A stretch of DNA of 64,000 bases. Source: Halomonas piscis. GTDB taxonomy: Bacteria; Pseudomonadota; Gammaproteobacteria; Pseudomonadales; Halomonadaceae. Positions within the stretch are counted from its first letter, which is position 1; every line of letters starts with the position of its first letter. The notes beneath the pieces are model-generated. The model was not told the DNA's origin, ran no database searches, and saw nothing but the letters and a program-made list of their open reading frames with translations. The stretch lies in the NCBI RefSeq assembly GCF_031886125.1, contig NZ_CP119391.1, positions 2,604,001 to 2,668,000 on the forward strand. The letters are read 5' to 3'. The translations under genes and the position numbers were made by a program. Below are positions 1 to 64,000 of the stretch, piece by piece.

Positions 1-486
1 TTGGACCTCATGGGAGAGCTGGGAGTGACGTGCAGCCATAGTCGGCCGCGGGTCAGCAACGACAACCCCTTCAGCGAAAGCCAGTTCAAGACCAGCAAGT
101 ACCAACCCGATTATCCCGGGCGCTTCGAGAACATCGTCCATGCCCGGCAGTGGTACAGCGCCTATGTCAACTGGTACAACCTGGAGCACCATCACAGCGG
201 GCTGGCTGGCTTCACGCCGGAGCAGATCTTCACCGGGCGGTACCGCGAGATTGCGGAGGTCCGCCAGCGAGCTCTCGATGATAGCTTCGAAGCGCATCCC
301 GAGCGGTTCCTACGCGGACGCCCCCAGGTGGCGATGCCGCCGGAAAGTGTCTCGATCAATCCGGTACAGCCCGATGACGACGACCCGGCCCCCTACAGCG
401 TGGTGAACTTCCCAACGCTGTCAGCGGCCGGTGGTACCGCGACGAAATCGACATTAATTTTTAACGACGTGTCCAAATCAGGTTGA
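1..486 (+). CDS. IS3-family transposase OrfB, C-terminal fragment
   Basis: This is the C-terminal 161 residues of a DDE integrase-core transposase, open at the window edge. The last catalytic Glu lies in DNPFSESQFKTSKY near residue 27, and the motif YNLEHHHSGL that follows is typical of the IS3 OrfB C-terminus. The first two Asp of the DDE triad are upstream of the window. The TTG at position 1 is very probably an internal codon, not a start. Whether the element is active cannot be judged from this part. Confidence 0.85.
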   Translation: MDLMGELGVTCSHSRPRVSNDNPFSESQFKTSKYQPDYPGRFENIVHARQWYSAYVNWYNLEHHHSGLAGFTPEQIFTGRYREIAEVRQRALDDSFEAHPERFLRGRPQVAMPPESVSINPVQPDDDDPAPYSVVNFPTLSAAGGTATKSTLIFNDVSKSG

Positions 487-488
487 CA
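1..488 (+). mobile_element. IS3-family insertion sequence, right part
   Basis: The window opens inside an IS3-type element whose left part lies outside. The transposase C-terminus is followed at once by a terminal sequence ending in CA at 487-488, as IS3-family ends do, and the transposase stop codon (484-486) lies inside this terminal repeat. Immediately outside, at 489-537, is one half of an attC-like site, so the element seems to have inserted into the last attC of the integron array. The left end and target duplication cannot be seen, so the exact boundary is an inference. Confidence 0.75.
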
Positions 489-537
489 GGTTCCGAGCCC
501 GCGTTTTTGCGGGCGGTTGTGCTTGGCCTTGTTATGC
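489..537 (-). repeat. Truncated attC site (distal end of cassette array)
   Basis: Read on the minus strand this begins with the core GCATAAC (537-531), four bases after the stop codon of the 541-861 gene, and continues into a GC-rich stem with an A-rich loop (apex about 497-517). The expected second half, ending in GTTATNY, is missing because the IS3 end starts at 488. It is therefore half an attC site. Confidence 0.6.
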
Positions 538-540
538 CAG

Positions 541-861
541 TTACAATATTGCCCAAGCAATGATAGCTCCAGGTAAAGCAATAGACGCAATTACAAGGCG
601 CGCTTGATGAGATAAAAAGCCAGCGATTATTGCGCCTACAATGACTTCACCAATTGCCATGAAACCAAACTTTGCTGAATATGCGCCAAACGTATAAATA
701 ATCCAAACCACAGCGACAAGCGGGGCAGTGCCAGCAGAAAAGTTAAACCACCCCCTTTCAACAGGGGCTAATGCTGGGTTGGAATTTGCCGTTGTCATTG
801 CTTTGGCTGAGCCCCCAGCCAAAAAACCCATAATCAATCCAAGTATAATTTTCGAACCCAC
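541..861 (-). CDS. Small membrane protein of unknown function (integron cassette)
   Basis: A 106-residue protein with three hydrophobic segments (about residues 4-20, 45-62 and 68-104) and few charges, so an inner-membrane protein is likely. I recognise no family. The start is an ATG 17 bp inside the cassette from the attC core at 878-884, with AAAGGAGAA just upstream as ribosome binding site, and the stop is four bases before the next attC core. This tight packing is what a one-gene cassette looks like. Expression would depend on a cassette promoter or on read-through from upstream cassettes. Confidence 0.7.
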   Translation of the reverse strand: MGSKIILGLIMGFLAGGSAKAMTTANSNPALAPVERGWFNFSAGTAPLVAVVWIIYTFGAYSAKFGFMAIGEVIVGAIIAGFLSHQARLVIASIALPGAIIAWAIL

Positions 862-877
862 GTAATTCTCCTTTCAG

Positions 878-974
878 GCATAACGCTGAAGCTCAGGTTC
901 GCCGGAGCGCGTAGCGCGGAGGGAACCCAAGCCGCGACAGCGGGTTGGGCGTCACCTGCAGCGCCTCGTTATAC
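878..974 (-). repeat. attC-like recombination site
   Basis: On the minus strand the site starts with GTATAAC (974-968) and ends with GTTATGC (884-878), complementary core sites 97 bp apart. Between them lie imperfect inverted repeats such as CTGCAGGTGAC against GAACCTGAGC, and a central hairpin at about 897-932. The gene upstream (1046-2620) stops 71 bp before it and the next gene (541-861) starts 17 bp after it. Folded single-stranded attC structure is the expected substrate of the integrase. Confidence 0.75.
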
Positions 975-1045
975 TTTCAATTCTCCACTCGACTCGCTTC
1001 ATACGTTAACGAAAAACTAGGAAATATCATTACTTAGCTGTGCTC

Positions 1046-2620
1046 TCACTCCGCAGCGGCCATTGCTACAAATGGAATTGCGACATCACCTGGGTACAGG
1101 CCTTCCAGCGTAGAAATCATCTCGTTGGTAAGTTGAATAACATCAGGTTCAACAGAATTTAGACTCCTATGTACAACTCGTGGTATTCGATGGAGGCGAT
1201 GAAGAGGATTGTGACAAGTAACAAAATTTGTATCACGAATTGCTGCCCAGTTACCGTGAATAAAACTGGAAGACCAGTCGTAATATTTATCATAAAGTTC
1301 TTTAGCGCCACATTCCTGTGACAATTTCCTTAAGTTACTCTTGGCCCAATGACCAACATCAATATCCAAAAATTCCTGCCAAAAGTCTTCGTTTGCTATC
1401 GAGTGCAGAACATTCTCATCAAGAAAATTTGGTAGATCGCCGTGCGTTTGTTGGGTTTTAAGAAATGCTAACTTTGCTTGGCCCGCGCCGTAAACGCGAT
1501 ACATTTTCCATAATTCAGATGAGTCTGCATGTGAAAGGTACTTGAAGGTAATGCAAACCTCGACCAAGCTTCTGAGCGCTATCGAACCGACAATTTTACT
1601 ATGGACGCGATGCATTCCAATATCTTCTACAATACTCAGCGCATATAGCACCATACCGAACGCGGCATCCAATCTGGGATTGACTCGTTCGGCTTGCAGG
1701 TTACAAAGAAATCTCTGTATTACAATATGACGCGCAGCATATACCGTGTCTGAATCGATGCGGGTTTCAGTAGACTCGTAATCTTGCTTATCAGACGGGT
1801 CGATACAGTGTGTTTCGTAAAGCGATTGTGCCCAAAATTTGTTAATCCATTCTGCTGGGTTACTGCGTCTGAGCGACATTTCCATAGCCCGAATGGACGG
1901 TCGAACGGATCTCATGTCACCTTTATCAGGAAGCACGCGTAGCTCTTCCAATCTCTCAGCGAATGATGGCGGGAATTTCATACGACCGGAAATGATAGGG
2001 ACGATTACTTTGAACCAACGAATGTCCGTAGATTCTTCCGAGTGATGATCTAGTACCTTTGCAATCGCATGTGCAAGCGTATTCCAATCATCGCACGCTG
2101 GCTCAACATCGAGCTCTCGTTTCCATCTGTCTATTCCCGGTAGGTCGTCGATAAGTAGCAATGGTCGTAAAGCTGCGTAACCTAGTGGATGAGTCAGTGC
2201 TATAGAAATGTAACTATGAAATTCATCGTCGGAAACTTCGGCCAATTTTGTTTGGTCAACGACGACCGTAAAATTAATGCCTGTCTCTTTATCTGAATCG
2301 CTGCTTCTCGCAATGTCACCGTCTGACTCTTCGAACCAGTTGCGACAGTACATCGCAATTTTTCGAAAAATATTGAGGTAGTCTCGGCGTTCCAACACGC
2401 TAACCAGAAGTACTGCCCAAAGCATTTCCGGCATGTGGTCATCAGACCACGATGAATTTGACATCTGCGGGATTTGCGCTAGCGGTGGAACCAACTTACT
2501 GCCAAGTCGCTTGTGCTGGTCAGTAGTACTAATATTAAGATCCGAAAACTGTGAGTTTTTTCTCCTTGTCTGGGATTTTCCTGACTTCTTACGCCTCTTT
2601 TTATTTGAGCGCTTGCTCAT
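1046..2620 (-). CDS. DUF5677-like protein (integron cassette)
   Basis: A 524-residue soluble protein. The N-terminal 25 residues are very basic (KRSNKKRRKKSGKSQTRRK) and could bind nucleic acid. The C-terminal third resembles DUF5677 proteins: a helical region with RSLVEVCITFKYLSHAD (about residue 347 on) and a later YDWSSSFIHGNWAAI segment with a conserved-looking Ser and His. No function is established for that family as far as I know. It is the largest cargo of the array, preceded by the attC at 2663-2731 and followed by the one at 878-974. Base composition is clearly more A+T-rich than the host genes to the right. Integron cassettes often carry phage-defence genes, which is a possible role here but is only an inference. 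Confidence 0.7.
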   Translation of the reverse strand: MSKRSNKKRRKKSGKSQTRRKNSQFSDLNISTTDQHKRLGSKLVPPLAQIPQMSNSSWSDDHMPEMLWAVLLVSVLERRDYLNIFRKIAMYCRNWFEESDGDIARSSDSDKETGINFTVVVDQTKLAEVSDDEFHSYISIALTHPLGYAALRPLLLIDDLPGIDRWKRELDVEPACDDWNTLAHAIAKVLDHHSEESTDIRWFKVIVPIISGRMKFPPSFAERLEELRVLPDKGDMRSVRPSIRAMEMSLRRSNPAEWINKFWAQSLYETHCIDPSDKQDYESTETRIDSDTVYAARHIVIQRFLCNLQAERVNPRLDAAFGMVLYALSIVEDIGMHRVHSKIVGSIALRSLVEVCITFKYLSHADSSELWKMYRVYGAGQAKLAFLKTQQTHGDLPNFLDENVLHSIANEDFWQEFLDIDVGHWAKSNLRKLSQECGAKELYDKYYDWSSSFIHGNWAAIRDTNFVTCHNPLHRLHRIPRVVHRSLNSVEPDVIQLTNEMISTLEGLYPGDVAIPFVAMAAAE

Positions 2621-2662
2621 TGTGCACCCTTCGCGTTAAAGGTGATCGTTGTGCGCTAAACG

Positions 2663-2731
2663 GTATAACGTCGCACTCTTGGGCAAACCGAAGCGCAGCG
2701 TAGGTTTGTCCCTAGCAGTGCTTTGTTATGT
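2663..2731 (-). repeat. attC-like recombination site
   Basis: This is the clearest site of the array. On the minus strand ACATAAC (2731-2725) and GTTATAC (2669-2663) are the outer cores, 69 bp in all. Inside, GCACTGCTAGGGACAAACC pairs with GGTTTGCCCAAGAGTGC around a loop of about 13 bases, leaving the small bulges and mismatches that give attC its strand polarity. Confidence 0.85.
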
Positions 2732-2759
2732 TTTCCTATTTAAACTGGACATTAGAAAA

Positions 2760-3650
2760 TCATTTTGTGAATTCTATATCCACTACTTTTGCAGTAGCCT
2801 TACCTTCCTGCCAATCAGATAAAGCTGATTCGAGAGTGTAAAACTTATCTTTTTCCATTTCCTTAACATATCCAGGTTTTAGAGGCTTATTATCACCACT
2901 AAACGAATATTTGCTCACAAGAACAGGATGAAAATCCTCTTCAAAGATCGTGTTACCAGCTTTGTCTTTGAAATAAACAACAACTTTTACTTTATCCAGC
3001 GAACGATCACCTTTGTTTTTTAGTGAAATTCTAACTGCCGGAATTTCTTTTTTTCGGTAAGTGTCTACTCGTTTAGCTAGAAATTCAGTTATTTCAACCT
3101 TATCCATGTAACTCACTTTTTCCGTGAATTCTTCCATAGCCTTAGTGGTTTTTTCGATACCAATCTCGGCAGCTTCAACTCCCGATGAGATTTCGCTCAA
3201 TGCTTTGTATCTAGAAAGGGCTTCTTCAAACTTATTGCTATCAAGAAGCTCCTGAGCTTCCTTCTTAAGACTTTTAACTTTCTGCCTTTCTGCTTCTTCT
3301 TTTTCTCTCTTGATACGGTCTTGCTCAAGGCTCGAACGGTATTTTTCAAGAATTTGTTCGCCGGTTAGACCGTCAATTGCTTTTAAGTTTTCTGCCAGCA
3401 TTGCCTCGTTTGTGGCATCTGACGACTTGCCAGCAAAAGCAGCCCCCATCATTGCTTTGAGTCCACCTTCTCCACCAATAGAAAAATACATTAGAGCTTT
3501 TTGAAATTCCTCGTGGTTTGCCTCTGGCAAGCTTTCAACTATCTTTTTTGTTGATTCCTTGATTGAAGCTTCGCTAGAGGAATCAAACTTAGCTGGGCCA
3601 AAACAACCAGCAAGCACTAACACAAGGCAGGTTAAAATAATCTTTTTCAA
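2760..3650 (-). CDS. Lipoprotein of unknown function (integron cassette)
   Basis: The protein begins with a lipoprotein signal peptide: KK, a hydrophobic stretch and the lipobox LVLAGC. A helical, Lys/Glu-rich middle follows (about residues 100-170, perhaps coiled coil or TPR-like), then a C-terminal beta-rich domain with an Ig-like look (EIPAVRISLKNKGDRSLDKV). I chose the TTG start at 3650 because an AGGAG box lies about 8 bases upstream and it gives a normal signal sequence. The ATG at 3692 would add 14 residues in front of it. I recall similar cassette lipoproteins annotated as DUF6694, but I am not certain. It is flanked by attC sites at 3712-3798 and 2663-2731. Confidence 0.7.
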   Translation of the reverse strand: MKKIILTCLVLVLAGCFGPAKFDSSSEASIKESTKKIVESLPEANHEEFQKALMYFSIGGEGGLKAMMGAAFAGKSSDATNEAMLAENLKAIDGLTGEQILEKYRSSLEQDRIKREKEEAERQKVKSLKKEAQELLDSNKFEEALSRYKALSEISSGVEAAEIGIEKTTKAMEEFTEKVSYMDKVEITEFLAKRVDTYRKKEIPAVRISLKNKGDRSLDKVKVVVYFKDKAGNTIFEEDFHPVLVSKYSFSGDNKPLKPGYVKEMEKDKFYTLESALSDWQEGKATAKVVDIEFTK

Positions 3651-3711
3651 ATCAAAACTCCTTTTTCTGTTTTCTCTATTAATAAGTGACATCAGATTCT
3701 ACGCTCCAAAA

Positions 3712-3798
3712 ACATAACGCCAAGCTTAGCGGCGCCACGACAGTGGCGTCCGGTGGACGGCCCTCGGGCCGGGAACGTACTACAGCGACTGGTTATGC
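3712..3798 (-). repeat. attC-like recombination site
   Basis: On the minus strand GCATAAC (3798-3792) and GTTATGT (3718-3712) bound an 87-bp imperfect palindrome. The outer arms CCAGTCGCTGTAG and CTAAGCTTGGCG pair with mismatches, and the centre holds a GGCCCGAGGGCC hairpin. The site begins three bases after the stop codon of the 3801-4019 gene. Confidence 0.8.
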
Positions 3799-3800
3799 AT

Positions 3801-4019
3801 TTACGATAGCTGCTTCCAGCTCACGTTCGTGCCAAAGGGTGGATAGATTGACATGGATACCGACACTTCATACTTGCCGACCACATTACCGTCAGCGTCT
3901 ACCTCATCGTAGAAGTAATAATCTGTATCCCTTCCTTTGCGCTGCTCCCATTTGGTGTCTGTTTGGACAAGATCATGCCCGTCTTGAATACCTATTTTCT
4001 TTTTATGCTCTTCGCTCAT
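3801..4019 (-). CDS. Small protein of unknown function (second gene of a two-gene cassette)
   Basis: A 72-residue soluble protein rich in charged and aromatic residues (DTDYYFYDEVDADGNVVGKY). I recognise no domain. It follows the 4032-4226 gene by 12 bp in the same cassette, so the two are probably co-transcribed and may act together. The ATG has AAAAGGATGTACTC upstream, containing an AAGGA ribosome binding site. The stop lies directly before the attC site at 3712-3798. Confidence 0.6.
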   Translation of the reverse strand: MSEEHKKKIGIQDGHDLVQTDTKWEQRKGRDTDYYFYDEVDADGNVVGKYEVSVSMSIYPPFGTNVSWKQLS

Positions 4020-4031
4020 GAGTACATCCTT

Positions 4032-4226
4032 TTACTTTTTGACGTCTTCAATTCGGCGGGTTGAGAACGTGGCGGAAGTCATTTCAGTTCTCACGGTGGT
4101 GCCACAATATGGGCAGATGACTGGCTCTCGCTCCTTGCCACCGGGAACACCGCCGCCAATGGTTGAGACATAGAAATCCTTCTTACAGCTTTCGCTGGTA
4201 CACTTCTTTTCCTCCCCTGAGTGCAT
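4032..4226 (-). CDS. Small zinc-ribbon-like protein (first gene of a two-gene cassette)
   Basis: A 64-residue protein with two cysteine pairs: CTSESC near residue 9 and CPYC near residue 38. Together they could form a zinc ribbon. The family is unknown to me. The ATG start (4226-4224) lies inside the GTTATGC core of the upstream attC (4229-4223), so the first codon belongs to the recombination site. The ribosome binding site would then come from whatever precedes the cassette. An internal start is an alternative, since no strong Shine-Dalgarno sequence precedes this ATG. Confidence 0.6.
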   Translation of the reverse strand: MHSGEEKKCTSESCKKDFYVSTIGGGVPGGKEREPVICPYCGTTVRTEMTSATFSTRRIEDVKK

Positions 4227-4291
4227 AACAGGTATTAGACGGAACGCTCAGATATTGAATAAACGCGCAGGCTCGTTCAACAATGTTATCC
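4223..4291 (-). repeat. attC-like site next to the candidate attI
   Basis: On the minus strand GGATAAC (4291-4285) and GTTATGC (4229-4223) form the outer cores, 69 bp apart. The arms pair less well than in the other sites (TTGAACGAGCC against GAGCGTTCC). No gene precedes it: the next core, GTTAGGT, is only 16 bp further upstream (4313-4307). This would make 4229-4312 an 84-bp cassette without a gene. Confidence 0.55.
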
Positions 4292-4306
4292 AGCGTGTCA
4301 CGCTCC

Positions 4307-4354
4307 ACCTAACTCATTGATATATAAAAGTATTAAGAAAAACTCGGCAGCCTA
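4307..4354 (-). other. Candidate attI core and residual attI arm
   Basis: Minus-strand GTTAGGT (4313-4307) is an exact match to the GTTRRRY consensus for the integrase cut site and is the closest such site to intI. The 41 bp beyond it, up to the IS5-family end at 4355, are A+T-rich and include TATATA (4319-4324), a possible -10 element for a cassette promoter reading into the array. Without the IS, the core would lie about 117 bp from the intI start codon, a normal intI-attI spacing. attI sites share little sequence, so the assignment rests on position and the core. Confidence 0.5.
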
Positions 4355-5211
4355 GGGCCTGTTGACGTTTCACATTGGTAGCCATAAAAAGCCGCATGCC
4401 AAGGCCACCATGCTTTCGTAATTTCGTTTGAGCTTATCGTAGCGCGTCGCAATGGCGCGATACGGGTTCAATCGAGCAAAGGCATTCTCAACCAGATGCC
4501 GGTAGCGATATAACCCTCTGTCCAGATTGGCATTTCCTTTTTTCGAGTTACGCCTGCGTGGAATGACGGCAGCCATTCCTTTGGCTTCGACCTGCTCACG
4601 GATACGTTCACTGTCATAGCCTTTGTCAGCCACCAGCGCGTCACCTGCCGGCAAACCGTCAATCAATGCCTGGGCTTCCGTGCTGTCGTGCACTTCACCC
4701 CCGGTTATTCTGAAGGCGATCGGCAACCCATACGCATCCACGGCCAAGTGGATCTTGCTGGTATTGCCTGCACGACTTTTGCCAATGGCTTCTGCATCTT
4801 CCGTGGCAGCCCCAGTGCTATCTTGGTGAGCCTTGACGTAGGAACCATCAATAAATAGCCACTCGACATCAGGATCTTCCACCAGAGAGATGAAAATCCT
4901 CATCAGCTTTCCACTCGCTGACCAGGCGTTGAAGCGCTTGTAGACCGTGTTCCAGGGGCCAAACGCCTCCGGTAGGTCCCGCCACGGGCAGCCGGTTCGC
5001 ATCCGATAAAGGATGCCTTCCACCGTGGTACGCAGATCGGTCTTGTCATAAATACCTTGTTGAAGCAGGATAGATTTCAGCTTCGGCCAGTGTTCATCCG
5101 TGAGCATTTGTCGGGGCATGGCAGGCTTGCAGTTTGTTGGCTTAGGAACCTTTATTCTGTGAGCTTGCCCCTATCCTGCCAATACCCCTGCCATGAAACG
5201 TCAACAGACCC
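4355..5211 (-). mobile_element. IS5-family insertion sequence, copy 1
   Basis: The element is 857 bp, bounded by inverted repeats GGGCCTGTTGACGTTTCA at the left and its near-complement ending in GACCC at the right. A TA dinucleotide flanks both sides (4353-4354 and 5212-5213), fitting the TA target duplication of the IS427 group. One transposase gene fills it. A second copy lies at 19502-20357 in the same orientation. The insertion separates intI from the candidate attI. Confidence 0.9.
4370..5119 (-). CDS. IS5-family (IS427-like) transposase
   Basis: A 249-residue DDE transposase. The N-terminal part holds the DUF4096-type helix-turn-helix region (MLTDEHWPKLKSILL ... GCPWRDLPEAFGPWNTVYKRF). 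The catalytic residues are visible as Asp in FIDGSYVKAH (about 92), Asp in ALVADKGYDS (about 163) and Glu in HLVENAFARL (about 211). Many relatives in this group need a frameshift to make the full protein, but here the reading frame is continuous. It differs from copy 2 at about a dozen residues. No damage is visible, so it may be active. Confidence 0.92.
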   Translation of the reverse strand: MPRQMLTDEHWPKLKSILLQQGIYDKTDLRTTVEGILYRMRTGCPWRDLPEAFGPWNTVYKRFNAWSASGKLMRIFISLVEDPDVEWLFIDGSYVKAHQDSTGAATEDAEAIGKSRAGNTSKIHLAVDAYGLPIAFRITGGEVHDSTEAQALIDGLPAGDALVADKGYDSERIREQVEAKGMAAVIPRRRNSKKGNANLDRGLYRYRHLVENAFARLNPYRAIATRYDKLKRNYESMVALACGFLWLPM

Positions 5212-5229
5212 TAAGCAGGATTCGCACGC

Positions 5230-5274
5230 TTGCGCGTTTTGCCTGGACCAATAATACTGTATGCATAACCAGCT
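5230..5274 (+). promoter_or_regulatory. intI promoter with overlapping LexA box
   Basis: CTGTATGCATAACCAG (5257-5272) fits the LexA pattern CTG-N10-CAG and matches the left half of the canonical box very well. It overlaps the likely -10 TAATAC (5252-5257), which is spaced 16 bp from a -35-like TTGCGC (5230-5235). SOS control of integron integrases through a LexA box over the intI promoter is established in other integrons. The IS5-family end lies only 18 bp upstream of the -35. Confidence 0.75.
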
Positions 5275-5289
5275 TACGAGGAGCACCAC

Positions 5290-6255
5290 ATGGATATGCA
5301 CAGCAGGCCGCCGAAGCTGATGGACCGGGTGAAGGCCACCATGCGCGTAAAACGTTATAGCCCACGCACCGAGAAGACCTACTGTTACTGGATACGCTTC
5401 TTCATCCGGTTCCATGGTGTGCGGCATCCCGCCAGCATGGGAGCCCCCGAGGTCAAGGTTTTCCTGGAATATCTGGCAGTGGAACGCCATGTGGCGGCGG
5501 CTACACAAAACCAGGCGCTGAACGCCCTTGTCTTCCTTTATCGCCATATTCTTGAGCAGCCTTTGGGTGATATCGATGAATTTTCTCGCGCCAAACGCCC
5601 GCGCCGATTACCGGTGGTACTTTCCCATGAACAAGTGACACAGGTACTCAGCCATCTATCAGGCTCCATGCGCTTGATGGGCTCACTAATGTACGGCTCA
5701 GGGCTCCGCCTTCTCGAGACCTGCCGTCTACGTGTTCAGGATATCGACTTCGAACGACAGCTCGTGACGGTGAGGGCTGGCAAAGGCGATAAGGATCGCA
5801 CCACCTTGCTCTCAGAAACTTGTATCCCCTACTTACAGCAGCAGATTGCCACTGCCCAACGCCAACTTGATTATCGGTTGGCTCAGGGCTGCGTGCCCGT
5901 GACACTACCCCATGCACTGAACCGCAAGTATCCGAATGCAGGGATCTCTTTAGCTTGGCAGTGGCTCTTTCCTGCTTCTCGTCCCTGCTTCGACGACACC
6001 GGCAAGGTCGTTCTTCATCATATCCACCCTTCGGCGGTGCAGAAAGCCGTAAAACACGCTATGCGAGCCACTGCGCTGCCACGCCCCGGTTCTTGTCATA
6101 CCCTGCGGCACAGCTTTGCCACTCAACTGCTGAGCCAAGGTACGGATATCCGCACAGTGCAGGAATTACTCGGCCACAAGAGTCTGGAAACGACTCAAAT
6201 CTATACCCATGTGTTGGGCAAGGACTTCGCTGGAGTCCGTAGTCCTCTCGGTTAA
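5290..6255 (+). CDS. intI: Integron integrase (tyrosine recombinase)
   Basis: A 321-residue tyrosine recombinase with an N-terminal SAM-like core-binding domain (about 8-95) and a C-terminal catalytic domain. The catalytic set is complete: Arg in GSGLRLLE, Lys in GKGDKDR, His-x-x-Arg in CHTLRHSFA, His in LLGHKS and Tyr in TQIYTHV. An insertion before HTLRH, containing NAGISLAWQWLFPASRP, matches the extra segment that separates IntI proteins from XerC/D. The start has GAGG 8 bases upstream. It integrates and excises cassettes by attI x attC and attC x attC recombination. It is divergent from the cassettes, as usual, and probably SOS-induced through the LexA box. It appears intact. Confidence 0.93.
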   Translation: MDMHSRPPKLMDRVKATMRVKRYSPRTEKTYCYWIRFFIRFHGVRHPASMGAPEVKVFLEYLAVERHVAAATQNQALNALVFLYRHILEQPLGDIDEFSRAKRPRRLPVVLSHEQVTQVLSHLSGSMRLMGSLMYGSGLRLLETCRLRVQDIDFERQLVTVRAGKGDKDRTTLLSETCIPYLQQQIATAQRQLDYRLAQGCVPVTLPHALNRKYPNAGISLAWQWLFPASRPCFDDTGKVVLHHIHPSAVQKAVKHAMRATALPRPGSCHTLRHSFATQLLSQGTDIRTVQELLGHKSLETTQIYTHVLGKDFAGVRSPLG

Positions 6256-6337
6256 AAAGCGCTACATTTCATTAGCATTACCATAACCTCTCTTCCACAT
6301 TCCTGCCACATTTCTCATACTTTTTTCGTAGCCGCAC

Positions 6338-6365
6338 AAAAAAAGCGCCTCCGCAGAGGCGCTTT
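6338..6365 (-). terminator. Rho-independent terminator of luxS
   Basis: A perfect 10-bp stem (6342-6351 with 6356-6365, loop CGCA) is followed on the minus strand by a run of T. It lies 20 bp past the luxS stop codon. It could also slow transcription arriving from intI. Confidence 0.85.
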
Positions 6366-6385
6366 CCATCAGGGCGCACGCCCTA

Positions 6386-6853
6386 TCAGGCGAACACTTC
6401 CGTCCACTCGTCGCGCTTGGCGAGGAGGTCCCGGGCGAGCTCGTGGGCGCCTTCCAGGCTGTGGCTTGCCGCCCAGCCGCACTGCATTTCGTTGCAGGCG
6501 GGTACTTCGTCGGCGTCGACCACGTCTTTCAGGGTGTTTTCGACGATGGTGAGCACGTCGTCGTAGTTGTCGTGGTTGATCATGGCGATGTAAAAGCCGG
6601 TCTGGCAGCCCATGGGGCTGATGTCCACGACCTTGTCGGAGTGGTTGCGCGAGTGCTCGGCCATCATGTGCTCGAGGGAGTGCAGCGCGGGCATTTCCAT
6701 GTGGCCCTTGTTGGGCTGGCAGATGCGCAGGTCGTACTTGTAGATCTTGTCGCCGTGAGCGCCTTCCGTAATGTCCGCCAGGCGGACGTACGGCGCTTTT
6801 ACCTTGGTGTGGTCCAGGTTAAAGCTTTCGACGTTCATCTTCTCTTCGGCCAT
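6386..6853 (-). CDS. luxS: S-ribosylhomocysteine lyase LuxS
   Basis: The protein has 155 residues, the normal size. LuxS cleaves S-ribosylhomocysteine to homocysteine and DPD, the precursor of autoinducer 2, in the activated methyl cycle. The metal ligands are present as His58 and His62 in [10 protein letters not shown] and Cys125 in MQCGWAASH. Glu61 and Cys83 (MGCQTGFY) are the other catalytic residues. The ATG has AGGAGG eight bases upstream. The gene forms its own transcription unit or the end of one with the 6890-7237 gene 36 bp upstream. Confidence 0.96.
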
Positions 6854-6889
6854 GTTGCCTCCTGTGCAAAATCGGTTTGACGCCCGATG

Positions 6890-7237
6890 TCAGACATCGG
6901 GGGCATCGAAATTGTTCGGCTCGTCGGTGTAGACGCAGACGTTGGCGTCTTCGATGTCGCCGTCCGGGGATTCGAGGTTGTCGGCGAAGAACTGCTTGAC
7001 TTCCTTGCGCTGGCAGTGCGCCTCGAACGCCGCGCGGTTGGCCCACACCTCGTGAAACACGATGGGGTAGCTATCGCCCTGGGCAAAGGGGTTGTCGATC
7101 TTGCGGGTAACGGTGTAGCGCAGGCAGGCGTCTTCCCGGTGGCCGTTGGGCTCGAGCTCCTGCAGCGCTCTGAACACGGCGTCTTCCTTGCCGGGTTTGG
7201 GCTTGAAGCTGGCAACGCAGTAAATCTTTTGTGACAT
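6890..7237 (-). CDS. Antibiotic biosynthesis monooxygenase (ABM) domain protein, YgiN-like
   Basis: A 115-residue cytoplasmic protein with the dimeric alpha-beta barrel pattern of ABM proteins: an N-terminal strand IYCVASFKPKPGKED, a central RYTVTRKIDNP and FHEVWANRAAFEAHCQ. Relatives such as YgiN act as quinol monooxygenases, but the substrate here cannot be told. The start has AAAGGATGAGGTC upstream. It lies between luxS and the aldehyde dehydrogenase gene, 79 bp from the latter with a hairpin between, so it is probably a separate unit. Confidence 0.75.
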   Translation of the reverse strand: MSQKIYCVASFKPKPGKEDAVFRALQELEPNGHREDACLRYTVTRKIDNPFAQGDSYPIVFHEVWANRAAFEAHCQRKEVKQFFADNLESPDGDIEDANVCVYTDEPNNFDAPDV

Positions 7238-7272
7238 GACCTCATCCTTTCCGAGATATCACGATGATTGTG

Positions 7273-7298
7273 CCGGCCATTATGCGATGCATGGCCGG
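7273..7298 (-). terminator. Hairpin after the aldehyde dehydrogenase gene
   Basis: A perfect 8-bp stem CCGGCCAT/ATGGCCGG with a 10-base loop lies 19 bp past the stop of the 7317-8813 gene. It lacks a T run, so it is a weak or rho-assisted terminator at best. Confidence 0.4.
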
Positions 7299-7316
7299 AA
7301 CTTACCAACCCGCAGA

Positions 7317-8813
7317 TCAGCTGCCCGAGGCTGACTCCATGCCGCCCAGGCAGAAGAACTTGGTCTCCAGGTATTCCTCGATGCCCGTGGGGCCGCCTTC
7401 CCGGCCCAGGCCGGACTCCTTGACCCCGCCGAAGGGCACCGGCGCGCCGGTCATCTTCACCGAGTTGACGCTCACCAGGCCGAACTCCAGCCCGCGCATG
7501 ATCTTCCAGATACGGCGCACGTCGTGGGTATAAAGGTAAGAGGCAAGGCCGTACTCGGTGTCGTTGGCAAGCTCGATGGCCTCTTCGTCGGTGGAATACG
7601 GCAGAATGCCGGCCACCGGGGAAAAGCTCTCTTCGTCCCAGACCTTCATTCCCCGGGTGATGCCCGTCAGCAGCACCGGCATGAAGAAGTTGTCGCCGGC
7701 CACCGGGGTCTGGGTGCTCTCGTGGAGCGTCGCGCCCTTGTCCACGGCGTCATCGACGATGCTCTGGGCCTTTTCCACGGCCTTGCCGTGAATCAGCGGG
7801 CCAAGGTCCACGCCGTCTTCCAGGCCGTTGCCTACCTTGAGCGCGGACATGCTCTCCTTGAACGCCTCGACAAAGGCCTCGTGGATCGATTCGTGAACCA
7901 GAATGCGGTTGGCCGCGAGGCAGTCCTGGCCCGAGGTCTGGAACTTGGCCGCCACTGCCGCCTCGGCGGCTTCCTTCGGGTCCATGTCCGGGCCGACGAT
8001 AAAGGGCGCGTTGCCGCCAAGCTCCATGGAGAGCCGCTTGACCGTGCTTGCGCTCTGCTCCATCAGCAGCTCGCCCACGCGGGTGGAGCCGGTGAACGAC
8101 AGCGCCCGAATGCGCGGCTCGGCGCACAGCACCTTGGAGACCGTCGACGGCTCGCCCAGCACCACGTTGAGCACGCCGGCGGGAATGCCCGCACGCTCGC
8201 CAAGCTCGGCAAGCGCGAGCGCCGTGAAGGGCGTCTCGTTGGACGGCTTGATGACCACCGGGCAGCCGGCGGCAAGCGCGGCGGCGGCCTTGCGGGTGAT
8301 CATCGCCAGCGGGAAGTTCCACGGCGTGATCAGCGCAGCGATGCCCACCGGCTCCTTGAGCGAGCCCAAGGCCGCGTTGGGCATGTGGCTGGGGATGGTG
8401 TCGCCGTAGGTGCGTTTGCCCTCCTCGGCGAACCAGCGGATGAAGCTGGCGCCGTACTGCACCTCGCCCCGGGAGTCGCCGATGGCCTTGCCCTGCTCCA
8501 GGGTCATGATGGTGGCCAGGTCTTCGCTGTTCTCCTGAAGCAGCGCGTACCAGGCCTCGAGAATCTCGCTGCGCTCGTTGGCGCGCAGCGCTCGCCAGCC
8601 GGCAAAGGCCGCGTCGGCGGCGTCGACCGCCGCGGTGATCTGTGCCTCTTCCAGCACCGGGATGTGGCCCAGCACCTCGCCGGTAGCCGGATCGGTGACG
8701 GGCTCTTCGCGCCCACCTTCGCCGTGGGTCCATTTGCCGTTGAGGTAGGCGTACTGGCGAATCAGGCGCGGATCCTGCAGACGATCGGACAGTAGAGTGG
8801 ACGGTGCGGTCAT
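7317..8813 (-). CDS. doeC: NAD(P)-dependent aldehyde dehydrogenase, likely aspartate-semialdehyde dehydrogenase DoeC (GabD-like)
   Basis: A 498-residue aldehyde dehydrogenase of the GabD group. Motifs include PWNFPLAMITRKAAAAL (Rossmann region), FTGSTRVGELL, the catalytic Glu264 in SMELGGNAP and Cys298 in TSGQDCLAANR. I start at the ATG at 8813 because AAGGAG lies just upstream; the longer open frame to 8888 has no support. By sequence alone it would be called succinate-semialdehyde dehydrogenase. Its place after doeA-doeB-doeX suggests instead DoeC, which oxidises aspartate semialdehyde to aspartate in ectoine degradation. The partner aminotransferase gene doeD, expected downstream, is not in the window. 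A 191-bp gap separates it from doeX. Confidence 0.8.
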   Translation of the reverse strand: MTAPSTLLSDRLQDPRLIRQYAYLNGKWTHGEGGREEPVTDPATGEVLGHIPVLEEAQITAAVDAADAAFAGWRALRANERSEILEAWYALLQENSEDLATIMTLEQGKAIGDSRGEVQYGASFIRWFAEEGKRTYGDTIPSHMPNAALGSLKEPVGIAALITPWNFPLAMITRKAAAALAAGCPVVIKPSNETPFTALALAELGERAGIPAGVLNVVLGEPSTVSKVLCAEPRIRALSFTGSTRVGELLMEQSASTVKRLSMELGGNAPFIVGPDMDPKEAAEAAVAAKFQTSGQDCLAANRILVHESIHEAFVEAFKESMSALKVGNGLEDGVDLGPLIHGKAVEKAQSIVDDAVDKGATLHESTQTPVAGDNFFMPVLLTGITRGMKVWDEESFSPVAGILPYSTDEEAIELANDTEYGLASYLYTHDVRRIWKIMRGLEFGLVSVNSVKMTGAPVPFGGVKESGLGREGGPTGIEEYLETKFFCLGGMESASGS

Positions 8814-9004
8814 AAATTTCTCCTTATCGGGTACCGGCATCTTTCGCAGGCAGGGACCTGTCGATGCTTTAAGTAGTTGATACCACAAGGATAAGGGAAT
8901 TAACGCGAGAAGTGCTTTTGAAAGCGCCGGCCAAAAATGCGCTTTTTTTGGCGCCGCCGCCGTAAAGTCACGGTTTTTTTTGGCGGCCGGGCTTCAGGCG
9001 CCTG
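8814..9004 (-). promoter_or_regulatory. Promoter-sized gap between doeX and doeC
   Basis: The 191-bp spacer has two runs of T on the plus strand (8942-8948 and 8973-8980) beside GC-rich blocks that can pair (GGCGGC against GCCGCC, about 8950-8990). This could end the doeABX transcript and hold a separate doeC promoter. No clear -35/-10 pair stands out. Confidence 0.3.
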
Positions 9005-9493
9005 TCAGGCGAGCTCGTCCTCGTCGATGGCCGGGGTGGCGCGCTTGACCGTCTTGGTGACGATATAGGTGAAGTAGCGCTCGATGCCGGCGTCGGAGAG
9101 CAGCCAGCGGTCCATGGCGCGCTGATAGCTGTCGATGCTTGCCACCTCGAACTTCACCAGGTAGTCCACCCCGCCGCCCACGGCCACGCACTCGGTGGCC
9201 TCGGGAGTGTCCATGACCAGCGCCTCGAAGCGCGAAAAGCTTTCCGCGTGGTGCTGCTTGAGCTCGATCTGCACCCACACCGAGTTGCCGGGCACGAGCA
9301 CCCGGGTATTGATGCGGGCGCTGTAGCCTTCGATGATGCCGGCTTCTTCCAGCCGTCTGACACGTTCCCAGCAGGGGCTGACCGAAAGGTTGATGGACTC
9401 GGCCAGCTTCGACTTGGTGATGCGCCCGTCCCGGGAAAGGATCGCGAGGATTCTGACGTCGTAACGGTCGAGTTTACACATGGATTTGGGCAT
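9005..9493 (-). CDS. doeX: Lrp/AsnC-family regulator of ectoine degradation, DoeX
   Basis: The protein has about 162 residues. The N-terminal winged helix (LDRYDVRILAILSRDGRITKSKLAESINLS) is followed by the C-terminal RAM ligand-binding domain ending in a TYIVTKTVKR segment. In Halomonas elongata the homologous gene sits between doeB and doeC and its product regulates the doe genes. The start is uncertain: ATGs at 9493 and 9481 are both possible, and a longer frame to 9529 would overlap doeB by 32 bp. I prefer 9493, which leaves 4 bp after the doeB stop and suggests translational coupling. Confidence 0.85.
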   Translation of the reverse strand: MPKSMCKLDRYDVRILAILSRDGRITKSKLAESINLSVSPCWERVRRLEEAGIIEGYSARINTRVLVPGNSVWVQIELKQHHAESFSRFEALVMDTPEATECVAVGGGVDYLVKFEVASIDSYQRAMDRWLLSDAGIERYFTYIVTKTVKRATPAIDEDELA

Positions 9494-9497
9494 GGGC

Positions 9498-10538
9498 TCA
9501 GGCGTCAAGCGCCTCCACCACGTCGGCAATCACCGCCAGCGTGTCGCCGATATGGGCAAGGGCCGGGGCCCGGCGCGCCATCAGCACGCCGTCGCGCCCG
9601 GCGTGATAGTCAACCGGGGCGCTGCCGGTGCGGGTCACATCGTATATCCGCGCAATGGGCTGGCCCTTGCGTACCTCGTCGCCCAGGCTCACCAGCAGCT
9701 CCAGAAGCCCGGAATGCTCGCTTTGCACGTAGCAGCTGGCGTCGGGCATGTCGAGATACACCTGGGGGCTCTGCGGCGGTTCGACCTCGCCTTCGATCAG
9801 GCCGTGGTGGGTCAAAAAGTTGCGCACGCCGCGCTCGGCAATATCGACGGTATAGGGACTCGAGGTGCCGCCGCCGCCAAGCTCGGTGGTGACGAACACC
9901 TTGCCCTGATCCTCGCAGACGGTGTCGAACAGGTGGGTGGCATCCAGCTCGAACATGATCATGGCGTAGGGCGCGCCGAAGGCCTTGGCGCTGGCCAGCG
10001 CTGCCGCCTGCTGCTCCTTGTTGTCGAGCACGTGGGAGGCGGCGTAGGGCAGAATGTCCAGGGTGCGCCCGCCGGAGTGAAGATCGAGCACCACGTCGGC
10101 CATGGGCACCATTTCCCGGGTGAAGTAGTCGGCAATCTGCTCGGTGGCGCTGCCGTCCGGGTCGCCGGGGAAGCAGCGGTTGAGGTTGCCGCCGTCGAGC
10201 CCCGAGGTGCGCTTGCCCGCAGTCACCGCCGGGGTGTTGAAACAGGGCACGATGATCACCCGCCCCGTCACGTCCTCGGCCTGGAGCGTCGCGGCCAGCT
10301 TCAAAAGCGCGGTGATGCCTTCGTATTCGTCGCCGTGGTTGCCCGCGGTCAGAAGCGCCGTGGGCCCCTCGCCGTTCTTGACCACGGTGACCGGCACCAT
10401 CACCGCGCCCCAGGCGGAGTCGTCCACCGAAATCGGCAGGTTGAGAAAGCCGTGCTGCACGCCCTCGGCGTTGAAGTCCACCGTGGGCGTAATCGGGCTT
10501 TGACGCTTGCTCGTGGCGTTACTCTTGGCCTTGCTCAT
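9498..10538 (-). CDS. doeB: N-alpha-acetyl-L-2,4-diaminobutyrate deacetylase DoeB
   Basis: A 346-residue zinc hydrolase of the AstE/AspA (succinylglutamate desuccinylase) family. The metal ligands His68 and Glu71 are in GNHGDEYEG and a third His is in VVLDLHSGG (about 165). It removes acetate from the N-alpha-acetyl-diaminobutyrate made by DoeA, giving L-2,4-diaminobutyrate. A C-terminal barrel-sandwich part (DEVRKGQPIARIYD) is typical of the group. It lies 51 bp downstream of doeA and 4 bp upstream of doeX, so the three genes are probably one operon. Confidence 0.92.
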   Translation of the reverse strand: MSKAKSNATSKRQSPITPTVDFNAEGVQHGFLNLPISVDDSAWGAVMVPVTVVKNGEGPTALLTAGNHGDEYEGITALLKLAATLQAEDVTGRVIIVPCFNTPAVTAGKRTSGLDGGNLNRCFPGDPDGSATEQIADYFTREMVPMADVVLDLHSGGRTLDILPYAASHVLDNKEQQAAALASAKAFGAPYAMIMFELDATHLFDTVCEDQGKVFVTTELGGGGTSSPYTVDIAERGVRNFLTHHGLIEGEVEPPQSPQVYLDMPDASCYVQSEHSGLLELLVSLGDEVRKGQPIARIYDVTRTGSAPVDYHAGRDGVLMARRAPALAHIGDTLAVIADVVEALDA

Positions 10539-10589
10539 AACAACAGCGCTCCTCGAAGATTGGCAGGCGCCGCGCGGGCTTGCCGACGC

Positions 10590-11789
10590 CTAGTGAACGA
10601 ACAGTTGACGGGGGAAGTTGGCGAGTGTCTCGCAGCCGTTTTCGGTGATCAGGATGCTCTCGGTGATCTCGAGCCCCCAGCCGTCTTCCCACAGGCCGGG
10701 CATGAAGTGGAAGGTCATCCCCGGTTCCAGCACGGACTCGTCCGACGGGCGCAGGCTCATGGTGCGCTCGCCCCAGTCCGGCGGGTAGGACAGGCCGATG
10801 GGGTAGCCGCAGCGCGCCCCGCCGCGGTCAAAGCCGTACTTGTCCATCGCCGATCCCAGGGCCTTGGCGATATCCGCGGTGCGGTTGCCGGGTTTGGCCA
10901 CTTCCAGGCCCTGTTCGATGCCTTCCAGCAGCGCCGACTCGGCGCGCAGGAATTCGCGGGTCGGCCGGCCCAGAAACACCGTGCGCGAGGTGGGCGCGTG
11001 GTAGCGCTTGTAGACCCCGGCAATCTCGAAAAAGGTGCCCTCGCCTTCGCGAAACGGCGTGTCGTCCCAGGTCAGGTGCGGCGCGGCGGCGTCCTGGCCC
11101 GTGGGCAGCAGCGGCACGATGGCCGGATAGTCGCCGCCGTGGACCTTGCCGCTGTCGTCGGTAAAGCCTTCGATGGCCACCCGATAGATCTCGGACACCA
11201 GCTTGCTCTTGGCCAGGCCCGGCTCGATCACTTCCAGAATCCGGGTGTGCATGCCTTCGACGATCTTGCCGGCGATGCGCATGTAGGCGATTTCCTGGGG
11301 CGACTTGATCGCCCGGCACCAGTTGACCAGGCCGTTGGCGTCGGCAAAGCGGGCGTGGGGCAGCTCCCGGCGCAGGCACAGGTAGGCCTGGGCGGAAAAG
11401 TAGTAGTTGTCCATTTCCATGCCCACCACGCCGCGGTCCCAGCCGCGCTGGGGCAGAATCGACTGCGCCAGGTAGTCCATGGGGTGCATGTCCGGATTCT
11501 GGACGTAGTAGTCCGGATAGTAGGTAATGTTGTCCGGATCGATCCAGCAGGTCAAAAGCGCGCCGTTGGCGTCCATGCGCCGGCCGTACCACAGCGGCTC
11601 ACCCTCCAGGCCCACCACCACGCACTGGTGCACGTAAAACGACCAGCCGTCGTAGCCGGTCAGCCACGCCATGTTGGAAGGATCGCTGACAATCAGCACA
11701 TCAATGCCCCGGCTGGCCATTTCGGCGCGTACTTTCCACAGCCGGTGGGCGTACTCCTCACGCGTAAAGGGCAGGGATACCTGAGACAT
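10590..11789 (-). CDS. doeA: Ectoine hydrolase DoeA
   Basis: A 399-residue protein with a creatinase-type N-terminal domain (1 to about 160) and an M24 pita-bread catalytic domain (about 165-395; GEGTFFEIAGVYKRYHAPTS). DoeA opens the ectoine ring to N-acetyl-2,4-diaminobutyrate, the first step of ectoine use as carbon and nitrogen source. I chose the ATG at 11789, giving MSQVSLPFTREEYAHRL, because AAGGCGAG precedes it and the length matches the known enzyme as I recall it; the frame runs open to 11885. The gene heads the doeABX unit and is divergent from the 12019-12954 reductase gene. Confidence 0.93.
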   Translation of the reverse strand: MSQVSLPFTREEYAHRLWKVRAEMASRGIDVLIVSDPSNMAWLTGYDGWSFYVHQCVVVGLEGEPLWYGRRMDANGALLTCWIDPDNITYYPDYYVQNPDMHPMDYLAQSILPQRGWDRGVVGMEMDNYYFSAQAYLCLRRELPHARFADANGLVNWCRAIKSPQEIAYMRIAGKIVEGMHTRILEVIEPGLAKSKLVSEIYRVAIEGFTDDSGKVHGGDYPAIVPLLPTGQDAAAPHLTWDDTPFREGEGTFFEIAGVYKRYHAPTSRTVFLGRPTREFLRAESALLEGIEQGLEVAKPGNRTADIAKALGSAMDKYGFDRGGARCGYPIGLSYPPDWGERTMSLRPSDESVLEPGMTFHFMPGLWEDGWGLEITESILITENGCETLANFPRQLFVH

Positions 11790-12018
11790 TGCGCAACTCG
11801 CCTTAACGTTCACCAAAAACCGGACGTCAATAAAGCGTTTCCCGGGCCACGTGAGCGACCTGGCCCGCCGCACAAGGCCTGCCATCGTCGTCTCAGCGAT
11901 ACTAGCACCCCCGCGCCGCTCGGGGTCAAAACCTTTATTACAACAATCTCAACCAGCCGTGATAGCGTTACCCCCGACGCCCGAACAACGGCGACACAAG
12001 CCAGCTGAAGGAGACAGC
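11790..12018. promoter_or_regulatory. Divergent promoter region doeA / ghrA-like gene
   Basis: A 229-bp region that must hold the doeA promoter. It contains an inverted repeat CGGGCCA (11843-11849) and TGGCCCG (11861-11867) that could be an operator, for example for DoeX. No strong sigma-70 promoter could be picked out by eye. Confidence 0.35.
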
Positions 12019-12954
12019 ATGAAAATCGTCGTACACAACGACAGCGCCCGCCGCTGGTGCGCGGCGCTTGAAGACGCCTTCCCCCACGCCGCCGTCGTCA
12101 CCTCCGACGCCCCCGCCGAGGCGCGGCAAAACGCCGACTACCTCGCCGTGTGGAAGCCGCCCGAATGGCTGCTTGCGGAACAGACCCGGCTCAAGGGCAT
12201 CGTTAACCTGGGCGCCGGCGTCGATGCCCTGCTGGCCACCCCCGGGCTTCCCGACAACGTGCCGGTGGTCAAGCTGCGCGACGCGGGCATGGCGTCTCCC
12301 ATGGCCGACTACGTGCTCTACGGCGTGCTGCACTTCTACCGCAGCTTCGACGCCTATGTTCGGCTGCAGAGCGACGCCCGCTGGGCGCCCCGGCCCGTTC
12401 CCGACAAGGCCGACTGGCCGGTGGGCGTGCTTGGCCTTGGCGCCATCGGTGCCCACGTCGCCCAAACGCTCTCCGGGGCAGGGTTCCCCGTCATGGGCTG
12501 GAGCCGCACGGCCAAGGACATCGACGGCGTAGACTGCCACCACGGCGACGCCGGCCTGGACGCCGTGCTCGGCCGCGCCCGGACCCTGGTCACGCTGCTC
12601 CCGGACACCGACGACACGCGCGGGCTGATGGATGCCGGGCGCCTGGCGCAGCTGCCCGAAGGCGCGACCCTGATCAACCCCGGGCGCGGCGCGCTGATCG
12701 ACGAGGCGGCCCTGCTCGAGGCGCTGGGCGACGACGCCACGCCCGGGCACCTGCGCGGCGCGCTGCTCGACGTCTTCGCCACCGAGCCGCTGCCGGCGGA
12801 CAACCCGCTGTGGCAACACCCCAGGGTGACGGTGACCCCGCACACCTCGGCGCCCACGCCGCTCGGCGGCGCCATTGACCAGGTCATTGACTATCTGCGC
12901 GCCTTCGAGGCCGGCGAGCCGGTAAGCACCGTCAACCCCGCTGCCGGCTACTGA
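12019..12954 (+). CDS. Glyoxylate/hydroxypyruvate reductase A-like 2-hydroxyacid dehydrogenase
   Basis: A 311-residue D-2-hydroxyacid dehydrogenase of the GhrA group. The Rossmann motif GVLGLGAIGAHVAQ lies at about 134-148. The catalytic Arg is in NPGRGALIDE, the Glu in FATEPLPADNPLW and the His in TPHTSAPT. GhrA enzymes reduce glyoxylate and hydroxypyruvate with NADPH in the cytoplasm. The ATG at 12019 has GAAGGAGAC upstream; the frame upstream to 11851 is without signal. Glyoxylate is also produced by the ureide and glycolate genes further right in the window, so a link is possible but not shown. Confidence 0.88.
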   Translation: MKIVVHNDSARRWCAALEDAFPHAAVVTSDAPAEARQNADYLAVWKPPEWLLAEQTRLKGIVNLGAGVDALLATPGLPDNVPVVKLRDAGMASPMADYVLYGVLHFYRSFDAYVRLQSDARWAPRPVPDKADWPVGVLGLGAIGAHVAQTLSGAGFPVMGWSRTAKDIDGVDCHHGDAGLDAVLGRARTLVTLLPDTDDTRGLMDAGRLAQLPEGATLINPGRGALIDEAALLEALGDDATPGHLRGALLDVFATEPLPADNPLWQHPRVTVTPHTSAPTPLGGAIDQVIDYLRAFEAGEPVSTVNPAAGY

Positions 12955-13056
12955 CGCCGAGCAAGCCGGGCGCTATACTCTTTGCCCTTGTCGCCGTCTG
13001 TCGCCCGCCGGCAAGGGGCCGATACTGTTACAGGAACTGTTTACAGGAGAGGCTTG

Positions 13057-13737
13057 ATGCCGATTATATCACGCGCCCTGCCCGCCGCTGCCCTGGCGCT
13101 CGGGATCGTCGCCGGCCTTATCGGGCCGGCGTTTGCCGAGTCGCCGGCGCTGCGCCCGGTCGAGGCCTTCGAGGCCCAGTACAGGCTGAAGGTCGACGGC
13201 TGGCCCGGCGCCACCCTGAGCCACGTCATGAGCCAGGAGGGCCGCCACTGGAAGAGCGCCATGCGCTTTTCCATCGCCGTGGCCAGCGGCCGGGAGCGCA
13301 GCCGCTTCATCGCCGACGATGAGGGGACCCATTCGCTGCACTACTACAGCGGCTACTCGCTGTTCGGCGTGGGCGACAGCTACGAGCTTGCCGATGCCGA
13401 TATCGACACCCTGGACCGCCAGACCGCGCTGGTGGACCTGGCCCGCCGCGCCGGGCGCGAAACCTGTAGCCAGGCCTCCCCCTGCGACGTGCATTTTGTC
13501 GACCACCGCGGCCGCGACGAAGACTTCCAGTACTATGCTGACGGTACGCGCACGATCAAAGTGCCCGCCGGGCGCTTCGACGCCCAGTCAGTGGTGCTGC
13601 TGGACGCAGACAAGCCCGACCGCGAGATCCGCATCAACTACCACCCCGACTACCCCGGCCTGATCGTCGACGCCAGCTACTGGAAAGACGGCGAGCGCGA
13701 AACGCATATCGCCCTGACGCGGCTAAAGCGCCCGTGA
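13057..13737 (+). CDS. DUF3108 family periplasmic protein
   Basis: A 226-residue protein with a Sec signal peptide (about residues 1-25, cleavage near PAFAES). The mature part has the pattern of DUF3108: FEAQYRLKVDGWPGATLSHV near the start and FRYYAD-type strands later (DEDFQYYADGTRTIKVPAGRFD). Function is not known; the fold is beta-rich and periplasmic. The ATG at 13057 has ACAGGAGAGGC upstream. It stands alone between the reductase and lysO-like genes. Confidence 0.75.
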   Translation: MPIISRALPAAALALGIVAGLIGPAFAESPALRPVEAFEAQYRLKVDGWPGATLSHVMSQEGRHWKSAMRFSIAVASGRERSRFIADDEGTHSLHYYSGYSLFGVGDSYELADADIDTLDRQTALVDLARRAGRETCSQASPCDVHFVDHRGRDEDFQYYADGTRTIKVPAGRFDAQSVVLLDADKPDREIRINYHPDYPGLIVDASYWKDGERETHIALTRLKRP

Positions 13738-13796
13738 TCCCGACCGCCCAGGCCACTCCCTGAACCCAGTCATCCCAACGAAGGCCGCACTCCCTT

Positions 13797-14723
13797 ATGT
13801 TTTCCGGATTGCTCATCGTGCTGCTGCCGCTGGTGGCAGGATACCTTGTCCGGGTGCGCTCATCGCATCTGCAGGGCTTGATCAACCACGCGGTCAACGG
13901 CTCCATCTACGTGATTCTGCTGCTGATGGGCGCAAGCCTTGCGGGGCTCGACAACCTTTCGAGCCAGCTTTCCCGGCTGGGGGGCAGCGCGCTTTTGCTG
14001 TTCGCGCTGACCAGCGCCTGCAATTTTGTGGCGCTCGGCTGGCTCTCCCGCCGGCTGGCGATGCGCGCGGGGGCGACGCCGGGGGTCAAGAATGCGCCGG
14101 TGAGCAAGTTTGCTGCCATGAAAGGCTCGCTTTCGCTGCTGGGCATCGTGGCCCTTGGCGTCATCCTTGGGCTGCTGCTGGGCCCGATCGTGGGGCAGGT
14201 TTTGTTCCACGGCGCCGAAGTGCTCGCCGAAGGAGTGCTTTACGTGCTGCTGGCGCTGATCGGCTGCCAGCTGCGCAATTCCGGCATGCCGCTCAAACAG
14301 ATTCTGCTCAACCGCAGCGGGCTGGCCATCGCCCTGACGCTTGCCGCCAGCTCGCTGGTGGCGGGGCTTGCGGCCGCCCCGCTGCTGTCGCTTAGCTGGA
14401 ACGAGGGGCTGGCCATGGCCTCGGGCTTTGGCTGGTACTCGCTCTCGGCGATTTTGATCGGCGACCAGCTCGGCCCGCTCATGGGCGGCGTGGCGTTCTT
14501 CAACGATCTCGCCCGGGAGCTTTTGACCTTTGTGCTGGTGCCGCTGGTGATCCACCGCCACGCGGCGCTGGCCATCGGCTACGGCGGCGCCACCTCCATG
14601 GATTTTGCCCTGCCGGTAATCCAGCAGCACGGCGGCGTGGCTTTCGTGCCGGTGGCGGTGGTCAGCGGCTTTCTGCTGTCGCTACTGTCCCCGCCGCTGA
14701 TACTTTTCTGGCTTTCGCTATAA
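13797..14723 (+). CDS. Lysine exporter LysO-family protein
   Basis: A 308-residue polytopic membrane protein with about eight hydrophobic segments. The N-terminal part (MFSGLLIVLLPLVAGYLV) and the C-terminal motif GFGWYSLSAILIGDQLGPLMGG match the LysO (YbjE, DUF340) family. E. coli LysO exports L-lysine and thialysine, so an amino-acid exporter is likely here. The substrate cannot be read from the sequence. No RBS is strong; TCCCTT precedes the ATG. Confidence 0.85.
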   Translation: MFSGLLIVLLPLVAGYLVRVRSSHLQGLINHAVNGSIYVILLLMGASLAGLDNLSSQLSRLGGSALLLFALTSACNFVALGWLSRRLAMRAGATPGVKNAPVSKFAAMKGSLSLLGIVALGVILGLLLGPIVGQVLFHGAEVLAEGVLYVLLALIGCQLRNSGMPLKQILLNRSGLAIALTLAASSLVAGLAAAPLLSLSWNEGLAMASGFGWYSLSAILIGDQLGPLMGGVAFFNDLARELLTFVLVPLVIHRHAALAIGYGGATSMDFALPVIQQHGGVAFVPVAVVSGFLLSLLSPPLILFWLSL

Positions 14724-14774
14724 TCGCAGCGACGACTGGCTATCGCTATAACCGACACCACGAAAGGGGGCGCA

Positions 14775-15002
14775 ATGGGGCTGCACGAAATCACCCTGGG
14801 CGGGCTCTTGCTGCCGCCGATGCTGCTATACGTGGCGCTGGGGCTGGCGGCCACGCTACTGCTGCGCGCCCTGCTTTACCGCCTGCAAAAAGGCCGGCGG
14901 CCATGGTACGAGGCGTGGTTTGACACCGCGCTGTTCGTGCTCTGCACGGCGGCCGCCGCCTACGTATTCTCCGCGTCTTTCCCCGCTACCGGAGCCTTTT
15001 GA
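14775..15002 (+). CDS. DUF1656 small membrane protein, AaeX-like
   Basis: The protein has 75 residues and two transmembrane segments (about 10-32 and 48-66). DUF1656 proteins are the small first gene of aaeXAB-type aromatic acid efflux operons, which fits here because the stop is one base before the start of the HlyD-type gene. The ATG has AAAGGGGGCGCA upstream. The exact role of AaeX-like proteins is not known. Confidence 0.85.
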   Translation: MGLHEITLGGLLLPPMLLYVALGLAATLLLRALLYRLQKGRRPWYEAWFDTALFVLCTAAAAYVFSASFPATGAF

Positions 15003-15003
15003 G

Positions 15004-15864
15004 ATGTCCACCCTGCTGCGCACCCTGGTCACGCTGGTCATCGTAAGCCTTGCCGCGGCTGCCGGCTGGTGGCTATGGCAGTATTACCTCTACACCCCCT
15101 GGACCCGTGACGGCCGCGTGCGCGCCGACGTCATCACCGTGGCGCCGGACGTCTCCGGGCGGGTCACCTCCCTCAAGGTGGCCGACAGCCAGCGCGTGGC
15201 CAAGGGCGACGTCCTGTTCAGCATCGACGCCGAGCGCTACCAGGCAAGCGCAGACAAGGCCCAGGCGGTGATGGAGCAGCGCCAGGCCGAGCTGGAGCTT
15301 GCCCGCCACGAGGCCTCCCGGCGCAGCCGGCTGGGGCGCGCGGCGATCAGCGAAGAAGACAAGGAGACCGCGCGCATCCACAGCCGCGTGGCGGCGGCTA
15401 CGCTTGCCCAGGCGCAGAGCGCGCTTGCCAGCGCCAGGCTGGACCTTGCGCGCACTACCATCACCGCGCCGGCCGCCGGGCACGTGCTCAACCTGCAGCT
15501 CAACGAAGGCAACTACGCCAGCGCTGGCCAGCCGGTGCTGGCACTGATCAAGGAAGACTCCTACTACGTCACCGGCTATTTCGAAGAAACCAAGATGCCC
15601 CGGGTGCACGTCGGCGACGCCGCGCGCATCAAGCTGATGGGCGCCGAGCACGAGCTTTCCGGCCGCGTTGCCGGCATCGGGCGCGCCATTGCCGACCCCA
15701 ACGCCGCTCCCAACGAGCAGCTGCTGCCCAAGGTTCAGCCCACCTTCAGTTGGGTGCGCCTGGCCCAGCGCATCCCCGTGCGCATCGCCCTGGATGACAT
15801 CCCCGACGGCGTGACGCTAAGCGCAGGGATGACCGCCTCGGTGCACATCGAGCCGGAGCCCTGA
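15004..15864 (+). CDS. HlyD-family membrane fusion protein, AaeA-like
   Basis: A 286-residue periplasmic adaptor with an N-terminal membrane anchor (about 5-25) and then TPWTRDGRVRADVITVAPDVSGRV, the biotinyl-lipoyl signature of AaeA/EmrA proteins. A helical hairpin (about 80-150) and a C-terminal beta domain follow. It should bridge the inner-membrane transporter at 15867-17957 and an outer-membrane channel. The ATG overlaps the end of the aaeX-like gene region (TTTTGAGATG). In E. coli the system exports hydroxylated aromatic acids; the substrate here is unknown. Confidence 0.88.
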   Translation: MSTLLRTLVTLVIVSLAAAAGWWLWQYYLYTPWTRDGRVRADVITVAPDVSGRVTSLKVADSQRVAKGDVLFSIDAERYQASADKAQAVMEQRQAELELARHEASRRSRLGRAAISEEDKETARIHSRVAAATLAQAQSALASARLDLARTTITAPAAGHVLNLQLNEGNYASAGQPVLALIKEDSYYVTGYFEETKMPRVHVGDAARIKLMGAEHELSGRVAGIGRAIADPNAAPNEQLLPKVQPTFSWVRLAQRIPVRIALDDIPDGVTLSAGMTASVHIEPEP

Positions 15865-15866
15865 GC

Positions 15867-17957
15867 ATGGCGCTGACCGCTTCGCCCTGGTATCAAACCT
15901 ACCTCACGCCGAACGCGCATGCGCTCAAGTTTGCCCTCAAGGCTACCTTCGCCATGCTGCTGGCGCTATATCTGGCGCTGTGGCTGAACCTGGAGCGCCC
16001 CTACTGGGCGCTGATCTCGGCGGCGTTTCTGCAGATCCGGCCGATGAGCGGCATGGTGCTGGAAAAAGGCCTGAGCCAGGTGAGCGGCACCCTGGTTGGC
16101 GCCGTGGCCGGCATCACCTTGATGGCGCTCTTTGCCCAAGCGCCGGTGCCGGCGCTCGTGGCGCTGACGCTGTGGATCATGCTGTGCACCTACGGCAGCG
16201 CGCTGCTGCGCAACAACGCCGCCTACGGCTGCATCATGGGGGCGGTCACCGCGATGCTGATCGTGGTCATCGGCGCCGGCGCCCCGGAGCGCATCTTCTC
16301 CATCGCCGTAGCGAGGATTTCCGAGCTGGCGCTGGGTGCGACCTGCGCGACCCTGGTCAGCGCGCTGCTGTGGCCCTCCCGGGTCAGCGCGCACCTGGGC
16401 CGCCAGGCCGATACGGTGGTCAACCAGGCGTTCACCCACGCCGCCTCTCGCCTTCGCGACAGCGACGACCACGCCGAGCTTGAGGCCAGCCTGACCGGCA
16501 CGCTGTCGCCGCTGACCGCGCTCGAAGGCGACAGCCAGGCCGCCCGCTACGAAGGCCCCGAAGGCGCCGGGCGCATCCGCGCAAGCCACGTTCTGACCCG
16601 CCACACCCTGCGCCTGCTGGCTACCCTCCACGCCCTCCAACAGCTGCTTCACGCGGGCAGCGACCGCCACGGCGGCGAGAGCATGAAAAGCGACATCCGC
16701 CAGCTCGCCGAGCAGCTGGCCAACGGCTTTACCAGCGCCGCCGGCTCCAGCGGCACCGCTGACGCCCGCAAGCGTCTGCACGCCCTGCGCCGGCGGACGC
16801 TGCTGTTTCCCGAAGGGTCGCTAACGCCGCTGGAGCAGCGCTGCCTGCTGGGCCTGCGCGAAGCCCTGGGCCACGCCCTGGTCATGCTCGATGCCCGGGA
16901 CGCCATCACCCAGCCATCGCGCAAATTTCTGCGCGGCGTGGCGCTGGCCTGGCACCGCGACCATCTGGTCGCCGGCGTCAACGCCCTGCGCGCCGGGGCG
17001 ATCTTTGCCGCCCTGGCCACCTTCTGGCTGGCCACCGGTTGGGGCAACGGCCGGGTCGCCATGCTGCTGGGTACGCTGTTCTCGGCGTTTTTTGCCAGCC
17101 GCGACAATCCGGTGGCGGCGTGCATGACGTTTGCCAAGGGCATGCTGGCAGCGATCCCCAGCGCCTTTGTCTTCGGCCACGTGCTGCTGGCCCAGGCGAG
17201 CGGTTTCCCCATGCTGGCGATGATTTTTCTCACGCCGCTGTTTCTGGGGCTGCTGGGTGCGTCCAACCCCAAACTGATGGGCTACTGCCTGGCGTTTACC
17301 ATCGGCAATATCCTGCTCACCATGCCCGGCAACGGCATGGACTTTTCCTTTGACAGCTTCATCAACCGCGCGCTGGCGGTGCTGGTGGGGCTGGGGACGG
17401 TGGTGACCGCGTTTCGCCTGCTGCCGGGCCCCGGCGCCACGCTCAGGCGCAAGCGGCTGGTGTGGGCCATTGCCCGGGATTTACGCGGGTTAGCAAGCGC
17501 GCCGGTCGAAGACGCGGAAACGCAGTTTATCGGGCGCATGGCCGACCGCCTGCTGCGCCTTTCCCGGCACGATGACACCCTGCCCGACGACCAGCGCCAT
17601 CTCTTTACCCTGGGGCTCACCGGCCTGGACGTCGGCTACGCCTGCCTGCAGCTGCGCCGCCGCCTCGACGGGCTGGATAACGCCGACCTGCAGCGCGCAA
17701 GCGGCGCCTTTATTACCGCACTGGCCGAGGGCTACGCCGCCAGCGCCAAGGGCGAGACGCCCCGGCAGATACGCCCGGCGGGCAACGCCCTGATCGACGC
17801 CGCCCGCCGCGAGTGCTCGCTGGACGCCCGCCGCCAGGCGCTGCTGGCCGGGCTGGTCGAGCGCCTGGCGCTCTCGCTTGAACGCCAGGCCACCCGGACC
17901 CGGCAGGTGCGCGGTCAGTCGCCGGAGGCGCCACCCGCGCCGCCGACCATGCCTTGA
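15867..17957 (+). CDS. FUSC-family efflux transporter, AaeB-like
   Basis: A 696-residue inner-membrane protein with two blocks of transmembrane helices (about 25-170 and 370-520), each followed by a soluble domain, as in AaeB/FUSC proteins. The motif WALISAAFLQIRPMSG near residue 50 belongs to the first FUSC block. It starts two bases after the AaeA-like stop and completes the operon. Its last 43 bp overlap the 3' end of the convergent qmcA-like gene, so the two transcripts are antisense there. Confidence 0.88.
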   Translation: MALTASPWYQTYLTPNAHALKFALKATFAMLLALYLALWLNLERPYWALISAAFLQIRPMSGMVLEKGLSQVSGTLVGAVAGITLMALFAQAPVPALVALTLWIMLCTYGSALLRNNAAYGCIMGAVTAMLIVVIGAGAPERIFSIAVARISELALGATCATLVSALLWPSRVSAHLGRQADTVVNQAFTHAASRLRDSDDHAELEASLTGTLSPLTALEGDSQAARYEGPEGAGRIRASHVLTRHTLRLLATLHALQQLLHAGSDRHGGESMKSDIRQLAEQLANGFTSAAGSSGTADARKRLHALRRRTLLFPEGSLTPLEQRCLLGLREALGHALVMLDARDAITQPSRKFLRGVALAWHRDHLVAGVNALRAGAIFAALATFWLATGWGNGRVAMLLGTLFSAFFASRDNPVAACMTFAKGMLAAIPSAFVFGHVLLAQASGFPMLAMIFLTPLFLGLLGASNPKLMGYCLAFTIGNILLTMPGNGMDFSFDSFINRALAVLVGLGTVVTAFRLLPGPGATLRRKRLVWAIARDLRGLASAPVEDAETQFIGRMADRLLRLSRHDDTLPDDQRHLFTLGLTGLDVGYACLQLRRRLDGLDNADLQRASGAFITALAEGYAASAKGETPRQIRPAGNALIDAARRECSLDARRQALLAGLVERLALSLERQATRTRQVRGQSPEAPPAPPTMP

Positions 17958-18949
17958 CGCAACGCGCTCGTCGCCCTGGCGGCGTCTTCCGGCGTGCCGG
18001 CCATTTCCCGGAACATGCCCATGGAGCCCAAAAGCGCCGAGGATTCGTAGGGCACGAACACCCGCTCGCCGTTTTTGGCCATGTCCGGCAGGCCCTTGAT
18101 GTAGCTCTGCCCCAGCAGGTAGCCCACCACGGTGCGCTTGTGCTCGTCGTCGTCGCCCAGCGCGCTCAGCACCAGGCTGATGGATTCGTTTTCGCCCTGG
18201 GCGCGCAGAATCGCCGACTCCTTGTCGCCCTCGGCGTTGAGAATGGCGGATTCGCGCTGGCCCTGGGCCTTGGCAATGGCGGCGGACTTCTCGCCTTCGG
18301 CTTCGGTCACCGTGGCCCGGCGCTTGCGCTCGGCGGCCATCTGCAGCCGCATGGCGGACTCCACCTCTTCGGGCATTTCAATATCCTGAACCTCGACCCG
18401 GGTGATCTTGATGCCCCACTTGGAAGCCGGCTCTTCCATGGCCGCCTGGATCTGGTTGTTGACCTCGGCCCGGGACTCGAACAGCCGGTCCAGCTCCATC
18501 TTGCCCACCACCGAGCGCAGCGTGGTCTTGGCCAGCACCTCCACCGCCTGGCTCATGTTTTCCACCTCGTACACCGCGCGCTCGGGCACCACGATGGTGT
18601 AGTAAAGCGCGCCGTTGATGCGCACGGTGACGTTGTCCGTGGTGACCACCGGCTGGCCGGGAAAGTCCATGACCGTTTCCCGCCGGTCGATGCGCGTTTC
18701 TTCGCTGGTAATCGCGGCGTAGGCGTCGCCGCGCTTCTCGTAGCGGATCATGGTGATCGAGCGGGGCTTTTCGATGAACGGGATGATGATGTTGATCCCG
18801 CTTTCCAGCACCCGGTTGAACGACCCCAGCCGCTCCACCACCACCGCTTCCGACTGACGCACGATCATCAGCCCCTTCACCACGATCATCACGCCGATGG
18901 CGACGATAATCAGGCTGACCAATAGCCCTATACTGATGGAATCGCTCAC
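17915..18949 (-). CDS. qmcA: SPFH/band-7 (stomatin-type) protein, QmcA-like
   Basis: A 344-residue protein with an N-terminal membrane anchor (about 8-28), an SPFH domain (about 28-190; VVERLGSFNRVLESGINIIIP) and a long Ala/Glu-rich helix (about 195-255). Such proteins form membrane cages and go with NfeD partners and membrane proteases such as FtsH. The start codon is GTG, overlapping the stop of the nfeD-like gene as GTGA, which points to translational coupling. The C-terminus is Gly/Ala-rich. Confidence 0.9.
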   Translation of the reverse strand: MSDSISIGLLVSLIIVAIGVMIVVKGLMIVRQSEAVVVERLGSFNRVLESGINIIIPFIEKPRSITMIRYEKRGDAYAAITSEETRIDRRETVMDFPGQPVVTTDNVTVRINGALYYTIVVPERAVYEVENMSQAVEVLAKTTLRSVVGKMELDRLFESRAEVNNQIQAAMEEPASKWGIKITRVEVQDIEMPEEVESAMRLQMAAERKRRATVTEAEGEKSAAIAKAQGQRESAILNAEGDKESAILRAQGENESISLVLSALGDDDEHKRTVVGYLLGQSYIKGLPDMAKNGERVFVPYESSALLGSMGMFREMAGTPEDAARATSALRQGMVGGAGGASGD

Positions 18950-19449
18950 TGTCCTGCTCCTGTTGATGGCTTCGCCGACGGCGAAGGTTGGGACGACGGC
19001 GCGCCGGGTCTCACCCGCGCCAGCGTCCCCTCAAAGTGATCCAGCACCACCTCGGCCCCCTCGGCGGGCCATTCGTCGGGGGCTGCATCCACGTAGCGGG
19101 CGCGAAAGAAATCGCCCTTGATCTTGATGCCGCTGGCGCCGTCGTAGTCCCGACGCACGATATGAAACCGCTCGCCGTGCTGGGCGCCGGTGCCGGCGAC
19201 GCCGTAGTTAACCCCGGCCGGGGAAAACCACGGCCGAATCACCCAGACCGCAAGCGGCACGCACACCGCGCTTGCCAGGCCCAGCGCCACCAGCTGCCAC
19301 AAAAGCGGCGCTTCCAGCGCGGCCACGGCGGCGCTCACCAGCGCCGCGGCGGCAAGCGCCAGCAGCACCAGGCTGCCGGTCAAAAGCTCGGCAAGCGCCA
19401 GCAGCAGCGCAACCGTCAGCCAGAGAGAACCCGCACTGATCATATCCAC
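18946..19449 (-). CDS. NfeD-family membrane protein
   Basis: The protein has 167 residues, with three or four transmembrane segments (about 5-75) followed by a C-terminal OB-fold domain (GERFHIVRRDYDGASGIKIKG). NfeD proteins pair with SPFH proteins, and this gene overlaps the qmcA-like gene by four bases. The start may be the GTG at 19449 or the ATG at 19443; neither has a clear ribosome binding site. The IS5-family copy at 19502 lies only about 50 bp upstream and may have changed its promoter. Confidence 0.85.
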   Translation of the reverse strand: MDMISAGSLWLTVALLLALAELLTGSLVLLALAAAALVSAAVAALEAPLLWQLVALGLASAVCVPLAVWVIRPWFSPAGVNYGVAGTGAQHGERFHIVRRDYDGASGIKIKGDFFRARYVDAAPDEWPAEGAEVVLDHFEGTLARVRPGAPSSQPSPSAKPSTGAGQ

Positions 19450-19501
19450 GGTCTTGATACCCGCCTGTTATCCGTCTGATTCATTGGCCATAAGGCCGCT
19501 A

Positions 19502-20357
19502 GGGCGTGTTGACGTTTCACATGGGCAGCCATAAAAAGCCGCAGGCCAAGGCCACCATGCTTTCGTAGTTTCGCTTGAGCTTGTCGTAACGCGTTGCGAT
19601 GGCGCGATACGGCTTCAATCGAGCAAAGGCATTCTCAACCAGATGCCGATAGCGATATAAGCCTCTGTCCAGATTGGCATTTCCTTTCTTTGAGTTGCGT
19701 TTGCGTGGAATGACGGCAGCCATGCCCTTGGCTTCGATCTGTTCACGGATACGCTCGCTGTCATAGCCCTTGTCAGCCACCAATGCATCACCCGCTGGCA
19801 AATCGTCAATCAATGCCCGGGCTTCCGTGCTGTCGTGCACCTCACCCCCGGTTATTCTGAAGGTTATCGGTAGCCCATAGGCATCTACGGTCAAGTGGAT
19901 CTTGCTGGTATTGCCTGCACGACTTTTGCCAATGGCTTCTGCGTCTTCCGTGGCAGCTCCGGTGCTGTCCTGGTGGGCCTTGACGTAGGAGCCATCAATG
20001 AACAGCCACTCAACATCAGGCTCCTCCACCAGAGAGCTGAAAAGCCTCATCAGCTTTCCACTCGCTGACCAGGCGTTAAAACGCTTGTAGACCGTGTTCC
20101 AGGGGCCAAACGTCTCCGGTAGGTCCCGCCACGGGCAGCCGGTGCGCATCCGATAAAGGATGCCTTCTATCGTGGTACGCAAGTCGGCCTTGTCATAAAT
20201 ACCTTGTTGAAGCAGGATTGGTTTCAGCTTCGACCAGTGTTCATCCGTGAGCATTTGTCGGGGCATGGCAGGCTTGCAGTTTGTTGGTGTGGGAACCTTT
20301 ATTCTGCGAGCTTGCCCCTATCCTGCAATACCCCTGCCATGAAACGTCAACAGGCCC
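19502..20357 (-). mobile_element. IS5-family insertion sequence, copy 2
   Basis: An 856-bp element nearly identical to the one at 4355-5211, with ends GGGCGTGTTGACGTTTCA and the complementary TGAAACGTCAACAGGCCC. TA flanks both sides (19500-19501 and 20358-20359). The right end falls exactly in the stop codon of the ZIP transporter gene, which stays TAG. One base is deleted relative to copy 1 near the right end. Confidence 0.92.
19517..20266 (-). CDS. IS5-family (IS427-like) transposase
   Basis: A 249-residue DDE transposase with the same motifs as the copy at 4370-5119: Asp in FIDGSYVKAH, Asp in ALVADKGYDS and Glu in HLVENAFARL. Substitutions such as WSKLKPILL for WPKLKSILL show that the two copies have been apart for a while or arrived separately. 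The frame is uninterrupted. Confidence 0.92.
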   Translation of the reverse strand: MPRQMLTDEHWSKLKPILLQQGIYDKADLRTTIEGILYRMRTGCPWRDLPETFGPWNTVYKRFNAWSASGKLMRLFSSLVEEPDVEWLFIDGSYVKAHQDSTGAATEDAEAIGKSRAGNTSKIHLTVDAYGLPITFRITGGEVHDSTEARALIDDLPAGDALVADKGYDSERIREQIEAKGMAAVIPRKRNSKKGNANLDRGLYRYRHLVENAFARLKPYRAIATRYDKLKRNYESMVALACGFLWLPM

Positions 20358-21070
20358 TAGCCCGCCAGCATGCTGCCGGAAAGCCCCAGAAGAAAGCCGG
20401 CGACCGCCCCCAGGGCGGGCATCCAGGTGTTTTTCAGCTTGGCCTGGGGGGCAATGTCGTCAAACACCAGGTACAAAATGCCGCCGCTGGCAAACAGCAG
20501 CAGCGTGCCCATCACCAGCGGATACTGCCCCAGCCAGTAATAGCCGGCCAGGGCCGAGGCCGGGCCCAGCAGCGCCATGGCGAAAAACGCGGTCAGAATA
20601 GTGCTCTGTGAAAGCCGGCCCGAGCGCGCCAGCTCTTCAAAGGCGTTAAAGCCTTCGGGCAGGTTCTGCAGCGCGATCAAAAACGCCAGCAGCAGCCCGG
20701 TGTTTTCCCCGGCGGCGAACGCCGCGCCCAGCGCAATGGCCTCGGGGATAAAGTCCGAGAGCATCGCTACCAGCTGGCCGGCGGCGCTCTGCAACCGGTT
20801 GAGCAGGATATCCAGCAAAAAGAACGTCACGCCGCCGGCGGCAAAGCTTAGCCCCGCCGCCAGCGGGGGCAGCTTGGCCACGCCGTCGGGCACCAGCACC
20901 AGGGCGATGGCCGAGATCAGCGCGCCGCCGCCAAAGGCGACGATAAAATGCCGCCACTCGCTGCCAAGCCAGGCCGGGTGCAGCCGGTCAAACCGGGCAA
21001 ACACCGCGCCGGCGGGCATCGCCACCCCGGCGCCCAGGGCAAGAAGCAGCACCAGCAAAGTCTCGGGCAT
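20357..21070 (-). CDS. ZIP-family divalent metal transporter
   Basis: A 237-residue membrane protein with about eight transmembrane helices. The ZIP signature is visible as LSDFIPEAIALGAAF (TM4) and ALQNLPEGFNAFEEL (TM5), which carry the metal-site residues. It probably imports zinc or a similar metal. An IS5-family end lies in its stop codon: the TAG at 20359-20357 is built from the target TA plus the IS terminal base, so the protein ends where it would have without the insertion. Any downstream gene it shared a transcript with would now be cut off. Confidence 0.87.
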   Translation of the reverse strand: MPETLLVLLLALGAGVAMPAGAVFARFDRLHPAWLGSEWRHFIVAFGGGALISAIALVLVPDGVAKLPPLAAGLSFAAGGVTFFLLDILLNRLQSAAGQLVAMLSDFIPEAIALGAAFAAGENTGLLLAFLIALQNLPEGFNAFEELARSGRLSQSTILTAFFAMALLGPASALAGYYWLGQYPLVMGTLLLFASGGILYLVFDDIAPQAKLKNTWMPALGAVAGFLLGLSGSMLAG

Positions 21071-21123
21071 GACTAAGGTCCTTCGTCGTTATCGCGCTGT
21101 TCGCGGCGCCGGTAAGGATCGCG

Positions 21124-22452
21124 CTAGCGTGACAGCACCTGCTCCAGCGGCTCGTCGTTATAAAGCGCCCGGCCGTCTTCCCAGGCAAAGACGTGGGGCG
21201 CGTCGTGGTTGATCATCAGCGCCTGCAGCGCCGTCGGAAGCTCTATCACGATGGCGTCGGGCAGGGCGTCGACGGCAAGCCTGGCGCTCAGCCGCGACGC
21301 CAGCTCGGCCCGAGTCTGCTGCGCGCTCATGGCCGGCTGGCTGGGGGCATCGCTTGCGGATTCATAGGCCTCGGCGCTGATGCCGGCCAGCAGGGCGCGC
21401 GCGGCCTCCGGGGACAGGCTGTCGCCGTCAAACGCCACCCGGCCGGAAAGCTTTGCCTCGGCGCGGCCGAGCATGGGCAGCGCGGCGTCCAGCGTCAGCG
21501 TCTCGAGCTCGAGCGCCGGAGAGCGCGACAGCAGCGCGTGGGCCTGCTCCCTCAGCGTGGCCCGAAGCTCCCGGGTCAGGGCCTGCTGCTTGGCGATCGA
21601 TAGATCCTCCCCGGCATCGGCACCTTTCAAGTGGCGCTCGAGCACCTCGGCCAGGGCGGCGAAAGCGGCGTAGTCCAGCCCTTTCGCGGTCAGGTCAAGC
21701 TCGGCCCGACCCGGCTCGCTGTCCATGAAAACGGCATCGTTTGCCGCAAGATAGAGCCGTGAAGAATAGGTGTCGCCGTCGAGCATGGCGGTATTGCGGA
21801 TTTCGGCGTCGCCGAGGCTTGCAACCTCCGCGGGCGTGTCGCGGTTATCCACCACAAGGCGGGCGTCGTCCACCGCAAGGCGCCCGTGGGAGCGTCCGCT
21901 GCCGGCGTCGGCATCGACGCTGTACTCAAGCTCGGTATCCAGGCCGTTGACCTCAAGGTGATCGGCGGGGCTTTGCAGGCGAAGCTGGCGGGTGCGCATC
22001 GTCAGGGCAAAGTGCTCGCGCTCGGTATCCACGTAGCCGTCGCCTGCGGTCTGCTCGAGCGTCACAGCACCGCTGTCGGCGGTCAGCTCGTCGGCGTCAA
22101 AGCGATAGTCGCGCTTGCCGCTGCCAAGCCCGGTGGTGAAATCGACCTCGCCGCTGAGCGCCTCGCCGTCAAACGTCATGGTACCCTCGGCGGTGCGCGA
22201 CAGGTAGCCGACCTCCATGGCAAGCTCGCCGCTAAGGCCCGGGGCGTCAACCGCGTCCAGACGTGCGGTAAGCGACGTCTTGCCAAGCCCCTTGTGCGTT
22301 TCTACCTGGCTCACGTTAATGGCCTGTTCGGCCTCAAGCGCGGCAAGGCTCTCGCGGATCTGCTTTTCTGCGGCGTTGCCCGCTATGGCGTGGGCAATGA
22401 AGCCGCCCGCTACGATAGCGACGCCGGCCGCCACGATGATTTTTTTATCCAC
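21124..22452 (-). CDS. DUF945 (YdgA-like) protein
   Basis: The protein has about 442 residues, with an N-terminal hydrophobic anchor right at the start (KKIIVAAGVAIVAGGFIAHAIAG) and a long beta-rich periplasmic body, as in the YdgA/YihF group (DUF945). I place the start at the GTG at 22452, because it puts the anchor at the N-terminus with AGGGA about nine bases upstream. The open frame continues to 22530. The function of the family is poorly known. It lies 53 bp upstream of the ZIP gene. Confidence 0.75.
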   Translation of the reverse strand: MDKKIIVAAGVAIVAGGFIAHAIAGNAAEKQIRESLAALEAEQAINVSQVETHKGLGKTSLTARLDAVDAPGLSGELAMEVGYLSRTAEGTMTFDGEALSGEVDFTTGLGSGKRDYRFDADELTADSGAVTLEQTAGDGYVDTEREHFALTMRTRQLRLQSPADHLEVNGLDTELEYSVDADAGSGRSHGRLAVDDARLVVDNRDTPAEVASLGDAEIRNTAMLDGDTYSSRLYLAANDAVFMDSEPGRAELDLTAKGLDYAAFAALAEVLERHLKGADAGEDLSIAKQQALTRELRATLREQAHALLSRSPALELETLTLDAALPMLGRAEAKLSGRVAFDGDSLSPEAARALLAGISAEAYESASDAPSQPAMSAQQTRAELASRLSARLAVDALPDAIVIELPTALQALMINHDAPHVFAWEDGRALYNDEPLEQVLSR

Positions 22453-22617
22453 AATCAACGTCCCTATTTTTGCTAAGCTCTGGTGCGGTTGTGCTGCCCG
22501 GAAATCGGCCGACACAGTGTCACACGGCACTTAATGCGCCGCCGCGCCATGCTAGCACGCCAAGCGGCGCCGCATTGATTGGCAAGCTAACCGTTCCGCG
22601 TTCTTCGCTACGTTTCT

Positions 22618-22700
22618 AAGCATGTTCCCAAGCACATTCTTCAACACGCGCTTCAGCACGTTATTCAAAACGCGTTCTTCAACACACTGTTCTTCAAAAC
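22618..22700. repeat. Imperfect short tandem repeats upstream of the sensor kinase
   Basis: Five to six imperfect copies of a 12-15 bp unit close to CACGTTCTTCAA follow one another between the DUF945 gene and the sensor kinase gene. The surrounding DNA is GC-rich and non-repetitive. They could be binding sites for the cognate regulator or a simple slippage product. Confidence 0.6.
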
Positions 22701-22705
22701 ATTAA

Positions 22706-24127
22706 TTGGGGCCACCGTTGGGAAACACCTTTTGCCACGCTCGCTATCGCCGCCTGTCGCGGCTGGGCATCAAGCTCTTTGCGATTATCCTGAGCATCAA
22801 CGTGGTGATTGCCGGCGCGGTCTTCCTCGCCGTCTCCTACAGCATCGACCGCGGCTTTCTGGACTACCTCAACCAGGCCCAGGAGCGCCGCGCCATGCGC
22901 CTGGCGGAAGGCCTGGTCGAGCGCTGGCAGGAGCACCAGAGCTGGGAGTGGCTGGCAAGCGACCCGCTGCGCTGGCCCACCATCGTTTACCATGAGCTTG
23001 GCCGCGGCAACGCCGAGCGCCCCTCGCCGCTGGGCGAAGCCCAGGATTTCGCCCTGCGCGCGCCGGACGGCCGCTTTATCGTGGCCCCTCGGCACGCCGA
23101 AGACGAGCCTGCCAGCTGGCACTGGATGTCGCTTGACGCCGACGACCGCCCCATCGGCTCGCTGGGCTTTCGCCCGCCCCAGCAAATTCTCAAGCGCATG
23201 GAGAACCGCTTTCTCGACCGCCAGCGCAACAACCTCTCGCTGATCGTCATTTCGCTGGGCGTTGCGTCGCTGCTGCTCGCCGGGTGCCTGTCGTGGTGGC
23301 TTGGCCGGCGCGCCCACACCCTGGCGACCGGCGCCATGCGTCTGACCCGGGGGGACTACCATATCCGCCTGCCCGTCCGCGGCCGCGACGAGCTCTCAAG
23401 GCTCGCCCGGGACTTCAACGTGCTGGCTTCCACCCTGGAAGCCAACCGCAATGCCCGCGCTCGCTGGGTCTCGGACACCGCGCACGAGCTGCGCACGCCG
23501 CTTGCGGTGCTGCGCGGCGAGATCGAGGCCATGCAGGACGGCATCCGCCCGCTCGACACCGACAGTCTCGGCTCGCTGGGCCAGGAGGTCGAGCAGCTCG
23601 AGTGCCTGGTGGCCGACCTGCGCTTGCTGTCCCAGAGCGACGCCGGCGCGCTGGCCATTCAGCTGGCGCCGCTGGACCTGAGCGATCACCTCCAGTGCCA
23701 CCTGAACGACGCCCGGCGCTGGCTCGAGGACACCGAGTTCCGACTGACCGACGACCTGGCGCCGTCGCTTCATATATACGGCGATGCCCAACGGCTGCGC
23801 CAGCTGTGGCACAATCTGCTCGACAACAGCCGCGCCTATACCCGGGAGCCGGGCACGCTCAGCGTGACGCTCACTCGCGAGCACAACGAAGCGGCGCTGA
23901 TATGGGAAGACAGCGCGCCCGGCGTGCCCCAGCACGAGCTGGCCCGGCTCACCGAACGGCTGTACCGCGTGGAAGGCTCCCGCAGCCGCTCGAGCGGCGG
24001 CAGCGGCCTGGGGCTTTCCATTGTCAGCGCCCTGGTGCACGCTCACGATGGCCGCCTGGATGCTTCGGCCTCGCCGCTTGGTGGGCTGCGCTGGACGCTG
24101 CGCTTTCCGCTGATATCGTCAACCTGA
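22706..24127 (+). CDS. Sensor histidine kinase, BaeS-like
   Basis: The protein has about 473 residues: a transmembrane helix (about 22-45), a periplasmic sensor of about 120 residues, a second transmembrane helix (about 170-190) and HAMP (about 190-245). The dimerisation domain has the phospho-His in SDTAHELRTPLAVLRGE, and the ATPase domain has N-box LWHNLLDNSRAY and G-box GSGLGLSIV. It should phosphorylate the regulator encoded 33 bp downstream. The start is unsure: only TTG codons (22706 or 22718) precede the first helix at a sensible distance. Envelope-stress sensing like BaeS is inferred from the neighbouring Spy-like gene. Confidence 0.85.
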   Translation: MGPPLGNTFCHARYRRLSRLGIKLFAIILSINVVIAGAVFLAVSYSIDRGFLDYLNQAQERRAMRLAEGLVERWQEHQSWEWLASDPLRWPTIVYHELGRGNAERPSPLGEAQDFALRAPDGRFIVAPRHAEDEPASWHWMSLDADDRPIGSLGFRPPQQILKRMENRFLDRQRNNLSLIVISLGVASLLLAGCLSWWLGRRAHTLATGAMRLTRGDYHIRLPVRGRDELSRLARDFNVLASTLEANRNARARWVSDTAHELRTPLAVLRGEIEAMQDGIRPLDTDSLGSLGQEVEQLECLVADLRLLSQSDAGALAIQLAPLDLSDHLQCHLNDARRWLEDTEFRLTDDLAPSLHIYGDAQRLRQLWHNLLDNSRAYTREPGTLSVTLTREHNEAALIWEDSAPGVPQHELARLTERLYRVEGSRSRSSGGSGLGLSIVSALVHAHDGRLDASASPLGGLRWTLRFPLISST

Positions 24128-24160
24128 AGTTGCCGCCACCCCGTTTTCCGTGAGTGACCC

Positions 24161-24862
24161 ATGACCGCTGATGCCTCTTTACTGATCGTTGAAGACGAAC
24201 CCAAGATTGCCCGTCTGATGGCCGACTACCTGCAGACCCACGGCTTCGGGACCACCACGCTTGACGACGGCAACGCGGTCATGCCCTGGCTCGAAGAGCA
24301 GCAGCCGGCGCTGATCCTTCTGGACCTGATGCTGCCGGGGCAGGACGGCCTCAGCCTTTGCCGCAGCATTCGCCAGCGCTATCCGCAGACGGCCATCATC
24401 ATGGTGACCGCCAAGGTCGAAGAAGTAGACCGCCTGCTGGGGCTGGAGCTCGGCGCCGATGACTACATCTGCAAGCCCTTCAGCCCGCGCGAAGTGGTCG
24501 CCCGGGTCAAGGCCGTGCTGCGCCGCAGCCAGGCCGCTCAGAGCGCCACGCTCGCCGTCGATGACCCCAACGCGCCGGTGCAGCTGAACGAAGACGGCTG
24601 GCAGGCCATCGCGGGCGGCCAGGATCTGGGGCTCACCGCGGTGGAGTTCCAGCTGCTGCGGGTGATGATGCGGGCGCCGGGGCGAATCTTCAGCCGCGAG
24701 CAGCTGATGGATCACATGTATCGCGACAACCGCATTGTCTCCGAGCGCACCGTGGACAGCCACGTCAAGAAGCTGCGCAAGAAAATCAGCGAAGTGCTCC
24801 CCGAGCGCGACATCATTCGCTCGGTGTACGGCGTGGGCTACAAGTATCAGCCCGACGAATAA
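24161..24862 (+). CDS. OmpR-family response regulator, BaeR-like
   Basis: The protein has 233 residues. The receiver domain (about 8-120) has the phosphoacceptor Asp in ALILLDLMLPGQDG, the Thr in IIMVTAK and the Lys in DDYICKPFSPRE. The winged-helix DNA-binding domain is at about 135-230 (SERTVDSHVKKLRKKI). It is the partner of the upstream kinase and probably controls the Spy-like gene 102 bp downstream. Confidence 0.9.
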   Translation: MTADASLLIVEDEPKIARLMADYLQTHGFGTTTLDDGNAVMPWLEEQQPALILLDLMLPGQDGLSLCRSIRQRYPQTAIIMVTAKVEEVDRLLGLELGADDYICKPFSPREVVARVKAVLRRSQAAQSATLAVDDPNAPVQLNEDGWQAIAGGQDLGLTAVEFQLLRVMMRAPGRIFSREQLMDHMYRDNRIVSERTVDSHVKKLRKKISEVLPERDIIRSVYGVGYKYQPDE

Positions 24863-24964
24863 GGCCGGGATCACGTTATTTACACACTGGCTGCAAGGGG
24901 TTTGCACCGGCATGCGAGAGGCTCGGAACAACTCGTCAACATCATTGCTATTCAAGGAGCTGTC

Positions 24965-25354
24965 ATGACATCGCCGCTGACGCTACGCCAACGCCTTGCC
25001 CCCGCCCTGCTGGCGGCCGTCCTGCTGCCGCTGGCGTTTAGCGCCCAGGCTGCCCCCGGCCAGGGCGCCCAGGCCGGCGACATGCCCGATGCGCTCAAGG
25101 AGCGCATGGAAGAGCGCCGCCAGGCCGTGTATGACAAGGCCGGCATCGATCAGGCTACCCGCGAGGAGCTCAACACCGCCCAGAAAGAGCACTACCAGGC
25201 CATGCAGGAGCTGCGCCAGGACTATCGCCAGCGCATGCAGGAGATCCTCACCGAAGAGCAGCAGCAGTCGCTCAACGAGGCCATGCGCGAGGTTCAGCGC
25301 GAGCAGATGCAGCAGCGCGGCCAGGGTCAGGGCGAGCCCATGCCGCAGCAGTAA
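24965..25354 (+). CDS. Spy/CpxP-like periplasmic protein
   Basis: A 129-residue protein with a Sec signal peptide (about 1-28, AQA cleavage) and a mature part made of long charged helices rich in Gln, Glu and Arg (ALKERMEERRQ, ELRQDYRQRMQEILTEEQQQ), as in Spy-type chaperones. The LTxxQ signature is present only loosely as LTEEQQ. The ATG has AAGGAGCTGTC upstream. Its position after a BaeSR-like pair fits E. coli, where BaeSR controls spy. Confidence 0.7.
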   Translation: MTSPLTLRQRLAPALLAAVLLPLAFSAQAAPGQGAQAGDMPDALKERMEERRQAVYDKAGIDQATREELNTAQKEHYQAMQELRQDYRQRMQEILTEEQQQSLNEAMREVQREQMQQRGQGQGEPMPQQ

Positions 25355-25406
25355 CGAGCGAACCTTTCCGGAACACGGCAGCAGCTGGTCTGGTATAGTG
25401 GCGTGC

Positions 25407-25429
25407 GGCGCGATGCTGCGCGCCTTTTT
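25407..25429 (+). terminator. Rho-independent terminator
   Basis: GGCGCG/CGCGCC with a 6-base loop, followed by five T, lies about 50 bp after the Spy-like gene and about 30 bp before the SulP gene. Confidence 0.65.
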
Positions 25430-25458
25430 GTATTCGCCCGTTTCAGCCCGGAGTCTTC

Positions 25459-27192
25459 ATGTCGCGCCTGTGGTCTGCCCTGTCCCGTTTTCCCCTTCCC
25501 GGCCAAGCGCTGGCCCACGCCTGGCAGGCAGGCTTTAGCCCGGGGCGGCTGAAAAACGACGTGCTCGCAGGCCTGACCATCGGCGTCGTCGCCGTGCCGC
25601 TGTCCATGGCGCTGGCCATTGCCACCGGGGTAGCGCCCCAGCACGGGCTCTACACGGCGATCGTTGCCGGCGCGCTGATCGCCCTTACCGGCGGCTCAAG
25701 ATTCAACATTTCCGGTCCCACGGCGGCGTTCGTGGTGATCCTCTTTCCCATCGTGTCCAGCTACGGCCTGGGCGGGCTGCTGATTGCTACCCTGATGGCG
25801 GGCATTATCCTGTTGACGCTGGGCCTTGCCCGGCTGGGCAGCCTGATTCAGTACGTGCCCTACCCCGTGATACTCGGCTTTACCGCCGGTATCGGCACTG
25901 TCATTGCCCTGCTGCAGCTGCCCGACTTCTTCGGCCTTTCAGACCTCGAGCTTGGCGACAACACCCTGGCCAACGGCTGGCTGATCGCCCGATCGCTCCC
26001 CGGACTCGTGCCGGCGGAGCTGGGGGTCGGCGTCATCACGCTCGCCACCCTGCTTGTCTGGCCGCGCCTGAAAACCCCGGTACCCGCCCCCCTGGCCGGG
26101 CTTGCCGTGGGCACGCTTGTGGCCCTGCTGCTCGCCGCGCTGGGGGTCGAGGTCGACACCATCGCCTCGCGCTTTGATTGGACGATCGACGGCCAGAGCG
26201 GCAGCGGCATTCCCCCGCTGGCGCCGAGCTTTGACCTGCCGTGGCATTTTCCCGGCGCCGACGGCGAGCCCTTGACGCTGGACTTTGCCCTGATCCAGGC
26301 GCTGCTGGGGCCGGCGCTGGCCATTGCCCTGCTGGCGGCCATCGAATCGCTGCTCTGCGCCGTGGTCGCCGACGGCCTCACCCGCACCCGTCACGACCCC
26401 AACGCCGAGCTCGTCGGCCAGGGCATCGGCAACATCGTGGTGCCGTTTTTCGGCGGCATCACCGCCACCGCCGCCCTGGCGCGCACCGCCACCAACATCA
26501 AGAGCGGCGCGTTTTCCCCCCTGTCGGCGGTGGTGCACTCGCTGGTGGTCCTGCTGGCGGTGGTGGTGCTCGCCGGCGTGCTGGGCCGCGTTCCCATGTC
26601 TGCGCTGGCCGCCCTGCTTTTGATCATTGCCTGGAACATGAGCGAAGCCAAAAACTTCGTGCACACGCTGAGAACCGCGCCGGCAAGCGACGTCGGGGTG
26701 CTGGTGATCTGCTTCGGGCTGACCGTGGCCTTCGACATGGTGGTGGCCGTCGCCGTGGGCATCAGCCTCGCCGCGGCGCTGTTCATCCGCCGCATGGCCC
26801 AGCTGACCGGCGCCGAGCGCCTGCCCGAGCGCCCGGCGGGCAGCCCCGAGCTCCCCGCGGGTACCGCGCTTTACCGCATCAGCGGACCGATGTTCTTCGG
26901 CGCGGCGGAAAAGGCCATTGCCACCCTGCGCACCGTGGATCAGGACGTGCATACGGTGCTGCTCGACATGCGCACCGTCCCCAGCATCGACGCCACGGCC
27001 ATGGTGGCCCTTGACGGGCTGCGTCGGGAGCTTGCCGAACAGCATATCGGGCTGGTGTTCATCGGCCTGCCGGCGCGCATGCAGCTCAAGCTCAAGCGCG
27101 CCGGCATCGGCCGCCGGGCGGGCCAACTTGCCATGGCCGAGAGTGTCGAGCGCGCCGCGCAGCTCGCGCGGCGCTGGCAGGCAGCGGGCTAG
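25459..27192 (+). CDS. SulP-family anion transporter with STAS domain
   Basis: A 577-residue protein. The membrane part (about 30-430) has the SulP features [21 protein letters not shown] near the start and [14 protein letters not shown] cytoplasmic STAS domain follows (about 450-565; [19 protein letters not shown]). Members move sulfate, bicarbonate or dicarboxylates with protons or sodium. A SulP protein in a halophile could be a bicarbonate or sulfate importer, but the substrate cannot be told. The stop overlaps the end of the convergent aldehyde dehydrogenase gene. Confidence 0.9.
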
Positions 27193-28709
27193 AAAAAGCC
27201 CACGGGATTGACGTCGTAGCTTACCAGCAGGTTCTTGGTCTGCTGGTAGTGCTCAAGGGCCATCTTGTGGGTTTCGCGCCCCACGCCGGATTTCTTGTAG
27301 CCGCCGAACGCCGCGTGGGCCGGGTACTGGTGATAGCAGTTGGTCCAGACGCGTCCGGCCTGGATGCCGCGCCCCATGCGGAAGGCCACGTTGATGTCGC
27401 GGCTCCATACCCCGGCACCAAGGCCAAACTCGGTGTCGTTGGCAATGGCCAGCGCCTCGGCCTCGTCCTTGAAGGTGGTGACGGCCACCACCGGGCCGAA
27501 GATTTCCTCCTGAAAGACCCGCATTTTGTTGCGGCCCTCGAGCAGCGTCGGCTGGACGTAATAGCCCTGGTCAAGACCGCCCTCCATGGCCTCGCGGTCG
27601 CCGCCGGTGAGAAACTCGGCGCCCTCTTCTCTGGCCACTTCCATATACGACATGATCTTGTCGAACTGCTCCCGGGACGCCTGGGCGCCCACCTGCACCT
27701 CGGTGTCCAGGGGATTGCCGCGCCTGATGGCCAGCGTACGCTCGATCACCCGGGCCATGAAGTCGTCGTACATGCTCTCCTGCACCAGCGCCCGGGACGG
27801 GCAGGTGCAGACCTCGCCCTGGTTCAGAAACGCCATCACCAGGCCTTCCACGGCCTTGTCGATGAACGCCGGCTCGGCGTTCATGATGTCGGCAAAGTAG
27901 ACGTTGGGCGACTTGCCGCCGAGCTCCACGGTCGAGGGGATGATGTTCTCCGCCGCGCAGCCGAGAATATGGGCGCCTACCGGCGTCGAGCCGGTAAAGG
28001 CAATCTTGGCAATGCGCGGGCTCGACGCCAGCGCTTGGCCGGCCTCTTCGCCCAGGCCGTTGACGATGTTGACCACCCCGGGCGGCAGCAAGTCGCCGAT
28101 CAGCTTCATCAGCTCGAGGATCGAGGCCGGCGTCTGCTCGGCGGGCTTGAGCACCACGCAGTTGCCGGCGGCAAGCGCGGGTGCCAGCTTCCAGGTGGCC
28201 ATCAGCAGCGGGAAGTTCCAGGGGATGATCTGGCCGACCACTCCCAGCGGCTCGTGAAAATGGTAGGCCACGGTGTTGCCGTCAATGTCCGCCGTCGCGC
28301 CTTCCTGGGCGCGAATGCAGCCGGCAAAGTAGCGGAAATGATCCACTGCCAGGGGCAGGTCGGCGTTGAGGCATTCGCGAATGGCCTTGCCGTTGTCCCA
28401 GGTTTCCGCCACGGCAAGCTTTTCCAGGTGCTGCTCGATGCGGTCGGCAATGCGCAGCAGCACGTTGCCGCGCGCCGCCGGCGCCGTGCTGCCCCACTCC
28501 GGGGCCGCGGCGTGGGCGGCGTCCAGCGCCTTGTCGACGTCCTCGCCGGACGAGCGGGGGATCTCGCAGAAAACGTCGCCGTTGACCGGGCTGACGTTGT
28601 CGAAGTATTCCCCGTTGACCGGCGGCACAAACTCGCCGCCGATATAGTTGCCGTAGCGCTGTTCGAAGGTGATCAGAGCATCGGTGTCGCCAGGGTTGGC
28701 ATAGATCAT
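27189..28709 (-). CDS. exaC: Aldehyde dehydrogenase, ExaC/AcoD type
   Basis: A 506-residue NAD-dependent aldehyde dehydrogenase. The cofactor region is [20 protein letters not shown], the catalytic Glu is in TVELGGKSP and the Cys in [13 protein letters not shown], a form typical of the ExaC/AldB/AcoD acetaldehyde dehydrogenases. The C-terminal [21 protein letters not shown] also fits them. It oxidises acetaldehyde or similar short aldehydes to acids. It is a single gene with its own promoter region (28710-28830), overlapping the SulP gene by four bases at the 3' end. Confidence 0.9.
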
Positions 28710-28829
28710 GGCATGGCTCCTGCAAGACTGAGGATGAATGCTGCCCCTCGATCAGTGTTGGCCAGCCAGGACGTTTAGCAAATCATCCGAACGTCGTAGG
28801 CCGGCCTGCCCCCGGCAAGCGCCGCCACG

Positions 28830-29258
28830 CTAGCGCACGATCATCACCGAGGCGCTGGCATGGTGCACCACGTGCTCCGAATTGGGCCCGAGCACGTAGT
28901 CCACAAAGCGGCGCTTGTTGTGCGACGCCATGACAATCAGGTCCACCTCCAGCTGGTCGGCGACCTTGATGATGCTTTCCCAGGGCGAGCCGTCGACGAC
29001 CACGCTCTGGGTCTGGACGTCGGCGGGTATCTGGTCGTCGATAAAGGCGCGCTGGGCCTCGATGACGGCGGCCCTGGCATCCCGGGCGAAGTTTTTGGGG
29101 AAATAGGCGCCTACCATGGGCATTTTGACGTCCGGGCGCACCGTGAGCACGTGCAGCGATGCCCCGAACGTCCGGCACAGCGTAATCGCCGTCGGCAACG
29201 CCTTTTGCCACGACGCCTCTTCGTTGATATCCACCGGCAGTAGAATCTTGCGGTACAT
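28830..29258 (-). CDS. UspA-family universal stress protein
   Basis: A 142-residue single-domain UspA protein starting MYRKILLPVDINEE. The ATP-binding pattern is near the C-terminus (MASHNKRRFVDYVLGPNSEHVVHHA, Gly-x-N-Ser). It lies 11 bp downstream of the TRAP permease gene with AAGGAGGGCAC before its ATG (29258), so it is co-expressed with the transporter. In Halomonas elongata the UspA protein TeaD regulates the ectoine TRAP transporter TeaABC, so a regulatory role on this transporter is a reasonable analogy. Confidence 0.88.
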   Translation of the reverse strand: MYRKILLPVDINEEASWQKALPTAITLCRTFGASLHVLTVRPDVKMPMVGAYFPKNFARDARAAVIEAQRAFIDDQIPADVQTQSVVVDGSPWESIIKVADQLEVDLIVMASHNKRRFVDYVLGPNSEHVVHHASASVMIVR

Positions 29259-29269
29259 AGTGCCCTCCT

Positions 29270-31897
29270 TTATGCCGCTGCGTCGGGCGTTTTTTCGCGG
29301 CGACGGCGGCGGCGCTGCAGCGCCACCACCAGGCCAAAGACGCCCAGCGCCGGCAGCCACATCCACTCTTTGGTCCAGCGATCCACCGGCGCCTGCACCT
29401 GGATGATTTCCTGATCGAAGTCAAAGCCCATCTCGGCCGCCTGGCTGCCGTAGGTCACCATGTCCACCACGGCCTTGCCGTCTTCGGTGAGAAGCTCGAG
29501 ACCGAGGTTTTCCAGCCGCTCCTGGCCGGTGTCGCCCTCCGGCACGGGCAGCGTCATATAGGTGGTCATCGGCTCGCCGTAGTCGTCAAGCCCGCTGATC
29601 TGCAGGCGCAGCGTGGCGTTGGCACCCGCCTCACCCAGCGCTTCGACAAACTGCGCCGGCGGAATGTCGCGGTACGGGTCGTGCAGCTGATCCATCCAGA
29701 AGCCCGGGCGGAACAGGGTAAAGGCGACCAGCAGCAGCAGCGCGGACTCGTACCAGCGGCTGCGGGTGATCATGTAGCCCTGGGTGGCGGCGGCAAAGAT
29801 CAGCATGGCGCCGGTCGCCACCACGAAGATCAGCAGGCCCTGCAGGGGACTGACGCCGATCAGCAGAAGGTCGGTGTTGAAGATGAACAGAAACGGCAGC
29901 GCCGCGGTGCGCAGGCTGTAGTAGAACGCCTGGAAGCCCGTGCGTATGGGGTCGCCGCCGGACACCGCCGCCGCGGCAAAGGACGCCAGCCCCACCGGGG
30001 GCGTGACGTCCGCCATGATGCCGAAGTAGAACACGAACAGATGCACCGCGATCAGCGGCACCAGCAGGCCGTTTTGCTGGCCCAGATGGATGATCACCGG
30101 CGCCAGCAGCGCCGAGACCACGATGTAGTTGGCGGTGGTGGGCAGGCCCATGCCGAGAATCAGGCTGAGCACGGCGGTAAAGAAGAGAATGAGCAGCAGA
30201 TTGCCCATGGCGATGGTTTCCACCACGTCGGCCAGCACCAGGCCCACGCCTGTCTGCGACACGGCGCCGACGATGATGCCGGCGGTGGCGGTGGCAATGC
30301 CGATGCCGATCATGTTGCGCGCGCCGGTCACCAGCCCGTTCCACAGGTCAAGCGCTCCCTCCTTGAGGTCCTCGCCCAGATTGCCCCGGCCGCGCAGGGC
30401 CGCGGTGATCGGCCGCTGGGTGAGCATGATGAAGATCATGAAGACCGTGGCCCAGAAGGCCGACAGCCCCGGCGACAGCCGCTCGACCATCAAGCACCAG
30501 ATCAGCACCACCACCGGCAGGATATACTGCAGCCCGACCATCACCGTGGGCCGAGTCTGCGGCAGCTCGTAGATGGGCCTGCTCGGATCGTCCAGCTCAA
30601 GCTCGGGGTAGCCCGACGCCAGCTTCAGCAGCCCCAGATAGACCACCACCAGCCCGGCCGAAATCACCCAGGGCGCCGCCGCGCCCAGCACCGGCTTGAG
30701 CCAGCCAAGGCCATAGTAGACCCCCAGACCGACGCCCATCATCAGCAACAGGCCGGCGAGAAATCCGCTGACCTTGCGCACCAGCGGTTTGGGTGGGTTG
30801 GTACTTTGCAGCCCCTCCATGTTGGCCTTGAGCGCTTCCAGGTGGACGATGTAAATCAGCGCGATATAGGAGATCAGCGCCGGCAAAAAGGCGTGCTTGA
30901 TTACCTCGACGTAGGAAATGCCGACGTATTCCACCATCAAAAAAGCGGCCGCGCCCATGACCGGCGGCATGATCTGGCCGTTGACCGAAGAGGCCACCTC
31001 GACGGCGCCGGCCTTCTCCGACGGAAAGCCCACCCGCTTCATCATGGGAATGGTGAACGTCCCGGTGGTCACGGTGTTGGCAATGGAGGAGCCGGAAATC
31101 AGCCCGGTCATGCCCGAGGCCACGACCGCCGCCTTGGCCGGACCGCCCTTGAAATGGCCCAGCATGGAAAAGGCCACCTTGATGAAATAGTTGCCGGCGC
31201 CGGCCTTGTCCAGCAGCGCGCCGAACAGGACGAACAGAAACACGAAGCTGGTCGACACCCCCAGCGCAATGCCGAATACCCCCTGGGTTGTCAGCCACTG
31301 GTGGTTGATCAGCCCGTAAAGGCTCACGCCCTTGTGCGCCAGCATGCCCGGCATCCAGGGACCGGCCAGGGAATAGGTCAGAAACACCAGCGCGACAATG
31401 GTCAGCGGCGGGCCCAGGGCGCGCCGCGTGGCCTCTAGCAGCAGTACAATGCCCGTGACCCCGACCACCACGTCCTGGATCAGCGGCGCGCTGGGGCGCT
31501 GGGCGAGCGACTCGTAGAACAAAAACATGTAGGCGCCGCAGAACGCCGCCAGCCCGGCCAGTAGCCAGTCCTGCAGGGGAACACGATCCCGCGGCGAGCG
31601 CTTGAGCGCGGGGTAGGCCATATAGGCCAGAAACAGGGCGAACGCCAGGTGGACCGAGCGCGACTCGGTGGCGTTGAACACCCCGACGCCGAAGACGAAC
31701 GGCAGGGGCGAGGCGATCCACAGCTGGAACAGCGACCAGGCCGCGGCAATGCCCACCAGCAGTTTGCCGGGGGCGCCGGCGGGCTTGCGCGCCCCGGAAT
31801 CGGTCGAGGCGACCATATCGTCAAGATCCACCTGGGGTTCCAGCGTGGTATCGGCGCGACTAGCCGACGGCGGCATTTTTTTGCTGTGCTGTGTCAT
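29270..31897 (-). CDS. TRAP transporter fused permease (4TM + 12TM), TAXI type
   Basis: An 875-residue membrane protein that joins the small DctQ-like part (about residues 45-200) and the large DctM-like part (about 210-700), followed by further transmembrane segments and an extra soluble segment near the C-terminus (about 740-840). Motifs include ASGMTGLISGSSIANTVTTG and MGLPTTANYIVVSALLAP, typical of fused TRAP permeases that work with TAXI binding proteins. It uses a sodium gradient to import an organic acid or similar solute. I start at the ATG at 31897; the frame opens at a TTG two codons earlier. The binding protein is encoded 239 bp upstream. Confidence 0.88.
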   Translation of the reverse strand: MTQHSKKMPPSASRADTTLEPQVDLDDMVASTDSGARKPAGAPGKLLVGIAAAWSLFQLWIASPLPFVFGVGVFNATESRSVHLAFALFLAYMAYPALKRSPRDRVPLQDWLLAGLAAFCGAYMFLFYESLAQRPSAPLIQDVVVGVTGIVLLLEATRRALGPPLTIVALVFLTYSLAGPWMPGMLAHKGVSLYGLINHQWLTTQGVFGIALGVSTSFVFLFVLFGALLDKAGAGNYFIKVAFSMLGHFKGGPAKAAVVASGMTGLISGSSIANTVTTGTFTIPMMKRVGFPSEKAGAVEVASSVNGQIMPPVMGAAAFLMVEYVGISYVEVIKHAFLPALISYIALIYIVHLEALKANMEGLQSTNPPKPLVRKVSGFLAGLLLMMGVGLGVYYGLGWLKPVLGAAAPWVISAGLVVVYLGLLKLASGYPELELDDPSRPIYELPQTRPTVMVGLQYILPVVVLIWCLMVERLSPGLSAFWATVFMIFIMLTQRPITAALRGRGNLGEDLKEGALDLWNGLVTGARNMIGIGIATATAGIIVGAVSQTGVGLVLADVVETIAMGNLLLILFFTAVLSLILGMGLPTTANYIVVSALLAPVIIHLGQQNGLLVPLIAVHLFVFYFGIMADVTPPVGLASFAAAAVSGGDPIRTGFQAFYYSLRTAALPFLFIFNTDLLLIGVSPLQGLLIFVVATGAMLIFAAATQGYMITRSRWYESALLLLVAFTLFRPGFWMDQLHDPYRDIPPAQFVEALGEAGANATLRLQISGLDDYGEPMTTYMTLPVPEGDTGQERLENLGLELLTEDGKAVVDMVTYGSQAAEMGFDFDQEIIQVQAPVDRWTKEWMWLPALGVFGLVVALQRRRRRREKTPDAAA

Positions 31898-32072
31898 AAG
31901 CAAGCCCTGCTTAAGTAGAAAGAACGAAGCGCAGTATCAGCAGCAGAGCCGCTGTCCGCCTGCGCGCGGAAGCGCGATTTTCGTCGTCTCGGCCCGCCGG
32001 TGCAATCATTGTTTTAGCCTTTCGGCGAGCGACCCGCCGGCAGGCACGGCCGACGACCATGGCGGAAACGCA

Positions 32073-32100
32073 GCGCGCGGCTCCACCGGGAGCCGCGCGC
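32073..32100 (-). terminator. Strong hairpin between binding protein and permease genes
   Basis: A perfect 12-bp GC stem (32073-32084 with 32089-32100) with a 4-base loop lies 36 bp after the binding-protein stop. It has no T run on the minus strand. It probably stabilises the binding-protein mRNA or partly stops transcription, giving more binding protein than permease. Confidence 0.6.
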
Positions 32101-32135
32101 ATGATCAGACAGGCATGGTTGGGCGCTTCGCCGAC

Positions 32136-33134
32136 TTATTCGTCGTCGTCGATCCAGCCCTGCTCGCGGTAGTAGCGCGCGGCTCCTTCGTGCAGCGGCG
32201 CGGATAGGCCGGTAGTGACCATTTCTTCGGGATCGAGATTTTCAAACGCCGGGTGCAGCCGCTTGAAGCGATCGAAGTTGTCGAACACGGCCTTGACGGT
32301 CTGGTAGACCACTTCGTCGTCGGTGTCTGCCGTGGTCACGAAGGTGGCCGCTACGCCGAAGGTTTCGACGTCGTCGGGGTTGTTCTTGTAAAGCCCGCCG
32401 GGAATGGTCGACATGGAGTAGTAGGGATACTCGTCGACGATGCCCTGGATGTCCTCATCGTTGAGCGGGATCAGGCGAGAATCCACGGTGGTCGTGGCTT
32501 CCTGGATCGCGCCGTTGGGGTGGCCCACTACGTAGGTCATGGCGTCGATGTTGTTGTCGGCCAGTGCCGAGGCCATTTCCGCCGCGTCCAGCTGGGAGGC
32601 AAGGGCAAAGGTCTCCTTGTCCCAACCCTTGGCGTCCATCACCACTTCCATGGTGTTGCGCTGGCCGGAGCCGGGGTTGCCGATGTTGACCCGCTTGTCG
32701 ACCAGGTCGTCCAGGGTTTCGATGCCGGAGTCGGCCCGGGCCAGAAGCGTCAGCGGCTCGCCGTGGATGCGGAATACCGCCCGCAGGTCCTCGAAGGCGT
32801 CGTCTTCGAAATTGCCCTTGCCTTCATAGGCCTGGTACTGCACGTCGGACTGCAGCACGCCCATGTCCAGCTCGCCGGACTTCATGCCGTTGGCGTTGGC
32901 CACCGAGCCGCCGGTGGACGGCGCGTTACAACGGATGTTGTGTTCTTCGGTGTTCTTGTTGACCAGGCGGCAGACGGACTGCCCGACCACGTAGTACACG
33001 CCGGTCTGGCCGCCGGTGCCGATGGTCACGTAGCTTTCTTCTTCCTCGGCCACGGCCGGCGCGGCAAAGCTTGCCGCGGCCAGCAGCGCGCCGGAAAGCG
33101 CAGCGGTCGAAAAGGCATGACGTTTCATGGACAT
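32136..33134 (-). CDS. TAXI-family TRAP transporter solute-binding protein
   Basis: A 332-residue periplasmic protein with a signal peptide (about 1-29, cleavage after AVA). The mature N-terminus YVTIGTGGQTGVYYVVGQSVCRLVN is the TAXI signature. Two Cys near the start (in SVCRLVN and IRCNAP) could form a disulfide. Ligands known for TAXI proteins include glutamate and other dicarboxylates. Its place directly after the ureide genes hints at a purine-derived ligand, but this is speculation. AAGGGGA precedes the ATG. Confidence 0.9.
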   Translation of the reverse strand: MSMKRHAFSTAALSGALLAAASFAAPAVAEEEESYVTIGTGGQTGVYYVVGQSVCRLVNKNTEEHNIRCNAPSTGGSVANANGMKSGELDMGVLQSDVQYQAYEGKGNFEDDAFEDLRAVFRIHGEPLTLLARADSGIETLDDLVDKRVNIGNPGSGQRNTMEVVMDAKGWDKETFALASQLDAAEMASALADNNIDAMTYVVGHPNGAIQEATTTVDSRLIPLNDEDIQGIVDEYPYYSMSTIPGGLYKNNPDDVETFGVAATFVTTADTDDEVVYQTVKAVFDNFDRFKRLHPAFENLDPEEMVTTGLSAPLHEGAARYYREQGWIDDDE

Positions 33135-33306
33135 TCCCCTTGATGATGGTGTTATCGGTTATTGTCGTGCTGGTATGGCGGCCAGCACGCATCGGCTAAC
33201 GCTGACAATAGATCAGGCGCCGTCAAACTGCAAAATAGGGCGACGGGCGCCTGATGACAAGCGTTAATGTGACGCACCGTCAACGCTGGCGCTATTCCGT
33301 TGGGCC

Positions 33307-33819
33307 CTATTCCCTCGGGCACTGCCCGGCAAGCGCCGCCGCCGAAACGCAGTCGCCTTCGCTGATCCCTTGGCTGGCAAAGTAGCCGGCGTTGACCTCC
33401 AGCGCCGCATGGTAGGCGCTGCCGGGGGTATATACCGGGCATTCTGCCGCCTTTGCCGACTCGCAGGGCGGCATGGTCTGCAGGCTGACGATGCGCCCGT
33501 CGCCGTCGATAAAGGCGATATCCAGCGGAATCCGGGTGCGATACATCCAGAAGCCGCGGCGCCCCGGCTGGGCCTGCCCGTATACAAACAGCATGCCGTG
33601 GCCCTCGCCCAGCGACCGACGGCCCATCAGCCCCTGCTCGCGCCGGGCCGGCGTGTCGGCGATCTCGACCTCAAGCCGCTGCGGCCCGCTGGCCGTGTGA
33701 ATCACCGCCGTGCGACGCTCGGCTGCCGGCTCCCCGGCCCGCACCCAGGACGTCGGCAGGCAGGCGACGGCGGGCAGCGTCAGCGCTGCGGTCAGCACCC
33801 GGCGGCGTGTCAGCGTCAT
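33307..33819 (-). CDS. DUF192 family exported protein
   Basis: A 170-residue protein with a Tat-like signal (MTLTRRRVLTAALTLPAVA). The DUF192 domain (about 45-165) shows ARREQGLMGRRSLGEGHGMLFVY and the conserved FWMYRTRIPLDIAFID. Function is unknown; DUF192 proteins are small beta-barrel proteins of the envelope. It starts 16 bp after the allA stop codon and may be the last gene of the ureide operon, although no functional link is evident. Confidence 0.82.
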   Translation of the reverse strand: MTLTRRRVLTAALTLPAVACLPTSWVRAGEPAAERRTAVIHTASGPQRLEVEIADTPARREQGLMGRRSLGEGHGMLFVYGQAQPGRRGFWMYRTRIPLDIAFIDGDGRIVSLQTMPPCESAKAAECPVYTPGSAYHAALEVNAGYFASQGISEGDCVSAAALAGQCPRE

Positions 33820-33835
33820 GGCGTGTCCCCCGGGA

Positions 33836-34333
33836 TCATTCGTCGTCTTTCAGCGTAATGCGCAGCTTTAACGGGTATTCATCGCAGTTGTCGCCGTCGC
33901 CGCCGCGGTCGACGACCAGAAACTCGCCCTCGCGCTCCAGCACCGACTGAATGGCGTGCCAGACGCCGGCGCGATAGTTCACGCCCTGGCGGCCGTCGGT
34001 GACAAAGGCGCGCACGTCGCCCGGGTCGATGGTGTCGCCGGCCGGGGCCACCACCACGAGAAAGCGCTCTTCGTGCAGCGGCATGAAGGCCTGGCTGCCC
34101 TGGGGGTGGCGCTCGAGAAACGGCAGCTCCAGGGGCGTAGTGATCGGCTGGCTGACAAAGATGCTGACCACGGTGTGGGCGTTTTCCCCCAGCGTCTCGA
34201 CCTTCGCCAGGTCGTGGTGACGCTGAGTGAGCCCCGAGTTGATCGGGAACGAATCCGAAGTGCGCGCGTCGATCACGTCGCCAAAGGGGGCAAAGGCTTC
34301 CGCCGTCAGCGGCTCTGCAACAAGTTCCAGCAT
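33836..34333 (-). CDS. allA: Ureidoglycolate lyase AllA
   Basis: A 165-residue cupin-like enzyme that splits (S)-ureidoglycolate into glyoxylate and urea, the last step of ureide breakdown. Features are EAFAPFGDVID near the start, LERHPQGSQAFMPL in the middle and the VWHAIQSVLE metal/substrate region. GGAGAGACC precedes the ATG. It lies 22 bp downstream of the ureidoglycine aminohydrolase gene. Confidence 0.93.
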   Translation of the reverse strand: MLELVAEPLTAEAFAPFGDVIDARTSDSFPINSGLTQRHHDLAKVETLGENAHTVVSIFVSQPITTPLELPFLERHPQGSQAFMPLHEERFLVVVAPAGDTIDPGDVRAFVTDGRQGVNYRAGVWHAIQSVLEREGEFLVVDRGGDGDNCDEYPLKLRITLKDDE

Positions 34334-34355
34334 GGTCTCTCCTCGACGTTACGCC

Positions 34356-35186
34356 TTACAGGGCGTTGATCTTGAGCTTGGGATGACGGTTGACGTCCTT
34401 GTACAGCAGATAGCGGAACGGGCCGGAACCGCCGGCGTAGCAGGCCTGGGGGCAGAAGGCGCGCAGCCACATGAAATCACCGGCCTCCACTTCCACCCAG
34501 TCCTGGTTGAGATGGTAGACCGCCTTGCCTTCAAGCACGTACAGGCCGTGCTCCATGATGTGGGTTTCGTCGAACGGAATCACCCCGCCCGGCTGGAAGG
34601 TCACGATGGTCACGTGCATGTCGTGGCGCACGTCTTCCGGGTCGACAAAGCGCGTGGTCGCCCAGCGGCCGTCGGTGTCCGGCATCGGCGTCGGCTCGAT
34701 ATCGTTTTCGTTGACCACGAAGGCCTCGGGGACGTCGATACCGTCGACAAACTCGTAGGCCTTGCGGATCCAGTGGAAGCGCACCGGCTCGCCGGCCTCG
34801 TTGCGCAGCTGCCAGTCGGTACCCGGCGGAATGAAAGCGTAGCCGCCCGGCGTCATGGTGTGCTTCTCGCCGGCAAGCGTCAGGCTCATTTCGCCTTCCA
34901 CCACGAACAGCACGGCTTCGGCCTGGGGGTCGGGCTCGGGCTTGTCGCTGCCGCCGCCGGGCTGCACTTCCATGATGTACTGGGAGAACGTTTCGGCAAA
35001 GCCGGTCAGCGGGCGCGCCAGCACCCACAGGCGGGTGTCATCCCAAAACGGCAACTGGCTGGTGACGATATCCTGCATCACGCCCTTGGGAATCACCGCG
35101 TACGCCTCGGTGAACACGGCGCGGTCCGCGGTCATCTGTGACTGGGGCGGATGGCCGCCGCGAGGGGCGTAATAAGTGTGGCTCAT
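34356..35186 (-). CDS. allE: (S)-ureidoglycine aminohydrolase (bicupin)
   Basis: A 276-residue protein with two cupin domains (about 65-125 and 200-255). The second holds the manganese-site pattern ETHIMEHGLYVLEGKAVYHL. It releases ammonia from (S)-ureidoglycine to give (S)-ureidoglycolate, the substrate of AllA encoded next. The start MSHTYYAPRGGHPP is usual for the family. The gene that makes ureidoglycine from allantoate (allC or equivalent) is not in the window. Confidence 0.92.
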   Translation of the reverse strand: MSHTYYAPRGGHPPQSQMTADRAVFTEAYAVIPKGVMQDIVTSQLPFWDDTRLWVLARPLTGFAETFSQYIMEVQPGGGSDKPEPDPQAEAVLFVVEGEMSLTLAGEKHTMTPGGYAFIPPGTDWQLRNEAGEPVRFHWIRKAYEFVDGIDVPEAFVVNENDIEPTPMPDTDGRWATTRFVDPEDVRHDMHVTIVTFQPGGVIPFDETHIMEHGLYVLEGKAVYHLNQDWVEVEAGDFMWLRAFCPQACYAGGSGPFRYLLYKDVNRHPKLKINAL

Positions 35187-35221
35187 GTCAACTCCTGGTT
35201 GGTGGCGATGAAAGGTGGCGT

Positions 35222-36151
35222 TCAGCGAGTCGGGGCAGGATGCTCCCTGGCCCAGTGGCGCGCGATGTCGATACGCCGCGCGACCCAGACCCGATCATGG
35301 GACTCGATGTAGTCCAGAAAGCGCTGCAGCGCGCGGAAACGGCCGGGGCGGCCAAGCATACGGCAGTGCATTCCTACCGAGAGCATCTTCGGCGCGTCTT
35401 CGCCTTCGGCGTAGAGCACGTCAAAGGCATCGCGCAGGTAGGTGAAGAAATGGTCCGCGGTGTTGAAGCCCTGGGGCGCGGCAAAGCGCATGTCGTTGGT
35501 ATCCAGGGTGTAGGGCACGACGAGATGGTCATGCTCCTTGCCCTGGCTATCGGCTTGGCGGGTCCAGAACGGCAGGTCGTCGCCGTAGTAGTCGCTGTCG
35601 TACACAAAGCTGCCTTCATCCAGCACCAGGCGGCGGGTGTTGGGGCTATCGCGGCCGGTGTACCAGCCTTCGGGCTTGTCGCCGTACAGCCGCTGGAAAA
35701 TTTCCATGGCTTTCTTCATGTGCTCGCGCTCGACGTCTTCGGGCACTTCCTGATAGTGAATCCAGCGATAGCCGTGGCACGCCACCTCATGGCCCAGCTC
35801 CTTGAACGCCCGGGCCACTTCGGGGTGGCGCTCAAGCGCCATGGCCACCCCGAATACGGTCAGCGGCAGGTCGCGCTTCTTGAATTCGTTGAGAATGCGC
35901 CAGACGCCGACCCGCGAACCGTATTCGTAGATGGACTCCATGCTCAGGTGGCGGTCGGGGAAAGACGGCGCGCCGATCATTTCGGAGATGAACTGCTCCG
36001 AGCCCTCGTCGCCGTGGAGCACGTTGTTTTCCGCGCCCTCCTCATAGTTGAGGACGAACTGCACGGCGATCCTGGCGTTGCCCGGCCAGTTGGCATGGGG
36101 CGGGGTGTTACCATAGCCGATCAGGTCACGTGGATAGTCACGTTGGGACAT
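35222..36151 (-). CDS. puuE: Allantoinase PuuE (polysaccharide deacetylase-like)
   Basis: A 309-residue member of the carbohydrate esterase 4 fold that opens allantoin to allantoate and is unrelated to the AllB amidohydrolase type. The family signature RDYPRDLIGYGNTPPHANWP is at the N-terminus; GHEVACHGYRWIHYQ and SVGMHCRMLGRPGR are the metal and active-site regions. It stands between puuD and allE in the minus-strand operon, with a hairpin (36183-36206) just upstream. Confidence 0.93.
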   Translation of the reverse strand: MSQRDYPRDLIGYGNTPPHANWPGNARIAVQFVLNYEEGAENNVLHGDEGSEQFISEMIGAPSFPDRHLSMESIYEYGSRVGVWRILNEFKKRDLPLTVFGVAMALERHPEVARAFKELGHEVACHGYRWIHYQEVPEDVEREHMKKAMEIFQRLYGDKPEGWYTGRDSPNTRRLVLDEGSFVYDSDYYGDDLPFWTRQADSQGKEHDHLVVPYTLDTNDMRFAAPQGFNTADHFFTYLRDAFDVLYAEGEDAPKMLSVGMHCRMLGRPGRFRALQRFLDYIESHDRVWVARRIDIARHWAREHPAPTR

Positions 36152-36182
36152 AGCTCACACTCGTTTTCAGGTAGGACATGAA

Positions 36183-36206
36183 GCGCGCGGCCGAACGGCC
36201 GCGCGC
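36183..36206 (-). terminator. GC-rich hairpin between puuD and puuE
   Basis: A perfect 10-bp stem of only G and C (36183-36192 with 36197-36206), loop GAAC, follows the puuD stop by 37 bp. There is no T run. Like the hairpin at 32073 it probably affects mRNA stability inside the operon and need not end transcription. Confidence 0.5.
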
Positions 36207-36242
36207 CAGGGGAGTGGCAAAACCACCGGGGTGACGCGCCGG

Positions 36243-37454
36243 TTATTCTTCCCAGGCTGCGATCACGTTGCGCTCTTCGTCAGTCATGCCGGTGGTGTTA
36301 CCCAAGGGCATGTAGCCACTGCCCACCACCTGCTGGATGGTGTCCTTGTGGCTGAGCACGTTTTCCCATTCGTCGAAGGCATAGCCGGCCGGCGGCGCCG
36401 AGAACCCCGGATGCGTCGGCTCCTGAGCATGGCACTGGATGCAGTGGGTTTCCACCAGCGGCATTATCTCGTCTTTGCCCGTGGCGTCCATGCTGGCCAC
36501 CGCTTCGCTTTCCTCCTCGGGCTCGGCGCTCGGGGCACCCACCCAGATCGTCGCCAGGATGAGCACGGCGCCGGCTACCAGATAGCCCGGCTGCTTGCTG
36601 CCCGCGTGCATCAGCACAAAGTACTGGCGAATCACGGCGCCGGCAAAGATGAGCAGCACCATCATCAGCCAGGCCAGCTCCTGGGAGTAGATGAAGGAAT
36701 AGTGGTTGCTCACCATCAGCAGCACAACCGGCAGCGTGAAATAGGTGTTGTGCACCGAACGCTGCTTGCCGCGCTTGCCGTCGATGGGGTTGGGCTCGTC
36801 CCCCGCCTTCATCGCCTTGACCATGCGGCGCTGGCCGGGAATGATCCAGAAGAAGACGTTGGCCGACATGGCAGTCGCCATGACCGCGCCGGTAAGCAAA
36901 AACGCCGCCCGTCCGGAAAAGATGTGCGTGCTCAGGTACGACACCACGACCATCATGACCGCCACGGCAACGCTCAGGATGCCGTCGCGCGTCATGTTGG
37001 GGCTGATGCGCTTGCAAAGCTCGTTGTACACGACCCAGCCGCCCAGCAGGAACAGCAGCGCTACCACGTTGGCCTGCCAGCCGCTCATGTTGGCCGCCCA
37101 GGCCCAGTCACTCTGGGGGTTGACCAGATAGAAGCTGGGATTGGACATGTACAGCAGCACGAACAGGCCAAAACCGGTCAGCCAGGTGGTATAGGCCTTC
37201 CAGAATGACCAGTGCAGGTCTTCCGGCAGCTTTTCCGGCGCCGTGGCGTATTTCTGGTTGTGGTAAAAGCCGCCGCCGTGCACGGCCCACATTTCGCCAA
37301 AGACGCCTTTTTCACGGTCTTCCGCCGCCTTGGGCTTGCGCAGACCGTTGTCCAGCATCACAAAGTAGATGGATTCACCGATCCAGGCGACGGCGGCAAT
37401 GACGTGCAGCCAGCGCAGCAGCAGATTGGCAAAGTCGAGAAAGTAGGCATGCAT
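36243..37454 (-). CDS. puuD: Urate hydroxylase PuuD (membrane-bound urate oxidase with cytochrome c domain)
   Basis: The protein has 403 residues. The N-terminal part (1 to about 300) has eight or nine transmembrane segments; the C-terminal part holds one haem c site, CIQCH at about 339-343, with a later Met as axial ligand. PuuD oxidises urate to 5-hydroxyisourate and passes electrons to the respiratory chain, so no peroxide is made, unlike uricase. CGGAGGAATCACC precedes the ATG. It follows hiuH by 15 bp. Confidence 0.93.
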   Translation of the reverse strand: MHAYFLDFANLLLRWLHVIAAVAWIGESIYFVMLDNGLRKPKAAEDREKGVFGEMWAVHGGGFYHNQKYATAPEKLPEDLHWSFWKAYTTWLTGFGLFVLLYMSNPSFYLVNPQSDWAWAANMSGWQANVVALLFLLGGWVVYNELCKRISPNMTRDGILSVAVAVMMVVVSYLSTHIFSGRAAFLLTGAVMATAMSANVFFWIIPGQRRMVKAMKAGDEPNPIDGKRGKQRSVHNTYFTLPVVLLMVSNHYSFIYSQELAWLMMVLLIFAGAVIRQYFVLMHAGSKQPGYLVAGAVLILATIWVGAPSAEPEEESEAVASMDATGKDEIMPLVETHCIQCHAQEPTHPGFSAPPAGYAFDEWENVLSHKDTIQQVVGSGYMPLGNTTGMTDEERNVIAAWEE

Positions 37455-37469
37455 GGTGATTCCTCCGCA

Positions 37470-37823
37470 TTAGCTACCGCGATACGTGGAGTAGCTGTAG
37501 GGGGAAACCAACAGCGGTACGTGATAGTGCTCGCTGGCGTTTGATACGCTAAAGCGCAGCGGAATCACGTCCAAAAAGCGCGGCTCGTCGGCCTTGAAGC
37601 CCTGCCCGCGCAGGTAGTCGCCGGCATGGAATACCAGCTCGTATTCGCCGACGGTGAACTCGTCGCCTTCGAGAATGGGCGAGTCGCAGCGGCCGTCATC
37701 GTTGGTGGTCACGGTCTTGAGCGCCTCGCGCTCGCTGCCTTTGATACGAAACACTTCGATCTTGATACCCTGTCCGGGCATGCCTTGTGCCGTATCGAGC
37801 ACGTGGGTCGTTAAGTATCCCAT
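37470..37823 (-). CDS. hiuH: 5-hydroxyisourate hydrolase (transthyretin-like)
   Basis: The protein has 117 residues and carries the three family patches: LTTHVLDTAQGMPG at the N-terminus, a central CDSPILEG and the C-terminal YSYSTYRGS. It hydrolyses 5-hydroxyisourate to OHCU. No signal peptide is visible, so it is cytoplasmic. It is the first gene of the minus-strand purine operon and is divergent from uraD, which catalyses the next step. Confidence 0.95.
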   Translation of the reverse strand: MGYLTTHVLDTAQGMPGQGIKIEVFRIKGSEREALKTVTTNDDGRCDSPILEGDEFTVGEYELVFHAGDYLRGQGFKADEPRFLDVIPLRFSVSNASEHYHVPLLVSPYSYSTYRGS

Positions 37824-37917
37824 GGTGGCTCCTCATTTCATTGGCGGATTGTTGTTAGACAGAACGCAGCACGCGAATGCCGCATGGGCACTTCTAGAGT
37901 ACCGTTAGCCATCTTTA

Positions 37918-37927
37918 TTGTATACAG
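37918..37927. promoter_or_regulatory. Candidate GntR-type operator between hiuH and uraD
   Basis: TTGTATACAG is a near-perfect palindrome matching the T-G-T-A-T-A-C-A core bound by many FadR-subfamily GntR regulators. It lies 36 bp upstream of the uraD ATG in the divergent promoter region. A second copy, TTGTATACAA, lies at 38521-38530. Confidence 0.5.
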
Positions 37928-37962
37928 TATTATCGTTAACACACGACAATAATGGAGCCATC

Positions 37963-38508
37963 ATGATGTCCGATGCAAGCACCCTGACCCTAACACCGCG
38001 CCCCAGCACCCTCTCCCGGGAGGCGTTTGTTGCTCGGTACGGCGACGTCTACGAGCATTCCCCCTGGGTGGCGGAAGAAGCTTTCGATGCCGGTATTACC
38101 GCACAGCACGACGCCCCCGAAGCGCTGGCCGACCTCATGGGCCAGATGCTGCAACAGGCATCCAGCGAGCAGCAGCTTGAAGTCATCCGCGCCCACCCGG
38201 ACCTGGCCGGCAAGGCCGCCAAGTCCGGCAGCTTGACCGACGACTCCACCCGGGAGCAGGCCGGCGCAGGGCTCGATCAGTGCAGCCCCGAGGAGTTCGA
38301 GCGCTTTGAGCGCCTGAACAACGCCTATCAGGAAAAGTTCGGCATGCCGTTCGTCATCGCCGTCAAGGGGCTTGACCGGCACGCCATCCTCGCCGCGTTC
38401 GAGACTCGTCTGGAAAACGATCAGGCCGAGGAGCGCCGCACGGCCATCAAGCAAATCATCAATATTGCCCGCTTCCGCCTGCGCACCCGCGCCGAAGAAG
38501 CGGCCTGA
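37963..38508 (+). CDS. uraD: OHCU decarboxylase UraD
   Basis: A 181-residue helical protein that decarboxylates 2-oxo-4-hydroxy-4-carboxy-5-ureidoimidazoline to (S)-allantoin. The family motifs are FVARYGDVYEHSPWVAE, IRAHPDLAGKAA and NNAYQEKFGMPFVIAVKG. The ATG at 37963 has GGAG six bases upstream. It is the only purine gene on the plus strand and shares the promoter region with hiuH. Confidence 0.94.
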   Translation: MMSDASTLTLTPRPSTLSREAFVARYGDVYEHSPWVAEEAFDAGITAQHDAPEALADLMGQMLQQASSEQQLEVIRAHPDLAGKAAKSGSLTDDSTREQAGAGLDQCSPEEFERFERLNNAYQEKFGMPFVIAVKGLDRHAILAAFETRLENDQAEERRTAIKQIINIARFRLRTRAEEAA

Positions 38509-38520
38509 CGCCCGGCAATC

Positions 38521-38530
38521 TTGTATACAA
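38521..38530. promoter_or_regulatory. Second TTGTATACAA palindrome
   Basis: This perfect 10-bp palindrome lies 13 bp after the uraD stop and before the terminator. With the copy at 37918 it brackets uraD, about 600 bp apart, a spacing that could allow looping by a dimeric repressor. It may equally be chance. Confidence 0.35.
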
Positions 38531-38578
38531 AAAGCACATAACCTGGCGACAGGGTCTCTCAGCGGCCCTGCCGGCTTC

Positions 38579-38606
38579 AAGGCTGCACGCCCGCGTGCAG
38601 CCTTTT
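38579..38606 (+). terminator. Terminator of uraD (convergent with lldD)
   Basis: An 11-bp perfect stem AAGGCTGCACG/CGTGCAGCCTT with loop CCCG, followed by TT and an A+T-rich stretch. The same stem occurs after glcF (45821-45847). Confidence 0.8.
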
Positions 38607-38679
38607 ATATTTTGAGCGCCGATGCCCGCGCCGGCCGCCTGCCTGCCGGCTTCACCGCAGTACTGCGCTTTCCCACACG

Positions 38680-39822
38680 CTACTCGGACTTGCCCACCAG
38701 CAGGTCGGTATCGATGTGGCTAACCGAATGTGCTCCCGTCAGCACCATGGCCACCCGCATTTCCTGCTCGATGAGATCAAGCAGGTTGTACACGCCGGCC
38801 TCACCGCCGGACGCCAGCGCGTAGATATAAGAGCGCCCCAGCATGACGCAGTCGGCGCCAAGCGCCAGCAGGCGCACCACGTCAAGACCGGAGCGTACGC
38901 CGGAATCGGCCATCACTTTCATTTGCCCCTGCACCGCCTCTGCGATCGCCGGCAGGGCGCGCGCGGTAGAAGGCGTGCCGTCAAGCTGACGTCCGCCATG
39001 GTTGGAAACCACAATGCCGTCGGCGCCGAAGGCGATGGCATCCCTGGCATCGGCAGGATCCAGAATGCCCTTGATCACCATGGGGCCGTCCCAGAACTCG
39101 CGAATCCACTCAAGGTCTTTCCAGGAAATCGACGGGTCGAAGTTTTTTCCCAGCCAGCCAATATAGTCCTCAAGTCCCGTCGGGTGGCCTCGATAGGTCG
39201 ATATGTTCCCCAGATCATGTGGCCTACCCTTTACCCCCACCTCCCAGGCCCAGCGGGGATGCGTCACGGCCTGGAACATCCGCCGCGCGGCCGCATTGGG
39301 GCCGCTCATTCCCGAATGGGCATCACGGTAGCGGGCCCCCGGCACCGGCATGTCTACCGTAAATACCAGCGTCGTCACCCCCGCCGCCCTGGCTCGCTCA
39401 AGCGCATCGCGCATGAAACCGCGATCCTTGAGCACGTAGAGCTGAAACCACATGGGCCGCTCGATTGCCGGCGCCACCTCCTCGATCGGGCAAACGGATA
39501 CGGTGGACAAGGTAAACGGAACGCCCTTCTGCGCGGCCGCTCGGGCAGCCTGCACCTCCCCGCGCCGGGCATACATGCCGGCAAGCCCTACCGGCGACAG
39601 CGCGACCGGCATCGAGAGGGTCTCGTCGAAAAGCGACGTCTCCAGGCTTAACTGAGACATGTCGTTCAGCACTCGCTGACGCAAGGCCACTTCGGCGATA
39701 TCCTCCACGTTGCGCCTGAGCGTATGCTCCGAATAAGCGCCGCCGTCAAGATAGTGAAAAAGAAAGGGTGGCAAACGGCGCCTGGCCGCCGTGCGATAGT
39801 CATGGGAAGAAGAAATAATCAT
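38680..39822 (-). CDS. lldD: FMN-dependent L-lactate dehydrogenase LldD
   Basis: A 380-residue alpha-hydroxy-acid dehydrogenase. The FMN and catalytic residues are visible in [28 protein letters not shown] and [14 protein letters not shown], which holds the active-site His and Arg. It oxidises L-lactate to pyruvate and feeds electrons to quinones at the inner membrane. The ATG at 39822 gives [10 protein letters not shown], like E. coli LldD, with AAGGGA upstream. It is divergent from the lactate permease and glc genes. Confidence 0.92.
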
Positions 39823-40202
39823 CAAAAAGTCCCTTCGGCCTCGGTGTTAATACCGCTTTCAACATCAGCTCGTCTGTCAGTCTACGCGCTTTCCTGCTGC
39901 TGGGAGGTAGCGTGAGCCATTGTTATAAAGTCGTCCTGCTTGTCCAACATGGCTGACTATCCAATAGTCTAAGACACCGCCGCGCCTCAATGAGCCAGGT
40001 GACAGCCAAAATCTCTTTAAAATCAAACCGAATCCCCCATTAATCCAGAGTTAATCTCGCGGGCTGCCGACATGCCCCTTGCTGGTCGTTAACGAGGCAA
40101 CGCTGGCCATTCTCTCTTTCTTTTCATACCTTTCTGAACAGGGTGCGCAACAGGCATCTGCCCCATAGCAGAACAAAATCACAACAACGGGACATTCCTG
40201 AC
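39823..40202. promoter_or_regulatory. Divergent promoter region lldD / lactate permease
   Basis: This 380-bp gene-free stretch serves both directions and is more A+T-rich than its surroundings. It holds a perfect inverted repeat GACTAT-CCA-ATAGTC (39955-39969), a likely operator for a regulator of lactate or glycolate use. No regulator gene of the LldR or GlcC type is nearby in the window. I see no RNA gene or open frame in it. Confidence 0.45.
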
Positions 40203-41906
40203 ATGACTGATACCACTCTTGCGCTTCTGGCATTTGTGCCGCTGGCGCTTGCCGGAATACTTCTGATTGGCTTTCGTCTGGCAGCCAAAGTGGCCATGCC
40301 TATAGTGTTCGTGGTGACCGCTTTGATCGGCTGGCTGGCATGGGACATGACGCTTAGCCACATAGCTGCCTCAACACTGCAGGGACTGATACTCACGGTT
40401 TCCATTCTATGGATCATTTTTGGCGCCATCTTGCTGCTTAATACGCTCAAGCATTCGGGCGGTATCTCCGCTATCCGCAAGGGATTTTCCGGCATCAGCC
40501 CGGACCGCCGCGTTCAGGCCATTATCGTTGCCTGGCTATTCGGCTGCTTTATAGAAGGCGCTTCTGGCTTTGGCACTCCCGCCGCCGTTGCGGCGCCGCT
40601 GCTTGTCGCCCTGGGCTTTCCCGCGCTTTCCGCCGTTGTGGTCGGGATGATGATCCAGTCCACCCCGGTTTCATTCGGTGCCGTGGGCACGCCTATCGTG
40701 GTAGGCGTGACGGGTGGCCTGGACCGTTCGGGCATTACCCAGCAGCTTCAGGCCGGTGACGCCACCTGGATGGAATACTTTCGTCTGATCAGCAGCGAAG
40801 TCGCCATCATCCACGGCATCGTCGGTATATTAATGCCGCTTATCATGGTGGTGCTCATGGTGCGCTTTTTCGGCGCCAACCGCTCCTGGAAAGAAGGGCT
40901 CACCATTACGCCTTTCGCCCTCTTTGCCGGCGTGGCCTTTGTCGTGCCTTATATGATTGCCGGCGTGGTGCTGGGACCGGAATTTCCCTCGATGATCGGC
41001 GCTCTGGTTGGCCTGGCCATTGTGGTCCCCGCCGCGCGGCGTGGCTTCTTGCTGCCCCAGGACACCTGGGATTTCCCGCCGTCGGATAGCTGGCCGGACA
41101 GTTGGATCGGCAAGCTGGAGCTCAAAATGGACGACGTTGCCGGGAAAGCGACGCTGTCAACGTGGATGGGCTGGGTACCCTATATACTGCTGGCCGTATT
41201 TCTCGTGGCATCGCGCACTATTGAGCCACTGAAAAACGCGCTGACAGCGTTTGCCTTTGGCTGGAACGATATCCTCGGCGAAGGCATTGGCGGCAGCATT
41301 GAGCCGCTCTACCTCCCCGGCGGTATCCTGCTTTTGGTGGTGCTGGTCACCGCACTGCTGCACCGCATGAAAGCCGGCGAGCTCAAGGCCGCATTCGGCG
41401 ATTCATCGCGCACGATTCTGGGAGCCGGCTTCGTGCTGATCTTTACCATCCCCATGGTGCGCATCCTGATCAATTCCGGCGTCAACGGCGCCGATCTGGT
41501 GTCAATGCCGGTGGCCATGGCCCAATTCGTAGCGGCAAGCGTGGGCGACATCTATCCCTTCTTTGCCCCTGCCGTCGGGGCGCTGGGCGCCTTTATTGCC
41601 GGCTCCAACACCGTGTCCAACCTGATGCTGTCGGACTTCCAGTTCAACGTGGCAAGCCAGCTTGGCGTCTCTACCGCCTTTATGGTCGCGCTGCAGGCCG
41701 TTGGCGCGGCGGCAGGTAACATGATTGCCATTCACAACGTCGTGGCGGCATCAGCCACCGTAGGGTTATTAGGTCGCGAAGGAACAACGATCCGCAAGAC
41801 CCTGCTACCCACGCTTTACTACATTATTGCCGCCGGCATACTGGGCATGCTCGGGCTTTACGCCCTGGATCTGGCCGATCCGCTCAGCACAGCCCTGGCC
41901 GGCTAG
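40203..41906 (+). CDS. lctP: L-lactate permease (LctP family)
   Basis: A 567-residue membrane protein with about 13 transmembrane helices, as in LldP/GlcA. Features are [24 protein letters not shown] and [20 protein letters not shown]. It imports lactate and probably glycolate with protons. The ATG at 40203 is chosen because the protein then starts near its first helix ([16 protein letters not shown]). It is followed 27 bp later by glcD, so it probably leads the lctP-glcDEF operon. Confidence 0.92.
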
Positions 41907-41933
41907 TGCCTACGCCTATTGGCAGGAGGTGCC

Positions 41934-43433
41934 ATGAGTATTCTGTATGACGAGGCCATCGACGGCCCCCTGGCAACGTTTGCCAAAACCGATGTGCTGG
42001 ACGACCTGCAGCAGCATATTCCCACGCTTACGCTTTTGCATCGCGAAGAGGATTTGCGGCCGTTCGAGTGCGATGGCCTGGCGGCCTACCGCGTGCTGCC
42101 CATGCTGGTGGCGATACCCGCCACCCAGGATGAGGTCCAGGCCCTGCTCAAGCGCTGCCACGCGCTTGGCGTGCCGGTGGTCACGCGCGGTGCCGGCACC
42201 GGGCTTTCCGGCGGCGCCCTGCCCCTCGAGCGCGGCGTGCTGCTGGTGATGTCGCGTTTTCAGCACATCATCAACATTGATCCCGACGCGCGCACGGCTC
42301 GGCTTCAGCCGGGCGTCCGCAACCTGGCCATCTCCGAGGCGGCAGCGCCCTACGGGCTTTACTACGCGCCGGACCCGTCGTCCCAGATCGCCTGCTCCAT
42401 CGGCGGTAACGTCGCCGAAAACGCCGGCGGCGTCCACTGTCTCAAGTACGGCCTGACGGTCCACAACGTCATGCGCGTCGATATCCTGACCGTTGAGGGG
42501 GAACCCATGACGCTGGGCGCAGAGGCGCTGGACGCGCCGGGTTTTGACCTGCTGGCGCTGCTCAACGGCTCGGAAGGCATGCTCGGCGTGATTACCGAAA
42601 TCACCGTCAAGCTCCTGCCCCGGCCGGAAGTGGCCAAGGTGCTGATGGCAAGCTTTGACGACGTCGAAAAAGCCGGCCAGGCGGTCGGCAGCATCATCGC
42701 CGCCGGCATTATCCCCGGCGGACTCGAAATGATGGACAGGCTTGCCATTCAGGCGGCCGAGGAGTTCGTGCAGGCCGGCTATCCCCTGGAGGCCGAGGCG
42801 ATACTGCTGTGCGAGCTGGACGGCGTGCTGGCCGACGTGGATGACGACTGCGATACCGTCCGCGAGGTGCTGGAGAAAGCCGGCGCCACGGAGATTCGCC
42901 AGGCCCGCGACGACGCCGAACGCGCCGTTTTCTGGTCCGGACGCAAAAACGCCTTTCCCGCCGTTGGCAGGCTGTCGCCTGACTATTACTGCATGGACGG
43001 CACCATTCCCCGCCGGGAGCTACCGCGCGTGCTCAACGACATCGCTGCGCTTTCCCGGGAAAGCGGCCTGCGCATCGCCAACGTTTTCCATGCCGGAGAC
43101 GGCAACATGCACCCGCTGATCCTCTTTGACGCCAATCGCGAGGGCGAACTGGCGCTGGCTGAAGAGGTCGGCGGCAAGATTCTTGAGCTGTGCGTGGCAG
43201 CCGGCGGTTCCATCACCGGCGAGCACGGCGTCGGACGCGAGAAAATCAACCAGATGTGCAGCCAGTTCAACGGCGATGAAATTACGCTGTTTCACGCCGT
43301 CAAGGCAGCGTTTGACCCCCAGGGGCTGCTCAATCCGGGCAAGAACATTCCCACTCTTGCCCGCTGCGCCGAGTTTGGCGCCATGCACGTCCACAACAAC
43401 GAACTTGCCCACCCGGACCTCCCCCGCTTCTGA
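41934..43433 (+). CDS. glcD: Glycolate oxidase subunit GlcD (FAD-linked)
   Basis: A 499-residue FAD-binding oxidase of the PCMH type. The FAD region is VPVVTRGAGTGLSGGALPLERGV and GGNVAENAGGVHCLKYG; the C-terminal cap has the metal and substrate motif HAGDGNMHPLILFD and GEHGVG. It oxidises glycolate to glyoxylate, and perhaps D-lactate, as the catalytic subunit of GlcDEF. The ATG has CAGGAGGTGCC upstream and the length equals that of E. coli GlcD as I recall it. Confidence 0.94.
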   Translation: MSILYDEAIDGPLATFAKTDVLDDLQQHIPTLTLLHREEDLRPFECDGLAAYRVLPMLVAIPATQDEVQALLKRCHALGVPVVTRGAGTGLSGGALPLERGVLLVMSRFQHIINIDPDARTARLQPGVRNLAISEAAAPYGLYYAPDPSSQIACSIGGNVAENAGGVHCLKYGLTVHNVMRVDILTVEGEPMTLGAEALDAPGFDLLALLNGSEGMLGVITEITVKLLPRPEVAKVLMASFDDVEKAGQAVGSIIAAGIIPGGLEMMDRLAIQAAEEFVQAGYPLEAEAILLCELDGVLADVDDDCDTVREVLEKAGATEIRQARDDAERAVFWSGRKNAFPAVGRLSPDYYCMDGTIPRRELPRVLNDIAALSRESGLRIANVFHAGDGNMHPLILFDANREGELALAEEVGGKILELCVAAGGSITGEHGVGREKINQMCSQFNGDEITLFHAVKAAFDPQGLLNPGKNIPTLARCAEFGAMHVHNNELAHPDLPRF

Positions 43434-43450
43434 GCGCAGCAGGACAGACA

Positions 43451-44551
43451 ATGACAGAAAGTGAGATCACACCCTCCGATCACGACATCGCCGCTCGGCT
43501 TTGCGAGCAGGTCCAGGAGGCCTACCAGCAGCACGCTCCGCTGCGTATCGTCGGCGGCGATACCCGGGCCTTCTACGGCCGCCCCGTCAACGCGACGCCG
43601 CTGAACCTGAGCGAGCACCGCGGCATCGTGCACTACGACCCGGTCGAGCTTGTGGTCACGGCGCGTGCCGGCACGCCGCTCGATGAGCTGGAAGCCGCAC
43701 TCGCTGACAGCGGGCAGATGCTCGGCTTCGAGCCCCCTCGCTTCGGCCCCCAAAGCACCCTCGGCGGCGCCGTGGCGACCGGCATGGCAGGGCCACGGCG
43801 CCCCTGGGCCGGCGCCACCCGCGACTTTGTTCTGGGCACGCGCGTGATTACCCAACGCGGCGACCTGCTGCGCTTTGGCGGTGAAGTGATGAAAAACGTC
43901 GCCGGCTACGACATGTCGCGACTGATGACCGGCGCCCAGGGCACTCTCGGCGTCCTCGCCGACGTATCGCTCAAGGTGCTGCCACAACCCCCGGCACGCA
44001 AAAGCCTGCGCCTGTCGCTACCGCTCGATGAGGCGCTGGCACGCCTGGCTGAGCTGGGGCGACGACCGCTGCCCCTGACCGCCGCGGTCTGGCACGACGG
44101 CGCGCTCTATCTGCGCCTGGAGGGCGGACACAGCTCGGTAGAGGCTACTTGCCGGGAACTGGGCGGAGAGCCGCTGGAGACCGGTTTCTGGGAAGCGCTG
44201 CGCGACCTTGAACACCGCTTCTTCCGCCTGTCGTCGGGCGAGGCCCTTTGGCGGCTTTCGCTCCCTCCCAACACGCCGCCGCTAACCCCGGGCGGCAGTG
44301 AGGAGCCGACGCTCTATGACTGGGCCGGCTGCCAGCGCTTCATCAAGACGGCGCTCGACGGCGACACGCTGCGGCGCGCCTGCCAGGCCGTCGGCGGCCA
44401 CGCCACCTGCTATACCCCTGCCGCGGCGGGCGGCAACCCGGAGCCGTTTACCCCCTTGAATCCGGTCGTGGAAAAGTATCACCGGCGGCTGAAAGAGCAG
44501 CTGGATACCCGCGGCATTTTCAATCCCGGCCGCCTTTATGCCGCTTTTTAA
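43451..44551 (+). CDS. glcE: Glycolate oxidase subunit GlcE (FAD-binding)
   Basis: A 366-residue protein with a PCMH-type FAD domain (LRIVGGDTRAFYGRP, STLGGAVATGMAGPRRPW, MKNVAGYDMSRLMTGAQGTLG). It is the second flavin subunit of glycolate oxidase. It starts 17 bp after glcD and ends 14 bp before glcF. Confidence 0.93.
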   Translation: MTESEITPSDHDIAARLCEQVQEAYQQHAPLRIVGGDTRAFYGRPVNATPLNLSEHRGIVHYDPVELVVTARAGTPLDELEAALADSGQMLGFEPPRFGPQSTLGGAVATGMAGPRRPWAGATRDFVLGTRVITQRGDLLRFGGEVMKNVAGYDMSRLMTGAQGTLGVLADVSLKVLPQPPARKSLRLSLPLDEALARLAELGRRPLPLTAAVWHDGALYLRLEGGHSSVEATCRELGGEPLETGFWEALRDLEHRFFRLSSGEALWRLSLPPNTPPLTPGGSEEPTLYDWAGCQRFIKTALDGDTLRRACQAVGGHATCYTPAAAGGNPEPFTPLNPVVEKYHRRLKEQLDTRGIFNPGRLYAAF

Positions 44552-44565
44552 CCCGGAGGGCCGCT

Positions 44566-45798
44566 ATGCAAACGCACTTTAGCGACGCCGATCGCCAAAA
44601 GCCCCATATCCAGGAAGCCGACCAAGTGCTGCGCGCCTGTGTGCACTGCGGGTTCTGCAACGCCACCTGCCCCACCTACCTGCTGCTCGGCGACGAACGC
44701 GACGGGCCCCGTGGGCGCATCTACCTGATGAAAGAGTTGCTGGAAAGCGCCGATGATGACGTGGAAACGGCGGCAAAGGCACAGACCCATCTTGATCGCT
44801 GCCTGACCTGCCTCAACTGCGAGACGACGTGCCCGTCCGGAGTCGAATACGGCAAGCTGCTCAACATTGGCCGCGCGGAAGCCGAGCGCCGCGCGCCGCG
44901 CTCGATGGGCGAACGCCTTGGCTATTACGGCCTGCGCAAGATGCTGGTCAGCCCGGCACGATTCCAGGCGCTCTTGCGTCTTGGGCAGACGTTTACCCCG
45001 CTGGTCCCCGGAAAGCTGCGCAGCAAAATGCCTGCCGCCCCGGTGGAGCCGGGCCCACGGCCGGCAGAGGAGCGCCACTCGCGGCGCGTGCTGATGCTGG
45101 AAGGCTGCGTGCAGCCAGGCCTTTCCCCCAACACCAATGCCGCCACGGCAAGAGTGCTCGACCGGCTGGGCATCAGCGTCACGCCGGTAGCCGAAGCCGG
45201 CTGCTGCGGCGCCATCGACTTCCACCTCAACGCTCAGCAGCAGGCTCGGGAACGCATGCGCGCCAACATCGACGCCTGGTGGCCCTACGTTGAGCAAGGC
45301 GCCGAAGCCATAGTCCAAACCGCCAGCGGCTGCGGCGCCTTCGTCAAGGAGTACGGCGAGATGCTCAAGGATGACCCGGCCTACGCCAGCCGGGCACAGA
45401 CCATCAGCGACATGGCGCGGGACATTGTGGAGGTGCTGGGCGAGGCCCCGCTGGAAAAGCTGGAGGTCCAGGCGAACCAGCGCCTGGCCTTTCAGTGCCC
45501 CTGTACCCTTCAGCACGCCCAGCAGCTCGGCGGCGCCGTGGAGGGCGTCCTCAAGACGCTGGGCTTCGACCTTACCCCGGTGCAGAATGGCCATCTGTGC
45601 TGCGGCTCGGCGGGCACCTACTCCATCACCCAGCCAGAGCTTGCCACCCAGCTGCGCGATAACAAGCTCGATGCGCTGGAAGCCGGCCACCCCGACGTCA
45701 TCGTGACCGCCAATATCGGCTGCCAGACCCATCTGGCCGGCGCCAACCGCACGCCGGTGCGTCACTGGATTGAAGTCGTGGATGAGACCTTGGTATAA
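44566..45798 (+). CDS. glcF: Glycolate oxidase iron-sulfur subunit GlcF
   Basis: A 410-residue protein with two 4Fe-4S motifs, CVHCGFCNATCP (about 25-36) and CLTCLNCETTCP (about 76-87), followed by two CCG-type domains with AGCCGAIDFHLN and LCCGSAGTYSI. It passes electrons from GlcD/E to quinone. GGAGG precedes the ATG. It is the last gene before a terminator. Confidence 0.94.
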   Translation: MQTHFSDADRQKPHIQEADQVLRACVHCGFCNATCPTYLLLGDERDGPRGRIYLMKELLESADDDVETAAKAQTHLDRCLTCLNCETTCPSGVEYGKLLNIGRAEAERRAPRSMGERLGYYGLRKMLVSPARFQALLRLGQTFTPLVPGKLRSKMPAAPVEPGPRPAEERHSRRVLMLEGCVQPGLSPNTNAATARVLDRLGISVTPVAEAGCCGAIDFHLNAQQQARERMRANIDAWWPYVEQGAEAIVQTASGCGAFVKEYGEMLKDDPAYASRAQTISDMARDIVEVLGEAPLEKLEVQANQRLAFQCPCTLQHAQQLGGAVEGVLKTLGFDLTPVQNGHLCCGSAGTYSITQPELATQLRDNKLDALEAGHPDVIVTANIGCQTHLAGANRTPVRHWIEVVDETLV

Positions 45799-45820
45799 AG
45801 GCCGATCCATTATCGGGTTC

Positions 45821-45847
45821 AAGGCTGCACGCCCTCCGTGCAGCCTT
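45821..45847 (+). terminator. Hairpin terminator after glcF
   Basis: An 11-bp perfect stem AAGGCTGCACG/CGTGCAGCCTT with loop CCCTC. The stem is identical to the one at 38579-38604, but only a short T pair follows. Confidence 0.65.
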
Positions 45848-45943
45848 GCTGTGTTTTTGGGGCGCCATTAGGCGCAACGCCCGCCCGTGCATTTTTACAA
45901 CGTCCAACAAGACATGCACTGCCCATAAAAAAAGGATCCAACC

Positions 45944-46348
45944 ATGCTAACAAAAGCCATCCTCTCCCAGACCGACGCCATCCGCGTGCTGGACGCCGCC
46001 CAGCAGGAAGCCGACCGGCAGGGCTGGAACGTAACCGTGGCGATCACCGATGACGGCGGCCACCTGCTGGCCCTTCGCCGGCTCGACGGCACCGCGCCAT
46101 TCACCGCCGAAGCGGCTACCCACAAGGCGCGCACTGCCGCCGTCGGCCGCCGTGAAACCGAGTTTTTTGAAGACATGATCAATCACGGCCGAACGGCCTT
46201 TGTTACCGTGCCGCTCAAGGGACTGCTGTCCGGCGGCGTCCCCATCGTGGTGGAAGGTGACGTGGTTGGCGCCGTCGGGGTGTCCGGCGTCAAGCCCGAC
46301 CAGGATGCCCTGATTGCCAAGGCAGCTATTCGCGCCCTGGAAAGCTAA
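45944..46348 (+). CDS. glcG: GlcG/HbpS-family protein
   Basis: A 134-residue protein of the DUF336 (GlcG/HbpS) family with IRVLDAAQQEADRQGWNVTVAITDDGGHLLALRR near the start and GGVPIVVEGDVVGAVGVSG near the end. The function of GlcG in glycolate use is not known; HbpS relatives bind haem. AAAAGGATCC precedes the ATG. A hairpin separates it from glcF, so it may be partly uncoupled. Confidence 0.85.
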   Translation: MLTKAILSQTDAIRVLDAAQQEADRQGWNVTVAITDDGGHLLALRRLDGTAPFTAEAATHKARTAAVGRRETEFFEDMINHGRTAFVTVPLKGLLSGGVPIVVEGDVVGAVGVSGVKPDQDALIAKAAIRALES

Positions 46349-46380
46349 TTCCGGGAAGCCAGCCTGGGAGTAGCAGACAC

Positions 46381-46410
46381 AAAAAAGCCCCGGGTATCGA
46401 CCCGGGGCTT
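46381..46410 (-). terminator. Rho-independent terminator of the tRNA operon
   Basis: A 10-bp perfect stem (46385-46394 with 46401-46410, loop TATCGA) is followed on the minus strand by a run of T. It lies 12 bp past the last tRNA-Asp. Confidence 0.88.
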
Positions 46411-46421
46411 TGGAATTCGTG

Positions 46422-46498
46422 TGGCGGACCGGACGAGACTCGAACTCGCGACCTCCGGCGTGACAGGCCGGCATTCTAACCAACTGAACTACCGGTCC
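46422..46498 (-). tRNA. tRNA-Asp (GTC)
   Basis: The gene is 77 nt including an encoded CCA. The acceptor pair is GGACCGG/CCGGTCC, the anticodon stem GCCGG/CCGGC with the loop CTGTCAC, and the T arm holds GTTCGAGTC. It is the last gene of a five-tRNA transcript. Confidence 0.95.
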
Positions 46499-46602
46499 GC
46501 TATAAAGCCGTCATGGAACACTCAGGCGCTACGCAGAAAATGGCCGCTGCGCCTTGCGGGCAGGGTCTGATAATCCGTCGCCGATATGCTGCATTTTTGG
46601 CG

Positions 46603-46678
46603 TGGTGGGTGGTACTGGGTTCGAACCAGTGACCCCCAGCTTGTAAGGCTGGTGCTCTCCCAACTGAGCTAACCACCC
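46603..46678 (-). tRNA. tRNA-Val (TAC)
   Basis: The gene is 76 nt with encoded CCA. The acceptor is GGGTGGT/ACCACCC, the anticodon loop CTTACAA gives anticodon TAC, and the T loop is TTCGAAC. Identical by eye to the copy at 46986-47061. Confidence 0.95.
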
Positions 46679-46699
46679 ACGTTCGGGATTCCCTTATCG

Positions 46700-46776
46700 T
46701 GGCGGACCGGACGAGACTCGAACTCGCGACCTCCGGCGTGACAGGCCGGCATTCTAACCAACTGAACTACCGGTCC
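46700..46776 (-). tRNA. tRNA-Asp (GTC)
   Basis: This 77-nt gene with encoded CCA is identical by eye to the other two Asp copies in this operon. Confidence 0.95.
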
Positions 46777-46814
46777 ACTCGATACGGGGTGAAAAAAGCC
46801 TGCCTCTGCTGCGC

Positions 46815-46891
46815 TGGCGGACCGGACGAGACTCGAACTCGCGACCTCCGGCGTGACAGGCCGGCATTCTAACCAACTGAACTACCGGTCC
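46815..46891 (-). tRNA. tRNA-Asp (GTC)
   Basis: This 77-nt gene with encoded CCA is the first of the three Asp copies in transcript order, 38 bp from the next. Confidence 0.95.
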
Positions 46892-46985
46892 ACACAAGTC
46901 ACCGCAGTGCTTTGACTTCTTTCGGGCAGCGAAACGAATTTCGCTGATACGTGTCGGGCCATCTACGCGACGATTGTCGCCTGAA

Positions 46986-47061
46986 TGGTGGGTGGTACTG
47001 GGTTCGAACCAGTGACCCCCAGCTTGTAAGGCTGGTGCTCTCCCAACTGAGCTAACCACCC
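46986..47061 (-). tRNA. tRNA-Val (TAC)
   Basis: This 76-nt gene with encoded CCA is the first of the operon, 19 bp downstream of the -10 element of a strong promoter. Confidence 0.95.
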
Positions 47062-47080
47062 GTCGATCACGTGGCGCTGC

Positions 47081-47108
47081 ATTCTACAGCTTGCCGGCAG
47101 CTTGTCAA
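47081..47108 (-). promoter_or_regulatory. Promoter of the tRNA operon
   Basis: On the minus strand TTGACA (47108-47103) and TAGAAT (47086-47081) are spaced by 16 bp and followed by a GC-rich stretch, the discriminator type expected for stringently controlled stable-RNA promoters. The -35 overlaps the last codons of the hydrolase gene. Confidence 0.8.
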
Positions 47109-47875
47109 CACTTGTCGTTCATCGACGACGCCTGCTGCCGCTTACCGAAGCCTGCCTCTTCAGCGCGGACGAAGCATGCCGCACGATGCGCCCCCTCGTC
47201 AATCAAATTCTGCTGGCTGAGTCCCGATGCCCGGCGCGGGACGAAATCGTGGTCGCCGTCGGCGAGCCAGGCAAGCGTGACGTTAGGCGGCAGCGTATAG
47301 CCTTCCACCTCTTCGCGCTTGCCGAAGGGGTCGCGCTCGCCCTGCAGGATCAGCGAAGGGCAGCAGACATCAGGCCAGTGCGACAGACGCCGCTTTTCCG
47401 GGGCGCGCGGCGGATGAAACGGATAGCCGGCAATCACCAGGCCGTCCACCGCCCGGCGGGCAGCCAGCATGCTGGCCACGCGCCCGCCCATGGACTTGCC
47501 GCCCACCCAGAGCGAGCCATCCACGCTGCGCGCAACAAGGTCATGCCAGCGGCCATATTCCTCTACCAGCGTCGCTACCGGAGGCGGCGGGCGCCGCCTG
47601 CCGGTTTCCCGCATGCGCTGCATGTAGGAAAACTCGAACGCCAGCACCTGCAGGCCCTCGCCTGCCAGCGAAGCGACAAATTGCCGCATGAAAGGCGAAT
47701 TCACCCCGGCGCCGGCGCCGTGGGCAAACAGCAGGCGCTCTCCGCCCGGCTCGCCGCAGACGCGCAGAAGCCCGTGATTTGCCACTATAAACGCCGCCTC
47801 AGAGGCCTGAGACAGCGCCGCCGGCAGCCGGGTTTCCGTTAGCCTTGAAAATATTGGCCGCGTATGGTGAGACAT
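47105..47875 (-). CDS. Alpha/beta hydrolase, KANL3/Tex30 type
   Basis: The protein has 256 residues. The oxyanion and nucleophile regions are LLFAHGAGAGVNSPFM and WVGGKSMGGRVAS (Ser nucleophile in GKSMGG). The acid is probably in LILQGERDPFG and the His in DGDHDFVPR. This pattern is the KANL3/Tex30 or dienelactone hydrolase-like group, mostly of unknown substrate. It is divergent from ccoN and upstream of the tRNA operon, whose promoter lies in its 3' end. Confidence 0.8.
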   Translation of the reverse strand: MSHHTRPIFSRLTETRLPAALSQASEAAFIVANHGLLRVCGEPGGERLLFAHGAGAGVNSPFMRQFVASLAGEGLQVLAFEFSYMQRMRETGRRRPPPPVATLVEEYGRWHDLVARSVDGSLWVGGKSMGGRVASMLAARRAVDGLVIAGYPFHPPRAPEKRRLSHWPDVCCPSLILQGERDPFGKREEVEGYTLPPNVTLAWLADGDHDFVPRRASGLSQQNLIDEGAHRAACFVRAEEAGFGKRQQASSMNDKC

Positions 47876-47958
47876 TCCGTTATTCCTTGCATATGACTTA
47901 CCTGGAGGCCTGACATGTTCAGCTTCTGAGTCAGCTGCGCTAGAATCTTCGGCGAATA

Positions 47959-48003
47959 CTGACCTGCATCATCAAAGCGGGTGGCCGCGCTCGTGCATAA
48001 TAT
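47959..48003 (+). promoter_or_regulatory. ccoNOQP promoter with ANR/FNR-like box
   Basis: CTGAC-CTGC-ATCAT (47959-47972) matches 7 of 10 defined positions of the FNR/ANR box TTGAT-N4-ATCAA. A -10 such as CATAAT or TAATAT (47996-48003) places the box centre at about -42, the normal place for FNR activation. The match is imperfect. Confidence 0.5.
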
Positions 48004-48048
48004 ACTCTGTACGAGGTACCCCCTAACCGCGTTCGATGGGAACACAAA

Positions 48049-49476
<1,428 letters not shown>

Positions 49477-49495
49477 ACCGGGGAAGTTAAGACCG

Positions 49496-50104
49496 ATGAA
49501 ACACGAGATTATTGAGAAAAACGTTGGCCTGCTTGTCGTCTTGATCCTGGTTGTGATCAGCTTCGGCGGCCTGGCCGAGGTAGTGCCGCTCTTCTTCCAG
49601 AAGCAGGTCAACGAGCCGGTGGAGGGGCTTGAGCCCCTCTCCGCCCTGGAGCTGGAAGGCCGCGACATCTACCGCCGCGAAGGCTGCGTCGGCTGCCACT
49701 CGCAGATGATTCGCCCGTTCCGCGCCGAAACCGAACGCTACGGCCACTACAGCGTGGCCGGCGAAGGCGTCTACGAGTACAACTTTCTGTGGGGCTCCAA
49801 GCGCACCGGCCCGGACCTGGCGCGCGTCGGCGGCCGCTACAGCGACGACTGGCACCGCGCCCACCTGTACAACCCGCGCGACGTAGTGCCGGAATCCATC
49901 ATGCCGGCCTACCCCTGGCTGTTCGAGAACACCCTGGACGGTGACGATATCGCCGCCAAGATGCGCACGATGAAAACCCTCGGGGTGCCGTACAGCGACG
50001 AGCAGATCGCAGGCGCCAAGGAAAAAGTCAGCGGTACGCAGGAGATCACCGCGCTGATCGCCTACCTCCAGCAACTGGGAACCGTGCTTGAGGGCACTCG
50101 ATAA
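49496..50104 (+). CDS. ccoO: cbb3-type oxidase subunit II CcoO (monohaem cytochrome c)
   Basis: A 202-residue protein with an N-terminal membrane anchor (about 9-29) and one haem c motif CVGCH near residue 63. The later MPAYPWLF supplies the Met ligand. It passes electrons to CcoN and is needed for assembly. It begins 19 bp after ccoN. Confidence 0.97.
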
Positions 50105-50107
50105 GTT

Positions 50108-50332
50108 ATGGATTCGGGAGACTTTCAGGGTATCGTCACGCTCATCCTGCTGATCGCTTTTGTAGGCATCATCTGGTGGGCCTACTCCAAGCGTCGCAAG
50201 CCGGATTTCGATGAAGCCGCCAATCTGCCCTTCGCCGACGAAGAAGAAGACGAACAACCCAACCGTGACCAGCCTGCCGCGTCAAGGGACACGGCAGAAT
50301 CCCGCCAAGACAAGGGAGACAAGAACACATGA
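50108..50332 (+). CDS. ccoQ: cbb3-type oxidase subunit CcoQ
   Basis: A 74-residue protein with one transmembrane segment (about 8-26; IVTLILLIAFVGIIWWAY) and an acidic tail. CcoQ stabilises the oxidase complex. It starts three bases after ccoO and its end overlaps ccoP by four bases (ATGA). Confidence 0.93.
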   Translation: MDSGDFQGIVTLILLIAFVGIIWWAYSKRRKPDFDEAANLPFADEEEDEQPNRDQPAASRDTAESRQDKGDKNT

Positions 50333-51258
50333 GCTATCTATGGGGTGACTCCCTCTCCGGCTTCTGGAGCGCCTGGGTCATTATCATTTCGCTGGGCACC
50401 ATCGGACTCAGCGCCTGGTTTCTGCTGTCCAACCGGCGCACCGACAAGCAGCCCGACGCCGAAGGCAACGTGGAAACCACCGGGCACGCCGCCGACGGCA
50501 TCGAAGAGTACGACAACCCGCTGCCCAAATGGTGGTTCCAACTGTTTGTCGGCACCGTGGTTTTTGCCGTGGGCTACCTGGTGCTCTATCCGGGCCTTGG
50601 CAACTTCCAGGGACTGCTGGGCTGGTCCCAGGAAAGCCAGTGGGAACAGGAAGTGGAGCAGGCGGAGGAGCGCTTCGCGCCGATTTTCGAGCAGTATCAG
50701 GAAGTCGCGATCCCTGAGCTGGCCAAGGATGGCGAGGCCATGCAGGTAGCCGAGCGTATCTTCCTCAACAACTGTGCGGTCTGCCACGGCTCCAACGCCC
50801 GGGGCGGCTACGGCTTTCCCAACCTGACCAACGACGACTGGCTGTACGGAGGCGAGCCGGAAAACATCGTGGCCACGATTACCAACGGCCGTAACGGCCT
50901 GATGCCGTCCTGGCAGCAGCTGGGCGAGGACAACATCGAGAACCTGACCCAATTCGTGCTCTCGCTTTCCGGCGAAGACCACGACGCGGATCGGGCCGAG
51001 AAGGGCCAAAGCACCTTCATCTCGGTCTGTGCCGCCTGCCACACGCCGGACGGCACCGGCAACCAGGCGCTGGGCGCACCCGACCTGACCGACGAGGTCT
51101 GGCTGTACCAAAAGCCCGGCCAGTCGGTTGCCGACTCCGTTCGCCAGACCCTGCGCAACGGCCGTAACGGCCACATGCCGGCCCAGGCGGCCTACATCGG
51201 CGAAGACAAGGTGCACCTCGTTGCCGCTTACGTTTACAGCCTGCGCTACGACGATTAA
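50329..51258 (+). CDS. ccoP: cbb3-type oxidase subunit III CcoP (dihaem cytochrome c)
   Basis: A 309-residue protein with two N-terminal membrane segments (about 12-32 and 62-85) and two haem c motifs, CAVCH (about 146) and CAACH (about 231). It collects electrons from soluble or membrane cytochromes. A strong terminator follows. Confidence 0.97.
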   Translation: MSYLWGDSLSGFWSAWVIIISLGTIGLSAWFLLSNRRTDKQPDAEGNVETTGHAADGIEEYDNPLPKWWFQLFVGTVVFAVGYLVLYPGLGNFQGLLGWSQESQWEQEVEQAEERFAPIFEQYQEVAIPELAKDGEAMQVAERIFLNNCAVCHGSNARGGYGFPNLTNDDWLYGGEPENIVATITNGRNGLMPSWQQLGEDNIENLTQFVLSLSGEDHDADRAEKGQSTFISVCAACHTPDGTGNQALGAPDLTDEVWLYQKPGQSVADSVRQTLRNGRNGHMPAQAAYIGEDKVHLVAAYVYSLRYDD

Positions 51259-51293
51259 GGCATCTGCTGCGGACAACATCGTCCGGGGCAAGA

Positions 51294-51326
51294 AAGGGTG
51301 CGGCCGGGAGCCGCACCCTTTTTTTA
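51294..51326 (+). terminator. Rho-independent terminator of ccoNOQP
   Basis: An 11-bp perfect stem (51294-51304 with 51310-51320, loop CGGGA) is followed by T7 counting the last stem bases. It separates the structural genes from ccoGHIS. Confidence 0.92.
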
Positions 51327-51416
51327 TGCAACATCCGGTATACTAAGGCAAGACCCTGTTGCAGCGGCACTCCGCGTGCCCTCCTTATTCTGCCCTTTCT
51401 GAGCCGCTATACCGCC

Positions 51417-52853
51417 ATGGAAAAGATTCCCAGCAAAGACGTCACGCCGGATCCGGTAGGACATCATGCACCCTCTGATCACTCCGTCACCCAGGAAATG
51501 TACGCCCGGCGGCGGCATATCTACGTGCGCGAAATCAAGGGACTTTTTCAGAAGATCAGGCGCAGTGCCAACTGGGCGCTGATGCTCACCTTTTTCCTGC
51601 TGCCGTGGTTCTATATTGGCGGCCGCCCGGCGGTCTGGTTCGACCTGCCCCACCGCGAATTCCATATTTTTACCGCGACGTTTTATCCCCAGGAATTCGT
51701 GCTGCTGTCGTGGCTGTTGATCATCTGCGCTTTCGGGCTGTTTTTCATTACCGTGTTCGCCGGCCGGGTCTGGTGCGGCTACACCTGCCCGCAAAGCGTA
51801 TGGACCTTTCTGTTTATCTGGATCGAGCACCGCATCGAAGGGCAGCGCAACCGCCGCATGAAGCTCGACAAACAGTCCATGAACGCCAACAAGTTCAAGC
51901 GCAAGGTGGCCAAGCACGCCATCTGGCTAGCGGTAGCGCTGGCCACGGGCATGACCTTCGTGGGCTATTTCACCCCCATTCGCCAGCTGGTGCCGGATCT
52001 CTTCACGCTGTCCGCCAACGGCTGGTCGTTCTTCTGGGTCGGCTTCTTTCTGGTCTTCACTTATCTGAACGCCGGCTGGCTGCGCGAGCAGGTGTGCATC
52101 TACATGTGCCCCTACGCCCGCTTTCAGGGGGTCATGTTCGACCGCGACACGCTGATCGTGTCCTACGACGCCGCCCGGGGTGAGCCCCGGGGCAAGCGCA
52201 AGAGAAGCCTCTCCCACGAGGAGGTCAAGGAAGCCGGCTACGGCGACTGTATCGACTGCGATCTTTGCGTGCAGGTCTGCCCCACCGGCATCGACATTCG
52301 CGACGGGCTGCAGTACGAGTGCATTACCTGCGCGGCCTGTATCGACGCCTGCGACAGCGTCATGGACAAGATGGGGTATCCCCGCGGGCTGATTCGCTAC
52401 ACCACGGAAAGCTCTCTGGAAGGGGAAAAGACCCGTATCCTGCGCCCCCGGCTGGTCGGCTACTTCATTGCCCTGGCGGTGATGATCGGCGCCTTTGCCT
52501 GGGCGGTCAGCGACCGCACCCCGCTGGACTTCGACGCCGAACGCGACCGTACCCAGCTCTACCAGATGACCGGTGAAGGCAATATCAGCAACGTCTACAG
52601 CCTGACGGTGCGCAACCTGGACAGCCGCGATCACACCTACCGGCTGAGCGTTTCGGGGCTTCCCGACCTGTCGCTGGATCGGCAGAATATCAGCGTCGCC
52701 GCCGGCGAGTCGCGCAAGGCCGTGGTCACCATCCAGGCCGACCCCGACGTCATCGAAAAGCCGAGCCACTCCATCGTGCTCACCCTTGAGGCCGAGGACG
52801 ACGGCAGCATTCAACTCGAGCGCGATGCGCGCTTTATCGGTAACCTGAGGTAA
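51417..52853 (+). CDS. ccoG: Cytochrome oxidase accessory protein CcoG
   Basis: A 478-residue membrane protein with about five transmembrane segments and ferredoxin-type clusters: GDCIDCDLCVQVCP (about 278-291) and CITCAACIDACD. It also has VWCGYTCPQSVWTF and QVCIYMCPYARFQG. The C-terminal IgG-like domain (about 370-478) is usual. CcoG acts as a cupric reductase supplying copper for oxidase assembly. It starts the accessory operon. Confidence 0.95.
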   Translation: MEKIPSKDVTPDPVGHHAPSDHSVTQEMYARRRHIYVREIKGLFQKIRRSANWALMLTFFLLPWFYIGGRPAVWFDLPHREFHIFTATFYPQEFVLLSWLLIICAFGLFFITVFAGRVWCGYTCPQSVWTFLFIWIEHRIEGQRNRRMKLDKQSMNANKFKRKVAKHAIWLAVALATGMTFVGYFTPIRQLVPDLFTLSANGWSFFWVGFFLVFTYLNAGWLREQVCIYMCPYARFQGVMFDRDTLIVSYDAARGEPRGKRKRSLSHEEVKEAGYGDCIDCDLCVQVCPTGIDIRDGLQYECITCAACIDACDSVMDKMGYPRGLIRYTTESSLEGEKTRILRPRLVGYFIALAVMIGAFAWAVSDRTPLDFDAERDRTQLYQMTGEGNISNVYSLTVRNLDSRDHTYRLSVSGLPDLSLDRQNISVAAGESRKAVVTIQADPDVIEKPSHSIVLTLEAEDDGSIQLERDARFIGNLR

Positions 52854-52858
52854 TCGCA

Positions 52859-53413
52859 ATGGCCGCGTCTCACGACCCTAACGCGATGGATATCAAGCCC
52901 TGGTACAAGCAGTTCTGGCCGTGGTTTCTGATCAGTATCCTGCTGTCGTCGGTGGCGTTTGGCACCCTGTACGCGATCTTTTCGATCAAGTACTACGACG
53001 GCGTCATCGAGCAGGACTACTACGAGCACGGCAAGGAAATCAACATGGTGCTGGCCAAGCAGACACGCGCCCGGGAGCTGGGCCTGGCCGGCGATCTGCG
53101 CGTGGACCCGCTGACCAGCGATATCGTTGTCGACCTGGAGGGCGAGCGCCGACCCGACGTGCTCGATCTCAAGCTGATCTTCCCCACGGAGAACGATCAC
53201 GACCAGACCTTTACGCTGGAGCACGTGCGCGAAGGCCGCTATATCGCCCAGGGACCCGACAACCTGCAGTACCGCTGGTATCTGCAGCTTCAGCCCGTGG
53301 CCGACGACCCTGAATGGCGCCTGGTTGGCGAAGCCCGCTTCCCCACCGAAGACAGCATCGAGCTGCACCCGGGAGGTCGCGCGGAGAAGCCCGCAGAGCG
53401 CCCGGAGAGCTAA
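52859..53413 (+). CDS. ccoH: CcoH/FixH-family assembly protein
   Basis: A 184-residue protein with one N-terminal transmembrane segment (about 18-42; FWPWFLISILLSSVAFGTLY) and a periplasmic beta domain. The motif EQDYYEHGKEIN is typical of FixH. It is needed for stable cbb3 oxidase. Its stop TAA overlaps the ccoI ATG as TAATG. Confidence 0.9.
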   Translation: MAASHDPNAMDIKPWYKQFWPWFLISILLSSVAFGTLYAIFSIKYYDGVIEQDYYEHGKEINMVLAKQTRARELGLAGDLRVDPLTSDIVVDLEGERRPDVLDLKLIFPTENDHDQTFTLEHVREGRYIAQGPDNLQYRWYLQLQPVADDPEWRLVGEARFPTEDSIELHPGGRAEKPAERPES

Positions 53414-55869
53414 TGCCCACCACCGCACCCACTGCGTGCTATCACTGCGGCAACCCGGTGCCCGACAGGGCACCCTGGTATATCGAGCTTGACGACGAGA
53501 AACACCCGCTGTGCTGTCCCGGCTGCGAAGCCGTGGCCCACGCCATCGTCGAAGGGGGGCTGGAAAGCTACTACCGCTTTCGCACCGAGCTTCCCGAGCG
53601 CCCCGACGAGCAGAAAACGGCCAAAGCCGAGACCTGGGCGGTATTCGACGATCCCGAGCTGCAGGCGGGCTTCGTCCACCCCGAAGACGACGGCCGCGTC
53701 CACGCCACTCTGGCCGTGGACGGCATTACCTGCGCGGCCTGCGCCTGGCTGATCGAACACCGGCTCAACGCGCTGGAGGGCGTGACGTCGAGCGCGGTCA
53801 ATCTGACCCACCACCGCCTGCGCGTGGCCTGGGACACCCAGCGCGTCAAGCTCTCCCGGCTGCTGGCGGAAATGGCCGCCATCGGCTATACCGCCCAGCC
53901 CTACAAGCCGGACCAGGCGCAAAAGCGCCTGCAGCACGAAGAGCGCATGACCATTCGCCGGCTGATCGTCGCCGCCGTGGGCATGATGCAGGTGATGATG
54001 TTTTCCATCCCCATTTACATAGCCGGAGAAGAGGGCATCTCCGCCGACTTCTACGCGCTGTTTCACTGGCTGTCGTTTGCCCTTGCCACTCCGGTGGTGC
54101 TGTTTTCCGCCCAGCCGTTTTTCAAGAACGCCTGGCGCGACCTCAGTACCCGAGTGCTGGGCATGGACGTGCCGGTATCCATCGCCATCGGCGGCGCCTA
54201 CCTGGCGAGCGCCTGGGCGGTGCTCACCGGCGAAGGCGAGCTGTATTTCGACTCGGTGGCGATGTTCGCCTTTTTCCTGCTGTTCAGCCGCTATATCGAA
54301 GCCCGGGCCCGGCGCCGCAACGGCCAGAGCGGCAACGCCCTGAGCGGCGTGCTACCCACCTCGGCCACCCGGCTCGAGGACGACGACAGCGAGCGCATCG
54401 TGCCCGCCAACCGCCTGGCCGAAGGCGACCGGGTGCTGATCAAGCCCGGCCACGATGTCCCCGCCGACGGCGTCATCGAACAGGGGGAGTCAAGCCTTGA
54501 CGAGTCCATGCTCACCGGCGAGTACCTGCCGGTTACCCGCCGCGTCGGCCAGACCGTCGTCGGCGGCAGCCAGAACACGGAAAACCCGCTGGTGATCCGG
54601 GTTACCCGTGCCGGCGCCAACGCCCGGGTCGCGGGCATACTCGACCTCACCGACCGCGCCTTTGCCAGCCGCCCGAGGCTTGCGCAAATGGCCGCGCGCA
54701 TGGCGCACGTGTTCGTTCTGCGCCTGCTGATGATCGCCGCGGCGGTCGCCGCGGTCTGGTGGTTTATCGACCCCTCGCGGGTGCTCTGGGTGATGCTTTC
54801 CGTACTGGTGGTCACCTGCCCCTGCGCCCTGGCGCTGGCCACCCCCACCGCGCTTACCGCCGGTCACGGCCAGCTGCGCCGGCGCGGCGTGCTGGTCACC
54901 CGGGCCGACGCGCTGGAAACCCTTTCCGCGGCGCACCGGGTCATTTTCGACAAGACCGGCACCCTCACCCGGGGCGAAATGCAGCTTATGGATACCCAGG
55001 TGCTCGCCGAGGGCCTCTCCGCCGAGCGCGCCCGGGCGCTCGGCGCCGCGCTCGAGGCCCGATCGGAGCACCCCATCGCCCGGGCGTTTGCGCCTTTCCG
55101 CGACGCCACGCTCAGCGCGCACGAGATCAAAAGCGTCACCGGCCAGGGGCTCGAAGGCTGGCTCGACGGGCAGCGCTGGCGGCTGGGTAAACCCGGCTTT
55201 GCTGCCGGCGAGCGGGCCCCCGCCGCGCCGGACAACGGCCAGTGGCTGCTGCTTGCCGAAGACGGCGCCCCCCGGGCCTGGTTCCGGCTTCACGACGCCG
55301 TGCGGGAAGACGCCGCCGATACCGTGGCCGCGCTGAAAGCCCGCGGGCTCGAGGTCGAGCTGCTCTCCGGCGATACTGCGGCGGCGGTAAGCGAGCTTGC
55401 CGCCGCGCTTGGCATCGCCACCTGGCACGCCGGGCAAAGCCCGGAAGACAAGCTCGAGCGCATTCAGGCGCTGCAGGCCGAGGGCGAAACCGTGGCCATG
55501 GTGGGCGACGGCATCAACGACGTGCCGGTGCTGGCCGGCGCCGACGTCGCCATTGCCATGAACGGCGCCACCGACCTTGCCCGCACCCGGGCCGATGCCG
55601 TACTGCTCAGCCCCCGGCTTTTACGCATTGCCGAGGCGGTTGAAGTCTCCCGGGCGACAAGGCGTATCATGCGCCAGAACATGGTCTGGTCGGTATGCTA
55701 CAACGCCGCAGCGCTGCCCCTGGCCGCCATTGGCGTGGTGCCCCCCTGGCTTGCCGCCATCGGCATGTCGGCAAGTTCGCTGGTGGTGGTGGGCAATGCC
55801 CTGCGCCTGACACGCTGGAAAACCCGGCCGGCGCCCCAAGCCCCTTCTCCGTCACCGGTGGCCGCATGA
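53413..55869 (+). CDS. ccoI: Copper-exporting P-type ATPase CcoI/FixI
   Basis: The protein has 818 residues. The N-terminus has the FixI-type cysteine cluster (CYHCG, CCPGCEAV) and a heavy-metal domain with CAACAWL. It then has the CPC metal site in TCPCALALATPTAL, DKTGTLTRGE as phosphorylation site, TGEYLP in the actuator and VGDGINDVPVLAGA as hinge. It moves copper to the periplasm for the oxidase. I start at the ATG at 53413 which overlaps the ccoH stop; the longer frame from 53314 lies inside ccoH. Confidence 0.95.
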   Translation: MPTTAPTACYHCGNPVPDRAPWYIELDDEKHPLCCPGCEAVAHAIVEGGLESYYRFRTELPERPDEQKTAKAETWAVFDDPELQAGFVHPEDDGRVHATLAVDGITCAACAWLIEHRLNALEGVTSSAVNLTHHRLRVAWDTQRVKLSRLLAEMAAIGYTAQPYKPDQAQKRLQHEERMTIRRLIVAAVGMMQVMMFSIPIYIAGEEGISADFYALFHWLSFALATPVVLFSAQPFFKNAWRDLSTRVLGMDVPVSIAIGGAYLASAWAVLTGEGELYFDSVAMFAFFLLFSRYIEARARRRNGQSGNALSGVLPTSATRLEDDDSERIVPANRLAEGDRVLIKPGHDVPADGVIEQGESSLDESMLTGEYLPVTRRVGQTVVGGSQNTENPLVIRVTRAGANARVAGILDLTDRAFASRPRLAQMAARMAHVFVLRLLMIAAAVAAVWWFIDPSRVLWVMLSVLVVTCPCALALATPTALTAGHGQLRRRGVLVTRADALETLSAAHRVIFDKTGTLTRGEMQLMDTQVLAEGLSAERARALGAALEARSEHPIARAFAPFRDATLSAHEIKSVTGQGLEGWLDGQRWRLGKPGFAAGERAPAAPDNGQWLLLAEDGAPRAWFRLHDAVREDAADTVAALKARGLEVELLSGDTAAAVSELAAALGIATWHAGQSPEDKLERIQALQAEGETVAMVGDGINDVPVLAGADVAIAMNGATDLARTRADAVLLSPRLLRIAEAVEVSRATRRIMRQNMVWSVCYNAAALPLAAIGVVPPWLAAIGMSASSLVVVGNALRLTRWKTRPAPQAPSPSPVAA

Positions 55870-56102
55870 CAATTCTCTATCTGCTGATTCCCCTCTCGCT
55901 GCTGTTTGTAAGCATTGCCGTCTGGGCGTTTTTCTGGGCGGTGAAAAACAACCAGTTCGACGACCTGGAAGGCCCGGCGTATCGCATCCTCTTTGACGAG
56001 GACGAAAACGACCTGACGCCGGAAGAGCGCGAGCGCCGCCGGCAAAACGCCGAGGCCGCCCGCGAGCGGCGCCAGCAGCGCCAGGAGGACGAGCCGGAAT
56101 GA
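55866..56102 (+). CDS. ccoS: cbb3-type oxidase assembly protein CcoS
   Basis: A 78-residue protein with one transmembrane segment (about 3-26) and the family motif FFWAVKNNQFDDLEGPAYRIL, then a charged tail. It is needed for cofactor insertion into the oxidase. It overlaps ccoI by four bases and the next gene by four bases, so the three are translationally coupled. Confidence 0.94.
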   Translation: MTILYLLIPLSLLFVSIAVWAFFWAVKNNQFDDLEGPAYRILFDEDENDLTPEERERRRQNAEAARERRQQRQEDEPE

Positions 56103-56812
56103 ACCCCACGGGCCTTGACCTGCCGCCGGTGCTGGCGGCCTTCGTCTTCGGTTTGATGGGCGGGGCTCACTGCATCGGCATGTGCGGCGGCATCATGAGC
56201 GCGCTGACCTTTGCCGTCCCGCCCAGCATGCGCCACCCGGCCAGGCTTTCCGGGCTGCTGCTGAGCTACAACCTGGGGCGGATCTCCAGCTACATGATCG
56301 CCGGCGCGCTGGTGGCCACCCTGGGCACGGTGCTCTCAATTGCCCCGGCGGCGCGTCTGGCGCTGCAGGTATTCGCCGCAGTGATGCTGATCCTGATGGC
56401 GCTTTACATCGCCAACTGGTGGAAGGGGCTTTTAAAGGTCGAGGCCGTGGGCCGACGCTTCTGGCGCTACATCGAACCTTTTGGCCGGCGGCTGATGCCG
56501 GTGGTCAAGCTGCCCCAGGCGTTTGCCCTGGGCGCGGTCTGGGGCTGGCTGCCCTGCGGGCTGGTCTACTCCATGCTCGCCTGGAGCCTGGCCATGGCCG
56601 ACCCGGGCCGCGGGGCGCTGCTCATGGGGGCTTTCGGCCTGGGCACGCTGCCCGCCCTTCTGGCCACCGGCTTTGCCGCCCGCCAGCTAAGCGCCTTGAT
56701 TCGCCACCCGGCGACCCGCACCGTCGCCGCCCTGCTGATTATCGGCTTTGCCCTGTGGCAGCTGTGGTCGACGTACCAGATGGCCACGATGGCGGAAATG
56801 TCCAGCGCTTAA
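56099..56812 (+). CDS. Sulfite exporter TauE/SafE-family (CcoS-linked) membrane protein
   Basis: A 237-residue protein with six transmembrane segments. The first contains FGLMGGAHCIGMCGGIMSAL, which has the His-Cys-Met-Cys pattern of metal-linked members, and WGWLPCGLVYSMLAW resembles the second half of the repeat. Relatives encoded next to ccoS have been linked to copper supply for cbb3 oxidase. It closes the accessory operon. Confidence 0.85.
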   Translation: MNPTGLDLPPVLAAFVFGLMGGAHCIGMCGGIMSALTFAVPPSMRHPARLSGLLLSYNLGRISSYMIAGALVATLGTVLSIAPAARLALQVFAAVMLILMALYIANWWKGLLKVEAVGRRFWRYIEPFGRRLMPVVKLPQAFALGAVWGWLPCGLVYSMLAWSLAMADPGRGALLMGAFGLGTLPALLATGFAARQLSALIRHPATRTVAALLIIGFALWQLWSTYQMATMAEMSSA

Positions 56813-56854
56813 TTGATACAGCTCAACTCCTGCCCTCCGGCCCGGCGCTAGGAT
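56813..56854 (+). promoter_or_regulatory. ANR/FNR box and promoter of the hemN-like gene
   Basis: TTGAT-ACAG-CTCAA (56813-56826) matches 9 of 10 defined positions of the FNR/ANR consensus. A -10-like TAGGAT (56849-56854) puts the box centre at about -41.5 from the inferred start, the class II activation position. The anr gene lies two genes downstream. Confidence 0.75.
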
Positions 56855-56896
56855 AGCAGCATCATTCTTGCGTTTTCCCCACCGGAGTTGTCTGCC

Positions 56897-58324
56897 ATGG
56901 CCAGCGCTGCCCCCTTGCCTTTCGATGCCGCAGCGCTGTCTGCTGCCCGCCGGGACGCCCTTCGCTACCACCACGGCGCCGGCGGCCCGAGCTACCACCT
57001 CTACCCCGAGGTCGAAGCGTTTCACGACGCCTTCGGCGGCGACGATCTCTGCCAGGCGCTCGAGCGCAGCAATGCCGGCGGCCGCGGGCTTTCACTATAC
57101 GTGCACGTGCCTTTCTGCCGCCAGAGCTGCGGCTACCGCCCCTGCCCGCACATCATCACCCGCGACACCTCCCGGGCCGAACCCTACCTGTCGCGGCTGG
57201 ATCGGGAAATGGTGCTCACTGCCCGCCATCTGGATCGCACGCGCCCGGTAGAGCAGCTTTACTGGGGCGGTGGCACGCCGACGTTTCTGACCCTTGGCCA
57301 GATGAGCGATCTGTTTGACCGCCTGGACGCCCGCTTTGGGCTGTCGTCATCCCCCGCGCGCGACTACGCCATCGACATCGATCCCCGAGAGGCGGACGTC
57401 TTCACTCTGCGCCACCTGCAGGTGCTGGGCTTCAACCGGCTGATCCTGGAAGTACTCGACTTCAACCCCGAGGTGCAGCAGGCCCTTGGCCGCGAGCAGC
57501 CGCGGATCATGACCGAAACCCTGATGGAAGAAGCCCACCGACTGGGCTTTCGCTCGCTGACTCTGGCCATCGGCTACGGCCTGCCCCGCCAGACGCCCGA
57601 AAGCTTCGCCGACACCCTGGCCGACGTCATCGAGCTGAACCCGGCGCGTATCAGCCTGCAGGACCATGCCCAAAACCATGCCCAGAACCCTGCCCAGGAC
57701 CATGCCCAGAGCTATGGCTACCGCCTCCGGCGAGGGCCGCTCCAGCAGCGCCGTGAAAACGACCGGCTGCCCGCCGCGGCCGATCGTCTGGCCATGCTGC
57801 AGCTGGCCGCCGACCGGCTTTGCCAGGCAGGCTATGTGCATATCGGCATGGACCACTTTGCCCGACCGGACGATAGCCTGGCCGTAGCCGCCCGGCAGGA
57901 AAGGCTGGGGCGCGGCCTCCAGGGCTATACCACCCACGGGCACTGCGATCTGCTGGGCCTTGGGGTGTCGGCGGTGTCGCGCATCGATGACGTCTACGCG
58001 CAGAACGCCGCCCGGCTGAGCGACTACGCCGACGCCCTGGATAGCGGCCGCCTGGCCACCGCGCGCGGCCTGCATCTTGGCCGCGATGCGCGCATTCGCC
58101 GCGCCGCCATCGAACGGCTGATGTGCGACGCCCGGCTGGATCTTGCTGCCCTGGGCCGGCATTTCAACATTGACGCGCCGCGCTATTTTGCCGCGGCGCT
58201 CGCCAGGCTGGGCGACGGCCGGCACGCAGGGCTGATCGAGCGGCGCGGCGATATGCTCAGCGCCACGGCCGACGGCCGGCTGGTGCTCCACCGGCTGGCC
58301 CGAGCGTTCGACGCGCCGCGCTAG
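56897..58324 (+). CDS. HemN-like protein with degenerate radical-SAM site
   Basis: The 475-residue protein aligns along its length with oxygen-independent coproporphyrinogen III oxidase (YVHVPFC, YWGGGTPTFL, GLPRQTPESF, IGMDHFARPDD, GVSAVSRIDD). The cluster motif is altered: Cys74-x3-Cys78-x2-Arg81, with Cys83 the only later Cys, so the third cysteine of Cx3Cx2C is Arg. From memory of E. coli HemN, other catalytic positions differ too: IEVDPRE is IDIDPRE, VQDFN is VLDFN and IDLIYGLP is LAIGYGLP. A run of four 4-residue repeats (HAQ-rich, about 256-271) replaces a normal segment. The ATG at 56897 follows CGGAG. ANR control is likely. It is probably not a working HemN; another gene would have to supply that function. 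Confidence 0.8.
   Translation: MASAAPLPFDAAALSAARRDALRYHHGAGGPSYHLYPEVEAFHDAFGGDDLCQALERSNAGGRGLSLYVHVPFCRQSCGYRPCPHIITRDTSRAEPYLSRLDREMVLTARHLDRTRPVEQLYWGGGTPTFLTLGQMSDLFDRLDARFGLSSSPARDYAIDIDPREADVFTLRHLQVLGFNRLILEVLDFNPEVQQALGREQPRIMTETLMEEAHRLGFRSLTLAIGYGLPRQTPESFADTLADVIELNPARISLQDHAQNHAQNPAQDHAQSYGYRLRRGPLQQRRENDRLPAAADRLAMLQLAADRLCQAGYVHIGMDHFARPDDSLAVAARQERLGRGLQGYTTHGHCDLLGLGVSAVSRIDDVYAQNAARLSDYADALDSGRLATARGLHLGRDARIRRAAIERLMCDARLDLAALGRHFNIDAPRYFAAALARLGDGRHAGLIERRGDMLSATADGRLVLHRLARAFDAPR
57662..57709 (+). repeat. In-frame 12-bp tandem repeat in the hemN-like gene
   Basis: Four copies of a unit close to GACCATGCCCAG, in frame, encode DHAQ-NHAQ-NPAQ-DHAQ. Copy number could change by slippage in steps of four residues without breaking the frame. 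Confidence 0.9.
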
Positions 58325-58405
58325 CGGCAAAGCGTCACTGGCGGCTTGTGGGCCACCCGCGCTTGCTTCCATAATAGCGCCGTGACCTACTTCACGGAGG
58401 ACTGC

Positions 58406-59158
58406 ATGCCGGAACCACTCAGCCGTCGGCGCCCCCTGCTCCACGAAACCCGCTGCCAAACCTGCAGCCTGAGCTCGCTGTGCCTGCCGCTTGCCCTCGA
58501 GCTTGACGACATGGACCAGTTCGACGCCATCATTCGGCGGCGCGCGCCGCTGAAAAAAGGCGAGCCGCTGTTTCGCCAGGGCGATACGTTTACCAGCGTC
58601 TTTGCCGTACGGTCGGGCAGCCTCAAACAGGTCGCCATCGAAGGCGGCGGCAACGACCAGCTCACCAACTTCTACCTGCCAAGCGAACTGGTCGGGCTCG
58701 ACGGCATCGACGAAACGAGCTACCCGGGTAGCGCCATCGCTCTGGAGACCACCACCGTCTGCGAGATCCCCTTCGACCGCCTCGACCTGCTTTCAGAAGA
58801 GCTTCCGGAGCTTCGTTTGCAGCTGTATCGCAGCATGAGCAAGGAGTTGCGCGACGACCGCCGCATGATGCGCCTTTTATCGCGCAAGACCGCCGACCAG
58901 CGCATGGCCAGCTTTCTGATCACGCTGTCCGATCGTTTTCGCCGCCGGGGCTACTCGCCCTACAGCTTCCGGCTCTCCATGTCCCGGGCCGATATCGGCA
59001 ACTACCTGGGCCTGGCGGTGGAAACCGTCAGCCGCATCCTGAGTCGCTTCCAGACCCAGGAGCTGGTGGCCGTCTCCGGCCGCGAAGTGAATATTCTGGG
59101 AATGCAGCGCCTGCTGACGCTGGCCGAAGAAGAAGCCCAGGAAGCCACGTCTTCCTGA
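58406..59158 (+). CDS. anr: FNR/ANR-type oxygen-sensing transcriptional regulator
   Basis: A 250-residue Crp-family regulator. The 4Fe-4S ligands are present: Cys17, Cys20 and Cys26 (CQTCSLSSLC) and a fourth in TTVCEIPFDRL. The cNMP-like domain is about 35-150. The C-terminal helix-turn-helix holds LAVETVSRILSRFQ, with the E-x2-S-R recognition residues of FNR, so it should read TTGAT-N4-ATCAA sites such as those at 47959 and 56813. The ATG at 58406 has ACGGAGGAC upstream. In pseudomonads hemN and anr are also neighbours. Confidence 0.93.
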   Translation: MPEPLSRRRPLLHETRCQTCSLSSLCLPLALELDDMDQFDAIIRRRAPLKKGEPLFRQGDTFTSVFAVRSGSLKQVAIEGGGNDQLTNFYLPSELVGLDGIDETSYPGSAIALETTTVCEIPFDRLDLLSEELPELRLQLYRSMSKELRDDRRMMRLLSRKTADQRMASFLITLSDRFRRRGYSPYSFRLSMSRADIGNYLGLAVETVSRILSRFQTQELVAVSGREVNILGMQRLLTLAEEEAQEATSS

Positions 59159-59212
59159 GACAGTATTGATACCCCCTCAAGCCGCTGGACAACAAAACAA
59201 GGGGCATGGGTT

Positions 59213-59284
59213 TGTGGGAGCGGACTTCAGTCCGCGAAGAAACTGCCCCGACACCGCCTTCGCGCAATGAATTGCGCTCCCACA
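59213..59284. repeat. Pair of inverted REP-like palindromes (BIME)
   Basis: GTGGGAGCGGACTTCAGTCC (from 59214) and its inverted partner ending GCGCTCCCAC (to 59283) form two hairpins facing each other, like REP elements of pseudomonads that start GTGGGAGCGG. They lie between the convergent anr and ttcA genes, where they may also stop transcription from both sides. Confidence 0.75.
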
Positions 59285-59308
59285 CTCATAGTCGGCCAGG
59301 CGCCACCC

Positions 59309-60214
59309 CTAGCCCACGTTGAGCGCCTGGATGCGCCCGGCAAGCGCTTTTTCCTGCTCGGCTTCCAAGTGTTCGAAGTCAAACAGCGTACGGTCGGCAA
59401 GCTGGGACGGGGCGACGTTGGTCACCGCCTTGAACATGCTTTCCAGCCGGCCGGGATGGTTCTTGTCCCAGTCGTCGAGCATGGCCTTGACGTTCTGACG
59501 CTGCATGTTGGGCTGGGAGCCGCACAGGTTGCAGGGGATGATGGGGTATTCCATCTGCCGGGCAAACTCGGCGATATCCGCTTCCTTGCAGTAGGCGAGC
59601 GGGCGGATGACGATGTTCTTGGCATCGTCGGACAGAAGCTTGGGCGGCATGGCCTTGAGGCTGCCGCCGAAGAACATGTTGAGAAACAACGTCTCCAGGA
59701 TGTCTTCGCGGTGGTGGCCAAGGGCGATCTTGGTGGCGCCGATTTCCTCGGCAAAGCCGTAAAGCGAGCCCCGGCGCAGCCGCGAGCACAGCGCGCAGGT
59801 CGACTTGCCCTCGGGGGTTTTCTCCTTCACTACCGAGTAGGTGTCGCGCTCGAGAATGTGGTAGTCCACGCCGAGGCCGTCCAGGTAGTCGGGGAGCACG
59901 TGCTCGGGAAAGCCCGGCTGCTTCTGGTCGAGATTGACCGCCACCAGCGAAAAGCGTACCGGCGCGTTGCGCTGGAGGCTGCGCAGCATGTCCAGCATGG
60001 TGTAGCTGTCCTTGCCGCCGGACAGGCACACCATCACCCTGTCGCCCTCTTCGATCATGCGATAGTCGATGATGGCGTTGCCGGTCTGGCGGCGCAGACG
60101 TTTTTGCAGCTTGTTGAAGTCGCGCTTGCGGCGCACGTCGTCTACCGACGCGCTGCCTTCGAAAGCGGCGGAAGCTGCGGGGTCATGGGCTTGCACGGGA
60201 TCGGAATGCGACAT
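59309..60214 (-). CDS. ttcA: tRNA 2-thiocytidine biosynthesis protein TtcA
   Basis: The protein has 301 residues. The PP-loop is [15 protein letters not shown], and the iron-sulfur ligands are in [12 protein letters not shown] and [11 protein letters not shown]. It adds sulfur to cytidine 32 of certain tRNAs with ATP and a 4Fe-4S cluster. I take the ATG at 60214 ([12 protein letters not shown]); the frame upstream to 60283 has no signal. It is convergent with anr. Confidence 0.94.
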
Positions 60215-60335
60215 GGGGAATCTGCGCGTGTTGGTGGTAAATGGGCGGCGAGTGGCGCAGGCGGCGCCACGACGCGAAATCAATGGCCGCTATTGTAGCA
60301 ATACCCGGCGCCTGCCCACCAACACTGGCGGCCGT

Positions 60336-62150
60336 TCAGGCGTACTCCAGGTGATAGCGGTGCGACAGCCGCTGCTTGAGGTCCTTGACAATATGCAGCG
60401 ATTCGCGCAGCAAATCGCGCTCAAGGGACGACAGCGCCTGCACCACCACCCGGTCGCGGCCCTGACCGCTGCTTTCTTCCTCCGCCAGCTGGCCTTTGAG
60501 CCTGAGCTCGCTGAACAGCGCCAGCGCCTCGCCGACGTCGTCGGCAAAGCGGCGCTTCAGCCGGCCGTCCTCCACCAGCGCATCCAGCCGGGCAAAGGTC
60601 GAGGTGGCCTTGATGCGCCGCTCCAGCGCCATGGTGCGCACGCCGTGAACAATGGGGAAGATACCGCCTTTCTTGATATCGATGCCGTGCTGGGGCTTTT
60701 TCAGCGAGCCGAATAGCGTCAGCGGCGTCGAGAAGCGCAGCGCCGCCCGGGCAAAGTAGGACAGCAGCAGCTCGTCGTCGGCGCAGTGGTCGAACAGCGT
60801 CTCGCGCACGCGATCGAGCAGCGCGGCGTTACCAGCCACGGCGTGGGCGTCCAGCATGATGGCAAGCTTCATCAGGCTGTCGCCGTCCCGGGCGGCTACC
60901 CAGCGCACGATGCGCGCCTGCCACTCGCTGACGCTGCCCCGCCACTGGGGATTGGAGACCATGATGTAGCCCGGGCACGGCGGGTAGCCAAGCGTTGCCA
61001 GGGCGTCGCTGAAGCGCTGCACGGTGTCGCCGGCGTCGGGCCAGTCCAGGTCGTCTTCGACGATCAGCCCGTTGTCCTGATCGGTCTTCAGGACCTGTTC
61101 GCCGCGCCCTTCGCTGCCCATCACCATCAGGCAGCTGGCGCGGCGATAGGGCGCCTCGACGCAGAACGTCCAGGCCTTGTGAATGATGCGGCCGTTGAGC
61201 GCCGCCAACAGCTCCATGGCAAAGCGCAGCTTGACCCCTTGCGCCATCAGCGCGCTGACCAGCTCCGGCGTGCGCCGGCTGGCTTCGGCCAAGGCCTCCA
61301 GGTCGGGGGCCTGCTCCACCTGCAGGCTCACCACGTAGCTGCGGCTGGAAAAATAGCTCAGCACGTCGGTCAGCTCGACCACGCCAACCGGTACGCCCTC
61401 CTCCAGCACCACCACCCGGGCCACCTGACGGCGCGTCATCAGCACCAGCGCCTCGAACAGGTATTGCGCCGGCACCACCGTAATCAGCGCGTAGCGGGCA
61501 AGCCCGCCCACCGGGGTTTGCCGCGAAGCCCCTTCCAGGACCATGGCGTTGAGCAAATCCGTCTTGGTCAGCATGCCGTGGCCGTCCTCGCCCTCGACCA
61601 GCAGGCTGTCGGCGTGGTGGCGGTTAAGCTCTGCCACCGCTTCGGCGATATCGGTGTCGGCCTTGAGCCGGCGGGGGGTACGCATGCAGTCGCGCACCTT
61701 GGCCAGCATGAAGCCGGCCATGGTCACGCCGCCCTGGGCGCGCTTTTCCATCAGCCGGCGGGCCTTGCGCGCCAGGGACTGGCGGAAGTAGTCGTCAAAC
61801 TCGGGGCAGGCGCGGCACAGCTGCTGAAACAGCACTTTGGGCACCAGGTAGCATACGCATTCCTGCTCGGCGATAAAGCGGTAGCGGCTCTGACCGTTGA
61901 TGATGCTGATGGCGCCGAACACGTCGCCGTCGGTATAAAGGCCGATGCGCGCGGTGGCGTCGGGCAGCGTCGGGTCCACCTCGGCGACCTCGCCCCGGTG
62001 AATCAGGTACAGAAATTCGCCGGGCTGCCCGGTATCCAGCAGGATTTCGCCGCGCTCGAAACAGGCGATGTCCATGCCGCGCCGGGCATGCTCCCGCCCG
62101 GCCGCGTCGAGCAGGGAAAAAGGCGGCTGAGACAGCTCGACATCGACCAT
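60336..62150 (-). CDS. cNMP-binding/CBS/DUF294 nucleotidyltransferase-like protein
   Basis: The protein has 604 residues. The N-terminal cyclic-nucleotide-binding domain (about 10-125; GQPGEFLYLIHRGEVAEVD) is followed by two CBS domains (about 150-275), the DUF294 nucleotidyltransferase-like domain with MGSEGRGEQVLKTDQDNGLI (about 345-365) and a C-terminal domain. GSEGR-type motifs resemble GlnD-like nucleotidyltransferases, but the target is unknown. In many gammaproteobacteria such a gene sits beside acetate symporter genes, as here, where it is divergent from the DUF4212 and symporter genes. Confidence 0.87.
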   Translation of the reverse strand: MVDVELSQPPFSLLDAAGREHARRGMDIACFERGEILLDTGQPGEFLYLIHRGEVAEVDPTLPDATARIGLYTDGDVFGAISIINGQSRYRFIAEQECVCYLVPKVLFQQLCRACPEFDDYFRQSLARKARRLMEKRAQGGVTMAGFMLAKVRDCMRTPRRLKADTDIAEAVAELNRHHADSLLVEGEDGHGMLTKTDLLNAMVLEGASRQTPVGGLARYALITVVPAQYLFEALVLMTRRQVARVVVLEEGVPVGVVELTDVLSYFSSRSYVVSLQVEQAPDLEALAEASRRTPELVSALMAQGVKLRFAMELLAALNGRIIHKAWTFCVEAPYRRASCLMVMGSEGRGEQVLKTDQDNGLIVEDDLDWPDAGDTVQRFSDALATLGYPPCPGYIMVSNPQWRGSVSEWQARIVRWVAARDGDSLMKLAIMLDAHAVAGNAALLDRVRETLFDHCADDELLLSYFARAALRFSTPLTLFGSLKKPQHGIDIKKGGIFPIVHGVRTMALERRIKATSTFARLDALVEDGRLKRRFADDVGEALALFSELRLKGQLAEEESSGQGRDRVVVQALSSLERDLLRESLHIVKDLKQRLSHRYHLEYA

Positions 62151-62454
62151 GGCTCCTCCGGCAACAGATAAAGGCAGATGCCGGCAGTATCGACGCTATG
62201 GCGCGCGCCGGCACCTATACCATCGTCATATTCATCAGCGCCGGATATATCAGCATCTTCTGCATGGCCCCTGAAATGCGCCGGCAGGGCGGGAGTGGCG
62301 GGCGTTTGATACCTTCGTGTAGAGACCAAAGTCTGGATTTATTTTCGCTACGTTTTGCCCAGTATAAGGGCACGTCGTGCCGGGCCGGCGCCCTGCGCGA
62401 TGAAATCCACATACCATCTCCAACCTTAAACAATCACAAGCGGAGAACTACGCC
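62151..62454. promoter_or_regulatory. Divergent promoter region, signalling protein / symporter operon
   Basis: This 304-bp gene-free stretch holds an A+T-richer part (about 62310-62365) and the short inverted repeat AGAC-CAAA-GTCT (62323-62334), a possible operator. A GC-rich inverted repeat region (about 62375-62395) follows. I see no RNA gene. Confidence 0.35.
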
Positions 62455-62727
62455 ATGGCAGATGACAACACCAACGCCAATGCCAACGCTACGGCATACT
62501 GGAAAGCCAACGTGCGCACCATTCTTGGCTGCCTGGTCGTCTGGGCCTTTGTCTCGTACGGCTGCGCCATTCTGTTTCGTCCGTTGCTTGCGGGCATCCC
62601 CATCGGCGGTACCGATCTGGGCTTCTGGTTTGCTCAGCAGGGCTCGATTTTGACCTTTATCGCGATCATCTTCTTCTACGCCTGGAAGATGAATCGGCTC
62701 GACGCCAAATATAGCCTTGGGGAGTAA
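62455..62727 (+). CDS. DUF4212 small membrane subunit of sodium/solute symporter
   Basis: A 90-residue protein with two transmembrane segments (about 18-42 and 60-82). The DUF4212 pattern is YWKANVRTILGCLVVWAFVS, GFWFAQQGSI and FFYAWKMNRLDAKY. It is encoded directly before a VC_2705-type sodium:solute symporter and is thought to be its small subunit. AGCGGAGAAC precedes the ATG. Confidence 0.92.
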   Translation: MADDNTNANANATAYWKANVRTILGCLVVWAFVSYGCAILFRPLLAGIPIGGTDLGFWFAQQGSILTFIAIIFFYAWKMNRLDAKYSLGE

Positions 62728-62733
62728 GCCAGC

Positions 62734-64000
62734 ATGGATCAGTTCATCATCAACATCCTCTTTGTGGGCGCCTCCTTTGCGCTCTACATCGGCATTGCCG
62801 TCTGGGCGCGCGCCGGCTCGACCAAGGACTTCTACGTCGCCGGCGGCGGCGTCCATCCGGTTACCAACGGCATGGCCACGGCGGCGGACTGGATGTCCGC
62901 GGCGTCGTTCATTTCCATGGCCGGCCTGCTGGCCGCCGGCGGCTACGCCAACTCGACCTATCTGATGGGCTGGACCGGCGGCTACGTGCTGCTGGCCATG
63001 CTGCTTGCCCCCTATCTGCGCAAGTTCGGCAAGTTCACCGTCCCGGCCTTTATCGGCGATCGCTTCTACAGCGACACGGCGCGCCTGATCGCGGTGGTCT
63101 GCCTGATCATTGCCTCAACCACCTACGTCATTGGCCAGATGACCGGGGCCGGCGTTGCGTTCTCGCGCTTTCTGGAAGTGCCCAACACCGCAGGGATCTG
63201 GATTGCCGCGCTGATCGTGTTCCTCTACGCCGTGTTCGGCGGCATGAAGGGCATCACCTATACCCAGGTGGCCCAGTACGTGGTGCTGATCATCGCCTAC
63301 ACCATTCCCGCGGTATTCATCGCCATGCACCTCACCGGCAACCCCATCCCCATGTTCGGGATGTTCAGCACCCACACCGAGTCCGGCATGCCGCTTCTGG
63401 ACAAGCTCGACCAGGTGGTGACGGCGCTGGGGTTCAACGCCTACACCGCCGACGTCGACAACAAGCTCAACATGGTGCTGTTTACCCTCTCGCTGATGGT
63501 GGGTACCGCCGGGCTGCCCCACGTCATCATCCGCTTTTTCACCGTGCCCAAGGTGGCGGATGCGCGCTGGTCCGCGGGCTGGGCGCTGGTGTTCATCGCC
63601 CTGCTGTACGTCACCGCGCCGGCGGTGGGCTCCATGGCGCGGCTCAACCTGCTGACCACGGTCTACCCGGACATGGCCCAGCAGACCGAGAACTACGACG
63701 CCGCCGCCCAGAACCCCATCCGCTATGAAGACCGTCCCGGCTGGATCCGCTCCTGGGAAGAAACCGGTCTGATCACCTTCGAGGACAAGAACGGCGACGA
63801 CCGCATCCAGCTCTACAACGACGACAGCGACGCCTTTAGCGACAAGGCCGAAGAGTTCGGCTGGGAAGGCAACGAGCTGTCGGTCAACAACGATATCCTG
63901 GTGCTGGCCAACCCCGAAATCGCCAATCTGCCGCCCTGGGTGATCGGCCTGATCGCCGCCGGCGGGGTCGCCGCCGCGCTTTCCACCGCGGCCGGGCTGC
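62734..64000 (+). CDS. Sodium:solute symporter (acetate-type, VC_2705 subfamily), N-terminal part
   Basis: The first 422 residues are present and the frame runs past the window end. Transmembrane segments begin at about residues 7, 50 and 75. ADWMSAASFISMAGLLAAGGY and GLPHVIIRFFTVPKVADAR are the symporter signatures. A hydrophilic insertion of about 80 residues (about 315-395) between helices is typical of this subfamily as opposed to ActP. It probably imports acetate or a similar short acid with sodium. It starts six bases after the DUF4212 gene. Confidence 0.9.
   Translation, partial: MDQFIINILFVGASFALYIGIAVWARAGSTKDFYVAGGGVHPVTNGMATAADWMSAASFISMAGLLAAGGYANSTYLMGWTGGYVLLAMLLAPYLRKFGKFTVPAFIGDRFYSDTARLIAVVCLIIASTTYVIGQMTGAGVAFSRFLEVPNTAGIWIAALIVFLYAVFGGMKGITYTQVAQYVVLIIAYTIPAVFIAMHLTGNPIPMFGMFSTHTESGMPLLDKLDQVVTALGFNAYTADVDNKLNMVLFTLSLMVGTAGLPHVIIRFFTVPKVADARWSAGWALVFIALLYVTAPAVGSMARLNLLTTVYPDMAQQTENYDAAAQNPIRYEDRPGWIRSWEETGLITFEDKNGDDRIQLYNDDSDAFSDKAEEFGWEGNELSVNNDILVLANPEIANLPPWVIGLIAAGGVAAALSTAAGL

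Follow-up and report, generated by a model that had tools for sequence, protein, structure and literature searches.

A chromosomal integron of a Halomonas-like lineage with a shared attI site and defence-like gene cassettes

Next to luxS on the chromosome of Halomonas piscis lies an element that is very probably a chromosomal integron, complete in its parts and belonging to a Halomonas-like lineage. It comprises an integrase gene (intI), an attI site, and six or more captured cassettes arranged in an array. Integrons are a known type of gene-capturing element, and the identity of this one is genuine; all three parts, an integron-type integrase, attI, and an attC array, are present. The analysed window (64,000 nucleotides) is part of a single 3,227,066-base contig, which places the element in a chromosomal setting. 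The cassettes have a G+C content of 0.38–0.50, compared with 0.646 in the window to the right of position 6400, and with about six cassettes the array is smaller than the large arrays by which sedentary chromosomal integrons are recognized. The integrons of one bacterial family are here described as a group that has its own shared attI, of which literature searches found no earlier account. Compared with the original prediction for this region, the attI site is now defined, the array is longer, and two of its cassettes are defence-like.

Integrase, recombination sites, and cassette boundaries

The features within the window are listed below by coordinates and strand.
1..494, plus strand: right end of an IS3-family element (whole element at window -1107..494, 1602 bp; NF033516, 2.5e-17)
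495..537, minus strand: 5' half of the attC of cassette 4 (half-site sequences, IS3 flanks)
541..883, minus strand: cassette 4, 106-aa protein with two hydrophobic segments (ORF 861-541; ORF and hydropathy)
878..974, minus strand: attC of cassette 3, 97 nt (covariance model R2, 26.4 bits, E 0.0002)
884..2668, minus strand: cassette 3, 524-aa DUF5677 protein, DitA-type (ORF 2620-1046; PADLOC DitA; PF18928, 5.4e-16)
2663..2731, minus strand: attC of cassette 2, 69 nt (R2, 35.5 bits, E 4.7e-7)
2669..3717, minus strand: cassette 2, 310-aa predicted lipoprotein with DUF6694 (ORF 3692-2760; PF20404, 4.2e-36)
3712..3798, minus strand: attC of cassette 1, 87 nt (R2, 39.5 bits, E 3.3e-8)
3718..4228, minus strand: cassette 1, 64-aa ORF (4226-4032) and 72-aa ORF (4019-3801)
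4223..4297, minus strand: attI site with the crossover core GTTATGC at 4229-4223 (alignment with relatives; HMM)
4355..5211, minus strand: IS5-family element, 857 bp, transposase of 249 aa (NF033580, 3.1e-85)
5257..5272, plus strand: LexA-box-like site CTGTATGCATAACCAG upstream of intI, one mismatch to CTGTN8ACAG
5290..6255, plus strand: intI, integron tyrosine recombinase, 321 aa (TIGR02249, PDB match, tree)

As originally predicted, an intact IntI diverges from five minus-strand ORFs encoding proteins of 64, 72, 310, 524, and 106 aa. IntI scores 399.5 bits against the integron integrase model TIGR02249 (cut-off 265) and 154 and 136 bits against the XerC and XerD models, far under their cut-offs of 335 and 330, and its best PDB chain is 2a3v, IntI4 (2e-81). 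In a 65-row tree that includes the genome's own Xer-type protein, IntI is placed away from that protein, in a clade (support 99/96) whose 23 members all come from the same family. It does not group with Xer or phage integrases, a placement that the original prediction had named as speaking against it. The nearest relative, 87% identical, comes from another genus of the family (L026). Seven further same-family integrases lie outside the clade: four group with IntI2, two belong to a broader cluster that includes the Vibrio and Shewanella plasmid integrases, and L009 branches at another point in the tree. Across the family sample of 201 genomes, our own included, 43 encode an integron integrase whose score exceeds the curated cut-off, and incomplete intI matches, truncated or containing stops, in other family genomes suggest integron loss.

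A passage in PMC3108266 describes many integrases as being under LexA control via sites of the consensus CTGTN8ACAG. The LexA-box-like site found here ends 17 bp upstream of the intI start codon, and the 64-kb window contains 10 sites with at most the same degree of mismatch, which weakens the case for the box before intI. IntI would probably be released from LexA repression after DNA damage.

Pairs of RNATAAC...GTTATNY boxes 50–150 nt apart occur just four times in the window, at lengths of 69, 87, 69, and 97. Dinucleotide shuffles yielded a mean of 0.08 pairs (maximum 2 in 1000) for the region and 0.12 (maximum 1 in 50) for the minus strand of the window. The lengths and uniqueness of these four palindromes agree with the original prediction, which had taken all of them for attC sites and proposed fold scoring as a further check. 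An independent covariance model (R2) scored three of the four and gave no match at the 69-bp site 4223-4291, whose assignment as an attC was rejected, as it is matched by the relatives' attI HMM. Judged by eye, an attI can thus be mistaken for an attC.

The attI was delimited by aligning the regions upstream of intI in 18 of 29 relatives, picked by a motif, 17 of which reach attI. Conservation extends from the LexA region through CTAATACCTGTTA and is followed by sharp divergence at the point where the first cassette of each genome starts. An HMM built from the 17 relatives, with L031 dropped because it ends too early, matched at 4297-4226 (E 8.9e-19), ending at GTTA. Of the 22 relatives that share the clade with this IntI, the 17 aligned ones have the site; the other five stand outside the comparison, including four clade members outside the motif selection (L015, L022, L028, and L030).

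Model R2 was trained on 13 sites of relatives, none from our own genome, namely those of the 21 sites of A2 judged to have one common spacer length. Its covariation is strong, with 78.8% of cells paired vs. 60.0% in shuffles and none of 500 shuffles as high, and it recovers 12 of its 13 training sites, missing one. Over 20 relatives' loci, it gave 68 matches at E <= 1 and 51 at E <= 0.01, distributed over 17 of the loci. With default filters, a search of the window and of the locus extending beyond it (L038) returned the three attC sites and no other match up to E 5. With filters off, a search of L038 9000-18300 returned just a partial match at window 2667-2727 (19.7 bits) and missed the other two window sites, so detection by R2 depends on the search setting. 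A whole-genome scan reported two of the three window sites and none elsewhere; as 150 of 4034 candidates were scored, the absence of attC sites elsewhere in the genome is weak evidence.

The 64- and 72-aa genes belong to a single cassette, so that the five genes in the window form four cassettes. The 64-aa protein is zinc-ribbon-like, with weak Pfam zinc-ribbon matches under the cut-off, and the 72-aa protein has 22 homologues. The 310-aa protein has a hydrophobic N-terminus with LVLAGC, which we take to be a lipobox, and the 106-aa protein has 10 homologues, all of them from contigs shorter than 11 kb. A tblastn search (E <= 1e-5) of the same-family loci L009-L037 and L040-L059 gave no match to any cassette protein encoded in the window or in L038.

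IntI enzymes act on the bottom strand of attC in its folded form, recombining it at G^TT with either attI or a second attC, and circular cassettes recombining at this point leave a characteristic box pattern. In five of six cassettes (1–4 and 6), the leading GTT-box is perfectly complementary to the R'' box in that cassette's attC: GTTATGC/GCATAAC, GTTATGT/ACATAAC, GTTATAC/GTATAAC, and GTTATGC/GCATAAC for cassettes 1 to 4 and GTTAGCT/AGCTAAC for cassette 6. The leading box of cassette 5 is not complementary to its R'' box (GTTAGAG/AACTAAC). Inside all three intact window sites, the two boxes are one, two, and one bases off exact complements. Judged from these motifs, the pattern is as expected of recombined circular cassettes. 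The IntI described here would likewise act on the folded attC bottom strand, joining attI or another attC at G^TT.

Insertion elements and the array beyond the window

The extent first assigned to the integron was too short; the array continues about 2.8 kb to the left of the window with two more cassettes (locus L038), and an IS5-family element had been missed. This element, bordered by TA on both sides (4353-4354 and 5212-5213), sits between intI and attI within an otherwise conserved block that is uninterrupted in the relatives. Its transposase has the same orientation as the cassettes, and the element may either separate the cassettes from their native promoter or provide one. A consensus scan for the cassette promoter Pc found 3 candidates vs. 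6.2 expected from shuffles.

The half site noted at the left end of the window proved real (537-495): it is the 5' half of the cassette 4 attC, which is interrupted by an IS3-family element extending past the window's left edge. The NF033516 match of this element is under the cut-off because the piece inside the window is partial; the 3' half of the attC lies to the left of the window, past the element. The IS3 target duplication is near-perfect, with five of six bases matching, and three other insertions in the genome have exact six-base duplications. With the IS3 element removed, the cassette 4 attC measures about 90 nt. By visual inspection its inner arms are matched, but in a free fold of the whole site (-15.1 kcal/mol) the outer arms are unpaired.

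Cassette 5 contains an ORF of 176 aa with a DUF559 match at E 0.048, under the cut-off. A fold heuristic identified an attC-like site at L038 10309-10206 whose arms and fold (-27.5 kcal/mol) fit an attC; R2 missed it in all searches covering it. The outermost cassette, cassette 6, encodes a 308-aa Mrr-type endonuclease (Mrr_cat, 2.9e-23; PDC-S02, 2.8e-25) and ends in a half attC adjoining a second IS3-family element (L038 7522-9206, window -4479..-2795), to which two other long stretches of the genome are nearly identical. Related IS3-family copies thus occur in or beside attC sites of two different integrons, that of the window and that of L051, where a relative at 7685-9272 (92% transposase identity) abuts an attC-like 5' half on one side and has no target duplication. 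No attC was found at the IS3 copies elsewhere in our own genome.

The insertion elements also bear on whether the integron still works. In the mechanism we propose, cassettes 1–3, next to attI and with intact attC sites, should still be excisable, and cassette 4 with its split attC is probably frozen; the outer three cassettes (4 to 6) are split or bounded by IS3-family elements. The element may instead be a relic that has lost recombination and cassette expression, with IS5 having parted intI from attI, one IS3 element having split an attC, and the other having left a half site. The position of the IS5 element, the IS3 elements at the attC sites of cassettes 4 and 6, and the truncated or stop-containing intI matches of relatives all favour this reading. 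However, intI is an uninterrupted full-length gene, three attC sites and attI are intact, and integron recombination acts on separate sites, so that distance alone need not block it. We therefore regard a relic as a serious but somewhat doubtful possibility.

Defence-like cargo

The original prediction described the cassette products as having no assigned function, but two are matched by defence-protein models. Judged by these matches, 2 of the 7 cassette gene products probably act in phage defence, namely the DitA-type protein and the Mrr/PDC-S02 protein beyond the window. The 524-aa protein of cassette 3 matches PADLOC DitA (PDLC03826) at 2.3e-70 over residues 33-510. Aditi defence systems consist of two genes, encoding DitA and DitB. 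A scan of eight proteins (seven cassette proteins and one neighbour) gave no DitB match, the presence of a DitB model in the library being unchecked, and cassette 3 is for this reason not filed as an Aditi system.

Among the matches listed, the 524-aa protein has at least 1028 homologues at E <= 0.001, up to 73% identical. DitA-type proteins are nevertheless rare in the sampled genomes, our own included in each sample, with 1/398 for the phylum, 1/369 for the class, and 2/390 for the order. A 37% identical relative from another family of the order has attC matches on both sides and is thus also an integron cassette; its 15.6-kb contig (L137, G930 contig 5) has 23 attC model matches, and the integrase gene of that genome is on a different contig from the cassette array. 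A 56% identical homologue in Dyella nitratireducens (L080) lies beside PADLOC TIR-TM, Hp1, and Hp2 matches, and no attC match was found in its 9-kb locus. Plasmids gave five weak matches, one of which covers at least 80% of the protein (27% identity).

For the relatives' cassettes, 67 of the 68 R2 matches delimited 43 intervals, 6 of them without an ORF, and 37 ORFs were scanned. These matched 38 PADLOC families at E <= 1e-10, each family listed with a single member, and toxin families are also among them; because the tables count families, no rate of defence cassettes is given. DitA-type DUF5677 proteins may act as one-gene phage-defence units without DitB that move between families as cassettes, and Halomonas-type integrons may serve as small defence libraries, as reported for Vibrio, a tentative proposal that we consider rather unlikely to hold as a whole. 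The single-gene DitA-type cassette is a cloneable candidate for asking whether integrons outside Vibrio store phage defences.

Genomic position and comparison with known systems

The gene adjoining intI on the right is luxS (NF002604, 208.7 bits, cut-off 158), which was matched in 25 of 38 genomes searched. None of the 19 relatives' luxS loci fetched (flanks up to 1.5 kb) has intI beside it, and in 19 relatives' loci the neighbour of luxS is the same as here. Compared with 49 relative intI flanks, some genomes being counted twice, no neighbouring gene of intI is held in common bar one match, to L037 (33% over 343 aa), which was judged a paralogue; L037 has a match to the window's aldehyde dehydrogenase. 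No relative examined shares the luxS-side place, so "sedentary", as the small integron had been termed, is true of the lineage, as the integrase tree and the location on the chromosome indicate, and not of the position. Some positions in the family are conserved, as L052, L054, and L057 share genes adjoining intI, and likewise L035, L036, L055, L056, and L058. Farther along the window, a minus-strand cluster of five tRNA genes at 46422-47061 comprises three for Asp and two for Val.

The place beside luxS, found in no relative examined, the surrounding IS elements, and a nearest IntI from another genus of the family would also fit a mobile integron newly arrived via a transposon or plasmid. We consider this quite improbable, as IntI lies within the same-family clade and no plasmid record at least 60% identical to it is among the best 5000 matches listed. 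A genomic or defence island whose palindromes arose by chance would account for the defence-like genes and IS elements that such islands typically carry, but is in our judgement refuted by the matches to IntI, attI, and attC models, all integron-specific, and by four site pairs where 0.08 are expected.

As a chromosomal integron, the element can be compared with several known systems. It resembles Aditi in that its 524-aa protein matches PADLOC DitA, but differs from it as a single-gene cassette with no DitB match in the proteins scanned. The 308-aa protein outside the window matches both the PDC-S02 and the Mrr-type restriction endonuclease models, yet unlike these it is borne as an integron cassette. 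With the sedentary chromosomal integrons of, for example, Vibrio and Xanthomonas, the element shares the chromosomal location, the LexA-like box before intI, an integrase that groups by host family, and diverse cassettes, some of them defence-like; phage-defence cassettes of the V. cholerae integron are the subject of work cited in PMC12444791. In contrast to these integrons, it has about six cassettes, a position found in no relative examined, and IS elements inside the array. With the same-family integrons (L009-L037 and L040-L059), it has the attC type and, with 17 of the clade relatives, the attI in common, whereas the cassette proteins and flanking genes differ.
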